From contig NZ_JACHHJ010000001.1 in the NCBI RefSeq assembly GCF_014207655.1, positions 310,001 to 374,000 of the forward strand: a DNA stretch of 64,000 nt, given 5' to 3'. Origin of the DNA: Geomicrobium halophilum. Lineage in GTDB: Bacteria; Bacillota; Bacilli; Bacillales; Marinococcaceae. Shown here piece after piece: positions 1 through 64,000 of the stretch. The notes under the pieces were generated by a model. That model searched no databases, was not told the origin of the DNA, and worked only from the letters and a program-made list of their open reading frames with translations. The first letter of the stretch is position 1, and every line of letters starts with the position of its first letter. Made by a program: the position numbers and the translations under genes.

Positions 1-1
1 C

Positions 2-112
2 CGGTGGCTCCCTTCTCTCCTATTAAACGGAGTCTTCCTAATGATCATCGTTTTTCCAATACGAAAACTTATTCGCCGTCTGAACGATGAAGAACGTCTA
101 CTGAGCCCATGA
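2..112 (+). CDS. mreD: MreD C-terminal end (partial)
   Basis: The first 37 codons of the window form an open frame ending in a hydrophobic stretch (LPSLLLNGVFLMIIVFPIRK) followed by a basic and acidic tail and a TGA stop. This looks like the last membrane helix and cytoplasmic end of MreD, the rod-shape membrane protein that works with MreB and MreC in lateral wall synthesis. The placement immediately upstream of minC and minD is the usual mreBCD-minCD order of Bacillus, and it is the main support, because so short a piece is weak by itself. The start lies outside the window. Confidence 0.7.
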   Translation, partial: RWLPSLLLNGVFLMIIVFPIRKLIRRLNDEERLLSP

Positions 113-136
113 ATGATATAGGATAAGGAACAAGAT

Positions 137-226
137 TGTTGAAAAGTCCGGGAAAACCTCCACGCAAAAGGAGCGATGATCAAACCTGCAGTTTCCTAAA
201 TACTCTTTTTGTCTTCCTTTTGAACA
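137..226. repeat. TGTTCAAAAAG-ended dispersed repeat, copy A
   Basis: The element begins TGTTgaAAAGTCCGGGAAAA and ends CCTTTTGAACA, so its ends are imperfect inverted repeats of each other. The same end sequence occurs near 15013, 19119, 34504 and 50588. It sits between mreD and minC. Just after it, the sequences around 191-203 and 226-243 can pair as an imperfect hairpin. Confidence 0.55.
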
Positions 227-325
227 AGTATTTAGAAGGAAAATGACTTTGAATTGCAGAACTATATATATAGGTAATAGGATGACATCATTTATCCTTA
301 GGGTAAAAGTATCTGAGGTGAGGTA

Positions 326-1024
326 GTGAAAACGGAGTTCTCAAAACAATTAGTAACGATAAAAGGTACAAAAGATGGTCTAGTCATTCGTCTTGATGAT
401 CATTGTGCGTATGCGGATCTATTAGAAGAATTACAAACAAAAATGAAAGAAAATATGATCGGAGAAGAGCAGGACAAAGACGTTCATATCGCTGTACATG
501 TAGGTACACGCTATGTCGATGAGAAACAACGCGGAGAGATTACATCGGCTATTGAGCAGTCAGGAGCGATTTCTGTCGATGAGATTACGTCTGATGTTAT
601 AACTATGACACAGGCATTAAAAATGAAAGAGGAAAAACAGATTCACTCGTATACATGTCTGGTTCGTTCTGGTCAAGTTTTAAGCGTAAAGGGCGACCTA
701 TTGATACTAGGTGATGTCAATCCAGGAGGGACGATCGAGGCTACAGGAGATGTTTATGTCCTGGGGACTTTAAAAGGTAAAGCGCGTGCGGGGACAGAAG
801 GGGACGAAGACGCAGTCATTGCGGCCTCGGTACTGGCACCTTCCCAATTGATGATTGCGGATCGCCTTTATTTATCTGAAGCAACACGGGAGCAGCAGGA
901 AAGTGAATCTATGCATATGGGTCCGCGTTATGCGAGTATTGAAGAAGAGAAAGAAGAAATGGTTTTTCATAATATGAGCAGTTTAGCGGCTTTAAGAAGC
1001 CGAAGACAAAAAGCAATCGACTAA
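326..1024 (+). CDS. minC: Septum site-determining protein MinC
   Basis: MinC is the FtsZ-polymerisation inhibitor of the Min system and blocks division near the poles. The 232-residue product has a variable N-terminal domain and, from about residue 105, the C-terminal beta-helix region with repeated glycine-rich turns (GDLLILGDVNPGG, then GDVYVLGTLKGKARAG), which is the MinD-binding and dimerising part. Length is normal for the family. The start is GTG, preceded by a GAGGTGAGG ribosome-binding site at 315-323. minD follows 15 bases downstream, so the two are surely co-transcribed. Confidence 0.95.
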   Translation: MKTEFSKQLVTIKGTKDGLVIRLDDHCAYADLLEELQTKMKENMIGEEQDKDVHIAVHVGTRYVDEKQRGEITSAIEQSGAISVDEITSDVITMTQALKMKEEKQIHSYTCLVRSGQVLSVKGDLLILGDVNPGGTIEATGDVYVLGTLKGKARAGTEGDEDAVIAASVLAPSQLMIADRLYLSEATREQQESESMHMGPRYASIEEEKEEMVFHNMSSLAALRSRRQKAID

Positions 1025-1039
1025 GGAGGAAATGCTGCT

Positions 1040-1840
1040 GTGGGAGAGGCTATCGTCATTACATCCGGGAAAGGCGGCGTAGGGAAAACAACTACGTCTG
1101 CAAATATTGGAACCGCATTGGCATTGCAAGGAAAACAGGTTTGCCTCCTCGATACGGATATAGGATTACGAAATCTTGATGTCGTAATGGGGCTGGAAAA
1201 TCGAATTATTTACGACCTTGTGGATGTTATGGAAGAACGTTGTAAAGTTCAACAAGCATTAATAAGGGACAAGCGATTTGAATGTTTACATTTATTGCCC
1301 GCCGCCCAGACGAAAGATAAATCTGCCGTAACACCCGAGCAAATGGCGGCGGTTGTCAATGAATTAAAACCTGAATATGATTACTTAATTATTGATTGTC
1401 CTGCCGGGATTGAGCAAGGTTTTCGTAATGCCATTTCAGGTGCTGATCAAGCGATTGTGGTTACCACACCTGATACATCGGCTGTACGTGATGCTGATCG
1501 TATTATTGGACTTGTGGAACAAGAGGACATTCCATCACCAAAGCTCATCGTTAATCGCGTTCGTAAACAAACGAAAAACGGAGAGGAAGATTTGCTAGAT
1601 GTCGATGACGTTGCTTCTACACTTGCCATCGACCTTTTAGGTATTGTCTTCGATGACGAAAATGTCTTGCGTGCGGCTCATAAAGGGAAGCCAGTCGCGA
1701 CAACGCCGAACACTTCATCATCACTGGCATACCGTAATATAGCCAGGCGTATTCTGGGCGAATCGGTCCCGCTCCTTTCGGTTGAAACGAAAAAAGGTTT
1801 TTTCGCGAAGGTGAAAAATTTGCTAGGGCTACAAGCGTAA
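1040..1840 (+). CDS. minD: Septum site-determining ATPase MinD
   Basis: MinD is the membrane-associated ParA/MinD ATPase that recruits MinC. The deviant Walker A motif GKGGVGKTT lies at residues 10-18, followed by the DTDIGLRNLD switch region at about 39-48 and the Walker B-like YLIIDCPAG near 115-123. The C-terminus (GFFAKVKNLLGLQA) is the expected amphipathic membrane-targeting helix. The start is GTG with an AAGGAGG site overlapping the end of minC. The 266-residue length is typical. A terminator follows, which closes the mre-min operon. Confidence 0.97.
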   Translation: MGEAIVITSGKGGVGKTTTSANIGTALALQGKQVCLLDTDIGLRNLDVVMGLENRIIYDLVDVMEERCKVQQALIRDKRFECLHLLPAAQTKDKSAVTPEQMAAVVNELKPEYDYLIIDCPAGIEQGFRNAISGADQAIVVTTPDTSAVRDADRIIGLVEQEDIPSPKLIVNRVRKQTKNGEEDLLDVDDVASTLAIDLLGIVFDDENVLRAAHKGKPVATTPNTSSSLAYRNIARRILGESVPLLSVETKKGFFAKVKNLLGLQA

Positions 1841-1910
1841 AAGTGCGCTAAGAGTTCTTATTCCAATGCTTTAGCCAACAGTCTTTTCACGGGACATGGA
1901 AAAATGTAAA

Positions 1911-1953
1911 AAACGACACGTTTTCACAAGGTGGGAAGCGGTGTCGTTTTTTT
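1911..1953 (+). terminator. Rho-independent terminator after minD
   Basis: AAACGACAC is followed after a GC-containing loop by GTGTCGTTTTTTT, giving a stem closed by a T-run. Confidence 0.75.
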
Positions 1954-2592
1954 ATAAGGTAAAAAGCCTGGATGTAACATGACCTAGACTCAGGATGTCA
2001 TCGGCTCGACTCAGTTCAGATATTTCTAGCCCTCCAGAAAGCGGATTCCGTTCGTTTAGATCCTTCTAACAGCTTAGTGCAGAACGTCTAAAATAAAAGG
2101 TCACCAGTGGAAGTGGTTCCTTTGTAGGTATAGAGTGATGATATGCGATGACAATAGCGGTGTATAAAGGTTTAAAATGACAATAACACCACTTAGAGGA
2201 ATCATTGATCAAAAAGAGGGGTCATGAAGGGGTATTTTACCAAATGATGAAGTGAGAAACGTCGATGTACCCATCATTGGCGTGAGTGGCTGATTCAGCT
2301 ATCTGCTGCGTGCCGCGCCGAAAAAGTTCCTCAAGCGCTGAATAAAATGCTCTGCGCGCCGAATCGAATCTCGTTTTGCTCGTGCTTGATCATCCGCACT
2401 TTTGAAACATTACACCAGTCCTGGCAGTTTTAGGGCATGATGGTCTGCCTCGATCATGAATGCCGGTTACGCTTTGCGCGAAGGAGGTGTCACTGCGCGG
2501 CAAGTTTCTTGTGTTTTAATGGACGCATATCCTCTTCCCGTATCTCATAACATGTACAAGGTGTACGAGTCTATGAGGAGCGGAGGGATGGT
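1954..2592. other. Long gene-free stretch between minD and spoIVFA
   Basis: No ORF here has a ribosome-binding site or a recognisable product. In most Bacillus relatives minD and spoIVFA are much closer. The only structure I can point to is the CGCYGAA motif array at 2303-2375. The spoIVFA promoter, expected to be sigma-E dependent, should lie near 2540-2590, but I could not identify it with confidence. Confidence 0.5.
2303..2375. repeat. CGCYGAA spaced-motif array 1
   Basis: Three units of the core GCGCCGAA or GCGCTGAAT occur about 20 bases apart (GCGCCGAAAAAGTTCCTCAA, GCGCTGAATAAAATGCTCT, GCGCGCCGAATCGAATCTCG). The first two units are nearly identical to two units of the array at 46290, so this is a dispersed family. 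Confidence 0.55.
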
Positions 2593-3405
2593 ATGAGCCT
2601 GGATATCGACCGCGTACGTAAGGAAGTAGCGAGAAAGCGAAAGCAGGAGCGCACCACCGGAAAAAAAGAGTCAACAATACCGGATCAAAACCCGTATTAT
2701 AGCTATTACCCGAGTCGTGAAGAATTGAATGAGCATGAGCCTGAATTCTATATGTGGAGAGACCGTGATTTCAAGAAACAACCAAGTGACCGTAAGGAAA
2801 AAATGAAACAGCGTTTTTTCATACAATGGTTGGGGGCGCTGGCGCTTTTCTTGGTCACCGCGATGCTTGTACAAACGAATACTCCAATGTTTAGTGATGC
2901 AAGGGAAACTGCGCTTAATCTTTATGAGGATGAATTTCAATTTGCCATGGTTGCGAATTGGTATGAGTCGCAATTTGGACGTCCATTGGCCCTTTTCCCG
3001 GAAGAGCAGGAACCAATGCCGCCGGAGGACCAAATGGTCAGTTCTGAGGGTTACGCGTTGCCGGCATCCGGTCGAGTAGCGGAAAGTTTCTCTGAAAATG
3101 GACGTGCGGTTGTACTGGAGACAACAGAAAATGCTCAAGTCACTGCTGCGCGCGGCGGGGTGGTCATTCAGTCTGGAAGGGATGACGATTGGGGGCAAGT
3201 AGTCGTCGTGCAGCATGATGATGGAACCGAAGCGTGGTATGGGACGCTTGATTCGATTGATGTAAGCTTATATGATCATGTCGGTGCGGGCGACTCGCTG
3301 GGAGCTGTCATGATCGATGAGCATGGTCAAGGAGGACGTTTCATGTTCGCGATTCGAGAAGATGACGAATATATCGATCCTAACGAAGTGATGACATTTG
3401 ATTAG
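2593..3405 (+). CDS. spoIVFA: Stage IV sporulation protein FA (M23-like domain)
   Basis: SpoIVFA holds and inhibits the SpoIVFB protease in the outer forespore membrane until the SpoIVB signal arrives during pro-sigma-K activation. The 270-residue product has a long charged N-terminal region, one membrane helix at about residues 77-92 (FIQWLGALALFLVTAMLV) and an external C-terminal domain of LytM/peptidase M23 type (about 155-265). The His and Asp metal ligands of active M23 enzymes are not evident, in keeping with a regulatory role. The start ATG has GGAGGG just upstream. Its end overlaps the start of spoIVFB by eight bases, as expected for coupled partners. Confidence 0.9.
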   Translation: MSLDIDRVRKEVARKRKQERTTGKKESTIPDQNPYYSYYPSREELNEHEPEFYMWRDRDFKKQPSDRKEKMKQRFFIQWLGALALFLVTAMLVQTNTPMFSDARETALNLYEDEFQFAMVANWYESQFGRPLALFPEEQEPMPPEDQMVSSEGYALPASGRVAESFSENGRAVVLETTENAQVTAARGGVVIQSGRDDDWGQVVVVQHDDGTEAWYGTLDSIDVSLYDHVGAGDSLGAVMIDEHGQGGRFMFAIREDDEYIDPNEVMTFD

Positions 3406-4246
3406 TCTGCTGCTTCTCGTGCGTGTTCACCCGCTTTTTTGGTTCGTTATCGCGCTTGGGGTTGCCACCGGTTATTTTCGTGAATTACTTATTTTGTTTT
3501 TTATTGTTTGTTGTCACGAGCTTGGACATGCGATGGCTGCTAAGTATTTCGGATGGCGGTTGCGGAAAATTGAACTGCTTCCCTTTGGAGGCGTGGCAGA
3601 AACCGAAGAATACGGCAACCGCCCCTATCATGAAGAACTCATCGTCATACTGGCCGGGCCGTTCCAACATCTCGTCCTTATCGCTTTATCTTGGATAGCG
3701 CTCATGCTCTTCCCCTTTTGGACGACAAGTGACCATAACCTTTTTTTATTCCACAATAGTGCACTCCTTCTTTTTAATCTGCTCCCGATATGGCCACTTG
3801 ATGGCGGAAAGCTTTTACAATTGGTGGCTTGTAAAATTTGGCCTTTCCGAGAGGCACAAAGGTGGACGTTACGGCTTTCGCTTATGTTTCTGGCGATAGC
3901 AGCTGTGTTTACGGCAGCCTGGTACCCGTTGCATCTACAGTGGTGGATGATCCTCGTCTTTCTAGCGATTGCGCATTATATTGAATGGCGCCAGCAGCCG
4001 TATGGGTTTGTACGTTTTATATTGGAACGAAGATTATTGCAGAAAAAGGATAAAGAAAAAGCCGTTATTACTTCAGTTCCGTCTAAGGAGAGCGTGCACG
4101 TTGCACTGCGACGATTGCATAAAGGGAAAGTGACCGTATATAAAATTATGGAGAGTGGTCATTTTATCGAAGAAGCCGACCTTATCGAGTATTGGTTTCA
4201 CACCCGGGAAGGACAAGTTTCCATCGGCACGTTTACAAAAGGATAA
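3398..4246 (+). CDS. spoIVFB: Stage IV sporulation protein FB (site-2 protease)
   Basis: This is the intramembrane zinc metalloprotease that cleaves pro-sigma-K. The zinc motif HELGH is at residues 40-44 and the third ligand is in LLPIWPLDGGK at about residue 135. Several hydrophobic membrane segments surround these motifs. The C-terminal part (about 225-275) looks like the cytoplasmic CBS-type domain known to sense ATP. The only plausible start is TTG inside the end of spoIVFA, which suggests translation coupled to its inhibitor. Length (282) is normal. Confidence 0.93.
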   Translation: MISLLLLVRVHPLFWFVIALGVATGYFRELLILFFIVCCHELGHAMAAKYFGWRLRKIELLPFGGVAETEEYGNRPYHEELIVILAGPFQHLVLIALSWIALMLFPFWTTSDHNLFLFHNSALLLFNLLPIWPLDGGKLLQLVACKIWPFREAQRWTLRLSLMFLAIAAVFTAAWYPLHLQWWMILVFLAIAHYIEWRQQPYGFVRFILERRLLQKKDKEKAVITSVPSKESVHVALRRLHKGKVTVYKIMESGHFIEEADLIEYWFHTREGQVSIGTFTKG

Positions 4247-4283
4247 ATGCGCGTATCTTGTGGGCTTGAGTGTGCTTTACTCA

Positions 4284-4312
4284 TTGACAGCCATTTGTCC
4301 TTATGGTAACAT
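4284..4312 (+). promoter_or_regulatory. Sigma-A promoter of the rplU operon
   Basis: TTGACA is followed by a 17-base spacer and TAACAT, about 110 bases before the rplU start. This leaves room for the leader RNA. Confidence 0.7.
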
Positions 4313-4317
4313 ATTCG

Positions 4318-4421
4318 TGTTGTTTGGAGCCCCCAAACTACAACCGCACATCGTGAGGTTTTAAGCTAATGTGTATTGGCACCCCACATGGCGAGTCTGA
4401 GGAATACGGGAGGTGCATAGA
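4318..4421 (+). ncRNA. L21 leader (ribosomal protein leader) candidate
   Basis: A structured 5' leader is known upstream of rplU in Bacillales and is thought to mediate feedback control by L21. Here the roughly 100-base leader between a good promoter and rplU contains the conserved-looking stretch AACCGCACATCGTGAGGTTT and later GCGAGTCTGAGGAATACGGG, ending in the rplU ribosome-binding site. I identify it from position and these segments and have not folded it. Confidence 0.6.
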
Positions 4422-4730
4422 ATGTACGCAATTATTGAGACAGGTGGAAAGCAGCTTAAAGTCGAAGAAGGACAATCGATTTTCGTAGAAAAATTACCAG
4501 CTGATTCTGGTGATGAAGTAACCTTTGATAAGGTACTTGTCGTCGGTGGAGACGAGACAAAAGTAGGATCTCCATACCTTGAAGGTGCCAAGGTATCAGG
4601 AAAAGTTGAGAAGAACGGTAAGAACAAGAAAATCATTGTTTACAAATTTAAGCGTCGTAAAGGCTATCGTCGCAAACAAGGTCACCGTCAACCTTATACA
4701 AAAGTGACCATTGACAGCATTCAAGCTTAA
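4422..4730 (+). CDS. rplU: 50S ribosomal protein L21
   Basis: The 102-residue protein begins [18 protein letters not shown] and ends with the basic [18 protein letters not shown] segment that binds 23S rRNA, both hallmarks of bacterial L21. The ATG at 4422 is preferred over an in-frame upstream GTG because GGGAGG lies the right distance before it. It is the first gene of the L21-Prp-L27 operon. Confidence 0.97.
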
Positions 4731-4742
4731 GGTTGAACCGCG

Positions 4743-5075
4743 ATGATACAGATGACGGTTGTACGCAGTGAAGCTCATACGATTCAATCTTTCACATTAT
4801 CCGGCCATGCAAATGCTTCCGATTATGGTGAAGATATCGTTTGCGCTGGCGTGTCAGCGGTTACGATTGGAACGGTAAACGCCATTGAATCCTTATGTCA
4901 AACATCGCTTCATGTCGAAAGCAAAGACGATGGCGGCTATTTGCATTGTGAAGTACCGGAAGCTTGGTCTGGCCGAAAAGCAGAAGATGGACAATTATTG
5001 CTTGAAGGAATGCTTGTAGCTATTAACGGTATCCAGGAATCGTATGGTGATTTTATACAAGTGAACGAAAAATAA
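4743..5075 (+). CDS. prp: Ribosomal-processing cysteine protease Prp
   Basis: Prp (YsxB) removes the N-terminal extension of ribosomal protein L27 in Firmicutes. The catalytic histidine in SGHA is residue 22 and the cysteine in DIVCAGVSA is residue 34, the same positions as in the characterised Staphylococcus enzyme. The gene lies between rplU and rpmA, as it always does. Its substrate two genes on carries the expected cleavage motif. Length 110. Confidence 0.95.
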
Positions 5076-5089
5076 GGAGGTGCAGATCA

Positions 5090-5374
5090 ATGCTTAACAT
5101 GGACTTGCAATTTTTCGCCCAGAAAAAAGGGGTTGGGAGTACGAAGAACGGTCGTGACTCCATTTCGAAACGCCTCGGCACAAAGCGTGGTGACGGCCAG
5201 CTTGTTACGAGCGGCTCGATCCTTGTACGTCAGCGCGGAACAAAAATTTTCCCTGGCGAAAACGTCGGTAAAGGCGGCGACGACACGTTGTTCGCGAAAA
5301 TCGACGGCAACGTAAAATTCGAGCGCCTCGGTAAAAAGCGTAAACAAGTGAGCGTATACGCGAAAGAAGCGTAA
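5090..5374 (+). CDS. rpmA: 50S ribosomal protein L27
   Basis: The 94-residue L27 starts [18 protein letters not shown]. The LQFF-A junction is the Prp cleavage site known from Firmicutes, so the mature protein should begin at residue 10 (AQKKG). The core ([19 protein letters not shown] and [20 protein letters not shown]) is canonical. The ribosome-binding site AAGGAGG precedes the ATG at 5090. A strong terminator follows, so the operon stops here and does not run on into spo0B-obg. Confidence 0.97.
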
Positions 5375-5389
5375 CATTTTTTGTAGAAG

Positions 5390-5416
5390 ACCCCGGCTGA
5401 TGCCGGGGTTTTTTGT
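5390..5416 (+). terminator. Terminator after rpmA
   Basis: ACCCCGGC, a short loop, then GCCGGGGTTTTTT. Confidence 0.9.
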
Positions 5417-5471
5417 TTGTGCCAGTGGTATGGCACACGGCATGTAGTTTCATGAAAGGGAAGAATGTTAT

Positions 5472-5600
5472 ATGTTTCTTGAGGCGATTGAAGAGTTTGT
5501 ACAATGTGTTATCCTGGATGGTGCTCGACAGTTACATCATCTTCGTATGGATCGGCTCATTTTGTTCTCCTTTTTGAACAGGTGCTTTAAAGATATAGGA
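5472..5600 (+). pseudogene. Possible spo0B relic
   Basis: A frame opening at ATG 5472 contains LHHLRMDRL, which resembles the conserved phosphotransfer site of Spo0B (LRHxRHDWL) but lacks the active histidine and the tryptophan. It lies exactly where spo0B follows rpmA in relatives. It then runs into the ribosome-binding site of the next gene. This is a weak match of nine residues and could be chance. The alternative is plain intergenic DNA. Confidence 0.2.
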
Positions 5601-5610
5601 GGGAAAGCAA

Positions 5611-6684
5611 TTGAAAATGCAAGCTTTTCAGGTAACAGGTTTTGGGGGATTGGAGAAATTACAGGCGAATGAAGTTTTGGTTCCAGAACCCGGGCAAGAT
5701 GAAGTGTTGGTAAAAATTCATGCCACGGCTCTAAATAACTCGGACATTTGGATGAGAGAAGGAGGATATGGAACGGATACATCAGCTAGTGCCTCGGCCG
5801 GGTGGAGGCGCGAAGGAATTGATTTTCCCAGGATTCCCGGCTCAGATGTTGCGGGTGAAGTCGTAAAGACAGGAAATGGCGTAAGTACAGATGATTTAAA
5901 TAAAAAAGTGGTTCTTTTTCCATTTCAGTCATCAGGTGAAAAAGGGTACGAGCATATGTCAAATGATATCACCTATATTGGTTCCGAATTTGATGGTGGG
6001 TATGCTCAATATGTTGTTTGGAAAGCTGATTTATGTTTTGAACGACCTTTGTCTAACTACGTAAAAAGCGCTGCGGTTCCAGTTAGTGGTCTTACTGCCT
6101 GGCATATGGTAAAACGTGCTCATATTCAAAAAGATGACAAGGTATTGATTAACGGGGCAACCGGTGGGGTGGGCTCTCTAGCTACTCAAATCGCTTCGAA
6201 AGTTTTCGGGTCTGAAGTCATAGCTGTCGTGAGAGACGATTCGATGAAAGATAAAATGTTAGACCTAGGAGCTACGAACATTGTAACGTATACATCTGAT
6301 TCCTTATTAGAGGATATTTACCAGGTAGCAGGTGGCCATGTTGATGTAGTTATCGATGTGGTTGGTGATGCACTGTTTTCAACGTCCCTAGCTGCTTTAG
6401 GTGTCGGAGGTCGATTTGTAACATCAGGTGCTTCAAGTGGGGCAGTTAGTGAAGTAGATTTCAGGACTATATATTTAAAGCATTTAAATATATATGGAAG
6501 TACATTTGGAACAAAAGAAGAGTTTGCTGATTTGCTAAAAGCAGTATCGAACGGTAACATTAAACCGTTGATTGATAAAGAGTTTCCTTTAAGCCAAGCT
6601 AAAGAAGCACAAGAATACTTTAAAAAGTCAAAGCGATTGGGTAAGGTGGTTCTTTTACCAAATGAAAATCACAATAAACGTTAA
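5611..6684 (+). CDS. Zinc-independent quinone oxidoreductase (MDR superfamily)
   Basis: This is an NADPH-dependent medium-chain dehydrogenase/reductase of the quinone oxidoreductase type. It has the N-terminal GroES-like fold (about 1-140, with PGSDVAGEV) and a Rossmann domain with the nucleotide-binding motif INGATGGVGSLATQIA near 185-200. No structural or catalytic zinc cysteines are seen, which separates it from alcohol dehydrogenases. An insertion rich in Ser and Ala lies near residues 55-70. The TTG start has AGGAGGG seven bases upstream, with ATG two codons later as the alternative. It occupies the place where spo0B and obg would be expected. Confidence 0.85.
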   Translation: MKMQAFQVTGFGGLEKLQANEVLVPEPGQDEVLVKIHATALNNSDIWMREGGYGTDTSASASAGWRREGIDFPRIPGSDVAGEVVKTGNGVSTDDLNKKVVLFPFQSSGEKGYEHMSNDITYIGSEFDGGYAQYVVWKADLCFERPLSNYVKSAAVPVSGLTAWHMVKRAHIQKDDKVLINGATGGVGSLATQIASKVFGSEVIAVVRDDSMKDKMLDLGATNIVTYTSDSLLEDIYQVAGGHVDVVIDVVGDALFSTSLAALGVGGRFVTSGASSGAVSEVDFRTIYLKHLNIYGSTFGTKEEFADLLKAVSNGNIKPLIDKEFPLSQAKEAQEYFKKSKRLGKVVLLPNENHNKR

Positions 6685-6868
6685 CTGCTATTCAGTAAAC
6701 GAGTAATACAAACACTCAGCGTGCATGTGAAGCTAAAATCCGACTCCGAAATTTTTTACCGTCTATCTATTTTGTTTTTTCGCTCTAGGATAATCACTTT
6801 AGACTATCCCTAGAATGTTCTGTTACGGCATGACACGGGTGTTGTGTTATTCTCCATATGATTGAGAC

Positions 6869-6900
6869 GTTAACGTTTGCCTGAGTACGCAAGCGTTAAC
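6869..6900. promoter_or_regulatory. Imperfect palindrome upstream of the YisL-like gene
   Basis: GTTAACGTTTGC and GCAAGCGTTAAC form 12-base arms with one mismatch and an 8-base gap. This is an operator-like dyad about 37 bases before the start. The regulator is unknown. Confidence 0.5.
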
Positions 6901-6936
6901 ACTAATGAAAAGAAAATGCCGAAGGGAGGACTCCCA

Positions 6937-7332
6937 TTGCTAGAAACGTTAAACCAAATTTTACTTGCTATGCATCGGGGCGGGTGGATCTTGCTAGTCA
7001 TCGTATTTTTCGCTGCGTACATACTGCTAGCAAATGATAAACATAGAGGTTTTTCGATTAGTCAGCAGATTGCAAGATTCTTCTATATTGTGTTGATCAT
7101 AAGCGGCGTGTACAACCTTTTTTATCTTGCATCCGTTGCCGAAATTTTCCCGTGGAACTATGCGGCAAAAGGTATCATTTCCATATGGGTCATTTATTTA
7201 ATGGAAACTATTCTTGGGAAGAAAAATCGTGGTGAGTTGGCCGGAAGTGTCCGTACATACTACTGGCTGCAATTCATCATTTCTCTAGTGGTCGTTGTAC
7301 TGATTGGCTTTGAAGTGATTTTGGCTGTGTAA
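6937..7332 (+). CDS. YisL-type small membrane protein (DUF1516-like)
   Basis: The 131-residue product has four hydrophobic segments: about residues 15-32, 48-66, 75-95 and 108-130. It resembles the YisL/DUF1516 family of Bacillus, whose function is not known. The TTG start at 6937 is chosen because GGGAGGA lies six bases before it, and the upstream codons have no ribosome-binding site. A dyad operator-like sequence lies just upstream. Nothing in the neighbourhood indicates a role. Confidence 0.6.
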   Translation: MLETLNQILLAMHRGGWILLVIVFFAAYILLANDKHRGFSISQQIARFFYIVLIISGVYNLFYLASVAEIFPWNYAAKGIISIWVIYLMETILGKKNRGELAGSVRTYYWLQFIISLVVVVLIGFEVILAV

Positions 7333-7429
7333 CGAACCTAACTGAATTTGGATTTTTTCTATGAATATATGGTTTATGACACTTCTCATTGGCAATACTG
7401 CAGTTAGACAGTTATAGAGAGGTGTTCAA

Positions 7430-8107
7430 ATGAAAAAACGAGCTTTTCACTTTATTTTTACAGGAATTTTCGCTCTTGTTCTTGCTGCCTGTGCTCCAGA
7501 GGATAATGAGAATCAGCAACAACAAGAGGGAAATGGTGGAGAAGTAGGAAATGAAACAGAGGATTTGACAAATATGACAGGTGCAAATGGTGAAGAGGCA
7601 ATGAATGATGAAGCGGATGCTGTGGCCGAACTTGAAGATGAAAATGAGCAATCGGTTGGAACGGTCACCTTCATTGAAAATGAAGAAGATCATACGATTG
7701 TCACTGCAGATGTTAAGAATTTAGAACCGGGTTATCATGGTTTCCATATCCATGAAGCAGGTGCTTGTGAGGCTGACGCAGAGGGAGGAGCCTTTGATAC
7801 GGCTGGAGGTCATTATGCGCCTGAGGAAGGTGACCATGCAGAACACGTTGGAGATTTGCCGCCCCTTTTCGTTAATGAAAACGGAGTGGCTAAGTTTTCG
7901 GTCGTCGTTGACGGTTTTACACCGGATGAATTAGTCAGTGAAGGTACAACGATGATCATCCATGAAGATCCGGACAATTTAGGTCATATTCTTGAGCGCT
8001 ATCAATCTGAAGAACAAGATGAACCTGGGCCAGATGATGGTTCATTGGCGACTGGAGATGCTGGGGATCGTATTGCTTGCGGTGTCATTGAAGGGCCGGC
8101 GGCATAG
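7430..8107 (+). CDS. sodC: Cu/Zn superoxide dismutase lipoprotein (copy 1)
   Basis: The precursor has a signal peptide with lipobox LAAC (Cys 21), a long acidic linker (residues 25-75) and a Cu/Zn SOD domain from about 80. Metal ligands are visible in HGFHIHE, GGHYAPEEGDHAEHVGD and MIIHED, and the disulfide cysteines are in GACEAD and IACGV. It should act at the outer face of the membrane against superoxide. The C-terminal segment carries an extra acidic insertion (YQSEEQDEPGPDDG). The acidic linker fits a halophilic setting. A second copy follows directly. Confidence 0.9.
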   Translation: MKKRAFHFIFTGIFALVLAACAPEDNENQQQQEGNGGEVGNETEDLTNMTGANGEEAMNDEADAVAELEDENEQSVGTVTFIENEEDHTIVTADVKNLEPGYHGFHIHEAGACEADAEGGAFDTAGGHYAPEEGDHAEHVGDLPPLFVNENGVAKFSVVVDGFTPDELVSEGTTMIIHEDPDNLGHILERYQSEEQDEPGPDDGSLATGDAGDRIACGVIEGPAA

Positions 8108-8112
8108 TGGAG

Positions 8113-8150
8113 ATTGTGCTAGTAATGGTAATTGCTAGCACAATTTTTTT
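8113..8150 (+). terminator. Terminator after first sodC
   Basis: ATTGTGCTAG and CTAGCACAAT arms are followed by a T-run. Confidence 0.85.
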
Positions 8151-8153
8151 CGG

Positions 8154-8222
8154 CAGATAAGAAAGTTGGTTTATACTTTCTTATCTGCATAAGTGCAACT
8201 AAGGAAAAGCTAAGTTTTCTAA
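8154..8222. repeat. GCAGATAAGAAAG hairpin repeat, copy 1
   Basis: A perfect 13-base inverted repeat (GCAGATAAGAAAG / CTTTCTTATCTGC) at 8154-8189 is followed by ATAAGTGCAACTAAGG and AAAGCTAAGTTTTCTA. The right half is repeated nearly exactly at 54089-54155, so this is a dispersed element and not only a terminator. Confidence 0.6.
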
Positions 8223-8360
8223 AGTAAAAGTATAAAATCGGCTCCAGTTTTCCGACGAGTTTCTTCTTGTGCTTTTCTATTAGATAGGTCGAGAATCTAG
8301 TTTATAGCACCTCTTAGTGTGGTATTAGCATAATTAACCATTCCAATAGAGGTGAAAAAC

Positions 8361-9035
8361 ATGAAGAAAAGAGCTTTTTACTTAACACTTGCAGGCAGTA
8401 TATCAATTCTTCTTACTGCCTGTGCCCCAGAAGATAGCGGGGAGCAAGATTCAGGAGCAGAAGAGAACGAGGTAGAAGATAGTACAGGCGAAGGGAACGG
8501 AAATGGTGAAGAAGAGCAAGGAGAGAACCAGGAAGCGAATGAACCAGAGGCTGTGGCTGACCTTCAAGATGAAAACGAGGAAGAGGTTGGCACGGTTCGT
8601 TTCTTTGAAAATGGAGAGGGTCATACACTTGTCACTGCAGAAGCGGAAGGTTTAGAGCCAGGTTATCATGGTTTCCATATCCATGAAGAAGGTGTCTGCG
8701 AGGCTGATGCAGAGGAAGGACCATTCGATTCAGCTGAAGGTCATTACGCTCCAGAAGATAACGAACATGGTGGACACGCCGGTGATTTACCTCCACTCTA
8801 TGTGAAAGAAGATGGATCAGCCAAGATGTCGGTAGAAGTCGACCGTTTTACTCCGGATGAACTAGTCGACGACGAAACAGCCATGATGGTTCACGAGGAT
8901 CCGGATAATTTTGGCCATATTCCAGATCGTTATCAATCTGAAGAACAGGATGAATCTGGTCCTGATGAAGAGACATTAGATACCGGAGATGCCGGGGACC
9001 GTATCGCTTGTGGTGTGATTGAAGAATCCGCGTAA
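8361..9035 (+). CDS. sodC: Cu/Zn superoxide dismutase lipoprotein (copy 2)
   Basis: This is a tandem paralogue of the gene just upstream, with the same architecture: lipobox LTAC, an even more acidic linker and the SOD domain with HGFHIHE, EGHYAPEDNEHGGHAGD and MMVHED. The two domains are clearly alike in sequence while the linkers have diverged, which suggests an old duplication. The ATG at 8361 follows AGAGGTG, and the in-frame GTG inside that site is not used. It is separated from copy 1 by a terminator and a repeat element, so it probably has its own promoter. Confidence 0.9.
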   Translation: MKKRAFYLTLAGSISILLTACAPEDSGEQDSGAEENEVEDSTGEGNGNGEEEQGENQEANEPEAVADLQDENEEEVGTVRFFENGEGHTLVTAEAEGLEPGYHGFHIHEEGVCEADAEEGPFDSAEGHYAPEDNEHGGHAGDLPPLYVKEDGSAKMSVEVDRFTPDELVDDETAMMVHEDPDNFGHIPDRYQSEEQDESGPDEETLDTGDAGDRIACGVIEESA

Positions 9036-9044
9036 AAACTAGCA

Positions 9045-9085
9045 GGCATGAGCAGTCAATGAGATAACTGCTCATGCCATTTTTA
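9045..9085 (+). terminator. Terminator after second sodC
   Basis: A perfect 12-base stem GGCATGAGCAGT / ACTGCTCATGCC is followed by a T-rich tract. Confidence 0.9.
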
Positions 9086-9166
9086 TTTTGAATAAAGGGA
9101 CTAAATGACTAAATCAAAAGAGTTTTTATGGTATGATATAACCATTAGATGGTAAGGGTGGTTAAG

Positions 9167-10741
9167 ATGCCTATTTCAGGATACTTGCAAGTGTTTATTG
9201 ATGAGAGCCAAGAGCATGTTCAAAGAATGAATGAACATTTATTGCAGCTGAATAAGAATCCGGGAGACATTAGTCTTATTGAAGATGTCTTTCGTTCGGC
9301 CCACACGTTAAAAGGAATGGCTGCGACGATGGAATATCATGATCTTACGAAGTTAACTCATACGATGGAAAACGTATTAGATTTAGTTAGAAATGAAGCG
9401 ATAACGGCAAACGCCTATATCTTTGATCACATTTTCAACATCTTAGACGCCTTAGAGGGTATCATTCAAGATATTACGGAAGGAGGAACTGGAAAAAAAG
9501 ATATTGCGAACGATCTCCTTGTTCTCGAAACGATTACGGCAGGAATAAAAGAGGGATCCGCTGCTCAAATTAAAACACCTATTGAACTACAGAAATATGG
9601 TGAATTTGAACGGATGATCTTAGGACAAGCAGTGGATCAAGGCCTTACGCTATATGAAATTACAATAATTTTAGATGAAGGAACGCAGCTTAAAGCAGCT
9701 CGTGTTTTGATGGTATTTCGTGCATTGGGAGATGACGGTGAGGTGATTAAAGCCAATCCCACTGTTGATCAGCTTGAGAAAGAGAAGTTTGACTTAACAT
9801 TTATGATTTCTTTGATATCAAAAAGAACAGCAGCAGATTTGGAACAAAAGATTATGAAAGTCTCTGAAATTGCTTATGTACATATTCATCCAATTGACGG
9901 CTTGTATCATGAGCTGCGGTCCGTCAATCAAGAAGAGAAGACCTTGGGTAAAACACAAATAAGCAGGAATAATAGGCCGCAAAGGGAGACGAATCGAATG
10001 GTTCGTGTAAATATTGATCGGTTAGATACACTGATGAATGTGTTCGAAGAATTCATCATCGATCGCGGTCGTTTAGAAAGGATTTCACAAGAATTGAAAA
10101 ACCCTGAGTTAAATGAAACGGTCGAGCGAATGAATCGCACCTCGGGTGAATTGCAGGATATTATTTTAAACATTCGTATGATGCCTATAGAGTTTGTGTT
10201 TAATCGTTTTCCAAGAATGGTTCGCAGGGTATCTAAAGAACTTGGCAAACAGGTAACGATGGTGATTGAAGGGGCCGAAACAGAACTTGATCGTGTGATT
10301 CTCGATGAAATCGGAAATCCTCTCGTCCATTTACTGCGAAATTCCATCGATCACGGCATTGAGTCACCAAGCGCTCGTGTTGCAGCAGGAAAAAATGAAG
10401 AAGGAATGATTCGATTAAGCGCTTATCATAGCGATCATCATGTCTGCATTGAGGTGGAAGATGACGGCGCAGGTATTAATAAGAAAAAGGTTGTTAAACG
10501 CGCACTGGATCAAGGCATCGTTTCCGAAAAAGAGGTAAGGGAAGTCTCCGATCAAGAGTTGTACGGCTTATTGTTTTCATCAGGATTCAGCACAGCGGAA
10601 TCCGTCACTAGTATATCAGGTAGAGGCGTTGGGCTGGATGTGGTACGTCAAACAATCGAATCCCTTGGGGGCATGGTTAAGGTTGATTCGGATCCTGGAA
10701 GGGGGTCTATCTTTACTATTCAACTACCTTGGACACTCTAG
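9167..10741 (+). CDS. cheA: Orphan CheA-type histidine kinase lacking the CheW-like domain
   Basis: The domains run in CheA order. An HPt domain has its phospho-accepting histidine at residue 46 (SAHTLKG). A middle region resembles P2. A dimerisation segment lies around residues 280-340. The HATPase domain carries the N box (HLLRNSIDHGIE), the G1 box (EDDGAGI) and GRGVGLDVVR. The protein ends at IQLPWTL, exactly where the P5/CheW-like receptor-coupling domain should begin, giving about 524 residues where full CheA proteins have about 650. No cheW, cheY or receptor gene is adjacent. The ATG at 9167 follows AAGGGTGG. It is either a decaying gene or a kinase uncoupled from receptor arrays. Confidence 0.85.
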   Translation: MPISGYLQVFIDESQEHVQRMNEHLLQLNKNPGDISLIEDVFRSAHTLKGMAATMEYHDLTKLTHTMENVLDLVRNEAITANAYIFDHIFNILDALEGIIQDITEGGTGKKDIANDLLVLETITAGIKEGSAAQIKTPIELQKYGEFERMILGQAVDQGLTLYEITIILDEGTQLKAARVLMVFRALGDDGEVIKANPTVDQLEKEKFDLTFMISLISKRTAADLEQKIMKVSEIAYVHIHPIDGLYHELRSVNQEEKTLGKTQISRNNRPQRETNRMVRVNIDRLDTLMNVFEEFIIDRGRLERISQELKNPELNETVERMNRTSGELQDIILNIRMMPIEFVFNRFPRMVRRVSKELGKQVTMVIEGAETELDRVILDEIGNPLVHLLRNSIDHGIESPSARVAAGKNEEGMIRLSAYHSDHHVCIEVEDDGAGINKKKVVKRALDQGIVSEKEVREVSDQELYGLLFSSGFSTAESVTSISGRGVGLDVVRQTIESLGGMVKVDSDPGRGSIFTIQLPWTL

Positions 10742-10907
10742 GGTTCATTACACCGGTAATGGATGTCGTGTAGGCGTTAAAGTGGCTCCTTCTATTGAAG
10801 CTTTAACAATTGAACAGATTCCCGAAATAAACAGGGAGAACAGATTCCCTTATTTTCAAGGGATAATTAAAGACGGTAAATGGGATATAAACGTTGTGTC
10901 ACATTAA
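10742..10907 (+). pseudogene. Remnant of the CheA P5 (CheW-like) domain
   Basis: Past the cheA stop, another frame reads PSIEALTIEQIPEINRENR followed by FPYFQGIIKDG. This resembles the part of the CheW-like domain around the conserved IxxLxxEQ...G segment. The first strands of the domain are missing or out of frame. This supports loss of the domain by deletion and frameshift. The match is by eye. Confidence 0.5.
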
Positions 10908-10934
10908 GAAAGGACTTAAGGACATCAATGGTGA

Positions 10935-11255
10935 TCAATCCCTCTGACGAATGAAAAAATCAACAGCGAATACGGCAAGCCATAGCATCATTAATAGGGA
11001 AAGCACGAAAAATACATTTTCCTCTTCATAAAAGAAAGCTGTCCCAATCAAAACACCATTTAAAGCCCAAACGTTATAAAACCAGCCCGTATTCAATACA
11101 GTGTAAAATAAGTAATAGGAAATCAAAGACAAACAAAAGAAAGTTAGCGCCAAGACAAGAAATGGAAAGTTTTCCGTTCCTTCTATACTGAATATTAAGG
11201 TCCCTAACGCCAAGCAAGAAATGATAATAAAAATGATCCGATCTTTGATTTGCAT
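10935..11255 (-). CDS. Small membrane protein of unknown function
   Basis: The 106-residue product (starting MQIKDRIIF) consists almost wholly of four hydrophobic segments and ends in a charged FFIRQRD tail. The ATG at 11255 is preferred to upstream codons because an AAAGGA site precedes it. I do not recognise the family. It is divergent from the deacetylase gene to its right and convergent with the cheA remnant. Confidence 0.55.
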   Translation of the reverse strand: MQIKDRIIFIIISCLALGTLIFSIEGTENFPFLVLALTFFCLSLISYYLFYTVLNTGWFYNVWALNGVLIGTAFFYEEENVFFVLSLLMMLWLAVFAVDFFIRQRD

Positions 11256-11379
11256 GGAAAGAGTCCTTTCTTCAATAAAAACCATCAATCATGATCTCAT
11301 TTTAACATGTGATCTCTCTTACATAAAATGTATACCTTAGCCCAAACTATGGAAAAGTAGTTTGGAAAGGATGAAGCGA

Positions 11380-12174
11380 GTGAGAAAAAAATGGATCATG
11401 GCACTTATGGTGTTCATCTTTTGCTTCAGCATAGGAGCAGGAGCTGTGCAAGCAAATGATGAGGAAGAAGTCCCTCCTTTACGTGGAGGAAGTGAAAAGG
11501 ACGTTCGGAATCCTGAGACTGTTCCGCTTCCGGATTTGCAAATGGAATTTCCGGAGGTGGTATTTGTTCAAGGGGATCCAGAGAGTAATCAAGTGGCTTT
11601 AACATTTGATGATGGGCCGGATCCTCGGTTCACCGAATCTGTGCTGAATACGCTTGAGGATTATGATGTACCAGCTACTTTTTTTGTTATGGGAGCACGG
11701 GCTGAAGCTTATCCGGAGTTTCTTGAGCGTATGGAGGCAGAAGGGCATGACGTTGGCAACCATACGTATTGGCACCCGACCTTGACAGATGAAAGTGTGG
11801 AACAACTCGAATGGGAAGTTGAGGAAACCGAAGCGGTCATTGAAGAAACGATAGGATATCGACCGCGGTTATTCCGCCCCCCATATGGAAGTGTGACTAC
11901 TGAGCAAGTGGAACGTCTTGAAGAATTAAATAATGTGGTGATTGGTTGGGGGGTCGATTCCTATGATTGGGAAGGGATTCCTGCTGAAGAAGTGACCGAA
12001 AATGTTCTGGAAGAAGTAGGGCCAGGCAGCATTGTCCTCATGCATGATGGTGGAGATTGGACGCAAGACATTCATTCACCCGAAGCTTTAGATGACATCA
12101 TCCCGGAATTACAAGATCAGGGGTACGAATTTGTAACGATTTCAGAGATGTTTGATATACCAAGAGAAAAATGA
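11380..12174 (+). CDS. Secreted polysaccharide deacetylase (NodB family)
   Basis: This is a carbohydrate esterase family 4 deacetylase, probably acting on peptidoglycan or another wall polymer outside the cell. After a signal peptide ending near VQAND and a short acidic spacer, the NodB domain shows all main motifs: TFDDGPD (metal-binding and catalytic Asp), HTYWHP (two metal His), RPPYGS and IVLMHDGG. The likely start is GTG at 11380, eight bases after GGAAAGGA. In-frame TTG 11362 and ATG 11371 are alternatives with poorer spacing. It precedes a RodA-type gene, fitting an envelope role. Confidence 0.88.
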   Translation: MRKKWIMALMVFIFCFSIGAGAVQANDEEEVPPLRGGSEKDVRNPETVPLPDLQMEFPEVVFVQGDPESNQVALTFDDGPDPRFTESVLNTLEDYDVPATFFVMGARAEAYPEFLERMEAEGHDVGNHTYWHPTLTDESVEQLEWEVEETEAVIEETIGYRPRLFRPPYGSVTTEQVERLEELNNVVIGWGVDSYDWEGIPAEEVTENVLEEVGPGSIVLMHDGGDWTQDIHSPEALDDIIPELQDQGYEFVTISEMFDIPREK

Positions 12175-12457
12175 TGGGAACGGCCAGGAGCGCAAATGCT
12201 TCTGGCATTATTAGTTATATAAGAGAGTTAAAAATTTGTTTTGTGCGAGTCCATGGTTTGCGAAACGATTAGTTTGCGGTCTTCTGTACCCTAAGCTTAC
12301 GTCTTCTCGAACGGCGCAAGTCTTTATGTTCCCTTTTTTGAATATGATTTATATACGATGGCAGAAAAATCATGTATGATTGTAGCAGGAGTTGTTAACG
12401 CTGGTCGTCGTATCCTCACCTCGGAGGATGATAACGAAAAATGCAGGGGATGAAGAC

Positions 12458-13618
12458 GTGAAACCATATAATAATGAAAAACAATACGACATCAATATGA
12501 TGTTTGTACTGTTTATTTTTGCTGTCGTCAGTTGTTTTTATGTATACTTAGCCCAGCAGCAGCCGCAATATGATTCAAACTTTGTGATCATGCAAATCGC
12601 TTTTTATATGTTGTCATTTATGGTAGCCATTGTGGTTTTGCACTTTGATTTTGAGTATTATTTAGATTTACATTGGTTATTTTATGGCCTTGGACTTTTT
12701 ATGTTGGTGTCATTGGCCCTTTCACCCGAGAGTATTGCTCCAACGATCAATAATGCTCAAAGATGGTTTGACATTGGACCTGTTAATCTTCAGCCTTCGG
12801 AATTTATGAAAGTGTTTATTATCATCACACTTAGCGCTGTGATTTATCAGCATAACAATATGTTCCCCCCGAAGGAAATCAAGTCTGACCTATGGTTACT
12901 CGCAAAAATGGGAGCTATCATTATTCCGCCGATTCTTCTATTACAAGCCCAACCAGACATGGGTATGGTGATGATGATGATGGCGATTGCCGTTGGGTTA
13001 ACGCTTGTATCTGGCATTTCTTATAAGTTGCTTATGCCTTTGTACGGGATTCCTGCAATTATACTTGGAGTGTTTATCGTTGCTTATTTCCGCTTTCCGG
13101 ATGTTGTACAAACGTATATTTTTGACCATCTCCCGGCTTATCAAGTCGATCGCTTTCACGGATGGTTACAACCGTTGGAAAACCCGGACGAAGGTTTTCA
13201 AGTTGCTCAAGCGATGACAGCCATTGGTTCTGGGGGGATGTCGGGAGGTTCTGATCACTCCGTTTATTTTCCAGAGGCTCATACTGATTTCATTTTTGCT
13301 GTTATAGGGATGGAAACGGGCTTTATTGGAACAGCCCTCGTGATTACCCTTTATTTCATTCTCTTCTATTTAACTATGATGACGGCGATTCGCTGTCACC
13401 ATAGTTTTGGCACCTACTTGTGCGCCGGTGTCATTGCGCTTTTTACATTCCAGGTCTTTCAAAATATCGGCATGAATATCGGTTTACTCCCTGTAACCGG
13501 ATTTACATTGCCGCTTATGAGTTACGGTGGAAGTTCACTATTAAGTTCGATGCTTGCTCTCGGGATTGTACTTGGCGTTCACTACCATTCGAAGTCGTAC
13601 TTCTTTGAAGAGGTATAA
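12458..13618 (+). CDS. RodA/FtsW/SpoVE family glycosyltransferase
   Basis: This is a SEDS-family membrane protein, the class that polymerises peptidoglycan glycan strands from lipid II. About ten membrane segments are visible. Family motifs include NNAQRWFDIGPVNLQPSEFMK, the loop with AQPDMG, and the C-terminal GLLPVTGFTLPLMSYGGSS. It is closer to RodA than to FtsW by the QPSEFMK and PVTGFTLP segments, but this is by eye. The start is GTG at 12458 with AGGGGA upstream. It is 386 residues long. It is monocistronic, closed by a strong terminator. Confidence 0.88.
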   Translation: MKPYNNEKQYDINMMFVLFIFAVVSCFYVYLAQQQPQYDSNFVIMQIAFYMLSFMVAIVVLHFDFEYYLDLHWLFYGLGLFMLVSLALSPESIAPTINNAQRWFDIGPVNLQPSEFMKVFIIITLSAVIYQHNNMFPPKEIKSDLWLLAKMGAIIIPPILLLQAQPDMGMVMMMMAIAVGLTLVSGISYKLLMPLYGIPAIILGVFIVAYFRFPDVVQTYIFDHLPAYQVDRFHGWLQPLENPDEGFQVAQAMTAIGSGGMSGGSDHSVYFPEAHTDFIFAVIGMETGFIGTALVITLYFILFYLTMMTAIRCHHSFGTYLCAGVIALFTFQVFQNIGMNIGLLPVTGFTLPLMSYGGSSLLSSMLALGIVLGVHYHSKSYFFEEV

Positions 13619-13650
13619 AGGGAGACTTCCCCAGGATTGCGGCATAGCAC

Positions 13651-13683
13651 AAAAAATCGAGGGGGCTGCCCCCCTCGATTTTA
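13651..13683. terminator. Bidirectional terminator
   Basis: AAAAATCGAGGGGG / CCCCCTCGATTTT lies between the convergent RodA-type gene and the DUF4064 gene, and has an A-run on one side and a T-run on the other. Confidence 0.9.
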
Positions 13684-14133
13684 TTCTGTTCGTGGTTCTT
13701 CTGGAGGCTCCGAGCTTACGGGCGGTTTACGCACTAAGCACATAATACCTGCAATGATGAACAGAATTGATTGAATCAAGGTAAATCCGAGGGTTAGGAT
13801 CAGCATACCCCCGCCCGCTACTAAGAATAAAATACCTGCAGCTTTCCCATTGTTTTTGAGTTTCACCAGTGCGATAATCCCTAGGATGAGCCCTATCACA
13901 TGTATGGCGACGATCCACCACCCCATGGGGGCAAACATTCCCATCATGCCCATGACGGCCTCTGCTTCTTCGGCTTGAATATTGGGGTCATTCATCAACT
14001 CGTTTTCAATGAGATCTGATTCTTGGTCGAAACCGACTTGTAAGCTTATCGTCATGAAAGTCCCGATGATTGCCGCTATAGAATTAATGACAACACCGAT
14101 GATTCCTAACACTAATTCACCTGTACGTTTCAA
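13681..14133 (-). CDS. DUF4064-type membrane protein
   Basis: The 150-residue protein begins MKRTGELVLGIIGVVIN, the typical opening of DUF4064 proteins of Bacillaceae. It has four membrane helices and a proline and glutamate-rich cytoplasmic tail (PPVSSEPPEEPRTE). An external Met and acid-rich loop (about residues 38-66) follows helix one. The function of the family is unknown. A ribosome-binding site AAGGAGG is present upstream on the minus strand. Confidence 0.7.
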   Translation of the reverse strand: MKRTGELVLGIIGVVINSIAAIIGTFMTISLQVGFDQESDLIENELMNDPNIQAEEAEAVMGMMGMFAPMGWWIVAIHVIGLILGIIALVKLKNNGKAAGILFLVAGGGMLILTLGFTLIQSILFIIAGIMCLVRKPPVSSEPPEEPRTE

Positions 14134-14384
14134 CTGGTAGGCAGCCTCCTTTTATATATGTATAAGGTTTTATTTATCTATTACCCCAAAGGACACGTTT
14201 GTAAACGAAAATGAATGTTCTCAGGTGCTGGGGTAGTCATTTCTCATTATACCGAAATTTTTTTACCGTGAAAGTCGATTTATGAAAACTTAGTAAAAAA
14301 ATGGACGTTTAAAAAACGAAATGATCGTTAACATATATATTAGAACGAAAGAATATGAAACTTATCATAAAGGAGACGATAAAC
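14134..14384. other. Divergent intergenic region before ohr
   Basis: It contains the promoters of the DUF4064 gene (minus strand) and ohr (plus strand). AT-rich short dyads lie near 14305-14345. An OhrR-type operator would be expected here, but I do not see a match clear enough to place it, and no ohrR gene is in the window. Confidence 0.35.
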
Positions 14385-14807
14385 ATGGCTGATAAAGTAT
14401 TTACAACAAAAGCAACGGCAAACGGTGGAAGAGAAGGACATGTAAAATCTGATAATGGTGTTGTTGACGTAGACCTCACAATGCCAAGTGGCGACGACAT
14501 TCCATCTGACGCTTCTAATCCGGAACAACTATTTGCATCTGGTTACGCAGCTTGTTTTGATGGAGCGTTCAATTTGATGGCAAGTAAAAATAACGAAGAG
14601 GTTGAATCTGAAACAGAAGCGGCCGTAAGTTTACTTAAAGATCCAAACGATAACGGCTTTCAATTGGGTGTGCAGCTGAACGTAGAGGTAAAAGGCGTAG
14701 ATCAATCTAAAGCTGAAGAATTGGTGGAAAAAGCTCATGATTTCTGCCCTTATTCAAAAGCTACGCGAGGAAACGTAGATGTATCCTTAAACGTAACAGC
14801 GAAATAA
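14385..14807 (+). CDS. ohr: Organic hydroperoxide resistance protein Ohr
   Basis: Ohr is a thiol peroxidase of the Ohr/OsmC family that reduces organic and lipid hydroperoxides in the cytoplasm. The 140-residue protein has both catalytic cysteines, in GYAACFDGA and FCPYSKATRGN, and the conserved Ohr signature around NPEQLFASGYAACF. The ATG at 14385 has AAGGAG upstream; the ORF extends further without a ribosome-binding site. It is a single-gene unit with its own terminator. Confidence 0.95.
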   Translation: MADKVFTTKATANGGREGHVKSDNGVVDVDLTMPSGDDIPSDASNPEQLFASGYAACFDGAFNLMASKNNEEVESETEAAVSLLKDPNDNGFQLGVQLNVEVKGVDQSKAEELVEKAHDFCPYSKATRGNVDVSLNVTAK

Positions 14808-14811
14808 AAAA

Positions 14812-14850
14812 GAAAGTGCCCGATCCCAGGACGGGTCGGGTACCTTCCTT
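14812..14850 (+). terminator. Terminator after ohr
   Basis: A GC-rich imperfect stem (GCCCGATCCC / GGGTCGGGTAC) is followed by CCTTCCTTT. Confidence 0.6.
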
Positions 14851-15012
14851 TCCTGCTATGATCCTCATTTTCCCACATTCTCCTTCACATCCGGAAAACT
14901 TTCCTAAAAGAGCTGCTAACCTTCAGTAATAACTGATGAAATGCAAATAGGCTTCCTGTGACATTGGTAAGTAGCGATACAGTGTATATAATGATAAAAT
15001 ACTTATAGAGGG

Positions 15013-15040
15013 TGTTTAAAAAGTCCGGGAAATTTGAACA
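15013..15040. repeat. TGTTCAAAAAG-ended repeat, minimal copy B
   Basis: TGTTTAAAAAGTCCGGGAAA runs directly into TTTGAACA. Both ends of the dispersed element are present with nothing between them, as in a collapsed copy. Confidence 0.55.
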
Positions 15041-15069
15041 TCTTATAGGCATTGCATACCTAAAAATGA

Positions 15070-15459
15070 GTGAGGGAGGTTTTCATCATTAATGTAGGCA
15101 ATATATTAAAAGAATCGGTTTGGCTGCTTGAGTCCTTACGGTTAAATTCGGTTCGAAAACCGAATATAGAATGTAATATATGTAAAAAAAACATCCAAAA
15201 TAAATATCTAAAACTAGGTACCCGGAGAGGATGTTACTACTGTTTATTGAAATTTTTAAACCATACCAAGTTTGACAGCTACCGGGGAAAAGTAAAAAAT
15301 AATTCGGATGATCCCGGTGTTGATACGGTTCAGTTGATGGCTGACCTTCGTTTTATTATACAAAAGCGGTCCATAGCTGGACTGGTGCGCGATGAACGTA
15401 ATAAAGAGGATGATGAAAATGTGCAAAAACTCGTGGAAGAGTACAAGCGCGAAGGATAA
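15070..15459 (+). CDS. Zinc-ribbon protein of unknown function
   Basis: I do not recognise this 129-residue protein. Two CxxC pairs (C35-NI-C38 and C55-YY-C58) separated by basic residues should form a zinc ribbon, and the C-terminus is charged and probably helical. The start is uncertain. GTG 15070 opens the frame but lacks its own ribosome-binding site. A GGGAGG at 15074-15079 would serve a rare ATT codon at about 15088. A terminator follows. The next gene is an SNF2-type helicase, but nothing else links the two. Confidence 0.55.
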   Translation: MREVFIINVGNILKESVWLLESLRLNSVRKPNIECNICKKNIQNKYLKLGTRRGCYYCLLKFLNHTKFDSYRGKVKNNSDDPGVDTVQLMADLRFIIQKRSIAGLVRDERNKEDDENVQKLVEEYKREG

Positions 15460-15465
15460 AGGCAG

Positions 15466-15498
15466 CACACGGCTCTGTAAAAAGACGTGTGTTTTTTT
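15466..15498 (+). terminator. Terminator after the zinc-ribbon gene
   Basis: Arms ACACGG and CGTGTG are followed by a T-run. Confidence 0.7.
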
Positions 15499-15618
15499 CG
15501 ATGAGGAAAGACCTTAACTTTTACTATTTGAGCCCCAGCGTTTCGACCATTCATAGAACGCAGGTATGACATATTAAAAGAATGTATGTAGCTGTGCATA
15601 GGAAGAGGGAAGTACTTC

Positions 15619-18600
15619 ATGGTAACAAAGCAAGTTGAGGATTATTTATATAATCATTCGTTTCCCATCACGGTCCAACGAGGAAAAAAGTATTATGATG
15701 AAGGGAAGATCAGAAGACTTTCGCAAAAGGGAAAAGGTGAATGGAGAGCAGTGGCCGTTGGATCAGAAGCAAATATCTATCATGTTCAATTAACAGTTCA
15801 TGAAAGGGACGGCGTACCTTTGGACTATCATTGCTCGTGCCAAGCTTTTGCTGCCTACCCTGGTTTGTGTAAACATCTGGTAGGTACGATATATGAATGG
15901 GCAGAGCATGCTGAGACCGTTTCTCAATCTTCGCATATTCAACCACCACAGGCTTCACACAGGGACACGGCTAAAGTAAACCGCTTCATTCAATCTTTTG
16001 CAGATTTGTACGAAGAATACAAAGAAGAATTACTCGAACGTGAAACTCTTCAAGTAGAGTATTTTATTCATATACGACCTGCAGGTTTTTTTGCAAACAG
16101 TGGGTTTGTAGAATTAGAGATGAAATTAGGCGGGAACCGCACATACGTCGTCAAAGATATTGATGAATGGCTCAACGCTTATGAACAGAAAAGAAGCCTT
16201 ACATTCACGAAAAATTTTACGTACGATCCGCTCGAGCATAGATTAACGCCGGAAGATGAGAAAATCATGTCTTTTCTTGGGGATCTTAAAAATATGCGTC
16301 AGGAGCCCCGTTATCGCTACTCTGGATCGAAAGAAAGGACGAAGTATATCCCTGGCCCTTCCCTTCGTCCCCTGTTGGAGCTTCTTCAATATACAAATGT
16401 CCAGATGGTGAAAAATTCAGATGAAGAACATCATAAAGGGATTGAAGTTCGCGATCGAGATTTCCCTCTTCACTTCCGTTTACAAGCAAAAGAACAGCAC
16501 TATGAGTTGGATTGGGAGAATGGATCAGAGGTCCGTTACCTCGGTGAAGATTACCGGGCGTTTGTAATTGAACATACGTTCTATATGATGAATGAGCAAG
16601 AGCAGAATATTTTTTCGCGTCTATACAAACGGATGAAACGGGAAAATGATACGCTCGTGATTCCTAAAGATTCATTTGAGATGTTTTGTTCTTATGTGTT
16701 ACCGCAAGTAAATCAACTAGCGGAAGTAAAAATCAAAGAGGAAGTAAAAGAAGAGCTAACCATCGATTCATTACGTGCTTCCCTCTACGTGGAGGAACAA
16801 GAAGGTAAATTGCTGGCAAGGACTATTTTTTCTTACGGAAGGAATCAGGTCGATCCGTATAGTGATCAGCACCTAGAAGGGCACGACAGTTATGTGATGC
16901 GTGATATCAAAAAAGAAAATGAAGTGATGGCACGAATCGAACGCATACCTTTCACGTATAATGAACAGGGCTTGATGTTAAAGGATGAGGCGGATATTGC
17001 TGCCTTCCTGATGGAGGACCTGCAGGATTTATCGAAGGTTATGGATGTGTATTTAACCGATGCAGTCCAAAGCTTTGTTTTTTCACCTAAGGATTCTCCT
17101 TCTTTAGATATTGCTGTTAATCAGAGTATGAACTGGCTCGATATCAATTTTCAGTTTGCTGAGCTGGGTCAAGAAGAGGCAGAAGCACTATTACAGGCGA
17201 TGCTAGAACGGCGGTCTTATCATCGATTGCAGTCAGGTGCGTTTATAAACTTACAAGAGGATGTTTATCAAGGGATCAGTTCAACGCTTGAGAAAATAAC
17301 CCCGCCGGGAACAACACCGACACAAGAGATGACAGCACCATTATATAAAGCTTTTCAACTTGAAGAAGATCAAACATCGGTTACATTTACAGAGCGTTTA
17401 GAGAAACTGGTTGAAGATATATCGAACCCTGAAAACTTGGAAGTTACTCCGCCGGCACACCTTGAAGGTACACTACGTGAATACCAGAAAACGGGTTTTC
17501 GTTGGCTAACGTCCCTTGCCCATTATGGATTCGGAGGAATTTTGGCTGACGAGATGGGGCTCGGAAAGACCATTCAGGCAATTTCTGTTATCGCTCATGA
17601 AGTTGAACGTAACCCCCAAACTGAAACATTGGTCGTTGCTCCAGCTTCATTGATTTACAATTGGAAAAAAGAACTGGAGCTTTATGCACCTGAGTTAAAA
17701 GTGGCGGTCATTCACGGGACGAAAACCGAAAGAGAAGGTGCCTTAGCACAAGAAGCGCATGTTTTTATTACTTCTTATCCTTCTTTACAGCGTGATGAAG
17801 CCATGTATTTCGGACGCATGTTCAACACATTGATTGTCGATGAAGCGCAATACCTAAAGAATGATCGTGCCAAAACGACACGGGCTGTTCAATCTGTACA
17901 GAAGAAACACGCTTTTGCGCTTAGCGGAACACCTGTAGAGAATCGCAGTGATGAACTTTTCTCATTATTTTCAGTAGTGATGCCTGATTTGTTCCCGGTT
18001 AAACGCAAGTTCAAGCAATTGAGCAATGACGATATTTCCAAAAGGGTGCAGCCATTTATTATGCGTAGGTTAAAGACGCAAGTGCTGGAGGAACTTCCGG
18101 AGAAGCAGGAAAATGTTCAATATACGGAACTGACACAGATGCAAAAACAGCTGTATGTAGCGCAAGTGGAACAGATTTCCAATGAATTGCAGGCATCGGT
18201 TCGTGAGCGCACCTTTTCACAAAACCGCTTTCAAATTCTCGCAGGCCTTACGCGTTTGCGCCAAATTTGCTGTCATCCGCAACTTGTTATGGATGATGCC
18301 AAGCCGGATAGCTCAGGAAAACTGGAATTTTTGAGTGAATACGTTCGTTCCGGTCTTGTGGCCGGGAGGAGAATGGTGATTTTCTCACAATTTACATCGA
18401 TGCTTTCGATTATTCGAGAACATTTCGATGAGCAAGGTTGGGAATATTATTATCTTGATGGTGGAACGCCTGTATCTGACAGGTTAAAAATTGCTGATGC
18501 CTTTAACGCTGGAGAGAAGAATTTATTTCTTATATCTTTACGGGCAGGAGGGACTGGCCTAAATCTTACAGGCGGGGATACGGTTATTCTTTATGATTTA

Positions 18601-18846
18601 TGGTGGAACCCTGCGGTTGAACAACAGGCTGCCGATCGTGTCCACCGTTTTGGACAGAAGAAGCAAGTTCAGATTGTCCGGCTTGTGACCTCAGGGACCA
18701 TTGAAGAAAAAATCATAGCTCTTCAGGAAGAGAAAAAAACACTTGTGGATGATCTCATTCAACCAGGAGAAACGTTACTAGAAACGTTGCAACCCGAAGA
18801 TATTCAATCATTGCTCGATACGAGTATGATTGAACAGGAAGGCTAG
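15619..18846 (+). CDS. SWIM zinc-finger SNF2/Rad54-family helicase
   Basis: This 1075-residue protein combines an N-terminal SWIM zinc finger (C72, C74, C84, H86 in HCSCQAFAAYPGLCKH) with a long linker region and a C-terminal SNF2 ATPase. Walker A is DEMGLGKT near residue 645 and the DEAQ box is near 741. The helicase C half contains SLRAGGTGLNLT and WWNPAVEQQAADRVHRFGQ. Such HepA/YwqA-like proteins are DNA-stimulated ATPases thought to remodel nucleic acid-protein complexes or RNA polymerase. The ATG has AAGAGGGAAG upstream. It stands alone between terminators. Confidence 0.92.
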   Translation: MVTKQVEDYLYNHSFPITVQRGKKYYDEGKIRRLSQKGKGEWRAVAVGSEANIYHVQLTVHERDGVPLDYHCSCQAFAAYPGLCKHLVGTIYEWAEHAETVSQSSHIQPPQASHRDTAKVNRFIQSFADLYEEYKEELLERETLQVEYFIHIRPAGFFANSGFVELEMKLGGNRTYVVKDIDEWLNAYEQKRSLTFTKNFTYDPLEHRLTPEDEKIMSFLGDLKNMRQEPRYRYSGSKERTKYIPGPSLRPLLELLQYTNVQMVKNSDEEHHKGIEVRDRDFPLHFRLQAKEQHYELDWENGSEVRYLGEDYRAFVIEHTFYMMNEQEQNIFSRLYKRMKRENDTLVIPKDSFEMFCSYVLPQVNQLAEVKIKEEVKEELTIDSLRASLYVEEQEGKLLARTIFSYGRNQVDPYSDQHLEGHDSYVMRDIKKENEVMARIERIPFTYNEQGLMLKDEADIAAFLMEDLQDLSKVMDVYLTDAVQSFVFSPKDSPSLDIAVNQSMNWLDINFQFAELGQEEAEALLQAMLERRSYHRLQSGAFINLQEDVYQGISSTLEKITPPGTTPTQEMTAPLYKAFQLEEDQTSVTFTERLEKLVEDISNPENLEVTPPAHLEGTLREYQKTGFRWLTSLAHYGFGGILADEMGLGKTIQAISVIAHEVERNPQTETLVVAPASLIYNWKKELELYAPELKVAVIHGTKTEREGALAQEAHVFITSYPSLQRDEAMYFGRMFNTLIVDEAQYLKNDRAKTTRAVQSVQKKHAFALSGTPVENRSDELFSLFSVVMPDLFPVKRKFKQLSNDDISKRVQPFIMRRLKTQVLEELPEKQENVQYTELTQMQKQLYVAQVEQISNELQASVRERTFSQNRFQILAGLTRLRQICCHPQLVMDDAKPDSSGKLEFLSEYVRSGLVAGRRMVIFSQFTSMLSIIREHFDEQGWEYYYLDGGTPVSDRLKIADAFNAGEKNLFLISLRAGGTGLNLTGGDTVILYDLWWNPAVEQQAADRVHRFGQKKQVQIVRLVTSGTIEEKIIALQEEKKTLVDDLIQPGETLLETLQPEDIQSLLDTSMIEQEG

Positions 18847-19118
18847 TCACGGGTGCGATACTCGTGACCACAGCCTTAAGAAGTTGTTGTTTAAAAACCG
18901 AAGGAAAACTTCATTGAAGAAGAAAGAAAATTTTTTCATTGCAAAACGAAAGGGTCCCTTATTGTCTGCTCGCCAGAAAAGATCTTGTGCAAGGGTTAAG
19001 TCTTCTTGAACTCCAAATTTCTTTTTTGGATTTTTTGAGGTGGAATGAAATAAAATCGTTTACATATTTAAGAAAAAGGGAAATTTTTAACAGCACATTA
19101 TAATATCATAATAGAGCA
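18847..19118. other. Gene-free stretch after the SNF2 gene
   Basis: I see no ORF with a ribosome-binding site. The sequence is AT-rich and has a short CCAAATTT-TTTTTTGGA dyad near 19012-19031. It ends at a dispersed repeat copy. Confidence 0.4.
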
Positions 19119-19268
19119 TGTTCAAAAAGAAGGATAAAAACTAACATGACGCTTCACTGAGCATGATATGCCAGGGTTAATGTCACAATTCTTCACGGAA
19201 AAACGCCGGGTAGGCCGAGGAGACGCGGTTTCGGGCATCCTGTTTGTAATCACGAAAGCTTTTGAACA
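19119..19268. repeat. TGTTCAAAAAG-ended dispersed repeat, copy C (complete)
   Basis: The 150-base element has clear inverted ends, TGTTCAAAAAG and CTTTTGAACA. Its right half contains GCCGAGGAGACGCGG and GGGCATCCTGTTTGTAATCA, which recurs at 20340-20400 and at 50450-50520. No coding capacity is seen. Confidence 0.65.
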
Positions 19269-19306
19269 TCCTCTAATAGTGATGAAGAGGAGGGAGAGGT
19301 GAGTGA

Positions 19307-20281
19307 ATGGCTAAGTTGATGGCGACGATTTTGATACTATTGAGTACCTTGATTCCACTGATGGGTTGTTTCGATACTTCTGGTGATGAAGTAGAGGGAG
19401 AATTAGAAGGGCCAGACTCTGAAGAAGCGCAAAGAACAGAGGAGGGCGCTGAACAAGAAGAGAAACACGCACGTGATCATGGGGACCTTGAATCATTTGT
19501 ATTTAGTTTTTTGGAAGCCATCAATCGAGGCGATGAAAATGAAGTTGAGCTTATGGTTCGTTTTGAGAATGGTGAGGAAGAAAGCCCAGCTGATTCTGTT
19601 ATCGCTGAATTTGTAAATTTTAGCATGGATACGGCCAATGTACATGTTTTGGAAGGGGAACAGGCACGAGCAACCACTTCGAAGTATTTTGATGACATGG
19701 AGCAATATGAAGCAGAAATTGTAAGTATCCTTATTGCAGGTAGATATGAGGGAGACGGTGCAGAGAAGTATGGAAACAGCAGTATGATGATCCGTAATGA
19801 TCTATTAGTTCGGGAACAGGAAGACAATTGGGAGGTCGTCGGCAGTTTCACCCATACCCCGTTATCCGTAGAACAGATAGCCGCGAATCAGGGAGGGTTA
19901 TTGTTTACTCCAGAAGCATTTATTTCAGAATACTACAACCAACTAGAAAATAAAGAACATGACGAACTATTCAACAAATTTTCAGATACATATCACACAT
20001 ATCAAGAAGATGGATTGCAAACGGATGCTGAAAAGTTCGTGGAAAAATTAACGAAGAGGGAAACGGAATTACAGGATATACGGGTCATCATGGGGGATTT
20101 ATATAATGAAGAAATTCAAGAAGTCATACCAGAACTTCTACCCTATACAACCGAAAAAGATGATTATATTGTTCGTGTTCAATATCGATTGAACCAAGGG
20201 GGCCCACCATATACAGAAGATATACTGGTTTCTGAGATCAATGGCGAGTGGCAAATATCCACGATCCACCGTTATGATTAA
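19307..20281 (+). CDS. Acidic lipoprotein with two NTF2-like halves
   Basis: The signal peptide ends in the lipobox LMGC (Cys 21), followed by an acidic linker rich in Glu to about residue 60. The rest falls into two alpha-beta parts (about 62-190 and 200-324), each starting with a helix of the type FVFSFLEAINRGDENEVELM or FISEYYNQLENKEHDELFNK and ending in a WxVVGSF or WQISTIHR strand. This is the pattern of NTF2/SnoaL-like folds in Bacillus lipoproteins. No function can be assigned. It sits between two copies of a dispersed repeat. Confidence 0.65.
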   Translation: MAKLMATILILLSTLIPLMGCFDTSGDEVEGELEGPDSEEAQRTEEGAEQEEKHARDHGDLESFVFSFLEAINRGDENEVELMVRFENGEEESPADSVIAEFVNFSMDTANVHVLEGEQARATTSKYFDDMEQYEAEIVSILIAGRYEGDGAEKYGNSSMMIRNDLLVREQEDNWEVVGSFTHTPLSVEQIAANQGGLLFTPEAFISEYYNQLENKEHDELFNKFSDTYHTYQEDGLQTDAEKFVEKLTKRETELQDIRVIMGDLYNEEIQEVIPELLPYTTEKDDYIVRVQYRLNQGGPPYTEDILVSEINGEWQISTIHRYD

Positions 20282-20334
20282 AAGATTCCTATAGAATAGC
20301 GTGGGGAGAAAGTATGAACATAAAAGAGCTTGAT

Positions 20335-20446
20335 CAAAAAAGAGCCGAGGAGGTCGAGAGGATGCAGCTTCGAGCATCCTGCTGTAGCCACGAAGGCACT
20401 TCTCACGAAGGGAAAAGTGGGTTTCTTTCCGAGAAGAGGAACGTAA
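20335..20446. repeat. Dispersed repeat, partial copy D
   Basis: GCCGAGGAGGTCGAGAGG is followed by CTTCGAGCATCCTGCTGTAG and CACGAAGGCACTTCTCACGA, shared with copies C and F. The TGTTCAAAAAG ends are not visible. It abuts a gene fragment. Confidence 0.55.
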
Positions 20447-20590
20447 GCTGGCATCGCATTAATTCTTGCTCTCACCGGTCATTTTAGCCCATTTGTTCAT
20501 CCAGCCGTATTTTCGTTAGGATTCATTGTGTTGCTGTTCTATATAGATGAATCTAAAGGATTTCAAGCATATCTGTCGAACCTTTTTTAA
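20447..20590 (+). pseudogene. C-terminal fragment of a membrane protein
   Basis: An open frame without a start reads AGIALILALTGHFSPFVHPA, then a hydrophobic FSLGFIVLLFYIDESKGFQA, and stops. It looks like the last one or two membrane helices and tail of a transporter. The join to repeat copy D at its upstream side suggests that the rest was removed by recombination at the repeat. The family is not identified. Confidence 0.35.
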
Positions 20591-20876
20591 GTTAAGAGGC
20601 AGATCGCAAAAGAAAGTCACAATCCAAAAGAAAGATCTAGATCCAGCCATTCATGGGGTTGGGGAGTGATAAGTATGACCAAGAAACAAAGTGTTGCTTT
20701 GATCAAAATTTGGTGATCAACAAAATCTGAGTACTATATAAGTGGTAAAAAAGGATTTTAAGTCATTCAATTCGCAGTCTTATAGGGAACCCTAATCTGT
20801 TTTCCTGGAGGATTAACGCTCGGACTATCTCCGGGTCGACCTACAAATAAGTATACATCAATGGAGGGGATATACT
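20591..20876. other. Intergenic stretch before the transglutaminase-like gene
   Basis: I find no convincing ORF or RNA. CGCTCGGACTATCTCCGGGT near 20818 can form a small stem. The ribosome-binding site GGAGGGG of the next gene lies at the end. Confidence 0.35.
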
Positions 20877-21485
20877 ATGAATATGGTTTGTGAGTCTGAG
20901 GAAATGAGTGTCTATTTACTTGACTCCAATGAGGTTAACTACTCTCAATCGATCATTCAGGATAAAATTGCTGAACTTTTTGATCGTTCTCAAACAGAAG
21001 TAGAGAAAGCCAAGATTGCTTATGAATTCGTCAGAGATGAAATCCATCATTCATGGGATATTCAAGGAACCAGGGTGACTTGTGAAGCTTCAGATACCTT
21101 GGCTTATAAAGAAGGGATTTGTTATGCAAAATCCCATTTACTTGCTGCTTTATTACGTTCGCAAAATATCCCAACGGGATTTTGTTATCAACGCTTAATG
21201 CTCTTTGATACACCGGAAAAGGGTTATTGTATCCATGCTCTAAATGCCATTTTTCTAAAAATGCTTAATAAATGGATTCGAGTAGATGCTCGTGGAAATA
21301 AAAAAGGGATTGATGCTCAATTTTCAACTACTAAAGAATTGTTAGCTTTTAGGACAGATGAAGATAAAGACGAAAAAGATTACCCGCTCATTTACGCAAA
21401 ACCACACCCAGAAACACTTGCCGTTTTAAAAGAGCATACAGATGCGGTCGAAATGTATAAGCATCATTTGCCAGAATATTTATAG
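20877..21485 (+). CDS. Transglutaminase-like (cysteine protease fold) protein
   Basis: The 202-residue protein is a single transglutaminase-like domain. The presumed triad is visible as Cys 82 in EGICYAKSHLLAALLR, His 120 in CIHALNAIFL and Asp 137 in WIRVDARG. Bacterial members of this superfamily are mostly proteases or unknown. There is no signal peptide, so it is cytoplasmic. GGAGGGG precedes the ATG by six bases. It opens an AT-rich accessory patch with the GIY-YIG gene and an intron relic, which hints at recent acquisition. Confidence 0.8.
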   Translation: MNMVCESEEMSVYLLDSNEVNYSQSIIQDKIAELFDRSQTEVEKAKIAYEFVRDEIHHSWDIQGTRVTCEASDTLAYKEGICYAKSHLLAALLRSQNIPTGFCYQRLMLFDTPEKGYCIHALNAIFLKMLNKWIRVDARGNKKGIDAQFSTTKELLAFRTDEDKDEKDYPLIYAKPHPETLAVLKEHTDAVEMYKHHLPEYL

Positions 21486-21556
21486 ATGTTCTGTTAATGG
21501 GTGCAACAATGTAATAAATGCGCCCGATCTTTTGGAAATTCCATATTGTGGAATAA

Positions 21557-21877
<321 letters not shown>

Positions 21878-21919
21878 GTGATCCGTATTACATAAAAGGA
21901 GCGTTTTTTACAATCATAG

Positions 21920-22370
21920 CTATGGGGTCCTCCCCTTCGGTCTGCTCATTATGCGATGGCGATGGCAAGAATCCAAACATTGATCAATACCGCCCAGTGC
22001 CATTTTGTGGTGGATATTGATATCAAAAGTTTCTTTGACCATATTAACCATACGTTACTCATTAAGCAACTATGGAATATGGGCGTGCGAGATCGAACAG
22101 TCTTGGTGTGCATTTCGGAAATGCTCAAAGCGGAAATTGACGGAGAAGGTAAACCCACCCGAGGCGTACAGCAAGGCAGTTATGCGAATCTTTGCATAAG
22201 GGAGAGCCCTAAGTCCATTAATTTCCAGTATTCACCTACATTAGTTGGATGATTTGATGAAGGAACGCGGGCATCACATCGTTCGGTCTGCGGATGATTT
22301 CGTCATTATAGGGCGCAAATCTGAGCGCGAGAATGGTCTTACGGATAAAATCCATTATAGAGTTGGCTGA
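21920..22370 (+). pseudogene. Decayed group II intron reverse transcriptase
   Basis: A frame reading LRSAHYAMAMARIQTLIN and then FVVDIDIKSFFDHINHTLL matches the conserved RT2-RT3 region of group II intron-encoded proteins, including the first catalytic aspartates. It continues to GKPTRGVQQGS (RT4) and then shifts frame. A second frame from 22257 carries ERGHHIVRSADDFVIIGRKS, the YADD box with Tyr changed to Ser. Everything upstream and the maturase and HNH domains are missing. No intact intron RNA domain was recognised. Confidence 0.8.
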
Positions 22371-22512
22371 AATGGTCATATATTTTGCGAATCGTTGCCG
22401 TCCCCCAATAGGTTTGTTCAAAATGATTAGATATGGTTTCAACCAATTCTCCTACTTGAACAGCTACGGTTTCCATGTCTTCTTGTAATTCATCGAGAAC
22501 AAACAATTCCAT
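22339..22512 (-). CDS. Small ORF, unknown
   Basis: A 57-codon minus-strand frame starts at ATG 22512 (MELFVLDELQEDMETVAVQV) and has a protein-like composition, with a helical acidic N-terminal part followed by HFEQTYWGTATIRKIYDHFS. No good ribosome-binding site is seen. An adjacent upstream in-frame piece (22531-22650) ends in VQALLGVAE. It may be the end of a broken gene and not a real small protein. Confidence 0.3.
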   Translation of the reverse strand: MELFVLDELQEDMETVAVQVGELVETISNHFEQTYWGTATIRKIYDHFSQLYNGFYP

Positions 22513-22755
22513 AACACCAATAACAAGGGGTTATTCAGCAACCCCTAATAAAGCTTGGACACTTTTTCCATAAAAATAGAAGAACGATGTTTCATTCGAA
22601 TTTACTAAAAGCAGTGTGCCCAACGGTAGGGGTACATTGCTTTTTGCTTTTTAAAAGGCCCTCAATCCAATTCGTGCTTTGTAGCCCTTCCTATAAATTA
22701 AAAAGAACAGGATATTCGTTGACTCATTCTAACTAAACGATTTTCTCAATAAGCA
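22513..22755. other. Gene debris before the iron transporter
   Basis: On the minus strand, 22531-22650 reads VPLPLGTLLLVNSNETSFFY and then YGKSVQALLGVAE before a stop. It is open upstream only to about 22650. This is probably a fragment of a lost gene. Nothing else is recognised. Confidence 0.3.
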
Positions 22756-22818
22756 TTGACGCAGCGGTTAAAGGTGATATAATCATAATTGGTATAGTTG
22801 ATAATGATTTTCATTTGC
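22756..22818 (+). promoter_or_regulatory. Promoter with Fur box for siderophore uptake operon
   Basis: TTGACG (22756-22761), a 16-base spacer and TATAAT (22778-22783) form a strong promoter. GATAATGATTTTCATTTGC at 22800-22818 matches the Fur-box consensus GATAATGATAATCATTATC in most positions and would cover the transcription start. Iron-dependent repression by Fur is therefore expected. Confidence 0.8.
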
Positions 22819-22902
22819 GTTGAATAGTTCGTTCGCAACAGCTAACCTTACCCTTGAAGAGGAGGGGGGGCGGACAAAGGGCTGCTGCCATTTTGAACCA
22901 TT

Positions 22903-23856
22903 ATGAAAATAAAATACTTATTGCCGCTACTCATTATACTATCGATTTCATCTTTATTCGTCGGTGTACAAGAGATTTCCCCATTAGACATTTTTAATCT
23001 CAACGACGAACAGGTTCAGACCATTCTTATCAGTCGGGTCCCACGATTGATCAGTATCATCATTGTTGGTGTAAGCTTGAGTGTATGTGGATTGATTATG
23101 CAGCAGCTCACCCAGAACAAATTCGTCTCTCCAACGACTGCGGGGACGATGGATTGGGCGCGCCTTGGAATTCTTGTGGCTATCCTCGTTTTTTCGCAGG
23201 CGAGTACGTTAGAGCGTATGTTTGTTGCTTTCTTATTTGCACTCGGTGGTACATTTCTATTTATGAAAATCCTGGAGCGGATCCGGTATAAAAACGTGAT
23301 TTTTGTCCCGCTTGTAGGCTTGATGTTAGGGAGTGTTGTTGAGGCCATTACAACGTTTTATGCCTATCAATACGATCTGATGCAAAGCTTATCTTCTTGG
23401 ATGCAAGGGAGCTTTTCACTCGTAGTTAGAGGGAATTATGAAATTTTATATATCGGTCTACCGCTTGTTATTATTGCTTTTTTGTTTGCCAATCGCTTTA
23501 CAGTTGCTGGTATGGGCAGAGACTTTTCAGCAAATCTAGGCTTAAATTATCAACGAGTCATGAATACTGGACTGTTCATTGTGGCTATCATTACTGCAAC
23601 CATCGTGGTGACGATTGGATCGATTCCCTTCTTGGGGCTTATTATTCCAAACATCGTATCGATCATGGTCGGCGATAATCTCAAGAATACCCTTCCGCAC
23701 ACCGCTTTATTCGGAGCGATATTCTTATTAGCTTGTGATATATTAGGTCGAATTGTGATCTATCCTTATGAGATCCCAATCGGACTGATGGTGGGTATCA
23801 TCGGAAGTGCCATCTTTCTCTATCTTCTCTTAAGGAGAAACTCTCATGCAGCCTAG
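22903..23856 (+). CDS. Iron-siderophore ABC transporter permease (YclN-like)
   Basis: This FecCD-family permease (317 residues, about nine membrane segments) has the LISIIIVGVSLSVCGLIMQ opening and the conserved coupling region GMGRDFSANLGLNYQRV and IPFLGLIIPNIVSIMVGDN. By gene order (permease, permease, ATPase) it corresponds to YclN of the B. subtilis petrobactin importer. The ATG at 22903 has only a weak ribosome-binding site. Its end overlaps the next gene by 11 bases. The Fur box upstream supports iron uptake. Confidence 0.9.
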   Translation: MKIKYLLPLLIILSISSLFVGVQEISPLDIFNLNDEQVQTILISRVPRLISIIIVGVSLSVCGLIMQQLTQNKFVSPTTAGTMDWARLGILVAILVFSQASTLERMFVAFLFALGGTFLFMKILERIRYKNVIFVPLVGLMLGSVVEAITTFYAYQYDLMQSLSSWMQGSFSLVVRGNYEILYIGLPLVIIAFLFANRFTVAGMGRDFSANLGLNYQRVMNTGLFIVAIITATIVVTIGSIPFLGLIIPNIVSIMVGDNLKNTLPHTALFGAIFLLACDILGRIVIYPYEIPIGLMVGIIGSAIFLYLLLRRNSHAA

Positions 23857-24796
23857 ATGGATATTTACATTACTTATTGCAGCCTCAGTTGGATTGACCG
23901 TCACGTTTATGTTTATAGGCCTTACCCCGGAGGGGTGGGATTACGCACTTCCGAGGAGAGGGCGGAGTGTTGTTGCGATCATCATTGTTGGTGGTTCCAT
24001 TGCATTTTCGACAATGATTTTTCAAACCATCACCAATAACCGCATATTAACACCAAGCATTATTGGCCTTGATAATCTTTATATACTCGTACAAACAACA
24101 TTGATTTTCATTTTTGGTACGGCTGGGCTTGTTACTTTCAGTCAGGAAGCGAACTTTCTCGTGTCCATTGTTTTTATGGTGTTGTTTGCACTGTTACTTT
24201 ACGTATTATTATTTAGGGGCGGGCAACAAGATTTGTACTTTCTTCTGCTCGTCGGGATCGTTTTTGGCACGTTGTTTTCAAGTTTTTCTACATTTATGCA
24301 AGTACTTATTGATCCGAATGAGTATTTATCGGTTCAAAACCAGATGTTTGCAAGCTTTAGTAATATTAATGTAGATTTGTTATGGATGGCAATTGTTATT
24401 GTCATACTTACGCTGATTTATGTATGGCCATATCTGAAATATCTTGATGCGCTTTCACTTGGGAGAGACCAGGCTATTAACCTTGGTATCCCTTATGATC
24501 GTGTCATTCGCAGATTTCTGATTGTGATCGCTATTTTAGTATCGGTATCAACGTCCCTTGTTGGTCCGATTATGTTCCTTGGTCTGCTCGTTGTAAATGT
24601 GGCACGTGAACTCGTGGTATCATTTAAACATACACAACTGATCGGCGCCTCCGTTCTTGTCAGCATCGTTATGCTCATTGGTGGAACCCTGGTGGTTGAA
24701 CGAGTGTTTGAATATGCTGCACCGCTAAGTGTAATCATCAACTTTATTGGGGGCACTTACTTTATTTATCTACTCTTAAGGGGGACAAAACGCTAA
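23846..24796 (+). CDS. Iron-siderophore ABC transporter permease (YclO-like)
   Basis: This is the second FecCD-type permease subunit, 316 residues. It has the RSVVAIIIVGGSIAFSTMIFQ start region, the coupling loop ALSLGRDQAINLGIPYDRV and VGPIMFLGLLVVNVARELV. It pairs with the preceding permease to form the membrane channel. Start and stop overlap both neighbours, so translation is coupled along the operon. Confidence 0.9.
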   Translation: MQPRWIFTLLIAASVGLTVTFMFIGLTPEGWDYALPRRGRSVVAIIIVGGSIAFSTMIFQTITNNRILTPSIIGLDNLYILVQTTLIFIFGTAGLVTFSQEANFLVSIVFMVLFALLLYVLLFRGGQQDLYFLLLVGIVFGTLFSSFSTFMQVLIDPNEYLSVQNQMFASFSNINVDLLWMAIVIVILTLIYVWPYLKYLDALSLGRDQAINLGIPYDRVIRRFLIVIAILVSVSTSLVGPIMFLGLLVVNVARELVVSFKHTQLIGASVLVSIVMLIGGTLVVERVFEYAAPLSVIINFIGGTYFIYLLLRGTKR

Positions 24797-25605
24797 TGGC
24801 TATGAAAATGTTGGAAGTTGAGCAACCCGCCGTCCAAACGGAATCTGTCCTTGAAGCAAATAACCTAACAAAAATTTACGATGGAAAAACAGTCGTTGAT
24901 GATGTATCGGTATCGGTGAAGAAAGGGACAATTACTTCTTTCATTGGACCAAACGGGGCAGGGAAAAGTACGCTTATCTCAATGATCAGCCGCCTGATTA
25001 AAAAAGATGAGGGGAAGGTATTTTTCGAAGGAAAAGAAATCGATAACTATAAAAGCAATGAACTTGCTAAAAAAGTATCGATCTTAAAACAATCCAACAA
25101 TATTAATATTCGTTTAACGATTCGAGAGCTCGTTAGCTTTGGACGTTTTCCTTATTCACAAAATCGGCTTACGAAAGAAGATTGGTCATTTGTGGATGAT
25201 GCCATTGATTATATGTCTTTACGTGATATTCAAGATAAATATTTAGATCAATTAAGTGGTGGACAGCGGCAAAGAGCCTACATTGCAATGGTTCTTGCCC
25301 AAGATACTGATTATATTATTTTAGATGAACCATTGAATAACCTGGATATGAAGCATTCTGTACAGATTATGAAAACGTTAAGAAGTCTCGTTGATGATTT
25401 GGGTAAGACGATTATGATCGTTGTTCATGACATTAACTTTGCCTCCTGTTACTCCGATGATATCGTCGCTATGAAAGATGGGCGCGTTGTGGAAAAAGGG
25501 CGTTGCCACGAAATCATTAATCCAACATCACTGCGCAATATTTATGACATGGATATCGATATTGAAGAAGTGAACTGCAATAGAATTTGTGTTTACTTTA
25601 CTTAG
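24796..25605 (+). CDS. Iron-siderophore ABC transporter ATPase (YclP-like)
   Basis: The 269-residue ATPase has Walker [10 protein letters not shown], the signature LSGGQRQRAYIA, Walker B YIILDEP and the switch HD in VVHDINFAS. Compared with YclP it carries a short N-terminal extension of about 18 residues (MAMKMLEVEQPAVQTESV), and an ATG two codons in is also possible. It overlaps the permease stop by one base (TAATG). The fourth gene of such operons, the lipoprotein that binds the siderophore, is not found downstream, where an IS3 relic is present instead. Confidence 0.92.
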   Translation: MAMKMLEVEQPAVQTESVLEANNLTKIYDGKTVVDDVSVSVKKGTITSFIGPNGAGKSTLISMISRLIKKDEGKVFFEGKEIDNYKSNELAKKVSILKQSNNINIRLTIRELVSFGRFPYSQNRLTKEDWSFVDDAIDYMSLRDIQDKYLDQLSGGQRQRAYIAMVLAQDTDYIILDEPLNNLDMKHSVQIMKTLRSLVDDLGKTIMIVVHDINFASCYSDDIVAMKDGRVVEKGRCHEIINPTSLRNIYDMDIDIEEVNCNRICVYFT

Positions 25606-25700
25606 ACGTAAGAGAACATGGAAACCCTAGGTGAAATCATTGCAGCCGCTATCTTGAAGACCTTCAACAAAAAACCGCTGAGTAGACTGACATCGTGAAA

Positions 25701-26005
25701 TGAGACAGAAATCAAACACCCTCTTAGGCTGCTTTTACCATAATCAATTGGTGAAAGGTAGCCTATTTTTTCTTGAATTCTTTCTTTATTATAATCTTTT
25801 AAATATTGTTAAACTCGTATGTTACCTTCGTTGTTGCTTAAAGAATGAAACCTGGTAAGGCAAATTCCTCAGATTTCAAATTAGAATGGCTTCACTACTG
25901 ACCATTTTACTTCATTTGAATACACGTTTTTGCCCATGCAAAAACACCTCCGCTAAAGTACTTATAGTTATTGTACCATTTCGAAGGTGTTTTATATTGT
26001 CTCAA
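25701..26005 (-). mobile_element. Internally deleted IS3-family element
   Basis: The ends are inverted repeats: TGAGACAgaaatcAAACACC at 25701 and, on the other strand from 26005, TGAGACAatataAAACACC. On the minus strand just inside the right end, the first 18 codons of an IS3 OrfA are present (MGKNVYSNEVKWSVVKPF, then stop). Inside the left end is the OrfB C-terminus (YNKERIQEKIGYLSPIDYGK pattern, then SSLRGCLIS). The middle is missing, so the element cannot code for transposase. AAA flanks both sides, consistent with a 3-bp target duplication. Confidence 0.8.
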
Positions 26006-26083
26006 AATTTTAGGTTAGTCTAGAGCTCTTTATGGAACTTGGGGTTTTTATCTGGGAGCTATAAAGTAAAAGAGGAGAGTAAT
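26006..26083. other. Short spacer after the IS3 relic
   Basis: This is the spacer between the IS3 relic and the end of the YeeE/YedE gene. No distinct terminator is seen. Confidence 0.3.
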
Positions 26084-27319
26084 TTACTCGTTTTCCTCTC
26101 GTTGTTTTGTGACGAGGTTAAGTCTTTTCCCAACCCCATACGCTGTATATACGCCAAGAATGGCCATGCTTGCCCAAATCCAGGCGTGAAGACTGAACGA
26201 AGCGATTCCGCTAAAATAAGCGCCAACATTTGCGCCGAAGGATAAAGTAGCGCCATACCCCATAAGCAAACCACCTCCCAGTGCGATAAAAGCGAGATAG
26301 ATTGGGATTTTGGAAAATCGAATGAGCCCTCCAAGCGTTAAAGTAAGAAAGGTTCCTATGATTACGCCAAAATTTAGCACGCTTGTCGAATCCATGATGA
26401 TCGGTTGTTGCAGAGCGATAAGCCGTTCTTCTGCTGCCCAATACTCCCAATGGATCACATCTATACCAACGTTCATTAATAGCTTTGATCCCCACAGTGT
26501 AAAGGCAGCTGTTAGCTTCCAAGGTTCTCCTTGAAGAATAAAGACGATGGCATTCAGGAAAGCGAGAACCGTGGCTCCCACCCAAAGCGGCCAGGTACCA
26601 AAGAAGATCCTTCTCCAGCCTGCAGCAGAGGGTAGAGGAGGGAGTAATGGTGGTCGTTTTCTTTTTTTATATAGGTAAGAGATCACAACAATGAAGGCAA
26701 ATATCGCAACTTGTACCACCCAAGCACCGATATAACCGAGGCCGGTATCGGTGGCAAGGGAAATTTCAGAGATTTCCGGAAGCGTTTCATTCCAGAAACC
26801 GAAATGATACGCTCCGAGTACAGAGCCTGCTAGGAAACCAAGAAGTGTACAGATCATGGCAGATCGTCCCCCTTTTGCTTGATATAAAGAGGCGGGGGCG
26901 AGGCCACTTCCCATTTCCATTCCAAATCCGAAAGTAAAAGCTCCAACAACTAAGCCGATGCTGATCGGTGAAAGCGCTGCTGAAGGCATAGAACCGAACG
27001 CTCCTATATCAAACATCAAAATAGGAGCAAAAAACGTAGCGGCAATTCCTAACATGAACATGTGCGCACGTAGCATTTCTGTGTTCCCGCTCTCAACAAT
27101 TTGACGATAAACGGAGGCGAAACCAAAGCGGGCATGAAATAATGTAAACCCTATGAGTATCCCTGTCCAAAGTATAAAAACGAATTCTAAACCGGAAGCT
27201 TGATAGGCAAAATAAGTCAAGGTGATTGCCGCAGCCACTCCTAAAAGGGTTAATAAATTTTGAGGATCCCGTAGCTTGGGGGCCGCTGAACCGTAGGGCT
27301 GGTCCTTGTTTTGTGCCAT
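26084..27319 (-). CDS. YeeE/YedE family transporter (thiosulfate/sulfur type)
   Basis: This 411-residue membrane protein has about ten helices arranged as two similar halves. Each half contains the family hallmark, a G-rich segment with a small polar residue: ARFGFASVYRQI and FGFGMEMGSGLAPASLYQ in the first, YGATLSFGANVGAYFSGIAS in the second. Characterised members (TsuA) import thiosulfate; others handle selenium or sulfur compounds. The conserved cysteines of TsuA are not obvious here, so the substrate is uncertain. No TusA/SirA-like partner gene is adjacent. Start ATG 27319 follows AGAGGTGTTTAC. Confidence 0.8.
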   Translation of the reverse strand: MAQNKDQPYGSAAPKLRDPQNLLTLLGVAAAITLTYFAYQASGLEFVFILWTGILIGFTLFHARFGFASVYRQIVESGNTEMLRAHMFMLGIAATFFAPILMFDIGAFGSMPSAALSPISIGLVVGAFTFGFGMEMGSGLAPASLYQAKGGRSAMICTLLGFLAGSVLGAYHFGFWNETLPEISEISLATDTGLGYIGAWVVQVAIFAFIVVISYLYKKRKRPPLLPPLPSAAGWRRIFFGTWPLWVGATVLAFLNAIVFILQGEPWKLTAAFTLWGSKLLMNVGIDVIHWEYWAAEERLIALQQPIIMDSTSVLNFGVIIGTFLTLTLGGLIRFSKIPIYLAFIALGGGLLMGYGATLSFGANVGAYFSGIASFSLHAWIWASMAILGVYTAYGVGKRLNLVTKQREENE

Positions 27320-27649
27320 GTAAACACCTCTTCTGTAAATGTCTCAAAAATATTTGCGTTGATGAAAGCATTTTCAACCGAATTCCTTAGCCGTAGTGCT
27401 AAATCTCCGTTCTGTGTGTTGAATTCTCGGGTGATGAAACCGAAATATTGACTCCTCCCCCTGAAAAGGAGGAAAGATAGAACATTCACGGGATTTTTAT
27501 TATGGATCAGCCAACGTTCTTTATGTATATCGCATCTTTCCCTTGATAGACATTTTACCCGCTCGATGAAGAGACCAAAACGTTTAAAATATGATGGCAT
27601 TGTGGTCGTATGTTAAGATATAGCAGACAGTGATGGAAGGAGGACATTG
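27320..27649. other. Divergent promoter region
   Basis: It lies between the YeeE/YedE gene (minus strand) and the ABC-F gene (plus strand). No small gene has a ribosome-binding site. TTAAGATAT near 27611 could be part of a promoter for the ABC-F gene. I see nothing else. Confidence 0.35.
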
Positions 27650-29539
27650 ATGAGTCTTCTAGTTGCAAATAACCTCAAAAAAACTTACGGGGAAAAAACA
27701 TTATTGGATGATGTCTCTTTTACCATCGAACCCAAACAACGGATTGGATTAATCGGAGCAAATGGAACGGGAAAGTCAACGCTGCTTCGCGCCTTAAACG
27801 AAACGGAAGGTACCGAAAAGGGGACGATTCGGCACGCGAAGGATTTTAGTATAGCTTTTGTTGATCAAGAGCCGCAGTTACGAAAGGATCAAAGCGTTCT
27901 TACGACTGTTTACGAAGGAGAAGCGCCAATGATGCGTACGCTCCATCGTTATGATCAAACCCTTCGACGCTATCAACAGAACCCAACGGATTCACATATG
28001 GAGAACCAACTGTATAAAGCTCAGGCAGACATGGATGCTTTCGGCGCCTGGGAAGCAGAGACGCAGGCGAAAACGGTCCTTACCCAATTAGGAATAACGG
28101 ATCACGAGGCACTGGTGGGGGAGCTTTCCGGTGGTCAGCAAAAACGTGTTGCACTTGCAAAGGCACTGATCCAACCTGCCGATTTATTAATTCTTGATGA
28201 GCCTACGAATCATCTTGATGCGGCTTCGATCGCATGGCTTGAGTCATTTTTGTCCAATTATAAAGGGGCGCTACTGCTTGTCACTCACGACCGTTACTTT
28301 TTAAATCGAGTAACTGATTCGATTTTTGAACTGGAAAATGGTAAACTTTATTATTATGAAGGGAATTATGAAGCGTACTTAGTCAAACGAGCGGAACGTA
28401 TCGAACAAGCCGAGCAGGAAGAGGAAAAGCGACAAAACACATTGAAGAGAGAACTGGCTTGGTTAAAACGTATGCCGAAGGCGCGAGGGACGAAACAAAA
28501 AGCACGGGTTGACCGTGTAGAAGCCTTGAATGCAGAGACGCCTGAACAGAAACAGGGAACGTTGAATTTCGTTTCAGATACGAAACGGCTCGGGAAAAAA
28601 GTCATAGAAGTGACAGATATATCGAAGTGGTTTTCAAATAAAAAAATCTTGGAAGACGTGAGTACGCGCATTGATCGAGGAGACCGTGTAGGCATTACAG
28701 GTGAAAACGGAACGGGGAAGAGCACGTTCCTTCATATCCTGGCAGGAAGGCTTCAACCGGACATGGGAGATGTAGAGATTGGAGAAACGGTCCGAATCGG
28801 ATACTTCACCCAGGGAGAAGCAGATATCGATGATTCGTTACGTGTTCTTGAATACATTCGAGAAGGTGCTGAAGTCATTACGACGAAAGAAGGCGTGACC
28901 ATTACAGCTGAGCAAATGTTGGAGTACTTTCTTTTTCCCCGCGCCCAGCAATGGACATACATCAGCCGGCTTTCCGGGGGTGAGCGCCGTCGTTTATATT
29001 TACTCCGAATCTTAATGGAAGAGCCGAATGTATTGTTTTTAGACGAACCGACGAACAACCTGGATATCCCAACGCTCAGGTTACTTGAAGAATACTTGAC
29101 ACACTTTCCCGGTGCAGTAGTGACCGTTTCCCACGACCGATATTTTCTTGATCGGGTGGCTCACCGTCTGCTTATTTTTGAATCTGAAGGCAAAATTGAA
29201 CGCTTTGATGGTTACTTTGAAGATTATTTAGAAAGAAGAGAAGCACGTCAGAGGGAAGCTTCCCATAGCAAAACGACGAGCAAGAATTTCACAGCTGAAT
29301 CCGAGCAACGTCCGAGAAAAAAAGTTTCGTATAAAGATCAACAAGATTGGAAAACGATTGAGGATACCATTGCCAACCTTGAACAACAGCAAACGGAATT
29401 GGCTAAAGAAATGGAACAAGCTGGCAGTGATTCTGTACGCATTCAAGAACTGTTACAGGAACAAGAAAATGTAGCGGCAAAATTGGATGAGGCGATGGAT
29501 CGTTGGGCAGAACTTGCAGCGATCATGGAAGAAGAATAA
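27650..29539 (+). CDS. yfmR: ABC-F ATPase, YfmR/Uup type
   Basis: This soluble protein carries two ABC cassettes: Walker A GANGTGKST and GENGTGKST, signatures LSGGQQKR and LSGGERRR. They are joined by the charged linker (LAWLKRMPKARGTKQKARVD) that reaches into the ribosomal E and P sites in ABC-F factors. The C-terminal coiled coil (about 560-629) is typical of YfmR/Uup. Members relieve stalled ribosomes. It has 629 residues from ATG 27650, which has AGGAGG upstream. The cyclophilin gene follows closely. Confidence 0.92.
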   Translation: MSLLVANNLKKTYGEKTLLDDVSFTIEPKQRIGLIGANGTGKSTLLRALNETEGTEKGTIRHAKDFSIAFVDQEPQLRKDQSVLTTVYEGEAPMMRTLHRYDQTLRRYQQNPTDSHMENQLYKAQADMDAFGAWEAETQAKTVLTQLGITDHEALVGELSGGQQKRVALAKALIQPADLLILDEPTNHLDAASIAWLESFLSNYKGALLLVTHDRYFLNRVTDSIFELENGKLYYYEGNYEAYLVKRAERIEQAEQEEEKRQNTLKRELAWLKRMPKARGTKQKARVDRVEALNAETPEQKQGTLNFVSDTKRLGKKVIEVTDISKWFSNKKILEDVSTRIDRGDRVGITGENGTGKSTFLHILAGRLQPDMGDVEIGETVRIGYFTQGEADIDDSLRVLEYIREGAEVITTKEGVTITAEQMLEYFLFPRAQQWTYISRLSGGERRRLYLLRILMEEPNVLFLDEPTNNLDIPTLRLLEEYLTHFPGAVVTVSHDRYFLDRVAHRLLIFESEGKIERFDGYFEDYLERREARQREASHSKTTSKNFTAESEQRPRKKVSYKDQQDWKTIEDTIANLEQQQTELAKEMEQAGSDSVRIQELLQEQENVAAKLDEAMDRWAELAAIMEEE

Positions 29540-29554
29540 TAAATGGAGGTTTTA

Positions 29555-29989
29555 ATGGTGGTAAAAACAGGACATATTGAGCTTGAAAATGGTGAAAAAC
29601 TTACCTTTGAATTGTATCCGGACGAAGCTCCGAAAACAGTGGCAAATTTTGAGAAGCTCGCAAACGAAGGTTTTTATAACGGACTGACATTTCACCGCGT
29701 GATTCCTGGATTTGTCTCTCAAGGGGGATGTCCAAAAGGAAATGGTACAGGGTCTGCCGGATATACCATTCCTTGTGAAACAGAAGGTAATCCTCATCAG
29801 CATGAGAAGGGATCCCTCTCCATGGCCCATGCCGGGAAGGATACGGGCAGCTCGCAATTTTTTATCGTGCACGAATCGCAGCCTCATTTAGATGGGGTGC
29901 ATACCGTGTTCGGGAAAGTTACAGAAAACGCCGAACTTGCCCGGGAGATGAAAGTCGGCGATGTCATGAAAACGATCGTCGTACAATAA
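29555..29989 (+). CDS. ppiB: Cyclophilin-type peptidyl-prolyl isomerase
   Basis: This 144-residue cytoplasmic PPIase has the core [21 protein letters not shown], the [16 protein letters not shown] segment and HTVFGKV. The active-site Arg and the QFF are present. The ATG at 29555 is right for the GGAGG site, and an in-frame ATG at 29543 overlaps that site. It is separated from the ABC-F gene by 15 bases and is probably in the same transcript. A terminator-like stem with a T-run follows at 30000-30034. Confidence 0.95.
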
Positions 29990-29999
29990 TTTCAAGAAA

Positions 30000-30034
30000 T
30001 ATCCGTACTGGCTGTGGTGCGGGTATTTTTTTGT
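30000..30034 (+). terminator. Terminator after ppiB
   Basis: AATATCCGTAC and GTGCGGGTATT arms are followed by T residues. Confidence 0.7.
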
Positions 30035-30135
30035 AGTTATGAATTTACCAAGCCATGCATATTCTCCAAATTTTTTTATTGCAGCATTAGTGATTTTTGT
30101 GGTATGTTGTTATGAAAAGCAAAGGAGGGAGTGCT

Positions 30136-30672
30136 ATGCAACGACTGACTTTGTCAAAGATTTATGAACATCCAATTGCGAAAAAGTATGTCGCAAGAGC
30201 TGGCTTGGATCATGCGATTGCGACGGCATTCTCCGCGTATGATTTTGCTTTGCGAGAAGGTGTCGATGTCGATCTTGCGACAAAGGCTGCATTTTTGCAT
30301 GATATCGGTCATTATACTTGGTATCGAAACGGAGAATGGGATTTTAACTTATATGCCGAAAATGATATTCATGCCATCAAAGGCGCAGAACGTGCGCATA
30401 AACTTTTGATTCGTCTTGGAGAAGACCGAAAATCAGCGAAAGAAATTGCACTCGCAATTCTATTACACACAGATTCCTATTTGCCGCAAGGTCATCTCCA
30501 TCTTGATCCGCTGCAGCAAGTCGTGGCGCTTGCTGATCAGGAGAATGAAGAACCGGATGGAATGCATCATTATCATCATATTTCGGAAGAACGTGCGGTT
30601 TTACGCTTGCAACAGCTAGATCGACGTGTAGAAGAGTCAAAAACCTTACAATTGGATAAAAAGTCAAGTTAA
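30136..30672 (+). CDS. HD-domain phosphohydrolase-like protein
   Basis: This 178-residue HD-superfamily protein has the metal-binding HD pair in AAFLHDIGHYTW. Earlier it has LDHAIATAFSAYDFA, whose His would be the first ligand, and later histidines in HLHLDP and HHYHHI. HD proteins hydrolyse phosphoesters such as nucleotides, but the substrate here is unknown. The ATG at 30136 is preceded by AAAGGAGGG; upstream in-frame codons are not used. It ends at a terminator shared with the convergent BCCT gene. Confidence 0.82.
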   Translation: MQRLTLSKIYEHPIAKKYVARAGLDHAIATAFSAYDFALREGVDVDLATKAAFLHDIGHYTWYRNGEWDFNLYAENDIHAIKGAERAHKLLIRLGEDRKSAKEIALAILLHTDSYLPQGHLHLDPLQQVVALADQENEEPDGMHHYHHISEERAVLRLQQLDRRVEESKTLQLDKKSS

Positions 30673-30706
30673 CCCGAAAAGCCGAATCCTCGTTTTTCGG
30701 GTTTTT
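30671..30706. terminator. Terminator between HD and BCCT genes
   Basis: AACCCGAAAA and TTTTCGGGTT arms with T-run. Confidence 0.85.
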
Positions 30707-30715
30707 AATATGTCA

Positions 30716-32212
30716 TTAAGAAGAATCCCTGGTTTTCGTTTTTTTCTTATCCTCACGTAAAGCTTTCAATAAGGAGTAAACCATTAGTAACATCACAACC
30801 GAAAAAGGAAATGCAGCTACGATCATGGTGTTCTCTACAGCTTGGAGGCCGCCGGAATATAAAAGTACAGATGCTATGGCTGAAAGTAAGATTCCCCATA
30901 TAAACTTGACTCTTCGGGCAGGATTCGTCGAGCCATTGGTTGTCTGCATCCCGAGTACAAATGTTGCTGAATCTCCCGATGTAATAAAGAAAATAGCAAT
31001 AAGCACAATTGATAAGATCGACGTAACAGTGGCAAAGGGGAAGTGGCTCAATAAACCAAATAGCATTTCTTCCGTTGCTAATGATGAGATGTCTGCCCCT
31101 TGCTGGTCTTCTAGAAAAATCGAAGAACCTCCAAGGAAAGAGAACCAGATAAAACCAGCAACCGAAGGAACGAGGAGTACACCAATTGTAAATTGGCGCA
31201 ATGTACGTCCTTTTGAGACACGGGCGATGAAGGTACCTACATATGGCGACCAGGCCATCCACCAGGCCCAATAGAAAATGGTCCAATCATCGATCCACTC
31301 TCTTGCATCTGCATCGGTAGGTGCGATACGAAAACTCATTTCCGGCAGGGTCTGTATATATTTACCAATGGTGTCCGTAAAAATGTTTAAAGCGTAAAGA
31401 GTCGGCCCCACTATTATTACAAATAGTAGTAATACAGCGGCAAGGGTTAAATTTGTGTTACTTAAATAACGAATCCCTTTTTGAAGTCCAGTTGCAGTTG
31501 ATATGAGGTAGAGAACGGTAATGACAGCGATGATTCCTAATTGAAATAGGAAACTTTCGCCGATCCCCATTAAGAAAGAGATTCCCCCGTTGATTTGGGT
31601 AGCTCCGAACCCTAATGTGGTGGCAATTCCAGTAACGGTAGCAACAACCGCGACCACATCAATGACTTTGCCTAAAGCTCCATCCATATTAAAAAGGGGA
31701 GAAAGCGTGGAGCTAATCGTTCCTGGCGCTTCTTTTCGAAACTTGAAATAAGCCAGGCAAATGGCAACGATAGCGTAAATGCCCCAAGCATGTAACCCCC
31801 AATGAAAAAACACAAATCTCATGGATTCAAGAATCGCCTCATCGCTGCCGGTTTCGGCTGTTGGCGAATCGATCGCATAGTGAGAGATAGGCTCAGCCGC
31901 ACCCCAGAAGACAAGCCCTGTCCCCATACCAGCACTAAATAGCAATGCAAACCAGGAAGGTAAAGTAAACTCAGGTGTGTCATCAGGCTTACCAAGCTTA
32001 ATTTTTCCGTGAGGACTGATTATAAAAAAGAGACAAACAATCACAAAGAGGGTCACAATGATTAAATAATACCAACCAAAGATCGTTGAAATCATAGTTT
32101 GAGCTTGTTCAGTTATTCCCTCGAGAAAATCAGGGAAGAAGACTCCGACAGTAACTAATGCTAAAATGATACCTGCGGACCAGTAGAAGACGGCGCCGAT
32201 TCTATTGGGCAT
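30716..32212 (-). CDS. BCCT-family betaine/carnitine/choline transporter
   Basis: This 498-residue secondary transporter of the BCCT family has twelve membrane helices. The glycine-rich GMGTGLVFWGAAEPISHYA motif of TM3 and the signature WTIFYWAWWMAWSPYVGTFIARVSKGRT in TM8 with its tryptophan box are both visible. Such proteins import glycine betaine or related osmolytes with sodium or protons, for example OpuD. The tail is short and charged. I prefer ATG 32212 with GAGGTCGAGAAC upstream over the longer ORF, which would begin with TTG. Substrate cannot be fixed from sequence alone. Confidence 0.92.
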   Translation of the reverse strand: MPNRIGAVFYWSAGIILALVTVGVFFPDFLEGITEQAQTMISTIFGWYYLIIVTLFVIVCLFFIISPHGKIKLGKPDDTPEFTLPSWFALLFSAGMGTGLVFWGAAEPISHYAIDSPTAETGSDEAILESMRFVFFHWGLHAWGIYAIVAICLAYFKFRKEAPGTISSTLSPLFNMDGALGKVIDVVAVVATVTGIATTLGFGATQINGGISFLMGIGESFLFQLGIIAVITVLYLISTATGLQKGIRYLSNTNLTLAAVLLLFVIIVGPTLYALNIFTDTIGKYIQTLPEMSFRIAPTDADAREWIDDWTIFYWAWWMAWSPYVGTFIARVSKGRTLRQFTIGVLLVPSVAGFIWFSFLGGSSIFLEDQQGADISSLATEEMLFGLLSHFPFATVTSILSIVLIAIFFITSGDSATFVLGMQTTNGSTNPARRVKFIWGILLSAIASVLLYSGGLQAVENTMIVAAFPFSVVMLLMVYSLLKALREDKKKTKTRDSS

Positions 32213-32450
32213 GTTCTCGACCTCTTTTCGAATAAGACTCTTTCTTTTATCATCTGTAAATAACGTCAAATCATACAAATTCTTCAACAAAGTTTGGTAT
32301 CATGAGAAAAGAAGTGTTTTATGTAGCAACAAGTTTTTGCTTCGCTCTTCAGAAGAGACAGCTACTTTTCCTGCGTAAAAAGTTTTATTACGGACGTGAC
32401 AAGCTGAGTGCCCGAACTACTCGGCCCTTTAAGATAGAGGAGACATGAAG

Positions 32451-33707
32451 ATGAAACATGTAAACAGAGAGGTTCATTCTGCCTACGTACATATAAAAAC
32501 ATTGGAGAGCGTCAGCCAAGCCCTACAGTTTTTGAAAAATGATGCTGGGGATACTTTGAAAGAACAAATAGCCCTCGCCGAGATTCCCGCTCCCCCATTT
32601 ACTGAAGATAAGCGGGCAACTGTATATCAAGAATGGCTACATTCGCTCGGATTAGAAAACGTAAAACGAGATACCGAGGGAAATGTATACGGGATTAGAA
32701 AAGGGAAAGGGAGTGGTCCAATACTCTTTGTGAGTGCACATATCGATAGTGTTTTTTCTGCTGATGTTGATACAACAGTCACGGAAAAAAAGGGAGTCTA
32801 TTACGGCCCGGGAATTACCGATGATGCTCGAGGGCTAGCGGCACTGCTTTCTATCGTCCGTGCGTTCCAAGAAACAGGGATTCAAACCGTTGGTGACATC
32901 ATTTTTGGGGGTACCGTCGGTGAGGAAGGACCAGGCAATTTACGGGGAGTCAAGGCCTTTTTCCAGGAAAATAAGGATGTTGATGGATTTATTTCGATTG
33001 ATGCTGTTTCTCCAAGCGATATTGTCTATAAAGGAACAGGGTCTTATCGTTATCAGGTTACGTACGAGGGGCCAGGAGGGCATAGTTTCGGAGCTTTCGG
33101 TACACCCAGTGCCGTTCATGCGGCTGCTCGAGCAACAACAGAAATCGCTGACCTTCAAACAGAAGAAAATCCACGGACAACGTTTAATGTCGGGGTGATC
33201 GAAGGGGGAACCATTCCAACAGCAATTGCAGAAACTTGCCAGCTTGGCGTAGACATTCGTTCGAATGGAGAAGCAGAATTAGAAAAATTAGAGGAAAAGA
33301 TTTATCGAACCCTTGCGCGAGCGGCAAAAGTGGAGAATGAACGGTGGGGGTACACGGAAGCCGACGGTATAACCTATAGGATTGAGAAGGTCGGGAACCG
33401 TCCTGTAGGCATGCAAGCAGAGGATGATATTGTAGTGCAAACAGCTTTGGAAGCTACGAAAGCACTATCACTCAAGCCAAGACTTTCAGAAGCCGTAAGT
33501 ACTGATGCGAATTATCCAATCAGTATTGGTATCCCAGCTCTTACATTAGGGGGCGGAGGAGAAGCCGGAGCAGCCCATTCACTGGACGAATGGTATCATC
33601 CGCACAATAGCTACCTTGGTCCTCAACGAATTCTACTCACCATTCTTGGATTGGTGGGAATTTATGATGAAGTAGAAGAAATCCGCCCCCTTTTAAAGAG
33701 ACAATAA
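32451..33707 (+). CDS. M20-family metallopeptidase (PepT-like)
   Basis: The 418-residue protein has the two-metal M20 active site: SAHIDSVF (first His and Asp), YGPGITDDARGLAALL (bridging Asp), GGTVGEEGPGNLRG (catalytic Glu-Glu) and a late histidine in AGAAHSLDEWYHP. A lid or dimerisation domain lies about 195-310. It resembles tripeptidase-like peptidases, so a cytoplasmic aminopeptidase or deacylase is likely. Of two ATGs, the second (32451) is better spaced from AGAGGAGA. It has no operon partners. Confidence 0.88.
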   Translation: MKHVNREVHSAYVHIKTLESVSQALQFLKNDAGDTLKEQIALAEIPAPPFTEDKRATVYQEWLHSLGLENVKRDTEGNVYGIRKGKGSGPILFVSAHIDSVFSADVDTTVTEKKGVYYGPGITDDARGLAALLSIVRAFQETGIQTVGDIIFGGTVGEEGPGNLRGVKAFFQENKDVDGFISIDAVSPSDIVYKGTGSYRYQVTYEGPGGHSFGAFGTPSAVHAAARATTEIADLQTEENPRTTFNVGVIEGGTIPTAIAETCQLGVDIRSNGEAELEKLEEKIYRTLARAAKVENERWGYTEADGITYRIEKVGNRPVGMQAEDDIVVQTALEATKALSLKPRLSEAVSTDANYPISIGIPALTLGGGGEAGAAHSLDEWYHPHNSYLGPQRILLTILGLVGIYDEVEEIRPLLKRQ

Positions 33708-33803
33708 GTATTTCCCGGTATGGTATGTTTGGCATGTAAGTGATTGGGGTAGTAATATAGCAGTGCTAATCACTGAAACCCAGTTGCAAGGGAGTGTATA
33801 TTC

Positions 33804-34448
33804 ATGAACGTACTCGTAATAGGAGCAAATGGAAAAATAGGGAAACAATTGGTTGAGAAACTAACGAATGAAGAAGAATATAAACCGAAAGCAATGGTGC
33901 GAAAAGAAGATCAGCTGCAACAATTTAAGGATATGGGTGCTAACACTGTGCTTGCAGACGTGGAAGGGAACATCGATGATCTTACAGCTGCTGCCGAAGG
34001 TATGGATGCGGTTGTTTTTACAGCAGGCTCAGGTGCACATACAGGCGCAGACAAAACGATGATGGTTGACTTTGATGGTGCGGTTAAAGCCATGACAGCC
34101 GCAGAAAGAGCTGGTGCTAAACGTTTTATTATTGTGAGCGCGATCGGGGTCCACCACCGTGAGAACTGGATGGAAAAAGCCCCTTATTATAGCGCGGCAA
34201 AACATTATGCAGACGTTTGGCTAAGAGCGAGTGGTCTAGACTACACCATCATTCGCCCCGGACTCTTAACCAATAATGCAGGGATTCGAAAAATACAGGC
34301 GGCACCTGATCTCGAACGGGCTGAAATTCCGAGAGAAGATGTAGCAAATGTAATCGTGACCTCTCTTAAAGATGATAGTACGGTAGGCAAATCTTTTGAT
34401 CTAGTCTCAGGTGACCAAACGATTGAAGCAGCTTTAAAAACCGTCTAA
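33804..34448 (+). CDS. NAD(P)-binding atypical SDR (YhfK-like)
   Basis: This 214-residue protein of the atypical short-chain dehydrogenase group starts with VLVIGANGKIGKQLVEKL, the Rossmann glycine motif. It continues with FIIVSAIGVHHRENW and YYSAAKHYADVWLRASGLDYTIIRPG, as in NmrA/YhfK-like proteins. Such proteins may sense or use NADPH, and the role is unknown. A terminator follows. Confidence 0.85.
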   Translation: MNVLVIGANGKIGKQLVEKLTNEEEYKPKAMVRKEDQLQQFKDMGANTVLADVEGNIDDLTAAAEGMDAVVFTAGSGAHTGADKTMMVDFDGAVKAMTAAERAGAKRFIIVSAIGVHHRENWMEKAPYYSAAKHYADVWLRASGLDYTIIRPGLLTNNAGIRKIQAAPDLERAEIPREDVANVIVTSLKDDSTVGKSFDLVSGDQTIEAALKTV

Positions 34449-34455
34449 CAGCGAA

Positions 34456-34496
34456 AAGGCTTAGCAGTTACAGTCAAGGAGCTGCTAAGCTTTTTT
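34456..34496 (+). terminator. Terminator after the SDR gene
   Basis: AAGGCTTAGCAG / CTGCTAAGC stem followed by TTTTTT. Confidence 0.85.
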
Positions 34497-34503
34497 AAGC
34501 GAA

Positions 34504-34597
34504 TGTTCAAAAAGCCCGGGAGAGTGAATGCTTACGCAGACGGGCTTCTTTGTAATCCAGGGCATAAGCAACTCTAAGCTTCTCGGCTAATTGAACA
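34504..34597. repeat. TGTTCAAAAAG-ended dispersed repeat, copy E
   Basis: The element begins TGTTCAAAAAGCCCGGGAGA and ends TTGAACA. It contains a GCAGACGGGCTTCTTTGTAA segment that distantly resembles the CATCCTGTTTGTAA of copy C. Confidence 0.5.
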
Positions 34598-34629
34598 CGC
34601 ACTATATTGAAAGAGAAGGAAAGTCGAGA

Positions 34630-35298
34630 ATGAAACATAAGATTATAAAGGTTATACTTATTTTAACTGCAGTAATTGCTATGACATGGTTCCTTAAGCC
34701 AGTGGGCCTTTGGCTCGACCAACAAGTGATGGAATGGTTAACGAATATCCATGAACTTCAGGAGCAATCGCTCCTCTATCAGAGCGCGGAAGGAATAACG
34801 GTTTTGGGTAGCTCAACGGTTTTTTTCCTCTTTGCGGCTGGCATATTGGCATTTCTTCTTTGGAAGCGCCGCTATACTATGCTTGCGGAAATGATGATAT
34901 TTCTATTCGGTGGAATTGTTATTAATACACTAGTAAAATTTTTGATTGCTCGGCCGAGACCGCATGGAATTTTAAGTGAAATGGAGATCATGGGTGAAGG
35001 AATAGGCTTAATTTCTTATAGTTTTCCTAGTGGACATGCGTTTAGAGCTACTTTAATCATGTTCTGTTTACTATACGTGATTGCCTGTTTTTCGTCGTTA
35101 TCTGCGAACGCTAAACGAATGCTGTACATTATGGTAGGTATACTGGCATTAGCCGTAATTGCCAGCCGTACGGTGATTGGAGTTCATTATCCGACGGATG
35201 TTATTACTGCCTTTTTATATGCCGGGACTTGGTTTGGAATCGTACTTATGGTATCTCCCGAAAAGAAGACTTCTTTCTTCCATTCAGCAAACAGCTAA
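34630..35298 (+). CDS. PAP2-family membrane phosphatase
   Basis: The 222-residue integral membrane protein carries the three PAP2 motifs: KFLIARPRP (KxxxxxxRP type), PSGHAFRA and SRTVIGVHYPTDV. Family members dephosphorylate lipid phosphates such as undecaprenyl pyrophosphate or phosphatidate at the outer membrane face. The ATG at 34630 follows AGAAGGA. It directly precedes the capsule operon, but about 65 bases separate them, and co-transcription is not evident. Confidence 0.88.
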   Translation: MKHKIIKVILILTAVIAMTWFLKPVGLWLDQQVMEWLTNIHELQEQSLLYQSAEGITVLGSSTVFFLFAAGILAFLLWKRRYTMLAEMMIFLFGGIVINTLVKFLIARPRPHGILSEMEIMGEGIGLISYSFPSGHAFRATLIMFCLLYVIACFSSLSANAKRMLYIMVGILALAVIASRTVIGVHYPTDVITAFLYAGTWFGIVLMVSPEKKTSFFHSANS

Positions 35299-35364
35299 CG
35301 TCTCCTTGGCGTTTCAAAACTTCCTTTTTCGGACAGACTAACACTAGCCTCAAAAAGGCGAAAA

Positions 35365-36738
35365 ATGACTACCACCATTACGAGCCATGAAAATAAATTG
35401 AGCCCAAATTGTAATTGGATTGACATTTTTAGTGGTAGATTATTTAGGTATATTCACGTATACTTTTCAACGGACCTAATTGATCGATTGGTGTCGTTAC
35501 TTAGAAAAAACAACAGAATTGAAACAATGAAAGTAGGGCTGTGTGTGTTTACCCTGATCGTATGTTTTAGCTTGCTCGTTCTACTCGCGTTAGGTATTCG
35601 TGAAAAGGAACAACATCAGAAACATGTCAATGAAATTCCAATTCGAATAAACATTAATGGTAGCCGCGGGAAATCCACGGTGACACGCCTGGTTGCAGGG
35701 GCTCTCATGGAAGCAGATATCAAGACTGTGGGAAAAATGACCGGTACAGAAGCGAGCATGTTCTATTGGTACCAAGAGGAAGAGAAGCCAATTGTAAGAC
35801 GATTAGAGGGGCCGAATATTCGTGAACAAAAAGTAGCGATGAAAGAGGCTGCTGATGATGGTGCCGAAGCATTTGTGAGCGAATGTATGGCGGTGCACCC
35901 AGAGTATCAAAAAATATTTCAAGATCAATGGATGCAAGCCAATGTCGGTGTTGTTGTTAATGTCGTAGAAGATCATATGGAAGTGATGGGGCCAACTCTG
36001 GGCCACGTCTTTGATGGATTTAAGGAAACTATTCCGTACAATGGTAAAATCATTATATCTCCATCCCCGTATGTCGAAGATTTTCATATGGAAGCACAAA
36101 AGCGTAATAGCGAGGTTTATGTTGCTGATACAGATGCGGTTCCAACTAGCTTTTTACAAAAATTTGAGTACATGATATTTCCAGAAAATGTCTCTTTGGC
36201 ACTGGCAGTGGCAAAATCGCTCGGTATTGATGAAGATACAGCTTGCCGCGGCATGTTAAAAGCGAAAGCCGCTCCGGGTGTAACACGGGTACTTCCATTA
36301 AGTGACAACGGCAATGATCGGCAAATTTCTTATTTCGTGAACGGGTTTTCAGCAAACGAACCTTCCTCTACCATGAAGATTTGGGAGAATGTGAAGCATC
36401 TTGGCTATCCGTTAAACGACATCATTGTCATTATGAACTGTCGTGAAGACCGCCCGGAAAGAACCCAGCAATTTATTGACGATTTTCTTCCATATATAGC
36501 GATTGATCATCTCGTTTTAATTGGTGAAGGAACGTCCCCAATAGCAAAAGCTTTTGACCAGGGGCACTTTAATGTGAATCGTCTCCATAATCTAGAAGGT
36601 GAGTCTACGGAAAACATCTATCAAGTAATCACAACTACAATGGATCAGTCGACGATCTTTGGGGTTGGGAACTATCATGGCGCTGCAGTGCCGTTAATTA
36701 ATGAACTGGAACAACGCAAGAAACTATCGACCGTTTAG
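35365..36738 (+). CDS. pgsB: Poly-gamma-glutamate synthase subunit PgsB/CapB
   Basis: PgsB is the ATP-dependent amide ligase of poly-gamma-glutamate synthesis, anchored in the membrane. A transmembrane helix is followed by the ligase P-loop INGSRGKSTVTR, then SECMAVHPEYQ, VVNVVEDHMEVMGPTL and IIVIMNCREDRPERTQQF, all typical of CapB. The frame has about 54 residues before the usual family N-terminus. Alternative ATG 35527 (MKVGLCVFTLIV) would give the usual length of about 400, but neither start has a good ribosome-binding site. It is the first gene of a five-gene operon. Confidence 0.93.
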   Translation: MTTTITSHENKLSPNCNWIDIFSGRLFRYIHVYFSTDLIDRLVSLLRKNNRIETMKVGLCVFTLIVCFSLLVLLALGIREKEQHQKHVNEIPIRININGSRGKSTVTRLVAGALMEADIKTVGKMTGTEASMFYWYQEEEKPIVRRLEGPNIREQKVAMKEAADDGAEAFVSECMAVHPEYQKIFQDQWMQANVGVVVNVVEDHMEVMGPTLGHVFDGFKETIPYNGKIIISPSPYVEDFHMEAQKRNSEVYVADTDAVPTSFLQKFEYMIFPENVSLALAVAKSLGIDEDTACRGMLKAKAAPGVTRVLPLSDNGNDRQISYFVNGFSANEPSSTMKIWENVKHLGYPLNDIIVIMNCREDRPERTQQFIDDFLPYIAIDHLVLIGEGTSPIAKAFDQGHFNVNRLHNLEGESTENIYQVITTTMDQSTIFGVGNYHGAAVPLINELEQRKKLSTV

Positions 36739-36757
36739 CAGAGGAGTTGGGGGAACA

Positions 36758-37207
36758 TTGTTTGGAACAGAGCTTTATATAGCCCTTGTAATCGGGGTTG
36801 TACTTAGTCTCATTTATACGGAGCGGACAGGTGTTATGCCTGCCGGTCTAATTGTGCCGGGGTACCTTGCACTCGTGTTTGATCAGCCGATTTTTTTAGT
36901 GATGGTATTCTTTATTAGCTTCTTGACGTACATCATTACAATGCATGTCGTCGGTCGCTTAACAGTCTTATACGGCCGTCGTAAGTTCGCGGCGATGATG
37001 ACCGTTGGGATTCTCCTAAAAATGATCTTCGATTATTTTTACCCGATTTTCCCTTTTGAAACGGTAGAATTTCGGGGGCTTGGTGTAATTGTACCCGGCT
37101 TGATTGCGAACTCTTTTCAGCGTCAAGGTGTGATGCCGACTTTAGTTAGTACATTGGTTCTTAGTGGGATCACATTCTTAATCGTATCATTTCTTTACTT
37201 TTTATAA
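36758..37207 (+). CDS. pgsC: Poly-gamma-glutamate synthesis protein PgsC/CapC
   Basis: The 149-residue polytopic protein matches PgsC along its length: LFGTELYIALVIGVVLSLIY, PAGLIVPGYLALVFDQP, LYGRRKFAAMMTVGILLKM and EFRGLGVIVPGLIANSFQRQ. The TTG start at 36758 gives the exact family length and has GGGGGAA upstream. It forms the membrane synthase complex with PgsB and PgsA. Confidence 0.95.
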   Translation: MFGTELYIALVIGVVLSLIYTERTGVMPAGLIVPGYLALVFDQPIFLVMVFFISFLTYIITMHVVGRLTVLYGRRKFAAMMTVGILLKMIFDYFYPIFPFETVEFRGLGVIVPGLIANSFQRQGVMPTLVSTLVLSGITFLIVSFLYFL

Positions 37208-37223
37208 TTTAGGTGTGTGAATC

Positions 37224-38372
37224 ATGAGATCAAGACAAAAACCCGATTATAATTTAAAAGAGTCCATGCTTGCCCGTGCGAAGAAGCATAAGAAGTTGAC
37301 ATTACCGCATACGGTGATTGGGGCCGTTGTTTCATTGCTTATCCTCCTGTCTGTCAATTGGTGGCCAGCGGCGGATGTAGAATCGGTTGCAAGTGATGAA
37401 GAGGATGATTCCTTTACCGCATCGTTTGTAGGAGATATTATGACCGGCCGTTATGTAGAACAAGTAATGGATCATCGTGGCTTGGATTTTCTTTTTCAAT
37501 ATGCCTCACCTTATTTTGAAGATGCGGATTACGTAACTGGTAACCTGGAAAATCCAGTGTTGCTTGAAGGTGGAGAGTACGAGGCTGAAGATAAAGAAAT
37601 TCACCTTGAAGCCGGTGTAGAGTCTGTTGATGTGTTAGAAGATGCTGGTTTTTCCGTCCTCAATCTTGCGAACAACCATATCCGTGATTATGGAACGGAA
37701 GGGCTCCAAGATACACTTCATGTTTTTGAGGAATCCAATATGGAGGCGGTAGGCGCTTATACTGATTTTTATGAAGATCAGCTCCATATTGAGGAGCATA
37801 ATGGGATCGAAGTTGCCACTGTTGGGTTTAACGACGTATGGGGGGCTTCAGGCAGCGAAGGTGTTGGAGATGCAAGCCCCGAAGAAGCATTGAATTTGAT
37901 TGATAGGGCAAATCAGGAGGCAGATTTAGTTGTCGTCCACCTTCATAGTGGCGTTGAGTATACCAGTACACCGACCGAGCGGCAGGAATCATTAACGAAA
38001 GCTTATGTTGATGCAGGGGCTGACATAGTCGTTGGAGCTCACCCGCACGTGCTGCAGTCAGTCGAAGTTTATAATAACGGAATTATCTTTTATTCACTTG
38101 GAAACTTTGTGTTTGATCAAGGGTGGACGAGGACGAGGGACACTGCTCTTGCTCAATACGAATTAGGGGAAGATGGAATGGCTGAAATTGAGCTTGTTCC
38201 TTTTCGCATCCATGAGGCACAACCACGTCCAATTGACGGTCTTGGAGAATCTTATTATCGGGAGCGTATTTTCCAACAATTGACCAAGGATACAACAGAT
38301 GACTCTGTATATGAAAAAACGGAGGACGGTCGACTTATATTCGAGGTTGATCATTCACATGTGCTAGAATAA
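37224..38372 (+). CDS. pgsA: Poly-gamma-glutamate synthesis protein PgsA/CapA
   Basis: CapA-family protein of 382 residues: a cytoplasmic basic N-terminus, one membrane helix (about 30-47), then an external calcineurin-like fold. It has SFVGDIMTGRYVEQV, NLANNHIRDYG, VVHLHSGVEYTSTPTERQ and VGAHPHVLQSVE, the conserved metal-site-like motifs. It is thought to take part in polymer transport or synthase function. It follows pgsC by 16 bases. The domain is rich in Asp and Glu, suiting high salt. Confidence 0.95.
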   Translation: MRSRQKPDYNLKESMLARAKKHKKLTLPHTVIGAVVSLLILLSVNWWPAADVESVASDEEDDSFTASFVGDIMTGRYVEQVMDHRGLDFLFQYASPYFEDADYVTGNLENPVLLEGGEYEAEDKEIHLEAGVESVDVLEDAGFSVLNLANNHIRDYGTEGLQDTLHVFEESNMEAVGAYTDFYEDQLHIEEHNGIEVATVGFNDVWGASGSEGVGDASPEEALNLIDRANQEADLVVVHLHSGVEYTSTPTERQESLTKAYVDAGADIVVGAHPHVLQSVEVYNNGIIFYSLGNFVFDQGWTRTRDTALAQYELGEDGMAEIELVPFRIHEAQPRPIDGLGESYYRERIFQQLTKDTTDDSVYEKTEDGRLIFEVDHSHVLE

Positions 38373-38405
38373 AAGCTATGTATGATGGAAGAAGGAGGTC
38401 GCGAT

Positions 38406-40106
38406 TTGTCACGTAAAATGACAGTGGTTTTGTCGATGGCTGCGCTCCTATTGGTAGTCATCGGCTATCTAATTGGTCAAGATGACGGTGAAGAGCAGGC
38501 TGATAATGATACGGAATTCAGCGCGGACGATGGTGAAGATGGAGGACAAGTCGATTTTGATGGAGATGTTGGTGTCAGCACATCGCATCCACTCGCTCAA
38601 GAAGTTGGAGAGGAAGTTCTTCAAGATGGGGGAAACGCCGTTGATGCTGCGATTGCTATATCTCTAGCCCTTGGAGTTGTTGAACCATTCGGTTCAGGTA
38701 TTGGCGGGGGCGGAGCGATGTTGATCCTTGACGATCCATCAGAGACACCGCATTACTATGATTATCGGGAAATGTCACCGTCTGTTGAGAATAATGAAGA
38801 TGTTATCAACTTTGCAGGAACGCCAGGTTTTTTGAAAGGAATGGATCAGATTCATGAGGACCATGGTTCTCTCGATATGGAACGCCTGGTTAATCCTTCA
38901 ATTGAGTTGGCGGAAGAAGGATTTGATGTTGATCCCATGTTAGCCAACCGGCTGTTTTATGCAGGCACCCTGGAAGATCCAGATGGCCGGATTGATCAAT
39001 CAGCTGCAGAACCTTTTTATCCCAACGATCGTCCCATTCGAGAAGGAGAACCACTTGAACAACCTGACCTTGCAGAAACGTTAACTCACCTAAGGGATCA
39101 TGGGTTTGAAGAATTTTATACAGGCCAGTTGGCTTCTGAAATTGCAGCAGAAGATACCTCGAGTATAACCGAAGAGGATTTGGCGGCTTATGAAGTGTTG
39201 GATGAAGAAGAACCGGCTTCGGGAGAATTCTATGGACACCAAGTCTATTCTTCCGCTCCTCCGACTTCCGGAGTAACGTTCATCCAAATGTTGCAAATGG
39301 CTGAACAGCTGCAGGTTGGGGATGTAGAACCAGACTCTGCTTCATTCGCCCACCTATTTACAGAAATTAAAAAGCAAGCATATTCGGATCGGCTCTCAGA
39401 AATCGGAGATCCAAGTCATACAGATATTAATACCAATGAATTAACAAGTGAAGAATGGACGAACCAGTTAGCTAATGAGATCAACAGTTCTCAAGTGAGC
39501 ATGGGAATGGATCAACTTGATGCCCCTGCTGAAATAAATGATCATTCCAATACCACCCATATTGTCGTTGTTGACGATGAAGGCCGAATGGTTTCAGCGA
39601 CAAATACACTTAGTAATTTCTTTGGTTCTGGTCAAATGACGGAGGCTGGATTTTTTCTCAATAACCAAATGAGTAACTTTGCTGAAAGTGAAACCTCTCC
39701 GAATGCATATGAACCCCATAAACGTGCGCGTAGTTTCATCGCACCATCGATTATTATCAGTGATGATCAACAGGAAGTTATGGGTATAGGGAGCCCAGGC
39801 GGGAGAAGGATTCCACAAATTTTAAGCCAAGTAATCATTAATACAGAACGTTTTAATGACATTGATGAGGCAATGGAATACCCCCGTTTTGTTCATGAAG
39901 AAGATGATATTACTGAAGAAGACCAGATACAAATGGAAGGCAGTTGGGGGGATGATGAGAGCAGAGCTGAATTGCAAGAGTATGGGTATAACACTATAGA
40001 AAACGAAGATACGAGTGTTTTCTTCGGCGGGATCATTGATCTAACCGTTAACCATGAAGAAGGAACCGTTGAATCAGCAGAAGATCAACGCCGCGTTCTT
40101 GATTAA
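38406..40106 (+). CDS. Membrane-anchored gamma-glutamyltransferase (CapD-like)
   Basis: This Ntn-hydrolase of the gamma-glutamyltranspeptidase family has 566 residues and an N-terminal membrane anchor. The autocleavage site and new N-terminal Thr are in HSNTTHIVVVDDEG (about residue 384). The GNAVDAAIAISLALGVVEPFGSGIGGGG and GSPGGRRIPQ motifs are also present. In the B. anthracis capsule operon CapD of this family cuts and anchors the polymer, and by position this gene should do the same. TTG 38406 is the start, because AAGGAGGT is ideally placed before it. Confidence 0.9.
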   Translation: MSRKMTVVLSMAALLLVVIGYLIGQDDGEEQADNDTEFSADDGEDGGQVDFDGDVGVSTSHPLAQEVGEEVLQDGGNAVDAAIAISLALGVVEPFGSGIGGGGAMLILDDPSETPHYYDYREMSPSVENNEDVINFAGTPGFLKGMDQIHEDHGSLDMERLVNPSIELAEEGFDVDPMLANRLFYAGTLEDPDGRIDQSAAEPFYPNDRPIREGEPLEQPDLAETLTHLRDHGFEEFYTGQLASEIAAEDTSSITEEDLAAYEVLDEEEPASGEFYGHQVYSSAPPTSGVTFIQMLQMAEQLQVGDVEPDSASFAHLFTEIKKQAYSDRLSEIGDPSHTDINTNELTSEEWTNQLANEINSSQVSMGMDQLDAPAEINDHSNTTHIVVVDDEGRMVSATNTLSNFFGSGQMTEAGFFLNNQMSNFAESETSPNAYEPHKRARSFIAPSIIISDDQQEVMGIGSPGGRRIPQILSQVIINTERFNDIDEAMEYPRFVHEEDDITEEDQIQMEGSWGDDESRAELQEYGYNTIENEDTSVFFGGIIDLTVNHEEGTVESAEDQRRVLD

Positions 40107-40134
40107 ATAAGTGAAGGTAAATGAGGAGAGAACG

Positions 40135-40845
40135 ATGCAGAAAATGTTAAAAAGAATACTCCCCTTTGTTATTGTTGTTATACTTGTCTTCACCCTTTAT
40201 AGCTTACAATATGAAGATACGCTTAGTGTAGAAGAAGAAGAATCGATTGAAGAATTCACTGAACAACAGGAAGAACAAGAGGAACGATTAGCGACCTTAC
40301 AATCCACGTTTAATAACGAACGCTTTGAAGACGAAGCTCAAGATGTTATGAATCAATTCTTAGAAGGTGACCCGATTGAAGTCGCTGTAGTTTTCGCTTC
40401 TGAGACCCAAGAGAGTGATGATTGGACGGATCAGTTCGCTGAAGGGTTAGAATCCTATTACGGAGCCACCAGTTTTGATGTGCAGAACATCTCAATGGAA
40501 GATATGGATCATAACACCTCTTCAGTGGATTTTGTGCAACAGGAAGGATGGACAGAGTTACAAAATTATGATGTTGTCATTTATGAGCCTCTGGCCCATA
40601 CGGATGCCGGAATTTTGCCGATGGAGCAAACGCTGCAATTGACAAATCAGATCATTAATGAATTCGATGGTTATCCGGTCTTGAAAATCCCTACTAGAAA
40701 CTCTCAGGAATGGGTTACATTTGCTGAAGAGGAAGACATTCAATATGTGAATCCTTATAGTGTGGGGGGAGATAATCCTGCTTTCACACAGGCGGATCCG
40801 GAAGACGTTAGTGAATCATTTTTGCATTACTTTACTGATGCGTAA
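40135..40845 (+). CDS. Membrane-anchored SGNH-like protein, last gene of capsule operon
   Basis: The 236-residue product has a cationic N-terminus, one membrane helix (residues 6-22), a Glu-rich coiled-coil stretch (30-60) and an extracellular alpha-beta domain. The segment IEVAVVFASETQESDDW, then YDVVIYEPLAHTD, suggests an SGNH/GDSL-like fold, but the catalytic Ser and His cannot be confirmed. It occupies the position of the small fifth gene (capE/pgsE) in Bacillus clusters but is not similar in size. The ATG at 40135 follows GAGGAG. A terminator closes the operon. Confidence 0.6.
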   Translation: MQKMLKRILPFVIVVILVFTLYSLQYEDTLSVEEEESIEEFTEQQEEQEERLATLQSTFNNERFEDEAQDVMNQFLEGDPIEVAVVFASETQESDDWTDQFAEGLESYYGATSFDVQNISMEDMDHNTSSVDFVQQEGWTELQNYDVVIYEPLAHTDAGILPMEQTLQLTNQIINEFDGYPVLKIPTRNSQEWVTFAEEEDIQYVNPYSVGGDNPAFTQADPEDVSESFLHYFTDA

Positions 40846-40847
40846 AA

Positions 40848-40884
40848 AAAGAGCATTCTTCCCGATGGGAGGAATGCTCTTTTG
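40848..40884. terminator. Bidirectional terminator after capsule operon
   Basis: AAAAAGAGCATTC and GAATGCTCTTTT arms separate the convergent capsule operon and the serine hydrolase gene. Confidence 0.9.
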
Positions 40885-40899
40885 TTGATAAATCTTTCC

Positions 40900-42078
40900 T
40901 TAATCCTGTTCCGACAAATGTCGCGTGATTTCACGAAAAACCGCTATGGTTTCGAGTTCATGATCTTCAAAGTCAGCATCGATGCTTGTCTTCACGATGA
41001 TTGTATTTTGATCAGGATGCACATAAATGTATTGTCCCCAGATTCCAATGGCAAGAAAATCTTTATTTTCATGGTGGGGGACCCACCATTGATATTGGTA
41101 GCCAAGTGTCTGATTGTCTTTCAGGTGCGCCGCTGTTGAGGTCGTTGATGCTTCGACCCAATATTGGGGGATGATCTGTTTACCTAACCAGTATCCTTTC
41201 TGTTGATATAGACGGCCGATTTTTGCATAATCACGTAAGGTTGCATTTAGCCCGCAAAATGACAAGTCCGTGCCTAAACGGTCTTGATTCCAGAAAGCAT
41301 CATATTCTGTACCGATTTCCTGCCATATTTTTCTTTCTAGATATTGAGAAGGCTCCATCCCTGTGACATTACGGATAATCATACCAAGCACTTGGGTATC
41401 CATGCTTACATAAGCGAAACGTTCGCCAGATGGCCGCGAAGATTTTATTTTTTTCATATAATGGTCTATCGATCGGTTAAAAATGAGTATATGGTAAAAC
41501 ACTTGTTTAATATCAGAAAAGATCTGATGATAGTTTTCATTGAAATGGACCCCGGAAGCCATCATCAGTGCATGTTCGATGGGAACGTTTTCATATCCGC
41601 TTCCGGTAAGTTCTGGAACGTAATCGGTAATAGGATCATGGATACTGCTTATCCGGCCTTCAGCAATTGCGATTCCAATCATTGCAGAAATCACTGATTT
41701 GGCCATCGACCATGATGTGAATTTTGATGTGCGATCACTCCCCTGAAAGTAAGACTCAGAGATGATCTCGTCATCTTTAATGACGAGAAAGCCCGTCGTG
41801 TCAGTATCTGCAAGCCAATTGTTTAACCGCTTTGTTTCGCCTTTAAACGAATATGTATCCGGTAAAGTAAAGGAGCTTATATTTTCTTGAAAAGAAAAAG
41901 GTTTCTCGGCTCGGCGGATCGTTGCACTGGGTAGCACTTGATCCATATGGCGAAAATGGTGGGCACGCTTATGTTCATGAAATAAGGTAAGGGCGTTCCA
42001 GTTCTTTGCTGCTTGTGTCACAGTGTATAGAGCAGCTGCCGTAAATCCAATGGCGCTTGCTTTTTTTAATTTTCCCAT
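40900..42078 (-). CDS. Serine hydrolase, class C beta-lactamase/NylB-like
   Basis: The 392-residue protein has an N-terminal hydrophobic anchor, then a beta-lactamase-fold domain with SxxK nucleophile SMAK (Ser 124, Lys 127) and a tyrosine in FAYVSMDTQVLGMII (YxS form). This is the pattern of 6-aminohexanoate-dimer hydrolase-like esterases and not of true AmpC. The C-terminal GIWGQYIYVHP replaces the KTG box, again as in NylB-type enzymes. Substrate unknown; esterase or amidase activity is the safest guess. It is a single gene facing the capsule operon. Confidence 0.85.
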   Translation of the reverse strand: MGKLKKASAIGFTAAALYTVTQAAKNWNALTLFHEHKRAHHFRHMDQVLPSATIRRAEKPFSFQENISSFTLPDTYSFKGETKRLNNWLADTDTTGFLVIKDDEIISESYFQGSDRTSKFTSWSMAKSVISAMIGIAIAEGRISSIHDPITDYVPELTGSGYENVPIEHALMMASGVHFNENYHQIFSDIKQVFYHILIFNRSIDHYMKKIKSSRPSGERFAYVSMDTQVLGMIIRNVTGMEPSQYLERKIWQEIGTEYDAFWNQDRLGTDLSFCGLNATLRDYAKIGRLYQQKGYWLGKQIIPQYWVEASTTSTAAHLKDNQTLGYQYQWWVPHHENKDFLAIGIWGQYIYVHPDQNTIIVKTSIDADFEDHELETIAVFREITRHLSEQD

Positions 42079-42178
42079 CGTAATGTGATCCCTCCGATCA
42101 TTTACTTTTTACGATAGCGTTTTTATTACGGATTGTCCAATGATAGAAATATACCTATCCATCGTGTTTAAAAGCAGG

Positions 42179-42206
42179 AAACCTGAGTGTTCATACACTC
42201 AGGTTT
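42179..42206 (-). terminator. Terminator of the mnt operon
   Basis: A perfect AAACCTGAGTG / CACTCAGGTTT hairpin overlaps the stop codon of mntD and is followed on the minus strand by CCTGCTTTTAAA. Confidence 0.8.
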
Positions 42207-43089
42207 CAATGTCAACTTGTTGAATTTTCCTTTGTGAAAATCGTTTGGCGATGATCCCGTGGGTGGGGGAGAAAATAAAGGCAAGTAAGAATAGAACCCC
42301 TGCCATCGTCGCCATCATTCCGGCGATGGATGCATTGAGCCAGGCAGCAATGAAATAGCCCGTAACGGCTGCTATAACACCAAATACTGCACTGAGGATA
42401 AACATCATGTGTAGTCGCTCTGTCAATAAATATGCGGTTGCCCCTGGGGCAATCAACATCGCAACGACAAGAATCGCACCAACAGCGTCAAAAGATGCAA
42501 CGGCTGTGATAGATGTCATCCCCATCAGCACATAATGAAGGAGACCGACAGGAAGACCAAGTGCTGCTGCAAGACCCGGGTCGAAAGAACTGAGTTTAAA
42601 TTCTTTATATAAAAGGAGGATCAGAAACAGGTCAATAATAAGGACAAAGCCGAGCATCCAAACAGCTTGAGGTATGCCCTCAATCCCAAACCAATCCACA
42701 GTCATCCAGGGGATGAAAGCAATCTCTCCCATGATAGAATGTTCTACATCTATGTGAACGTCCCGCGCAAACATAGAAACGAGAATGACCCCAATGGCGA
42801 AAAGGAATGTGAAAACGACCCCAATGGCTGCATCCGATTGTACGCCTGCAGAGTTTAGCAGTTGTACGAACACTGTTGTGAGTACACCGACGATGGCAGC
42901 ACCAATGAACATATAGAAGCCGTCGAGTGAATTCGTAATTAGATAGGAGGAAATAATTCCCAGTAGAACAGTATGACTAATGGCATCAGAAAGCATTGCC
43001 ATTTTTCTTAAGATGAGAAGGACCCCGACGATCCCACAACTGATGCCAACGAGAGAGGCGGTTAAAAGGATCCAGAATGTATATGTCAT
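42199..43089 (-). CDS. mntD: Manganese ABC transporter permease MntD
   Basis: This 296-residue ABC-3 family permease has about eight helices. It carries GISCGIVGVLLILRKMAMLSDAISHTVL (the conserved coupling region) and SFDAVGAILVVAMLIAPGATAYLLT. It pairs with MntC. It is the last gene of mntABCD and overlaps the stop of mntC by four bases. Confidence 0.92.
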   Translation of the reverse strand: MTYTFWILLTASLVGISCGIVGVLLILRKMAMLSDAISHTVLLGIISSYLITNSLDGFYMFIGAAIVGVLTTVFVQLLNSAGVQSDAAIGVVFTFLFAIGVILVSMFARDVHIDVEHSIMGEIAFIPWMTVDWFGIEGIPQAVWMLGFVLIIDLFLILLLYKEFKLSSFDPGLAAALGLPVGLLHYVLMGMTSITAVASFDAVGAILVVAMLIAPGATAYLLTERLHMMFILSAVFGVIAAVTGYFIAAWLNASIAGMMATMAGVLFLLAFIFSPTHGIIAKRFSQRKIQQVDIET

Positions 43090-44384
43090 CGGTTTATCCT
43101 CTCCGTTTCAGGAAGCCTGTGCAGTAATTTTGGCTGCAACTGATGCTCTTTCAATAAATGATCTAAGCTATTACGGTCATCTTCAGGGATCGATAGGAAA
43201 TCCCAATTGTAGTGTTCCATTGGCAGGCTGGCAAATTGGAGTTCATGCATGGCATACATTTGCATCAAGCGATTGTTAAGGGTCACACGATGGGCGCGTT
43301 CACAGCCAGATAGAGTTAAAGAATAGCCATTTTTATAGGCCTCCACATCACCTGATTTTTGCAAGTTCGCTACCGCCTTCTTAAATCTAAAGTCTGATAA
43401 AGGACGTAGTGCCTCTAGCGCCTCACGCGAAAAAGCATCAATTGTTTCCGTTTTTTCATATTGTTCTTCCGTCCGTTCATAAAGACTTTGTAATATCTGT
43501 TCTTGAGCGGTTCGCTTACGCAGTTGATATAAACGCCAGGCTTTTACGAATAACCCTCTTTCCGGAGCAATCACAAGCGAGATCAAAAACAACGTACAAG
43601 CGGAAACTACAATCAGCGGCCCGGTTGGCATGCCAGTAATCGGAGCTGAGATAAATGTTCCAAGGCCTCCAGAAAGAGCGCCGACAAGTCCTGATATAAT
43701 CACCATATGATCTAGGCGATTCGTCCAATAACGGGCGGTGATCGGCGGAGCGATTAGCATTGCGGCCATTAAAACCACCCCGACAGCCTGAAGCCCAATC
43801 ACAACGGCAGTAACAATCATCGTCATTAATAATCCATTTAGAACGGTCGTAGGCAGACCAAGTCCTTGAGCAAACTCCCGATCAAAGATTAATAATTTCA
43901 ATTCTTTAAAGAGCAAAAGGGTAATGACTAGTAAAATCACTGCAACAATGGCTATGACACGTACATCCCCACTCACCATAGCAGCCGCTTGCCCAAAAAT
44001 AAACTCATCTAGACCACTTTGATTGCCGGATGGAAGTCTATTAATAAAGGTCATGAGTACGATGCCGACCCCGAAAAAAACAGATAGGATAAGTCCAATT
44101 GCGGTATCCATCTTTAAACGTGTATGACGAACAATCGCCTGAATGCAGTATGTGCCTATATAAGCAGAGATACCGGCCCCGAGTAAAAGTGCGCCCATCA
44201 TTTTTTCACCGGTGATGAGAAATGCGATACATATTCCGGGGAGAGCTGCGTGACTCATGGCGTCCCCGATGAGGCTTTGCCTGCGTAATAGGGCAAAACT
44301 CCCGAGTACACCGCTGGTTATTCCAAGTAAGGTTGTACCGAATAATACCCATTGGGTGTTCGGGTCCATGAGTAAATTAAGCAA
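43086..44384 (-). CDS. mntC: Manganese ABC transporter permease MntC with C-terminal regulator-like domain
   Basis: The N-terminal 285 residues are an ABC-3 permease ([15 protein letters not shown]-like coupling helix, [19 protein letters not shown]). It continues into a C-terminal extension of about 145 residues after [20 protein letters not shown]. This tail has winged-helix-like character ([24 protein letters not shown]), as in B. subtilis MntC, and probably derives from an MntR/DtxR-type protein. The frame is open to 44414, but TTG 44384, after AAGAAGGGG, fits best, and ATG 44369 is another choice. It overlaps mntB. Confidence 0.88.
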
Positions 44385-45129
44385 AGGGGACCCCTTCTTC
44401 CTCTTTTTGGTCAAGAAATGTTAACTTTCCACCATACGTTTTTTGCAATAAGTCGGAGGTAAAGGTTTCATTTGTTGGCCCAAAAGCAATCTTACGAACG
44501 TTTAAAAGCATAACCCAATCAAAGTAATCTTTCACTGTTTGCAAGTCATGATGGACGACAATGACTGTTTTCCCCTGCTCTCTTAGCTCACTTAATAACT
44601 GGACGATCGCTTTTTCCGTGGCGGCATCAACGCCGATAAATGGTTCATCCATAAAGTAGATGTGAGCATTTTGTGCAAGCGCCCGTGCAAGAAAGACCCG
44701 TTGTTGCTGGCCGCCGGAGAGTTGACTGATTTGCCGGTTTGCATACTGCTCCATCCCGACTTTTTCCAGACAAGACATGGCCTCTTTAACATCATTTTTT
44801 TTGGGTCTTCGAAATAACCCGATTTGTCTGTAACGGCCCATGAGTACCACGTCAAGAGCACTCGTCGGGAAATCCCAGTCAACAGAACCCCGTTGCGGGA
44901 CATAACCGACGATTTGGCGCTGTTTTCGATACGTTTTCCCATAAATATTTACGTCTCCAGAAGCCTTAGGTACGAGCCCGAGAATCGATTTTAATAATGT
45001 TGATTTGCCCGCACCATTGGGACCAATGATTCCTATGAGTTTCCCTTCAGGTGCTTCAAAACTTACACTTTGAAGTACGGGTTTGCGGTGATACGCAACC
45101 GTAATATTATTCGCAGTTATTGGGTTCAT
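44377..45129 (-). CDS. mntB: Manganese ABC transporter ATPase MntB
   Basis: The 250-residue ATPase has Walker [12 protein letters not shown]-loop [12 protein letters not shown], signature [15 protein letters not shown], Walker B IYFMDEP and switch VVHHDL. The [22 protein letters not shown] segment is characteristic of manganese and zinc importers. It lies between the binding protein and the permeases, as in mntABCD. Confidence 0.93.
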
Positions 45130-45172
45130 GGTGTTACGCTCCTTTTAACATCCCCTTGTTCTTACTGGACAG

Positions 45173-46111
45173 CTACTGTAACGCATCCACGATTTGATTG
45201 ACATTCGATCGATACATGCCGATATATGTCCCTTCTTCTGTTCCTGGTTCTCCCATGGCATCAGAATAGAGTTCGCCGCCATGTTCAACTTCATGTCCCC
45301 GCTGTCCGGCACCTTCGATAACGGCTTGGACGGAGCTATCGGAGACACTCGTTTCGGCAAAAATAGCCCCAACATCCTGTTCAATCATCACGTCGATAAT
45401 CTGTTGTACGTCGTTTAATCCATATTCAGCATCCGTACTTAGTCCCTGAAGACCAAGGACTTCAAAGCCCATAGTATCTCCAAAATATTGAAAGGCATCA
45501 TGAGCAGTGACAAGCACACGGCTTTCCTCATCAACTTTTTCAACTTCTTGGTTGGCCCACTCCTGTAACTCCGCCAGCTCATCAAGATATTCATCGGCAT
45601 TTTCTGTATATTCGCTCTCGTGATCAGGGTCGAGGGCAATTAACCCATCTCTGACCTCTTCAACTGCGTGAGACCAGAGGTCGATATCAAACCAAATGTG
45701 CGGATCAGGTTTCCCGGCTTCTTCTTCATCTTCTTTAAGTTCAGTATCAGGGATACTTTCGCCAAGGGCGTACACTGGCTTTTCAGTGCCGAGGTCATCC
45801 ATCATATCTACCATATTTGCTTCTAAGTTTAAACCATTATAAAAAAGAATATCAGCTTCATTAAGCAATTGTATATCCCCTTGAGAAGCCTGGTAAACGT
45901 GAGGGTCAACACCAGGTCCCATTAACGGGGTGGATTCGACACGCTCACCCCCGACATTTTCAACAATGTCGTGGATTTGCGAAGTCGTCGTCGTCACCTG
46001 CACGACGTCCCCATCTTCAATGGTAGCCGTTTCTGTTTCCTCATCGTTACAGGCAACGAGAAGCCCAATGCTCGTGATCACAGTAGAGAGAAAAATTGCT
46101 GATCTTTTCAT
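45173..46111 (-). CDS. mntA: Manganese-binding lipoprotein MntA
   Basis: This cluster A-I (family 9) solute-binding protein of 312 residues has lipobox LVAC (Cys 21). Metal ligands are expected in GPGVDPHVYQAS, KPDPHIWFDIDLW, LVTAHDAFQYFG and the late FAETSVSD; the set His, His, His or Glu and Asp is that of Mn/Zn binders. It lacks a long His-rich loop, which favours manganese over zinc. It is the first gene of the operon, and an MntR-like palindrome lies upstream. Confidence 0.92.
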   Translation of the reverse strand: MKRSAIFLSTVITSIGLLVACNDEETETATIEDGDVVQVTTTTSQIHDIVENVGGERVESTPLMGPGVDPHVYQASQGDIQLLNEADILFYNGLNLEANMVDMMDDLGTEKPVYALGESIPDTELKEDEEEAGKPDPHIWFDIDLWSHAVEEVRDGLIALDPDHESEYTENADEYLDELAELQEWANQEVEKVDEESRVLVTAHDAFQYFGDTMGFEVLGLQGLSTDAEYGLNDVQQIIDVMIEQDVGAIFAETSVSDSSVQAVIEGAGQRGHEVEHGGELYSDAMGEPGTEEGTYIGMYRSNVNQIVDALQ

Positions 46112-46151
46112 CTATTATTCCCCTTTTTACAGATTTGCTACGGACAAACAA

Positions 46152-46186
46152 TTTTGCGCAAGCAATTATTTTTGCCCTTGCGCAAC
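46152..46186 (-). promoter_or_regulatory. MntR-type operator upstream of mntA
   Basis: Two TTGCGCAA palindromes lie 22 bases apart. On the minus strand the site nearest upstream reads TTGCGCAAGGGCAAA, close to the MntR box of Bacillus (TTTGCcttaaGGCAAA type). The doubled dyad about 40-75 bases before mntA fits manganese-dependent repression. Confidence 0.65.
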
Positions 46187-46289
46187 TTCTGCTTATATCG
46201 TACGCTTTAAAAATAAATATGTCAACGTATATTTAAAAAGGGACAACCCAATTAAGCCAGGGACTAGCGCTCCGTGACAGAAGTTCTTT

Positions 46290-46436
46290 CTGCTGCGCGC
46301 CGCGTTGAATAAGTTCCTTAAGCGCTGAATAAAATGCCTAGCACGCCGAATTATCTAGGTCGTACGCTGAATAAACGTGTTGCTGCGCCGAAAAAACCAC
46401 GCCCCGCGCCGAATCCCGTTTCGCTTGCGCTCGATC
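46290..46436. repeat. CGCYGAA spaced-motif array 2
   Basis: Six or seven copies of the core (GCGTTGAAT, GCGCTGAAT, CACGCCGAAT, TACGCTGAAT, GCGCCGAA, GCGCCGAAT) follow each other at about 19-23 base steps with unlike sequence between them. The first two units match array 1 (2303) nearly base for base. All cores are in the same orientation. Confidence 0.6.
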
Positions 46437-46696
46437 ATTCGCCCAAGAACTTTTCACTCGGTAGACCCCGCACTCTGGCATCGTTCTTTTTTAGATCTCC
46501 ACCTCGTTCAGGACTAATTCCCGGTTTTAGGTCTTACTGTCATGGACTCCGGTGATCACTTTGTGTTTTTCCATTGCAAAATGGCGTTGAAGAGGGGAAG
46601 AGTCAACGCTTTCATCGCCATGCTACCTCATGATGGCAGAGGGGAAAATGATGATTCTGATGGGAAGGAACGTCAGAATAGTGGCGTCCAAATTTG
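46437..46696. other. Gene-free stretch downstream of array 2
   Basis: Several frames are open, but none has a ribosome-binding site or a familiar product. TCGATCATTCGCCCAAGAAC is reminiscent of the sequence just after array 1 (CTTGATCATCCGCACTTTTG), so the repeat unit may extend further than the core motifs. Confidence 0.4.
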
Positions 46697-46730
46697 TAAA
46701 AAAGTGCACCCGTCACCGGGTACACCCATT
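46697..46730 (-). terminator. Terminator of the lactonase operon
   Basis: On the minus strand, GGGTGTACCCG and CGGGTGCAC arms are followed by TTTTTT. Confidence 0.65.
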
Positions 46731-46820
46731 CTGTTCTTACCGTATCCTATTTTGATTTTCGCTGCATTTAAAGGGTCAAAGGTACTCTCAGCATTCAACA
46801 TTCATTCAGGAACACGAATT

Positions 46821-47690
46821 TTACCCTTTGAATCGATAACTAGGCATGCCGCGAATATTGGTATTATAGGCAAATAATCCACCGGCAAGGGGTTCTTTAT
46901 CCAGGTCGGCTTCTGTTAAATCTTTACGAGCAGTTGTAATGTAGAGCGTTTGCAGATCTGTACCTCCGAATGTGCAGGAGGTGACTTGGCTGGCGGGGAT
47001 ATCAATTTTCTTTAGCCATTCGCCGGATTGAGGGTTAAACCGACCGACACAACTGCCACCGAAGAATGCGATCCAGACCATTCCTTCTTCATCAATCGTC
47101 ATGCCATCAGGCTTTCCTATTCCCTCGGGAACTGTGATGCAAGTCACACCGTTTGTTAGCTTACCAGTGCTAGGGTCATAATCATGCACAGTTACTTTTT
47201 TGGTGGGGGTGTCAATATAGTACAGCTTCGTCTCATCGGGACTCCATGCTAACCCATTAGAGTTAGTGACTCCACTGAACATACGGGACGTCTTTAGATT
47301 CTTATCCAAACAGTAAAAGGAGGCATTCCCCTTCGTCGAAGAGATGGTGCCGGCATAAAAGCGGCCAACAGGATCAGGTTTCCCATCATTAAAACGGTTG
47401 TACGAAAGACTTTCTTCCGTGTCGTTTATAGCAGTTAATTCTTCCGTGGATTCATCAAAAAAATAAAAACCGTTTTCCATAGCAAGGAGAAGACCACCTT
47501 GTTCTCGGATCGCGAGACACCCCACTTTTTCTGGGAGATGATAAGCGATCTGTTGGTCCTGCTTCATTTTCCATTTATGAATTTTTTGTCCGTTAATATC
47601 TACCCAGTACAGCGTTTGCTTCTTCTCATTCCATACCGGCCCCTCCCCAAGATCAGATTTTAGATCTTGCACACAAGTGGCACTATTCAT
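46821..47690 (-). CDS. SMP-30/gluconolactonase family protein
   Basis: This 289-residue six-bladed beta-propeller of the regucalcin/gluconolactonase family has divalent metal ligands in DLGEGPVWNEKK (Glu), TNSNGLAWSPDE (Asn) and KPDGMTIDEEGMVW (Asp). Such enzymes open sugar or other lactones in the cytoplasm. It is the last gene of a run of three on this strand, after an isochorismatase-like hydrolase and an AEC transporter, which suggests a small catabolic unit. Confidence 0.88.
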   Translation of the reverse strand: MNSATCVQDLKSDLGEGPVWNEKKQTLYWVDINGQKIHKWKMKQDQQIAYHLPEKVGCLAIREQGGLLLAMENGFYFFDESTEELTAINDTEESLSYNRFNDGKPDPVGRFYAGTISSTKGNASFYCLDKNLKTSRMFSGVTNSNGLAWSPDETKLYYIDTPTKKVTVHDYDPSTGKLTNGVTCITVPEGIGKPDGMTIDEEGMVWIAFFGGSCVGRFNPQSGEWLKKIDIPASQVTSCTFGGTDLQTLYITTARKDLTEADLDKEPLAGGLFAYNTNIRGMPSYRFKG

Positions 47691-47756
47691 GAATGGTTTC
47701 CTCCTCTTAAAGCTCTTTGTGTAGACATACCCCTTATGAAGCAGGGATAAACGGGA

Positions 47757-48320
47757 TTACATTCCTGAGACTACACTTGCCCCGAGACAATGTTGAAAAT
47801 GATCAAGCGCCCAAGCGTGGCCTTTTGCATTGAAACTTTGTACGGCATCTTTATGGATCACGAGCCCAAAGCCGCGATTATATCCATCAATGGCTGTATG
47901 GAGGATACAAATATCTGTACAGACACCGACAAGGTGGAGATCCGTTACACCTCTTTCTCTTAATTTAAGTTCCAGGGGTGTCCCCGCAAATGCGCTGTAG
48001 CGTGTTTTATCCAACCAATGAAGGTGGTTCGGCCATTCTTCTCCAAAAATATCGATAAATGATTGCACACGCCCGTATTGCTGACGGCCGTTTGTTCCGC
48101 GAATATTATGCGGAGGGAATAAACTCGTCTCAGGGTGGTACAGATCATTTTCTTCGTGTACATCAACCGCGAAAAAGATATCCTTTTCATTTTGATGAAA
48201 ATCAAGCAAAACAGCGGCTAACCGTTCCTCAATGTTTTGCCCTGGTTCACCGCAAGTAAGCTTTCCGTCACTGGCAACAAAATCATTTGTATAATCCACC
48301 ACAATTAATGCTTCTTTCAT
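47757..48320 (-). CDS. Isochorismatase-family cysteine amidohydrolase (nicotinamidase-like)
   Basis: The 187-residue protein has the PncA-type triad: Asp in VVDYTNDFV, Lys in LDKTRYSAFAGTPLE and Cys in GVCTDICILHTA. This gives cytoplasmic hydrolysis of nicotinamide or a related amide. The metal-binding DVHEENDLYHPETSLFP segment supports nicotinamidase. ATG 48320 follows GGAGG at nine bases. The gene lies between an AEC transporter and an SMP-30 enzyme, so another amide substrate is possible. Confidence 0.87.
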   Translation of the reverse strand: MKEALIVVDYTNDFVASDGKLTCGEPGQNIEERLAAVLLDFHQNEKDIFFAVDVHEENDLYHPETSLFPPHNIRGTNGRQQYGRVQSFIDIFGEEWPNHLHWLDKTRYSAFAGTPLELKLRERGVTDLHLVGVCTDICILHTAIDGYNRGFGLVIHKDAVQSFNAKGHAWALDHFQHCLGASVVSGM

Positions 48321-48341
48321 CGAAACCAACCTCCAGTAGTG

Positions 48342-49277
48342 TTAAGAAATGAAATTGGCAAAGAGGACGACAATTGGAATCGTACCGAGACAAAGAATCG
48401 TCGAATAAATCACTGTCATCACCGATGTATCTTCCACATTTGTATATCTGGAAAAGAGGACGGTTGCAAGCATAAACGTCGGCATTGCCGTCAATATGAC
48501 AAAAATTTGCTGCAAAAAATGATCAAGGGGCAAAAACGTAATAACTGTAACGCTGATCGCTGGAATGAGAAGCAAGCGCATGGATATCGGAAACCATAAC
48601 TGCGGAAAAATGAACGATTGTCCTTTCTGAAAAAACGGCGGCAGCAAAAACCCGATGTAGAGCATCGCAAGCGGCGCAGCAATGCTGGAAAGCATACTGG
48701 TTAGATCTTGCAGGAGCACGGGGGCATTTAATCCGCTGATCGCAAACAATAATCCTGCAGTAATTGCAATTAAGGGGGCATTAATCATTGCTTTAAGGTG
48801 TCTAAAATCAAAGCTACCATGTGATTGTAAAAAATAAACACCGACGGAAAAAAGGACGACATCGAGCCCGGCGTCGAAGACCGCGGCTAGTAAGCCGCCG
48901 ATCGGCCCAAATATCGTCGCGCAAAGGGGAACGCCAATAAAACCTGAATTCCCAAAGGCGGCGAGTATAGCAAGTTTTTTCGCCATGGACGTCTGGAAGC
49001 GAAAGATTTTTCCAATCAAAAAGGAAAAAAATACGGCGAAGACATTGAACACGATTGAAAATCCAAATACGATCAACACTTGCTGCATAATTTCATCCGT
49101 AAGTTCTGTATTGAAAACACCATTTAATATGATGGAAGGAACCGCGATATTAATAATAATCCCCATGAAAAGTTGTTTGACTTCGATGGTAATGGGAAAT
49201 CGAAAGGCGAATCCAGCACCTAGAATAATAATGACGGCCATTGTAGCGATAGCGAGTGTGACTGTTGCTGTATCCAT
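48342..49277 (-). CDS. AEC-family (auxin efflux carrier-type) transporter
   Basis: The 311-residue membrane protein has ten helices in two halves, with the family patterns AVPSIILNGVF, FGNSGFIGVPL and LTAMPTFMLATVL. Bacterial AEC proteins export or import organic acids such as malate or malonate. It is the first gene of the operon and ends 21 bases before the start of the amidohydrolase. Confidence 0.87.
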   Translation of the reverse strand: MDTATVTLAIATMAVIIILGAGFAFRFPITIEVKQLFMGIIINIAVPSIILNGVFNTELTDEIMQQVLIVFGFSIVFNVFAVFFSFLIGKIFRFQTSMAKKLAILAAFGNSGFIGVPLCATIFGPIGGLLAAVFDAGLDVVLFSVGVYFLQSHGSFDFRHLKAMINAPLIAITAGLLFAISGLNAPVLLQDLTSMLSSIAAPLAMLYIGFLLPPFFQKGQSFIFPQLWFPISMRLLLIPAISVTVITFLPLDHFLQQIFVILTAMPTFMLATVLFSRYTNVEDTSVMTVIYSTILCLGTIPIVVLFANFIS

Positions 49278-49390
49278 TATTGTTAATCCTCTTCTATGAA
49301 ATAATATTCTGAATATCTATTATACTAGATAGATAGTCAAATGTAGAGGGGGTATTCATATTGACAAATGAGTTAAGATCCGCTAATCTT

Positions 49391-49412
49391 TAATCGTAAT
49401 GATTACTATTTA
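49391..49412 (+). promoter_or_regulatory. Zur box upstream of zinc-binding lipoprotein
   Basis: ATCGTAATGATTACTATTTA agrees closely with the Bacillus Zur-box core (TCGTAATnATTACGA), with a one-base departure in the right arm. It lies 18-40 bases before the start codon, in position to repress under zinc sufficiency. Confidence 0.8.
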
Positions 49413-49429
49413 TAACGTAGGTGTGATGA

Positions 49430-50416
49430 ATGAATATGAAAAAGTTTACTTTTCCTATGGTATCTGTTGTTATTGGAAGTGTACTTACCGGTTGCCAGGA
49501 AGAAGGTTCAGGTGACAATGATGCCTCTGGCTCTGAGCCTTTAATGATTCATACGACCGTGTTTGCATTGGAAGATTTCGCGTCGAAAATCGGAGGTGAA
49601 TATGTAGAAGCGGAAAGTATTTATCCGCCGAATACGGATGCCCATACTTTTGAACCGACAGCAAATGAACTTATCGAACTTGCCGAAGGGGATGCTTTTA
49701 TGTATTCCGGGGTTGGAATGGAGGGCTTTGCTGAACAAGCCGAAGGCATTCTTGCTGATGAAGATGTTCTTGTCGAACCTGTGGGTCAGGATATAGATTT
49801 AATCGGAGGTACGCATGACCACGATGATGATCACGAACACGATCACGAACACGATCACGAACACGATCATGAACACGATCATGAACACGGAGATGGTGAC
49901 CCCCATATTTTCCTAGATCCGATTCGAAGTATTGAGCTTGCTGAAAGTATTAAAGAAACACTCGTAGAACTTCAGCCTGAACATGAAGAATATTTCACAG
50001 AAAACTTCAAATCACTTCAGGATGATTTAGAAGAATTGGACCAGGAGTTACAACTGACGTTTGACGAAGCCGATCATAACGAAATGATTGTATCCCATGC
50101 CGCTTATGGTTATTGGGAGGACCGTTACGGTTTAGAACAACTTAGCGTTTTGGGTCTTTCCTCCAATGAAGAACCATCGCAATCAGAGCTCGTGGAAATC
50201 GTGGAATTGGCTGATGAAAACAACCTGGAATATGTCGTCTTTGAAAATAATGTAAGCAGTACGACAACAGAAGTGATCCAAGAGGAGATCGGTGCAGAAG
50301 GTCTCGTTTTGAGGAACATGGAATCGGTCTCTGAAAAAGATATGGAAAACGATGAAGACTACTTCAGTATGATGAGGATGAACATTGAAACACTGGAAAC
50401 AGCATTAAATGAATAG
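49430..50416 (+). CDS. Zinc-binding lipoprotein of ABC importer (ZnuA/AdcA-like)
   Basis: This cluster A-I binding protein has 328 residues and lipobox LTGC (Cys 22). Metal ligands are expected at His 72 (PNTDAHTFEP), in GDGDPHIFLDP (His 159) and in VSHAAYGYW. Between the first two lies a histidine and aspartate-rich loop (residues 129-153), the mark of zinc chaperone loops. The Zur box upstream confirms zinc. No permease or ATPase gene is adjacent, so it must use an importer encoded elsewhere. Confidence 0.92.
   Translation: MNMKKFTFPMVSVVIGSVLTGCQEEGSGDNDASGSEPLMIHTTVFALEDFASKIGGEYVEAESIYPPNTDAHTFEPTANELIELAEGDAFMYSGVGMEGFAEQAEGILADEDVLVEPVGQDIDLIGGTHDHDDDHEHDHEHDHEHDHEHDHEHGDGDPHIFLDPIRSIELAESIKETLVELQPEHEEYFTENFKSLQDDLEELDQELQLTFDEADHNEMIVSHAAYGYWEDRYGLEQLSVLGLSSNEEPSQSELVEIVELADENNLEYVVFENNVSSTTTEVIQEEIGAEGLVLRNMESVSEKDMENDEDYFSMMRMNIETLETALNE
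49829..49888 (+). repeat. 12-bp tandem repeat coding the His-rich loop
   Basis: Five head-to-tail units of GATCACGAACAC (the last two with T for C) encode repeated Asp-His-Glu-His. The near-identity at silent sites implies recent expansion or contraction by slippage. Confidence 0.9.
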
Positions 50417-50439
50417 CTGCAGGTGAGACTGCTGGAGGA

Positions 50440-50588
50440 CAAAAAGATCCGAGTCGTTCGAGAAGACGCAACTGTTGCGAGCATCCTGCTTGCACCACGA
50501 CAGCATTCACTTCTCACGAAGATACGTGAGGCGCGCAGGAGCAAGTCGACGAAGAGATACAGCCGCTATTTTTCCCGGACTTTACAAG
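50440..50588. repeat. Dispersed repeat, copy F
   Basis: It contains TTGCGAGCATCCTGCTTGCA, then CACTTCTCACGAAG and TTTTTCCCGGACTTT at its right end. The last is the complement of the AAGTCCGGGAAA found at the left end of copies A and B. Its left end near GGACAAAAAGATCCG is less clear. It fills the gap between the zinc lipoprotein gene and yyaL. Confidence 0.55.
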
Positions 50589-50679
50589 ATAACTTGATCA
50601 ATAAAATTAGGACGTCGTTCTTTGTTTGGAATGGCGTCTTTTCGTTTATAGTAAAAAGAGAAGAAAGGAAGGTTAATAA

Positions 50680-52707
50680 ATGCCAAATCGTTTAATTGAT
50701 GAAAAATCACCGTATTTATTAGAACATGCACATAATCCTGTAGATTGGTATCCTTGGGGTGAAGAAGCGTTTGACAGAGCTAAAAAGGAAAATAAGCCCG
50801 TTTTTTTATCCATAGGGTACAGCTCTTGCCATTGGTGCCACGTCATGGCCAATGAGTCATTTGAAGATGAAGAAGTGGCAGCACTTTTGAATCAAGATTA
50901 TATTTCGATCAAAGTGGATCGTGAAGAGCGCCCCGATATTGATTCCATTTATATGGATGCCTGTCAGGCGATGAATGGGCACGGTGGCTGGCCATTAACC
51001 GCTTTTCTTACCCCGGATCAGGCGCCGTTCTATGTAGGCACGTATTTTCCGAAGAAAAGCCGCTATCAAATTCCGGGGATGCTCGATGCCTTGCCTCAAA
51101 TCGCAGAGCAATTCCATAATAATCAGGATAAAATTGCTGATGTGGCCAGTCGTGTGCAACAGGCACTTTCTCAAGGATTCAGCGAAGATCAGGAAGAAAT
51201 TGGCAAACATACGCTTGAACAAGGATTTGCTCAACTAGAGGAACAATTTGATGAAGTGGATGGCGGACTTAAAGGGGAGCCGAAATTCCCGATGCCGCAA
51301 CAAATTCTGTATCTCTTAAGGTATGCTTCCTGGGCCGGTAATTCTGGTGCGTTGGAGATGGCCACAAAGACGTTAAGACAGATGCGCAAGGGGGGCATTT
51401 ACGATCATGTTGGCGGTGGTTTCGCCCGCTATTCGGTTGATGAGCGTTGGCTCGTCCCTCACTTTGAAAAAATGCTCTATGACAACAGCCTGTTGGCACT
51501 TGCCTACACCGAAGCCTATCAGCTTACGGGTGATTCGCTTTACAAAAGAACGACAGAAGAAATCTTAAATTACTTAATGCGCGGGATGCGTGATGAGAGC
51601 GGCGGCTTTCATTCCGCTGAAGATGCCGATTCTGAAGGCGTAGAAGGGAAATTTTACGTCTGGACGAAGTCAGAGGTTGAAGAGGTTCTCGGGAGAGAAG
51701 CAGCGTTGTTTTGCGAAGCTTATAATATTAGTGAAGCGGGCAATTTCGAAGGCAAAAGCATTCCTAATCAATTGGAAGTCGATCAGGAAAAAGTGGCTGC
51801 AAAGCACAGCTTGTCGCAAGAAATGCTTGAAAAACGATTGCAAGAATGCCGTGCCCAGTTATTTGCGGCACGTGAGCGGCGAATGCATCCGCACAAAGAT
51901 GATAAAATATTGATGAGCTGGAATGGATACGCGATTGCGGCATTTGCAAAAGCAGGAGCCGCTTTACAAATGCCTGCTTACACAGCGGCTGCAGAGAAAG
52001 CCTTTCATTTTCTGGAGTCTAATTTAATCGTTGATGGCCGGTTAATGGTCCGCTATCGCGATGGGGAAGTGAAAGAAAAGGGTTTTATCGATGATTACGC
52101 CAATTTCCTTTGGGCAAGCCTGGAGCTCTATCACGCCACTTACGAAGCCTCCTATTTAGAAAAGGCAAGGAGGATCGCCCAGGATCTAAAACGGCTTTTT
52201 GAAACTGATCAAGGTGGTTTTTATTTTACCGGAACAGACGCAGAAACGTTACTGACGCGCCCGTCATCATGGTCAGACGGTGCCTCGCCATCCGGAAATT
52301 CTGTCGCTAGTATCCAGCTTTTGCGGTTAGCGGAGATTGTGGCTGATCAATCGTTGTTCGATGATGTCCATAATCTTTTGCGTACAGCAAGCTGGCGGTT
52401 GGAGCATTATCCTATTGGTCATTTGCATTTACTGCAGGCGCTTCTTATGCAAGAATGGCGGGGAAAAACGTTAGTGATTGTAAAGGGAAATGATCATACG
52501 TTAGATGAAGATGATGTGGTAAAGCATGTAAGGACAACTTTTATACCGCATATTCAGCCGCTGGTCGTAAAAGAAAGCGATGAGTATATACCAACCTTCG
52601 CGAAAGATTTTACATCATTGGATGGCAAGACGACATATTATCTGTGTGAAAACTTCGCATGCCAGCGCCCAACGACGGATGCCGAACAGGTTATTAACAG
52701 CCTTTGA
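50680..52707 (+). CDS. yyaL: Thioredoxin-domain protein YyaL (DUF255)
   Basis: The 675-residue protein has an N-terminal thioredoxin-like domain with the family motif [16 protein letters not shown] (about residues 46-61) and [15 protein letters not shown]. An (alpha/alpha)6 toroid follows ([48 protein letters not shown]). This architecture is shared with spermatogenesis-associated protein 20. The biochemical role is not known; a redox or sugar-epimerase-like activity is speculated. The ATG has GGAAGG upstream. It is followed by a ResA gene. Confidence 0.92.
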
Positions 52708-52788
52708 CAACAAAGGTAAAACACTTGATAATATCCGTGTTCATGTGAGAATATAAAAATAACGCAATCATCATGATAGAGGTGAATC

Positions 52789-53346
52789 ATGGATAAACAA
52801 GAAAGGTATAAACAAAAACGACGTCGATTGTTTATGCGTACGGCTATATTACTTACACTCACCGTTGCGGTCGGATATGTGTTTTATACGAATTTCATTG
52901 AAGCAGAAGCCAGTGTCGTCTCGGAAGGAAGCCAAGCTCCGAATTTCACGTTAATGAATATGGATGGAGAAAGAGTGGAGCTTGAAGATTACGAAGGTCA
53001 AGGAGTATTCCTTAATTTTTGGGGTACTTATTGCCCGCCGTGCGAAGAAGAAATGCCGTATATGGAAGAACAGTATCAGGAATATGCGGATGAGGATGTG
53101 GAAATTCTGGCCGTTAATGTCGGTGAATCCGAGCTAACCATCGACCGATTTGCTGATCGTCACCAACTTAATTTTCCAATACTTATGGATGAAAATCGTG
53201 ATGTACTTGATCAGTACGGGGTCGGTGAACTTCCGGCTACCTATTTGATTGATGAAGAAGGAGAAGTCATTCATGTTCGTACAGGTGGGATGAGTCATCA
53301 ACATGTAAAAGATTTTATGGGAATGATTGACCCGGCTGCTTCCTAA
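52789..53346 (+). CDS. resA: Membrane-anchored thiol-disulfide oxidoreductase ResA
   Basis: The 185-residue TlpA/ResA-type protein has an uncleaved N-terminal anchor (residues 15-32) and an extracytoplasmic thioredoxin fold. The active site FWGTYCPPCEEEMPYME carries Cys 82 and Cys 85; CPPC differs from the CEPC of classical ResA. The cis-proline region is GVGELPATYLID. It reduces cytochrome c haem-site cysteines or similar. The resBC genes are not adjacent. It is followed by a CPBP protease gene. Confidence 0.87.
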   Translation: MDKQERYKQKRRRLFMRTAILLTLTVAVGYVFYTNFIEAEASVVSEGSQAPNFTLMNMDGERVELEDYEGQGVFLNFWGTYCPPCEEEMPYMEEQYQEYADEDVEILAVNVGESELTIDRFADRHQLNFPILMDENRDVLDQYGVGELPATYLIDEEGEVIHVRTGGMSHQHVKDFMGMIDPAAS

Positions 53347-53399
53347 TGAAGCAGTCTCTCTTTTGTATAGGCAGCATTCACCCGAAGGAGATATACTTT

Positions 53400-54017
53400 A
53401 TGAAGATGACAAATTCACGTCTACTTCTGGCCGTGTGGCAAAGCTTTGGCTTCATGATTTTGCTCGGCCTCGTTTTAATGATTGTTTTTCGTTGGGGAGA
53501 AGTTTTTTCTTTTTTAAGCAGTCTTTTTGCACTTGAATCATTTGGTATTGATGTGTTGATTGGACTCGCAAGCGGTGGAGTCATGGCGCTCATCGTCACA
53601 TTAATTGTGAAAATGACAAATATGGAACTTCCTGAAAACGAAATGACCCGACTTCTGAAAAAAATTACTCACATCCGCGGTGGCATTGTTACCATCGCGC
53701 TTGGGGCAGCAGTGGCAGAGGAATTTCTTTTCAGGGGTGCACTTGTGGGGCTGTTCATTCATGATTGGAATACAGCAATTGTACTCGTTCTCAATGCTGT
53801 GATCTTTACTGTCTTGCATATTCCTCAGTACAAGGGAAAAACGTTGATGCACGTGATTGTCTTCGTCATGGGACTCTGGCTTGCGTTCTTATTTTTACTC
53901 AGTTACACCCTTTGGGCACCCATTGCCGCTCACGCGCTCTACAATGCTATTCTTGGTCTGCAATTACGTAATCAACTAGAGGATGAATTAGAATCAGAGG
54001 CAGTTTCTGATGAATAA
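53400..54017 (+). CDS. CPBP-family intramembrane metalloprotease
   Basis: The 205-residue CAAX protease-like (ABI) membrane protein has the motifs EEFLFRGALVG (EExxxR), NAVIFTVLHIP (FxxxH) and a C-terminal HALYNAILG. In bacteria these are often immunity or maturation proteases. ATG 53400 follows GAAGGAGA and is preferred to the longer frame that opens within the end of resA. Confidence 0.88.
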   Translation: MKMTNSRLLLAVWQSFGFMILLGLVLMIVFRWGEVFSFLSSLFALESFGIDVLIGLASGGVMALIVTLIVKMTNMELPENEMTRLLKKITHIRGGIVTIALGAAVAEEFLFRGALVGLFIHDWNTAIVLVLNAVIFTVLHIPQYKGKTLMHVIVFVMGLWLAFLFLLSYTLWAPIAAHALYNAILGLQLRNQLEDELESEAVSDE

Positions 54018-54069
54018 ATGTATCGAAGTGAGTGGTCATTTGTACCAAAAAATGACCACTTATTTTTTT

Positions 54070-54155
54070 GCAGAAAGTATAAATCACTTTCTTATCTGCA
54101 TAAGTGCAATTAAGGCTTTCGCCATAAAAGCTTGGCGAAAAGCCAAGTTTTCTAA
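54070..54155. repeat. GCAGATAAGAAAG hairpin repeat, copy 2
   Basis: CACTTTCTTATCTGCATAAGTGCAA and CCAAGTTTTCTA match copy 1 at 8176-8220. Here an extra hairpin GGCTTTCGCC / GGCGAAAAGCC is inserted between them. It ends exactly at the stop codon of the cation efflux gene. Confidence 0.6.
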
Positions 54156-55051
54156 CATCCTGTCGTGCAAAGGTACGATTCACTTTCTATTTGAATGGCA
54201 GTGTGGGAAATGTGAAAATCTTCTTTTAGCATTTGTGTAGCATTCTTCAATAACTGATCACGATTGATCCCGTCCTCCACAACGAGGTGACAGCTTAATG
54301 ACGGGAAGTCTGAAGTGATGGACCACAAGTGTAAGTCATGTACGGACTTAACATGCTGCAGCGCTTTTAGTTGTGTTTCTACATGTTGCAAGGAAATCAA
54401 AGGTGGTTTTCCTTCCATCAGCACATGGACCGAATCTTTGGTAATACGAAACCCGGTGGTTAAAATGATGAGTGATACCATCATGCTTACGATTGGATCA
54501 GCGAGGGTCCAATTAAATAAAAGAATCAAAAGCGCAGCAATCAGAACCCCAATGGTACTAAGGATATCCCCGAGGACATGCAAAAAGGCCCCTCTCAGAT
54601 TCAAGTTCTCTTTGACATCTCCGCCACGCATTAGAATCCAAGCGATGAGTAAGTTGATCATAAGAGCAATACCTGCAACTAACAATACACCCGCTCCGGC
54701 AACGTCCGGCGGCGCAAAAAAACGTTGAATCGCTTGCCCAATGACAAATATCGAAATTCCAATCAGCAGTACCCCGTTGGTAAGGGCCGCAAGGATCTCA
54801 AAGCGCTTGTAGCCAAACGTCTTGCTCCTGCTTGAGCCACGTTCGCCGATTTTAAAAGCGAGAAGTGCCAGGCCGATCGCAAAAAAATCACTTAGCATAT
54901 GTGTAGCATCAGCAAGAAGTGCCAGACTATTGGTGACAAGAGCGCCAATAACCTCAGCAAGTACGAGGGTGAAAATCAATAAGAGAGCAAGGAGAAGGGC
55001 TTTCTTATTGTTTGTATGCACATGGTGATGACCATGATGAGAATGGGTCAC
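54152..55051 (-). CDS. czcD: Cation diffusion facilitator (zinc efflux, CzcD-like)
   Basis: The 299-residue CDF antiporter has a His-rich N-terminus (MTHSHHGHHHVH), six helices and the zinc site pairs LADATHMLSDF (TM2) and HVLGDILS (TM5). The cytoplasmic C-terminal domain (about 210-295) contains VHDLHLW, as in ZnT/CzcD proteins. It exports zinc and possibly cobalt or cadmium. It lies 12 bases after an ArsR-type sensor gene and is controlled by it. Confidence 0.93.
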   Translation of the reverse strand: MTHSHHGHHHVHTNNKKALLLALLLIFTLVLAEVIGALVTNSLALLADATHMLSDFFAIGLALLAFKIGERGSSRSKTFGYKRFEILAALTNGVLLIGISIFVIGQAIQRFFAPPDVAGAGVLLVAGIALMINLLIAWILMRGGDVKENLNLRGAFLHVLGDILSTIGVLIAALLILLFNWTLADPIVSMMVSLIILTTGFRITKDSVHVLMEGKPPLISLQHVETQLKALQHVKSVHDLHLWSITSDFPSLSCHLVVEDGINRDQLLKNATQMLKEDFHISHTAIQIESESYLCTTGC

Positions 55052-55063
55052 TGAAATCCCTCC

Positions 55064-55357
55064 TTATTCGTGCAAGGCATGTTTAATGGTTTGTTCGAGA
55101 ACATCAAGGACGTGCTGATCCTCTGGTGAATAATAAATCGTGGTTCCGTCCCTTCTAGACTTAACAAGGCGAAGATTTTTTAAAAATCGCAGTTGGTGAG
55201 AGACCGTTGATTGACCTAGCGATAAACGCTCGACAATCGTACTTACCGAGCATTCTCCTTTCGATAGCAAGTGTAGAATTTGAATTCTTGTAGGATCAGA
55301 TAGAGCCTTAAAGGTTTGCGAGACGAGAAATAACGTCTCTTCATCGAGATTAGACAT
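55064..55357 (-). CDS. czrA: ArsR/SmtB-family zinc sensor (CzrA-like)
   Basis: The 97-residue winged-helix repressor has the DNA-reading helix in [15 protein letters not shown]. The C-terminal helix holds Asp 80, His 82, His 93 and His 96, exactly the spacing of the alpha-5 zinc site of CzrA. There are no alpha-3 cysteines, so arsenite sensing is unlikely. Zinc binding should release the operator upstream and induce the efflux gene. It is the first gene of the czrA-czcD operon. Confidence 0.93.
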
Positions 55358-55373
55358 TGGAAAACTCCTCTAT

Positions 55374-55393
55374 ATATGATCATATAATCATAT
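55374..55393 (-). promoter_or_regulatory. CzrA-type operator
   Basis: ATATGAT-6 bases-ATCATAT forms a perfect 7-base dyad just before czrA. It resembles the 12-2-12 operators of ArsR-family regulators. Confidence 0.7.
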
Positions 55394-55454
55394 TTTAACA
55401 TTTACATGAAAAGGAAAAAAGAGAAGATTAAAGGGCTGCCCCAAAATCCCATTT

Positions 55455-55592
55455 TCGCTGAGTTCTTCGCTGCAGCGCCGAATCATCGTGTTGTACGCTG
55501 AATCCCCTGTTGTTTACTGAGTATGGAATTTAGAGCTGAAATATGGGGCCAGACCGCCGAAAAGGGGATGAGAAGCGCTGAATGAATCATGG
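55455..55592. repeat. CGCYGAA spaced-motif array 3
   Basis: Cores CGCTGAG, GCGCCGAAT, TACGCTGAAT, GAGCTGAA, CCGCCGAA and AAGCGCTGAAT occur at roughly 17-22 base steps (one double step), all in the same orientation. The unit GTACGCTGAAT is shared with array 2. Confidence 0.55.
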
Positions 55593-55660
55593 ATGAATAT
55601 GGAAAATTGGGTGCGCGGAATAATATGAGGGGAACCGGTCATTGTGAAGTTGTGCTTTGC

Positions 55661-55698
55661 AAAAATATCCGTTGCGATTGTTTTCATCACAACGGATG
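55661..55698 (-). terminator. Terminator of the DUF4328-SDR operon
   Basis: ATCCGTTG(T/C)GAT arms form a 12-base stem with seven-base loop, followed on the minus strand by ATTTTT. Confidence 0.75.
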
Positions 55699-55731
55699 TA
55701 AGGACTTGCGGTACAGCTGCTTTTTCTACCC

Positions 55732-56463
55732 TTATAAATAGTTTCTTATATCAAGCATTTTTCCGTTTGTAGCGTCTGGGTCTTCCAATAATCGCAACAT
55801 GGCCTTGGCAGTAACATCAGGATCCACGAGGTCTCCCTTTTCTTTATAAGCACGAAATGTGTCTACATGCTTGAAAGAAGCTTTCGAAGTTTCACGAATC
55901 GTTGTTTGCATGCTTGTATCGACGATCCCTGGCGCGACGGATAGAAAACGGGCGGGTTGTTCGGTATCGTTTTGTTCAAGGGCAGCGGTTTTTGTAAACA
56001 TATCAAGTCCTGCTTTTCCTGTGCAGTACGCACTCCAACCTTCCGTTGGCTTTCTTCCGGCTCCTGAACTAATATTTAAAACGGTCCGCTCTGCCGAAAA
56101 TGATTCACTTTGTTTGAGAAATTCTCTCGTCGCGATCATTGGGGCACTGATGTTTACAGTTATGCTTTTTGCGATTTCGTGTGGATCATTTTCATCAGCC
56201 GTTCCAACAGGAGAGACAATTCCGGCGTTATTTACCAATGTGATAGATGTACAGTTTTGTTCTTCAATGTTTGTGAAAATCGTCTCAAACGTTTGAATAA
56301 GTGCATCGACATTGCTAACGTCCACTTGGTAAGTATACAGTTGATCATCTTCTGCGATTTCTGTACGTGCAAGGGCATGCACAGTTGAACCTTCCTCGAG
56401 AAAAGCATCCCGCATGGCAGCCCCTAAACCTTTGGAGGCACCTGTAATAATGATATGTTCCAT
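55732..56463 (-). CDS. Short-chain dehydrogenase (YueD/benzil reductase type)
   Basis: The 243-residue classical SDR has TGASKGLG at the N-terminus, LVNNAGIV, ISSGAG and YCTGK (catalytic Ser, Tyr, Lys). The (S)-benzoin-forming benzil reductase or sepiapterin reductase-like group fits by overall pattern, including DTSMQTTIRETSKASF. Real substrate unknown. It follows the DUF4328 gene by seven bases on the minus strand. Confidence 0.9.
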   Translation of the reverse strand: MEHIIITGASKGLGAAMRDAFLEEGSTVHALARTEIAEDDQLYTYQVDVSNVDALIQTFETIFTNIEEQNCTSITLVNNAGIVSPVGTADENDPHEIAKSITVNISAPMIATREFLKQSESFSAERTVLNISSGAGRKPTEGWSAYCTGKAGLDMFTKTAALEQNDTEQPARFLSVAPGIVDTSMQTTIRETSKASFKHVDTFRAYKEKGDLVDPDVTAKAMLRLLEDPDATNGKMLDIRNYL

Positions 56464-56470
56464 TTTTTCA

Positions 56471-57127
56471 TCACTCCTTATTTTGTATGGCTATTTGCTG
56501 GTTGCTGATCCTTACAATGATGATCCATGCTAGGCATCCGGCAAGAAACAGAGTGAATTCGGATATACTCGTCATTAATGCATCGTTTCGCAACATCTGC
56601 ACGGTCGCCCCTTCTTCAGTAAAAAAACCACGGGAAGCAGCGATTAACATGGAGAAAAGAAACAACAACCACCAGATGACGATGGTTCCTTTGTTCGATT
56701 TTCTGTTCAGTGCATTTGCCTGTGCTTTGGTCAACTGCAGGGTTGAAACCAAGGGAAGAAAGAAATTCACAAACGGAATTAAGTAAAAAGAAACCGCCCA
56801 CCCTGGGGTATAGATGCTTCCTTCAAGCTGCAAAGCGTATGCATTTTCATGTATACGATAGATCCAGATTAAGAAAAACACAGCAGTTGCTAATAAGAAA
56901 ATGATGCGGGGAAGGATAATCACAAGGCTCAAAAACCCGAGCGTTTCTACCGTGTCACTGCGTAATTCGCCGGGAGTTGTTTCTGGCGGATACTCCGCAA
57001 GGACGAACCATTCATATAAACTGGAGATCGAAAAGGCAAGCGCAAACAATGTAGCAAAAGCTAATGGAATCAACAAGCGACGTTTTCTAGAGGTTGGATC
57101 CTGATATCTCGTTGTTACGCTGGCCAT
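56471..57127 (-). CDS. DUF4328-type membrane protein
   Basis: The 218-residue protein has five to six hydrophobic segments and the motifs FLIWIYRIHENAYAL and GWAVSFYLIPFVNFFLP, which are typical of the DUF4328 family (unknown function). It is co-directional with the SDR gene and probably in one transcript. Confidence 0.75.
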   Translation of the reverse strand: MASVTTRYQDPTSRKRRLLIPLAFATLFALAFSISSLYEWFVLAEYPPETTPGELRSDTVETLGFLSLVIILPRIIFLLATAVFFLIWIYRIHENAYALQLEGSIYTPGWAVSFYLIPFVNFFLPLVSTLQLTKAQANALNRKSNKGTIVIWWLLFLFSMLIAASRGFFTEEGATVQMLRNDALMTSISEFTLFLAGCLAWIIIVRISNQQIAIQNKE

Positions 57128-57333
57128 AAATATCTGACACCTTTTCTAAGTAATCCATACTATGTAAAATATATCAAAATCAGATCTAAAATGCGAAGGT
57201 CACATGTATGATTGATAGAATCAACAGGAAGAGGGTGCCCCATAATTGGCAGAAGAAAACCCGGCTACGAACCGGGTTAAAGAATATCTGTGCGGCATAG
57301 GGAAATAGGCGTTTGAAGAAAAAGAGGGTTCCT

Positions 57334-58812
57334 CTAACGCTTCCTCCCCGTTGCTTGTCTTTTCGAGTCTAGTGGGTGTACGAAAGACGGTCGGTGATTT
57401 TTGTATGGCATTGGCATTCGCAATAAAAGATCGGAAAGTGCTTTCGCATTGAAGGGTAAAAACGGCCACAAGTAAGGCGTATTCAAGATTTTTGTTTTCA
57501 CAAGCATTAAGAAGATGATAAGGCCAATGATCAAAAAGCCGTATAAGGAGAAGAAACCGACAGAAAGAACTAGGGCAATTCGAATCAGAACATTACATAA
57601 CCCTAGTTCATAACTAGGTGTTGCGTATCCGGCCATGGCACTGACGGCTGCATACATCACGACTTCATTCGTAAAAACACCTGTTTCAACGCCAATCTCT
57701 CCGATCAGAATGGCAGCAACAAGTCCAAGGGCTGTTGCCAACGCATCTGGTGTATGAATCGCGGCCATTCTCAGGACTTGTAACCCAAATTCAGCGATAA
57801 GAATTTGCCAAAATATAGGTATGTTAAAATCTTCTTCCACGCCGATGAACCCCCACACGTCTGGTCCTAACGCTTCATTGTCAGCGATTAGAAACCATAC
57901 GGGAAGAAGGAAAATGGAGACAAAAACGGCTAAGAAACGAACCCACCGCAGGAAAAAGCCGACGATCGGCTCTTGCCGGTATTCCTCTGCATGCTGCAAA
58001 TGATGAAAGTAGGTCGTAGGGACAATCATCGCAACATTTGAGCCATCGACTAAAATTAAAACATGCCCTTCCATGAGGTGTACGGCTGCTGTATCGGGAC
58101 GCTCTGTGTATCGTACTTGAGGGAACGGTACCAAACTTTTTTTGATCAGGAATTCTTCGATGGTCTTTTCTGCCATTGGCACCCCGTCAATATCAATGGC
58201 GTTAATTTTCTTTTTTAAACGGCGCATGAGTTCTGGGTCAGCAACATTATCAATGTAGCTGATGACAACGTCTGTTTTCGAGCGGCGACCCACTTGCATA
58301 GGTTCCATAATTAAAGCGGGGTCACGTACTCGGCGTCGGATGAGACCGCTATTAAAGACAAGGGTTTCTACAAAGCCATCTTTGGAGCCGCGGGCAACGC
58401 GCTCCATATCGGGTTCCTGGGGTTCTCGTACGGGGTATTCCCGAACATCCATAAGTATAGCTTCGCTGCATCCTTCTACGATAAGAGCAGCTTGACCGGA
58501 AAGGATTTGCGTTATTAATTCTTCCAGTACATCTTCCCGTTCTAATTCAATGATGGGGATCATGCTTTGTTCCAGTCGTGTAAGGGGGTCTTTTGAAAGT
58601 GCTCCCTCTTCAAGTTTGGACAGATTTTCAATGATTTGCGTCACTACTAAATCATTTGCGAACGCATCGAGGGCATAAAGGGACATCGCCTTGCCCCCGA
58701 AATGATATTCTTGTTCAACAATATCAAAATTTTTATCTACACGGAGTTGTTTCTGTAGTAAGGAGACATTACTTTCATAGTCACTGCCGAGTTTTTTTGC
58801 ACGTTTTCTCAT
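57334..58812 (-). CDS. GerA-family spore protein, SpoVAF-like
   Basis: The 492-residue protein belongs to the GerA/SpoVAF family of inner spore membrane proteins involved in germination. A large hydrophilic N-terminal part (FVETLVFNSGLIRRRVRDP, VHLMEGHVLILVDGS) is followed by five or six helices with HHLQHAEEYRQ before and PYLWPFLPFNAKALSD after. Length and motifs agree best with SpoVAF, and no gerB/gerC-type gene follows. No other spoVA genes are adjacent, so it is an orphan copy. ATG 58812 has AAAGGAGGG upstream. Confidence 0.87.
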   Translation of the reverse strand: MRKRAKKLGSDYESNVSLLQKQLRVDKNFDIVEQEYHFGGKAMSLYALDAFANDLVVTQIIENLSKLEEGALSKDPLTRLEQSMIPIIELEREDVLEELITQILSGQAALIVEGCSEAILMDVREYPVREPQEPDMERVARGSKDGFVETLVFNSGLIRRRVRDPALIMEPMQVGRRSKTDVVISYIDNVADPELMRRLKKKINAIDIDGVPMAEKTIEEFLIKKSLVPFPQVRYTERPDTAAVHLMEGHVLILVDGSNVAMIVPTTYFHHLQHAEEYRQEPIVGFFLRWVRFLAVFVSIFLLPVWFLIADNEALGPDVWGFIGVEEDFNIPIFWQILIAEFGLQVLRMAAIHTPDALATALGLVAAILIGEIGVETGVFTNEVVMYAAVSAMAGYATPSYELGLCNVLIRIALVLSVGFFSLYGFLIIGLIIFLMLVKTKILNTPYLWPFLPFNAKALSDLLLRMPMPYKNHRPSFVHPLDSKRQATGRKR

Positions 58813-58900
58813 AATAACCCTCCTTTCGATCTTTATTGTTTGCACATTGAACACTTACATACGTAAGATAAAGAAAGGATTACGGATTTCAAAAGAATGG

Positions 58901-58929
58901 TTGACAGTATATTTTTCCCTCTGTATAGT
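58901..58929 (+). promoter_or_regulatory. Sigma-A promoter of mgtE transcript
   Basis: TTGACA, 17-base spacer, TATAGT, about 40 bases before the M-box. Confidence 0.8.
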
Positions 58930-58967
58930 CAAAAACGTACCGTGATCGTGCTGATCTATATAATCTC

Positions 58968-59190
58968 GTTAGGTGAGGCTCCTGTATGGAGACATGCTGC
59001 TGCCCAAAAATGTCCAAAGACGCCAATGGGTGAACAGAAATCATCGAGCTAAGGTGATTTTTAATGCAGCTGGCAACGTCCTATGCCATGCAGTGCTAAA
59101 GCTCTACGACGGAGGCGCAAACCTAAGCAAATCGATAGGCTTTGCTTTCTTGCATCAACCGCCTTCCGTTGTTATAAGGCGGTTTTTATG
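58968..59190 (+). ncRNA. M-box (ykoK) magnesium riboswitch
   Basis: The leader contains the conserved M-box elements in order: GTTAGGTGAGGCTCCTGTAT, GGAGACATGCTGCTGCCC, AAAAATGTCCAAAGACGCCA, ATGGGTGAACAG and later GCTCTACGACGGAGGCG. It ends in a terminator stem at 59157-59187 (ACCGCCTT / AAGGCGGTTTTT). Magnesium binding is known to favour the terminator in this class, reducing expression of the transporter downstream. Confidence 0.95.
59157..59187 (+). terminator. Riboswitch-controlled terminator
   Basis: AACCGCCTT and AAGGCGGTTTTT stem with a T-run at the end of the M-box. Confidence 0.85.
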
Positions 59191-59226
59191 ATTGGTAAAG
59201 AAATTGAAAGAGGAGGTGAGGGGCGC

Positions 59227-59334
59227 TTGGTTCCCTGTTCGAGTACCAATGATTCTACAGTCAACATCAACATAGTCTGGCCGCCCCTCACTGTATATGG
59301 GGGACGGCTGGCAGGGAGGGATAAGCGTGGTTAA
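59227..59334 (+). CDS. Candidate leader peptide ORF overlapping mgtE start
   Basis: A TTG codon at 59227 lies seven bases after a near-perfect AGGAGGTGA site and opens a 35-codon frame (LVPCSSTNDSTVNINIVWPP, then LTVYGG...). It ends at TAA 59332-59334, just after the GTG start of mgtE at 59327. The 5' end of this ORF and its middle form a 10-base inverted repeat (GTGAGGGGCG at 59216, CGCCCCTCAC at 59282). The strong ribosome-binding site has no other obvious use. Confidence 0.45.
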   Translation: MVPCSSTNDSTVNINIVWPPLTVYGGRLAGRDKRG

Positions 59335-60691
59335 GTTAAATGAAGAAACTCGTGCTGCCTACAGCCAGTATCTATTAGATTTACTCCAGGATGGAGAAGA
59401 TACGGTCTTTCGTTCAAAGTTCCTTGATCTTCATCCCGTAGATCAAGTGGAAGTTGTTCACCAAATGAAAGAAGAGGACCGCACGCGGTTTTATGCGATT
59501 ATGACGTCTGCGGAACTTGCAGATATATTCGAGGAACTTGAGCTCGAAGAACAAAAGGATATGGCCCTTGAATGGGAAAATGGAAATATGAGTGATGTCT
59601 TTCATCATATGAATGCCGACGATGTTGCGGATTTTCTCGGAGAATTGGAAGAAGAAGAGCGAGAAAACATTTTAACCGGTATGGAAGATGAAGATGCTGA
59701 GGATGTAAAAGAATTACTCGCGTATGAAGAGGAAACAGCCGGCGCGATCATGACAAAGGAGCTCATCCACCTTCATGAAGCTGAAAAAGTCGGCGATGTC
59801 TTAGGGCGGCTGCGTGAGGAAGCGCCTGATGCTGAAATGATTTATTATTTATATGTCGTCGATGAAAGTGAAAAATTAACCGGTGTTGTTTCCTTACGTG
59901 ATCTTATGGTTGCCTCCCTGGACGAGAAGGTGGGAGATGTGATGAGCCGACGCGTTGTTTCTGTTCATGTCAATGATGACCAGGAAAACGTGGCGCAGCT
60001 TATTCAAAAATATGATTTCCTTGCTGCCCCCGTTGTTTCGGCGCATAATCAGCTTTTGGGAATTGTCACCGTCGATGATGTCATTGATGTGTTTGAGGAA
60101 GAAGCAACCGAAGACCTCGCTGAGTTTTCAACAACAAGGGGGGCAACCGACGCGAACATTTCAGCGTTTCAGGCTGCAAGGAAACGTACACCCTGGATCA
60201 TTTTACTCATGTTTTTTGGGATGATTACAGCTGGGATTATTGGTCAGTTTGAAGAAACGCTGGAGCAGGTCGTACTGCTTTCTGCTTTTATTCCGATGTT
60301 GATGGGTTCTGCTGGAAATGTCGGTACTCAGTCTTTGGCTGTTGTTGTCCGAGGCTTGGCGCTTGGCAATTTCGAAAGAAAAGGTCTCTTCCGTGCTCTG
60401 GTCCGGGAATTTGGGACAGGACTCATGATTGGCATTGCCTGTGCGCTGGCTTTATTAGCGATGATTCCCCTATTTTATGATGGCAATCTCTTTTTGGGAT
60501 TCATTGTTGGGTTTTCGATTTTTATATCGCTTGGGATCGCAGCTGTGATCGGATCGATTGTTCCGTTAATTATTAACCAGCTGAATTTGGACCCTGCCAT
60601 TGCTTCTGGTCCTTTTATAACGACGTTTATTGATGTCGTTTCGATCACCATTTATTTCTCCATCGCAACGATGCTGTTGCAGTTTTTATAG
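59327..60691 (+). CDS. mgtE: Magnesium transporter MgtE
   Basis: The 454-residue MgtE-type channel has the acidic N domain (about 20-130, with Glu-rich helices), two CBS domains (about 130-255, with GVVSLRDLM and GIVTVDDVIDVFEEEATEDL), a connecting helix and five membrane helices with the pore motif MGSAGNVGTQS. It imports magnesium and closes when cytosolic magnesium is high. The GTG start has GGAGGG six bases upstream. Control by the M-box upstream supports the assignment. Confidence 0.95.
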   Translation: MVKLNEETRAAYSQYLLDLLQDGEDTVFRSKFLDLHPVDQVEVVHQMKEEDRTRFYAIMTSAELADIFEELELEEQKDMALEWENGNMSDVFHHMNADDVADFLGELEEEERENILTGMEDEDAEDVKELLAYEEETAGAIMTKELIHLHEAEKVGDVLGRLREEAPDAEMIYYLYVVDESEKLTGVVSLRDLMVASLDEKVGDVMSRRVVSVHVNDDQENVAQLIQKYDFLAAPVVSAHNQLLGIVTVDDVIDVFEEEATEDLAEFSTTRGATDANISAFQAARKRTPWIILLMFFGMITAGIIGQFEETLEQVVLLSAFIPMLMGSAGNVGTQSLAVVVRGLALGNFERKGLFRALVREFGTGLMIGIACALALLAMIPLFYDGNLFLGFIVGFSIFISLGIAAVIGSIVPLIINQLNLDPAIASGPFITTFIDVVSITIYFSIATMLLQFL

Positions 60692-60775
60692 TCTTATAAA
60701 GGATGTGAATCCGGGGTTTTTCGGATTCTAGAGCTGTCGTATTCCCTCGGCGGCTCCTCTTTTTTGAATACACGA

Positions 60776-60818
60776 AAGTCCAGCATCTCCACAATGAAGA
60801 AATGGAGGCGCTGGACTT
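60776..60818. terminator. Terminator between mgtE and cocE-like gene
   Basis: A long stem AAGTCCAGC-CTCC / GGAG-GCTGGACTT followed on the minus strand by TTTCG. It serves mainly the minus-strand operon. Confidence 0.7.
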
Positions 60819-60829
60819 ATGTGTGTAAA

Positions 60830-62485
60830 TCAAGTGATCGGTATAGATAGGTAAGAAGGGTAGTGATCGCCATGCAAAATTGTATCAGCGATCGTCTTCC
60901 CGCCCGTCGTTGTCCGAGAGGTGGTTCCGTTATTTTGGTTAACATCGAAGCGGGGGGCATTGCTCCCGGCTATCGTTAGACGGAGCGCATGCCCTTTTTC
61001 AAATCGGTAACTTGTATCATTAAGGACGGTGTCCACACGTTGTGGAACCCTTGATGCATGGGACTTCCGGCGTATAAAAGTGTCAACGACGTTATAGACA
61101 CTTCCGTCAGGAGCAACATCACTTACCTGAAAAAACAAGTCGATCAGAGGGGAGTGGGGCTTGACCCATACACTTGCCTGAACTCTACCATGTACGTCAC
61201 AAGGGTCAGGCAATGGTTGACTTGTAAAAACTAGAGCGTCCCTTCGATCTTGTAGATCACCTTGTTGAAGTATTCCTGCCATGTGCCCGGCCATTAATAA
61301 GTTCCCGCCCCGCGTGGGAAACGGGTCTTCTGGATTTCTTAGAAGCTGTTCGGAGCGGTTCGTTTCTGGTTTCTTTTTTTCAAGTGTTCCGTTGCCACTT
61401 CGAGAATTGGCACCCATGTGACTGCTAAGGTAGTAGCGCTCTGTGCAAACGTTTTTCGGTGGCCAACTTCTTCTCGCCTCCCAGCTATTATGGCCCATGT
61501 GATAAAAATGAATCGGTTTTTCGGTATTTAATCGTTGCCCTTTTAGCCAGTGATCAAACCATCTGATATGAAGCTCAGTAAGATCTTCAAGTTGCTCTAT
61601 TCCGAGCGTGTCATTTTCAAAAAAGACTTCGCCCACCTGGCCATTTAGCGCTGAATGAGTCCAAGGACCAATCCAAAGCATTTGCTCTCCTCCATATCGT
61701 TCATAAGCCTCTAAAGTTTGCTTAAGAAGAGAATCGAACCATCCCCCGACAAAAAGACCTGGAATTTCAATATTTCCTAATTTCTCTTGAACATTTATCC
61801 ATTGCAACGTTTCTTTAGGCACTTGACTTTTCACAAATTCAAAGTAGAAAGAATGCACGTCAGTATCTCTAAGGGGTTTCCATTTCGTCAAAGGTTGATC
61901 ATGTAGCCATGCTGGTAATTCCTTGATGTAAGCATGGGCAAGTTTAAGCTTTGTGTTACGGTTTTCACGTCTCAATTGATCGGGGAGTATTGATTCCAGG
62001 GCCCAGGTGGCAATGCTCCCCTGATCAAATGGAGTATAAGGGTCTTGAATCATATTGGTCCATGGATCAGCGATCGCCATGACAGGAGCAATTGCGTAGA
62101 GCGATGGAGGGTCTTCTACCGCTGCTGCTAATTGGGTATAGCCGTGATAAGACATCCCAAACATGCCTACTTTACCATTAGAATAGGGGAGTGCGGCCGC
62201 CCATTCTACAGCGTCATAACCGTCCTTCCTTTCATGTACAAAAGGATAAAAGGTTCCATCAGATGCAAAGCGGCCCCGCACATCTTGAAGTATAACCACA
62301 TATCCTGCAGATACCATTCGCTCTACATCCAGATAACCATTGTAGTAATGAGGATTTGTTTTGTCGTAAGGGAGACGAAGGAGAAGGACCGGGTAACATT
62401 GATGATCATTAGGCCGGTAAGCATCAGCCCTTAAAATGACTCCATCTGAACACTTACATTCTACATTTCGTTCGACCTGGATCAA
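60830..62485 (-). CDS. CocE/NonD-family hydrolase (X-Pro dipeptidyl-peptidase fold)
   Basis: The product (about 551 residues) has an alpha/beta-hydrolase domain with nucleophile GMSYHGYTQ and oxyanion region LLRLPYDKT. A helical cap follows, then a C-terminal jelly-roll (about 380-550) with DLFFQVSDVAPDGSVYNVVD, the layout of cocaine esterase and glutaryl acylases. No signal peptide is seen. The TTG at 62485 follows GGAGGA; the frame is open further into the upstream permease gene. It lies last in an operon with OpuC-type genes, so it may process an imported ester or amide. Confidence 0.87.
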   Translation of the reverse strand: MIQVERNVECKCSDGVILRADAYRPNDHQCYPVLLLRLPYDKTNPHYYNGYLDVERMVSAGYVVILQDVRGRFASDGTFYPFVHERKDGYDAVEWAAALPYSNGKVGMFGMSYHGYTQLAAAVEDPPSLYAIAPVMAIADPWTNMIQDPYTPFDQGSIATWALESILPDQLRRENRNTKLKLAHAYIKELPAWLHDQPLTKWKPLRDTDVHSFYFEFVKSQVPKETLQWINVQEKLGNIEIPGLFVGGWFDSLLKQTLEAYERYGGEQMLWIGPWTHSALNGQVGEVFFENDTLGIEQLEDLTELHIRWFDHWLKGQRLNTEKPIHFYHMGHNSWEARRSWPPKNVCTERYYLSSHMGANSRSGNGTLEKKKPETNRSEQLLRNPEDPFPTRGGNLLMAGHMAGILQQGDLQDRRDALVFTSQPLPDPCDVHGRVQASVWVKPHSPLIDLFFQVSDVAPDGSVYNVVDTFIRRKSHASRVPQRVDTVLNDTSYRFEKGHALRLTIAGSNAPRFDVNQNNGTTSRTTTGGKTIADTILHGDHYPSYLSIPIT

Positions 62486-62501
62486 GATAACGTCCTCCAA
62501 T

Positions 62502-63164
62502 TTATTGCGAAGCAGCACTAGCTTTATTCGCAGGGTTTAAGCGACGCTCGATCATCCCCATAATGAGATCGGCAATAATCGCCATAAGTGCAGTTGGTAC
62601 CGCACCGGCCAAAATGATAGCAGTCCCATCGGTGGCATTTGTTCCACGGACAATGATGGCGCCAAGCCCACCTGCACCGACAAATGTACCGATGGCAACG
62701 ATTCCGATGCCAACAACAAGTGCGGTACGAATGCCAGCCATGATTACACTAACCGCGAGGGGAAGTTCTACCTTTCGCAGCAGCTGAAAGCGCGTCATAC
62801 CGGAAGCATGGGCGGCTTCAATGACCGTTTGGTCGACGCTTTTCATTCCCACATACGTATTTTGGATGATGGGAAGAAGGGAGTAGAAAAATAGGGTTGT
62901 GATAACCGTCGTTGTTCCAAGCCCTAAAGTAACCATTAGGAGCGCCATGAAACCTAGGGCTGGAATCGTTTGAATGATACTTCCGAAAGAAAGGACCCAT
63001 TTACTAAGTCTCCCGTATCGTGAAATCAAGATTCCGATTGGAATGGCAACTATAGAGGCAAATAAAACTCCATAGGCAGCCATCAGAAAGTGTCGATAAA
63101 ACTCTTCCCAGATATAATAGCCGTTCTGGGTTACATAGGTTACCAACTGTTCCCCAACCCCCAT
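62502..63164 (-). CDS. Quaternary-amine ABC transporter permease (OpuCB/OpuCD-type)
   Basis: The 220-residue BPD-type permease has five or six helices and the EAA loop VIEAAHASGMTRFQLLRKVELPLA. It resembles the OpuCB/OpuCD subunits of glycine betaine/carnitine/choline importers. Position directly after the binding protein suggests the OpuCD role in an opuCABCD order. Its ATG overlaps the binding-protein stop by one base, with AGGAGGTGA upstream. Confidence 0.9.
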   Translation of the reverse strand: MGVGEQLVTYVTQNGYYIWEEFYRHFLMAAYGVLFASIVAIPIGILISRYGRLSKWVLSFGSIIQTIPALGFMALLMVTLGLGTTTVITTLFFYSLLPIIQNTYVGMKSVDQTVIEAAHASGMTRFQLLRKVELPLAVSVIMAGIRTALVVGIGIVAIGTFVGAGGLGAIIVRGTNATDGTAIILAGAVPTALMAIIADLIMGMIERRLNPANKASAASQ

Positions 63165-64000
63165 TACTCATTCACCTCCTGATCGGTTTCAAAATAGTTG
63201 TTTTCTTCCAGAAATTGTTCCGCAATTTGAGATGGATTCTTGAGATCAACATCTCCTTGATAGTTCATGTCCTGCATATCCTCTGTAGTCACAGTATCCG
63301 CAAGACGGTCGAGGATTTCCTCAAGTTCCGGATGATCTTCTATAACCTCATTTTGGATGACAGGGGATGCATCATAAGGCGGGAAGAAATCATCCTCCAG
63401 AACTTTAAGGTCATAGGCGGCAATTCTTCCATCCGAAGAGTACCCCAGTACGGCATCCATGTTGCCGCTAGCAGCTGCTTCGTATACGAGCCCAATCGCC
63501 ATTGGATAAACATTGCCAAACGCGAAGTGGGTTTCAACGAAAGCATTGTAACCATCACCTTCTCGGTTTACCCAAGCGTTATCCACACCAAAGTTCATGC
63601 TATCGGCGAAAGGTTCGAGATCTTCAACATGTTCAATGCCTTCTTCTTCTGCAAATTCTTCCCTGACAGAAACCGTATAACTGTTTTCGAATCCATAAGA
63701 ATCTCCCCATGTTTGGTTGAATTGCTTATCGAATTCTTTCTGTACGATATCCATAGCTTGATCCGGATCTGTAATACCATCCATATCGAGAACCCCGGCA
63801 ATATCTGTTCCAGTATAACGGGTGGATGTAATATCGACTTCATCTTGCACCATAGCCTGGTGCTGGACAATCGAAGATCCTAGGTTCGTTATCAGTTCGG
63901 TTTCTAAGTCGGTATAATGCTCAATCATTCCTGCAATCGTATATCCCCATACTTCGGATTCGACAGTGTCGAGCGTTCCGATTCGAATCGTGCTATCAGG
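63164..64000 (-). CDS. Glycine betaine/carnitine/choline-binding protein (OpuCC-type, partial)
   Basis: This substrate-binding protein of the OpuAC family is cut by the window edge at its N-terminal side. The visible frame starts at the edge with DSTIRIGTLDTVESEVWGYT and runs 278 codons. Typical pieces are SSIVQHQAMVQDEVDITSTRYTGTD, the segment with YDLKVLEDDFFPPYDASPVI, and ILDRLADTVTTEDMQDMNYQGDV. These aromatic and aspartate elements make up the quaternary-amine cage. The ATPase and first permease are expected beyond the window. Confidence 0.9.
   Translation of the reverse strand, partial: PDSTIRIGTLDTVESEVWGYTIAGMIEHYTDLETELITNLGSSIVQHQAMVQDEVDITSTRYTGTDIAGVLDMDGITDPDQAMDIVQKEFDKQFNQTWGDSYGFENSYTVSVREEFAEEEGIEHVEDLEPFADSMNFGVDNAWVNREGDGYNAFVETHFAFGNVYPMAIGLVYEAAASGNMDAVLGYSSDGRIAAYDLKVLEDDFFPPYDASPVIQNEVIEDHPELEEILDRLADTVTTEDMQDMNYQGDVDLKNPSQIAEQFLEENNYFETDQEVNE

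Follow-up and report, generated by a model that had tools for sequence, protein, structure and literature searches.

Organization of the mgtE Locus

The window (the whole stretch of 64,000 nt of Geomicrobium halophilum DNA analyzed here) contains a magnesium locus in which an M-box riboswitch with an intrinsic terminator, a short leader open reading frame (ORF) and the transporter gene mgtE follow one another (Table 1). M-box membership is supported by a score of 140.1 bits against a gathering score of 44 for the covariance model, by the terminator and by the position upstream of an MgtE gene. A smaller terminator-like site was predicted within the terminator. The promoter-like sequence upstream matches the consensus only, and two such sites were found in the region versus 1.1 expected by chance. 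Upstream of the M-box lies a divergent frame of 506 codons, whose product presumably resembles GerA-type germination proteins; divergent neighbors similar to it by eye were seen at loci L012, L015, L017 and L025.

Table 1. Features of the magnesium locus, in window positions.
Feature	Position	Strand	Basis
Divergent 506-codon frame	57334..58854	-	presumed resemblance to GerA-type germination proteins
Promoter-like TTGACA-17-TATAGT	58901..58929	+	consensus match only, 11/12 positions
M-box magnesium riboswitch aptamer (RF00380)	58958..59121	+	140.1 bits, E 3.1e-32
Intrinsic terminator of the M-box expression platform	59157..59187	+	CCGCCTT / AAGGCGG then TTTTT, read from the sequence
Leader Shine-Dalgarno (SD1), GGAGGTGA	59212..59219	+	anti-SD duplex energy -18.2 kcal/mol
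Arm 1 of the putative SD1-masking stem (region 1), GTGAGGGGCG	59216..59225	+	inverted-repeat search; pairing in relatives
Leader ORF, TTG start, 35 codons	59227..59334	+	N-terminus and frame selected in relatives
Predicted alternative hairpin of region 2 with region 3 (59275-59292 / 59298-59312)	59275..59312	+	fold prediction
Arm 2 (region 2), CGCCCCTCAC, inside the leader ORF	59282..59291	+	complementary to arm 1
mgtE Shine-Dalgarno (SD2)	59313..59320	+	SD match -13.2 kcal/mol
mgtE, GTG start, CBS-domain magnesium transporter	59327..60691	+	Pfam MgtE, MgtE_N, CBS

SD1 stands 7 nt ahead of the TTG start codon (59227–59229) and is the sixth strongest among the 97 leaders described below. The frame it opens encodes MVPCSSTNDSTVNINIVWPPLTVYGGRLAGRDKRG, and the TAA stop codon (59332–59334) overlaps the mgtE start, ending 5 nt beyond the GTG (59327–59329). 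An earlier note, made from the sequence of this stretch, had described a strong ribosome-binding site (RBS) followed by a 35-codon frame overlapping the mgtE start codon, and this description holds to the base. Like MgtL-type systems, this locus has a short ORF with its own SD ahead of a Mg2+ transporter gene. The GTG start lines up with the starts of MgtE homologues; an in-frame ATG at 59297, 30 nt ahead of it, is probably not the mgtE start, because relatives start at the GTG position. Origin from a mobile repeat was ruled out, the 571-nt region occurring once in the genome.

Leader ORFs in Related Genomes

Loci were collected from M-box matches above the cut-off in a comparison set of 61 genomes (27 positive), in which none of the other 60 belongs to the genus of the window, and in 397 genomes of the order (105 positive; one match under the cut-off was left out). 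A search for MgtE in named genomes contributed 8 of its 29 loci, with the M-box found upstream by pattern. This gave 144 oriented loci, 122 of them with MgtE downstream; the 22 without MgtE were moved to a second set. Leaders were chosen by a motif-blind rule, which took the ORF of 12–70 codons with the strongest SD (energy at most −11) and misses weaker SDs.

By this rule, 97 of the 122 M-box/mgtE loci have an SD-led leader ORF; these loci are spread over 13 family labels, 30 genus labels and, in addition, 6 named genomes. The other 25 loci have none (22 with mgtE within 600 nt of the M-box and 3 with it farther away), so the leaders are common, not universal. Since separate loci can belong to the same species (the pairs L027/L037, L036/L070 and L015/L032 look identical and are possible duplicates of this sort), the 92 distinct peptides are the fairer number. 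No leader above the threshold was found at three mgtE loci lacking a pattern M-box (L034, L039 and L044), a small sample. At seven hand-picked loci, no known Rfam family covered the leader (E 0.5); the matches there were the M-box and, elsewhere in two of the loci, a T-box and tRNA.

The leader peptides, 16 to 58 residues long, start alike and differ at their C-termini. Typical starts are MDSSPSPR, MDSSPEPD, MDPSPSPD, MDPDS, MDSDSDSR, MDHPDSR, M(D/E)GDPDN and MDSPHSS. Among the 92 distinct leaders that precede mgtE in the order and the named genomes, 79 (86%) have aspartate or glutamate at residue 2. Of the SD-led ORFs in the window, by comparison, 1 of 23 short and 1 of 21 long ones have an acid there (Fisher's test, p about 1e-13, against a small control drawn from one 64-kb window). 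Prolines concentrate at residues 3 (25%), 5 (53%) and 7 (33%), and arginine is the commonest residue at position 8. An acidic residue and a proline occur together in residues 2–8 at 77 of 97 loci, versus 141 of 1599 windows (8.8%) farther along the same peptides. Many leaders, such as MDSDSDSR and MDSSSR, have acids or serines and few prolines. At 77 of 97 loci, the distance from the leader stop to the transporter start chosen is 11–40 nt. In one genome, whose MgtE start we take to match that of B. subtilis MgtE, the leader is MDSPHSSQSEEVPIYYDSK.

The window leader begins with MVPCSSTND; it has Pro3 and no acidic residue in residues 2–8. An acid is missing from this stretch in 6 of the 97 leaders, the window leader included. 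The N-terminal combination of acid and proline known from MgtL is thus found in the relatives and is missing from the window leader. Four genomes of another genus of the same family have shorter leaders starting with MVPDSS, MVPDST or MVLDSS, with paired arms; the window leader is longer, and its stop overlaps the mgtE start. By these comparisons, the window copy is a diverged one, which appears to have lost the acid and kept Pro3 and a very strong SD. In Natribacillus halophilus (L015 and L032), the closest genome by MgtE (88% identity), no leader ORF was found by the motif-blind rule; mgtE follows about 80 nt after the M-box, and the M-box and a terminator-like stem are kept. This species is a natural comparison strain for a leader-less M-box/mgtE arrangement.

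Selection on the Leader Peptide

Selection was estimated from 149 same-family pairs in 10 families. The pN/pS ratio was 0.42 for codons 2–5, 0.52 for codons 2–9 and 0.93 for codons 10–20; codons 2–8 read in the other two frames gave 1.08 and 0.86. When one random pair per family was drawn, the ratio was 0.58 (5–95%: 0.40–0.80) versus 0.99. Synonymous codons vary at the conserved residues: Pro5 uses all four codons, Asp4 uses GAT and GAC equally, and Ser3 uses both AGY and TCN. Both the ratios and this synonymous variety indicate conservation at the peptide level for the first eight or nine residues and none for codons 10–20. As judged from sequence variation, the conserved part is the acidic/proline stretch of residues 2–8.

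An RNA-level cause of the N-terminal motif, a GGA-N6-TCC mini-hairpin, was considered and rejected: 33 of 97 leaders fit it, and the synonymous codons vary. The importance that the earlier note attached to Trp-Pro-Pro was not supported. These codons lie in the arm that pairs with the SD, and relatives exhibit no peptide selection beyond codon 9; Trp-Pro-Pro was rejected as an arrest motif on the same grounds, given that codons 10–20 evolve without peptide selection in relatives.

Pairing and Folding of the Leader RNA

A 10-base inverted repeat at the start and in the middle of the ORF had also been proposed, and the exact match was confirmed: the arms are 100% complementary over 10 nt, 56 nt apart, and arm 2 covers the Pro-Pro codons and neighboring codons. 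For this locus alone, the pairing is modestly beyond chance (equalled by 5 of 100 dinucleotide shuffles), and the window leader as a whole is no more stable than shuffled sequence, which folds at least equally well in 144 of 200 cases (z = +0.67). The evidence beyond chance comes from relatives.

The proposal that the repeat masks the RBS held in part. Of the transcript prefixes folded, those ending at 59292 and 59300 have the 10-bp stem as their best predicted fold; however, from prefix end 59312 onward it is outcompeted by the predicted hairpin between regions 2 and 3, and it is not the end state (full-length fold −40.2 kcal/mol versus −30.8 kcal/mol with the stem forced). Masking of the RBS would thus be transient in the window species. 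A second inverted repeat (59188–59197/59244–59253; 10 nt, 90%) connects the base of the terminator tail with the early leader ORF and joins the predicted fold once the 5′ boundary is shifted upstream.

Across relatives, the region of SD1 and the start codon pairs with a later segment better than all but a few shuffled sequences in most loci: at most 5 of 100 dinucleotide shuffles were as good in 83 of 97 loci, and 14 loci failed this criterion. In 93 of 97 loci, the partner segment starts past the midpoint of the ORF, in 3 of these beyond the ORF end. A stem 1:2 over the leader SD and start, the arrangement of mgtQ, is accordingly seen in these 83 relatives, and in the window the repeat is present but absent from the final fold. 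Compared with non-cognate arms from other genera, the cognate arm stood at a median 6.7th percentile, with 41 of 97 loci at or below 5%; with one locus per genus, the median was the 6.3rd percentile, and 13.7 of 36 loci on average were at or below 5%. Position −4 relative to the start codon is occupied by G-C, U-A, A-U or C-G pairs or by either G-U type, each found under at least two family labels. The check suggested earlier, a comparison of relatives' mgtE leaders for a conserved ORF and hairpin, thus turned out in favor of both (ORF at 97 of 122 loci, pairing at 83 of 97), with the closest genome lacking the leader.

A four-region arrangement of pairings 1:2 (leader SD), 2:3 and 3:4 (transporter SD) was recognized in several of the minimum-energy folds listed for 27 hand-picked loci. 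Direct pairing of arm 2 with the transporter SD while SD1 is occupied was rejected, since its predicted value exceeded 0.3 at no more than 3 of 97 loci; with SD1 unoccupied, the stretch called as arm 2 is predicted to contact the transporter SD in 13 of 97. For an attenuator test, the stretch between arm 2 and SD2 was shuffled in the 79 testable loci, those in which arm 2 and SD2 are less than 10 nt apart (18 of 97) being left out. The predicted gain in openness of the transporter SD with the leader start occupied had a median of +0.05 versus −0.08 for shuffled sequences; with longer flanks, the medians were 0.00 and −0.09, a significant difference when counted per genus (p = 5e-6, n = 32). 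A value above +0.1, at which the transporter SD is most open with the ribosome at the start, was obtained for 22 of 79 loci, and one below −0.1 for 12 of 79. The direction depends on the 5′ boundary: among all 97 loci, 29 went up and 24 down at −22, and 23 up and 31 down at −40. The modeled attenuator shift is significant but small, and an attenuator with mutually exclusive 2:3 and 3:4 stems is likely for a subset of loci and at most possible for the rest, the window locus included.

At the window locus, the value in this test was −0.32, and in these models the three-state attenuator form is not evident. The predicted accessibility of the mgtE SD rises from 0.28 to 0.54 or 0.82 with a ribosome on the leader (boundaries −22/+25), and this rise shrinks or disappears under other fold boundaries. 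Because the prediction varies in this way, no firm structural conclusion is drawn for the window species.

M-Box Loci beyond mgtE and beyond the Order

The M-box was found in 132 of 398 genomes of the class. The second set joined 109 class loci among the matches listed to the 22 order loci without MgtE, 131 in total; the main gene was identified at 126, and none was found at 5. Main genes were grouped into families by single-linkage BLAST clustering, and Pfam searches with one or two representatives per cluster, for seven clusters, assigned these to CorA (PF01544), Nramp (PF01566), P-type ATPase (the class to which MgtB belongs), ABC permease, MgtC, DUF1003 and MgtE.

Among these listed class matches and non-MgtE loci, an SD-led ORF precedes the main gene at 75 of 126 loci and is absent at 51. 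Of the 74 distinct top-scoring ORFs in the same scope, 60 have an acid at residue 2 and 49 have both acid and proline in residues 2–8. The ORF choice behind these 60 of 74 and behind the 97 of 122 mgtE leaders involved no preference for acid at residue 2. The counts per cluster and at phylum level lean toward the motif, because ORFs with acid at residue 2 were preferred there among SD-led candidates. Counted in this way within the listed class and non-MgtE loci, leaders precede Nramp genes at 24 of 26 loci, CorA at 8 of 28, MgtE at 11 of 28, P-type ATPase at 9 of 19, ABC permease at 6 of 9, MgtC at 1 of 8, DUF1003 at 2 of 2 and others at 1 of 6. Of 62 loci tested for SD-arm pairing, again among the listed class matches and non-MgtE loci, 42 had no more than 3 of 60 shuffles that paired as well.

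At phylum level, 135 of 398 genomes carry an M-box. An SD-led ORF was present at 22 of the 30 loci examined, with acid at residue 2 in 19 and acid plus proline in 13 (under the motif-leaning choice described above); the starts include MDADPEPQ, MDPDPGSS and MDADPDD.

At L202, L216, L223, L094, L062, L276 and L287, an M-box and an acid-2 leader (MDGCSR, MDSSSR, MDADPEPQ and similar) precede a gene for an ABC-type permease. The assignment rests on Pfam (BPD_transp_1) for L202, on resemblance for L276 and L287 and on the BLAST cluster for the others; judging from their genomic setting, these permeases are possible uncharacterized magnesium-linked ABC transporters. The DUF1003 genes at L228 and L233, with Pfam run on L228, are preceded by an M-box and by a leader whose first residues are MDPEPN. 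The CorA leaders L002 and L061, from one genus, start with MGSQNSNEPDPP, in which EPDPP stands at residues 8–12 and not at the N-terminus.

Interpretation and Rival Explanations

The comparison establishes, at the level of sequence, an ORF with a strong SD, peptide selection at codons 2–9 and an acid at residue 2, prolines at 3, 5 and 7 in many members, a covarying stem that would mask the leader SD, and non-random pairing before the transporter SD. With moderate confidence, we read the leader as a ribosome-destabilizing element of the MgtL/MgtQ type that is widespread in Bacillota between the M-box terminator and magnesium-transporter genes. That the ribosome is destabilized, that this depends on Mg2+ and in which direction it acts are carried over from the mgtL/mgtQ principle. 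Acid and proline stand at the same few positions as in those leaders, a stem of the same kind covers the leader's own SD, and a magnesium riboswitch lies upstream; from this we infer the same working principle. The idea of a second, translation-level control layer comparable to the mgtL/corL leaders, put forward in the earlier note for a Firmicute, gains support from the leaders at 97 of 122 loci, the pairings at 83 of 97 and the selected N-terminus.

Under this proposal, the M-box would decide whether the mRNA gets completed. At low magnesium, ribosomes on the first acidic/proline residues would turn unstable or pause, as in MgtL and MgtQ, so that region 1 would stay occupied and region 2 would not be cleared. 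Region 3, which would serve as the anti-SD of the transporter, would then be captured by region 2, leaving the transporter SD open. At sufficient magnesium, ribosomes would run through, the 1:2 and 3:4 stems would re-form, and transporter translation would drop.

Several other explanations were weighed against this destabilization model. A small functional protein acting on the transporter or elsewhere, as MgtR and MgtS do, would account for a selected frame with a strong SD. However, selection is confined to the first eight or nine residues (codons 10–20 at the ratio given above), the lengths range widely and the C-termini differ, and similar starts precede unrelated transporters, which makes this explanation highly improbable. 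Simple translational coupling, in which the strong leader SD merely brings ribosomes near a weakly accessible transporter start and the peptide is irrelevant to magnesium, would fit the overlap of the window leader stop with the mgtE start, the predicted gain in mgtE SD accessibility with a ribosome on the leader and the short leader-to-transporter distance in the 77 loci. It leaves unexplained the selection on codons 2–9 with their acidic and proline residues and the conserved stem masking the leader's own SD, and the accessibility effect in the window shrinks or vanishes with other fold boundaries; as a general account we consider coupling unlikely. Arrest rather than drop-off is, in our estimate, rather unlikely: here pausing governed by EF-P/YfmR or by charged tRNA-Pro would make the leader a sensor of translation-factor or amino-acid state and not of Mg2+ itself. 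Prolines at 3, 5 and 7 suit such pausing, Pro codons are described to matter in mgtL (PMC11552253), and YfmR is reported to relieve stalls at Asp-Pro motifs in B. subtilis (PMC11381351), so a variant governed by EF-P or YfmR is possible. Against it, many leaders keep the acid at residue 2 with few or no prolines, all leaders lie behind a Mg2+ riboswitch (by search design), and in the account of mgtQ it was the acids, not Pro, that mattered (PMC8092293).

For the window copy, a further explanation is that the ORF arose by accident or has decayed and serves no function in this species. The lost acidic residues, the leader-less closest genome and a fold no stabler than shuffles speak for it; the rank of its SD among the 97, the retained arm pair and the acid-bearing leaders with paired arms in four genomes of another genus of the family speak against it, and we consider it quite improbable. 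Within the destabilization model, simple coupling is the more likely variant and the safer reading for the window species, since its leader runs past the mgtE start codon and folding gives no clear sign of the three-state form.

More broadly, and tentatively, with the balance leaning slightly against rather than for it, Bacillota may carry a portable two-sensor module. In such a module, free Mg2+ would be sensed at the RNA level by the M-box, and the Mg2+ status of the ribosome by an acidic/proline leader of the MDSSPSPR type. The combination would stand upstream of genes from five or more unrelated transport families, namely MgtE, CorA, Nramp, P-type ATPase and ABC permease.

The first description of the M-box came from the subtilis group, and the B. 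subtilis mgtE M-box is a textbook transcriptional riboswitch. To our knowledge, destabilization-type Mg2+ sensing is known only from enterics. In a literature search (subscription papers and preprints lay outside it), no paper recognizable as describing leader peptides ahead of M-box-linked genes in Bacillota was found; as far as searched, the element appears undescribed. If M-box leaders also encode a ribosome-destabilizing peptide, a well-studied regulon has a second sensor that escaped notice, and destabilization-type Mg2+ sensing would be general rather than enteric. The ribosome as a physiological Mg2+ sensor outside enterics would then become a directly testable question, as would the way in which RNA-based and ribosome-based sensing combine. 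As a sequence tag, an M-box followed by an M-D-x-x-P leader nominates the uncharacterized ABC permease and DUF1003 genes as magnesium-related.

Comparison with Known Leaders

M-box control of Nramp-type genes has been described before (PMC4072509). The Thioalkalivibrio mgtE motif shares a structured mgtE leader that includes the SD; it differs in being a riboswitch candidate reported exclusively in one genus, and the available text describes no leader peptide (PMC11109978). The M-box uORFs of M. tuberculosis pe20 are likewise small ORFs between an M-box and downstream genes, with a conserved N-terminus (PMC12810186). There, by contrast, the M-box itself is described to control the uORF at translation and through Rho, the conserved proline is at residue 7, and the uORF is presented as mycobacteria-specific (PMC12810186). 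The terms "mgtL" and "destabili-" are absent from the text of that 2026 paper on mycobacterial M-box uORFs (PMC12810186).

In corL of corA, leader translation is described as inverse to transporter expression, and access to the leader SD is fold-dependent, as proposed here; corL has fewer prolines or acids and is Rho-dependent (PMC11552253). The mgtL leader of mgtA in enterics such as E. coli and Salmonella comes nearer in its peptide: drop-off at EPDP (Glu2, Asp4) alters the RNA fold at low Mg2+ (PMC11282234, PMC11552253), and mgtL shares with the present leaders the acid/proline residues 2–5; two exclusive folds and an output that goes up when leader translation fails, known for mgtL, are proposed here. 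However, mgtL is reported to act on Rho-dependent transcription termination (PMC11282234, PMC11552253), whereas here the first layer is the M-box with its intrinsic terminator and the second appears translational.

Salmonella mgtQ is an 8-codon ORF in which Asp2 and Glu5 destabilize the ribosome; this is described to keep region 1 occupied, favor 2:3 pairing and free the mgtB SD from 3:4, and loss of the acids lowers MgtB (PMC8092293). A strong SD and an acid-2 start are common to mgtQ and the present leaders; the alternative stems of mgtQ (1:2 and 3:4 versus 2:3, with the transporter SD hidden in 3:4) and its control at the level of translation (PMC8092293) may have counterparts in a subset of the present loci. 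The differences are that mgtQ has 8 codons, lies inside the mgtC-mgtB operon and is PhoP-driven, with no riboswitch described in that source (PMC8092293), whereas the leaders here have 16–58 codons (mgtE), stand behind an M-box and precede several unrelated transporters. By analogy of design, the closest known system is Salmonella mgtQ, rather than corL or the Rho-dependent step of mgtL.
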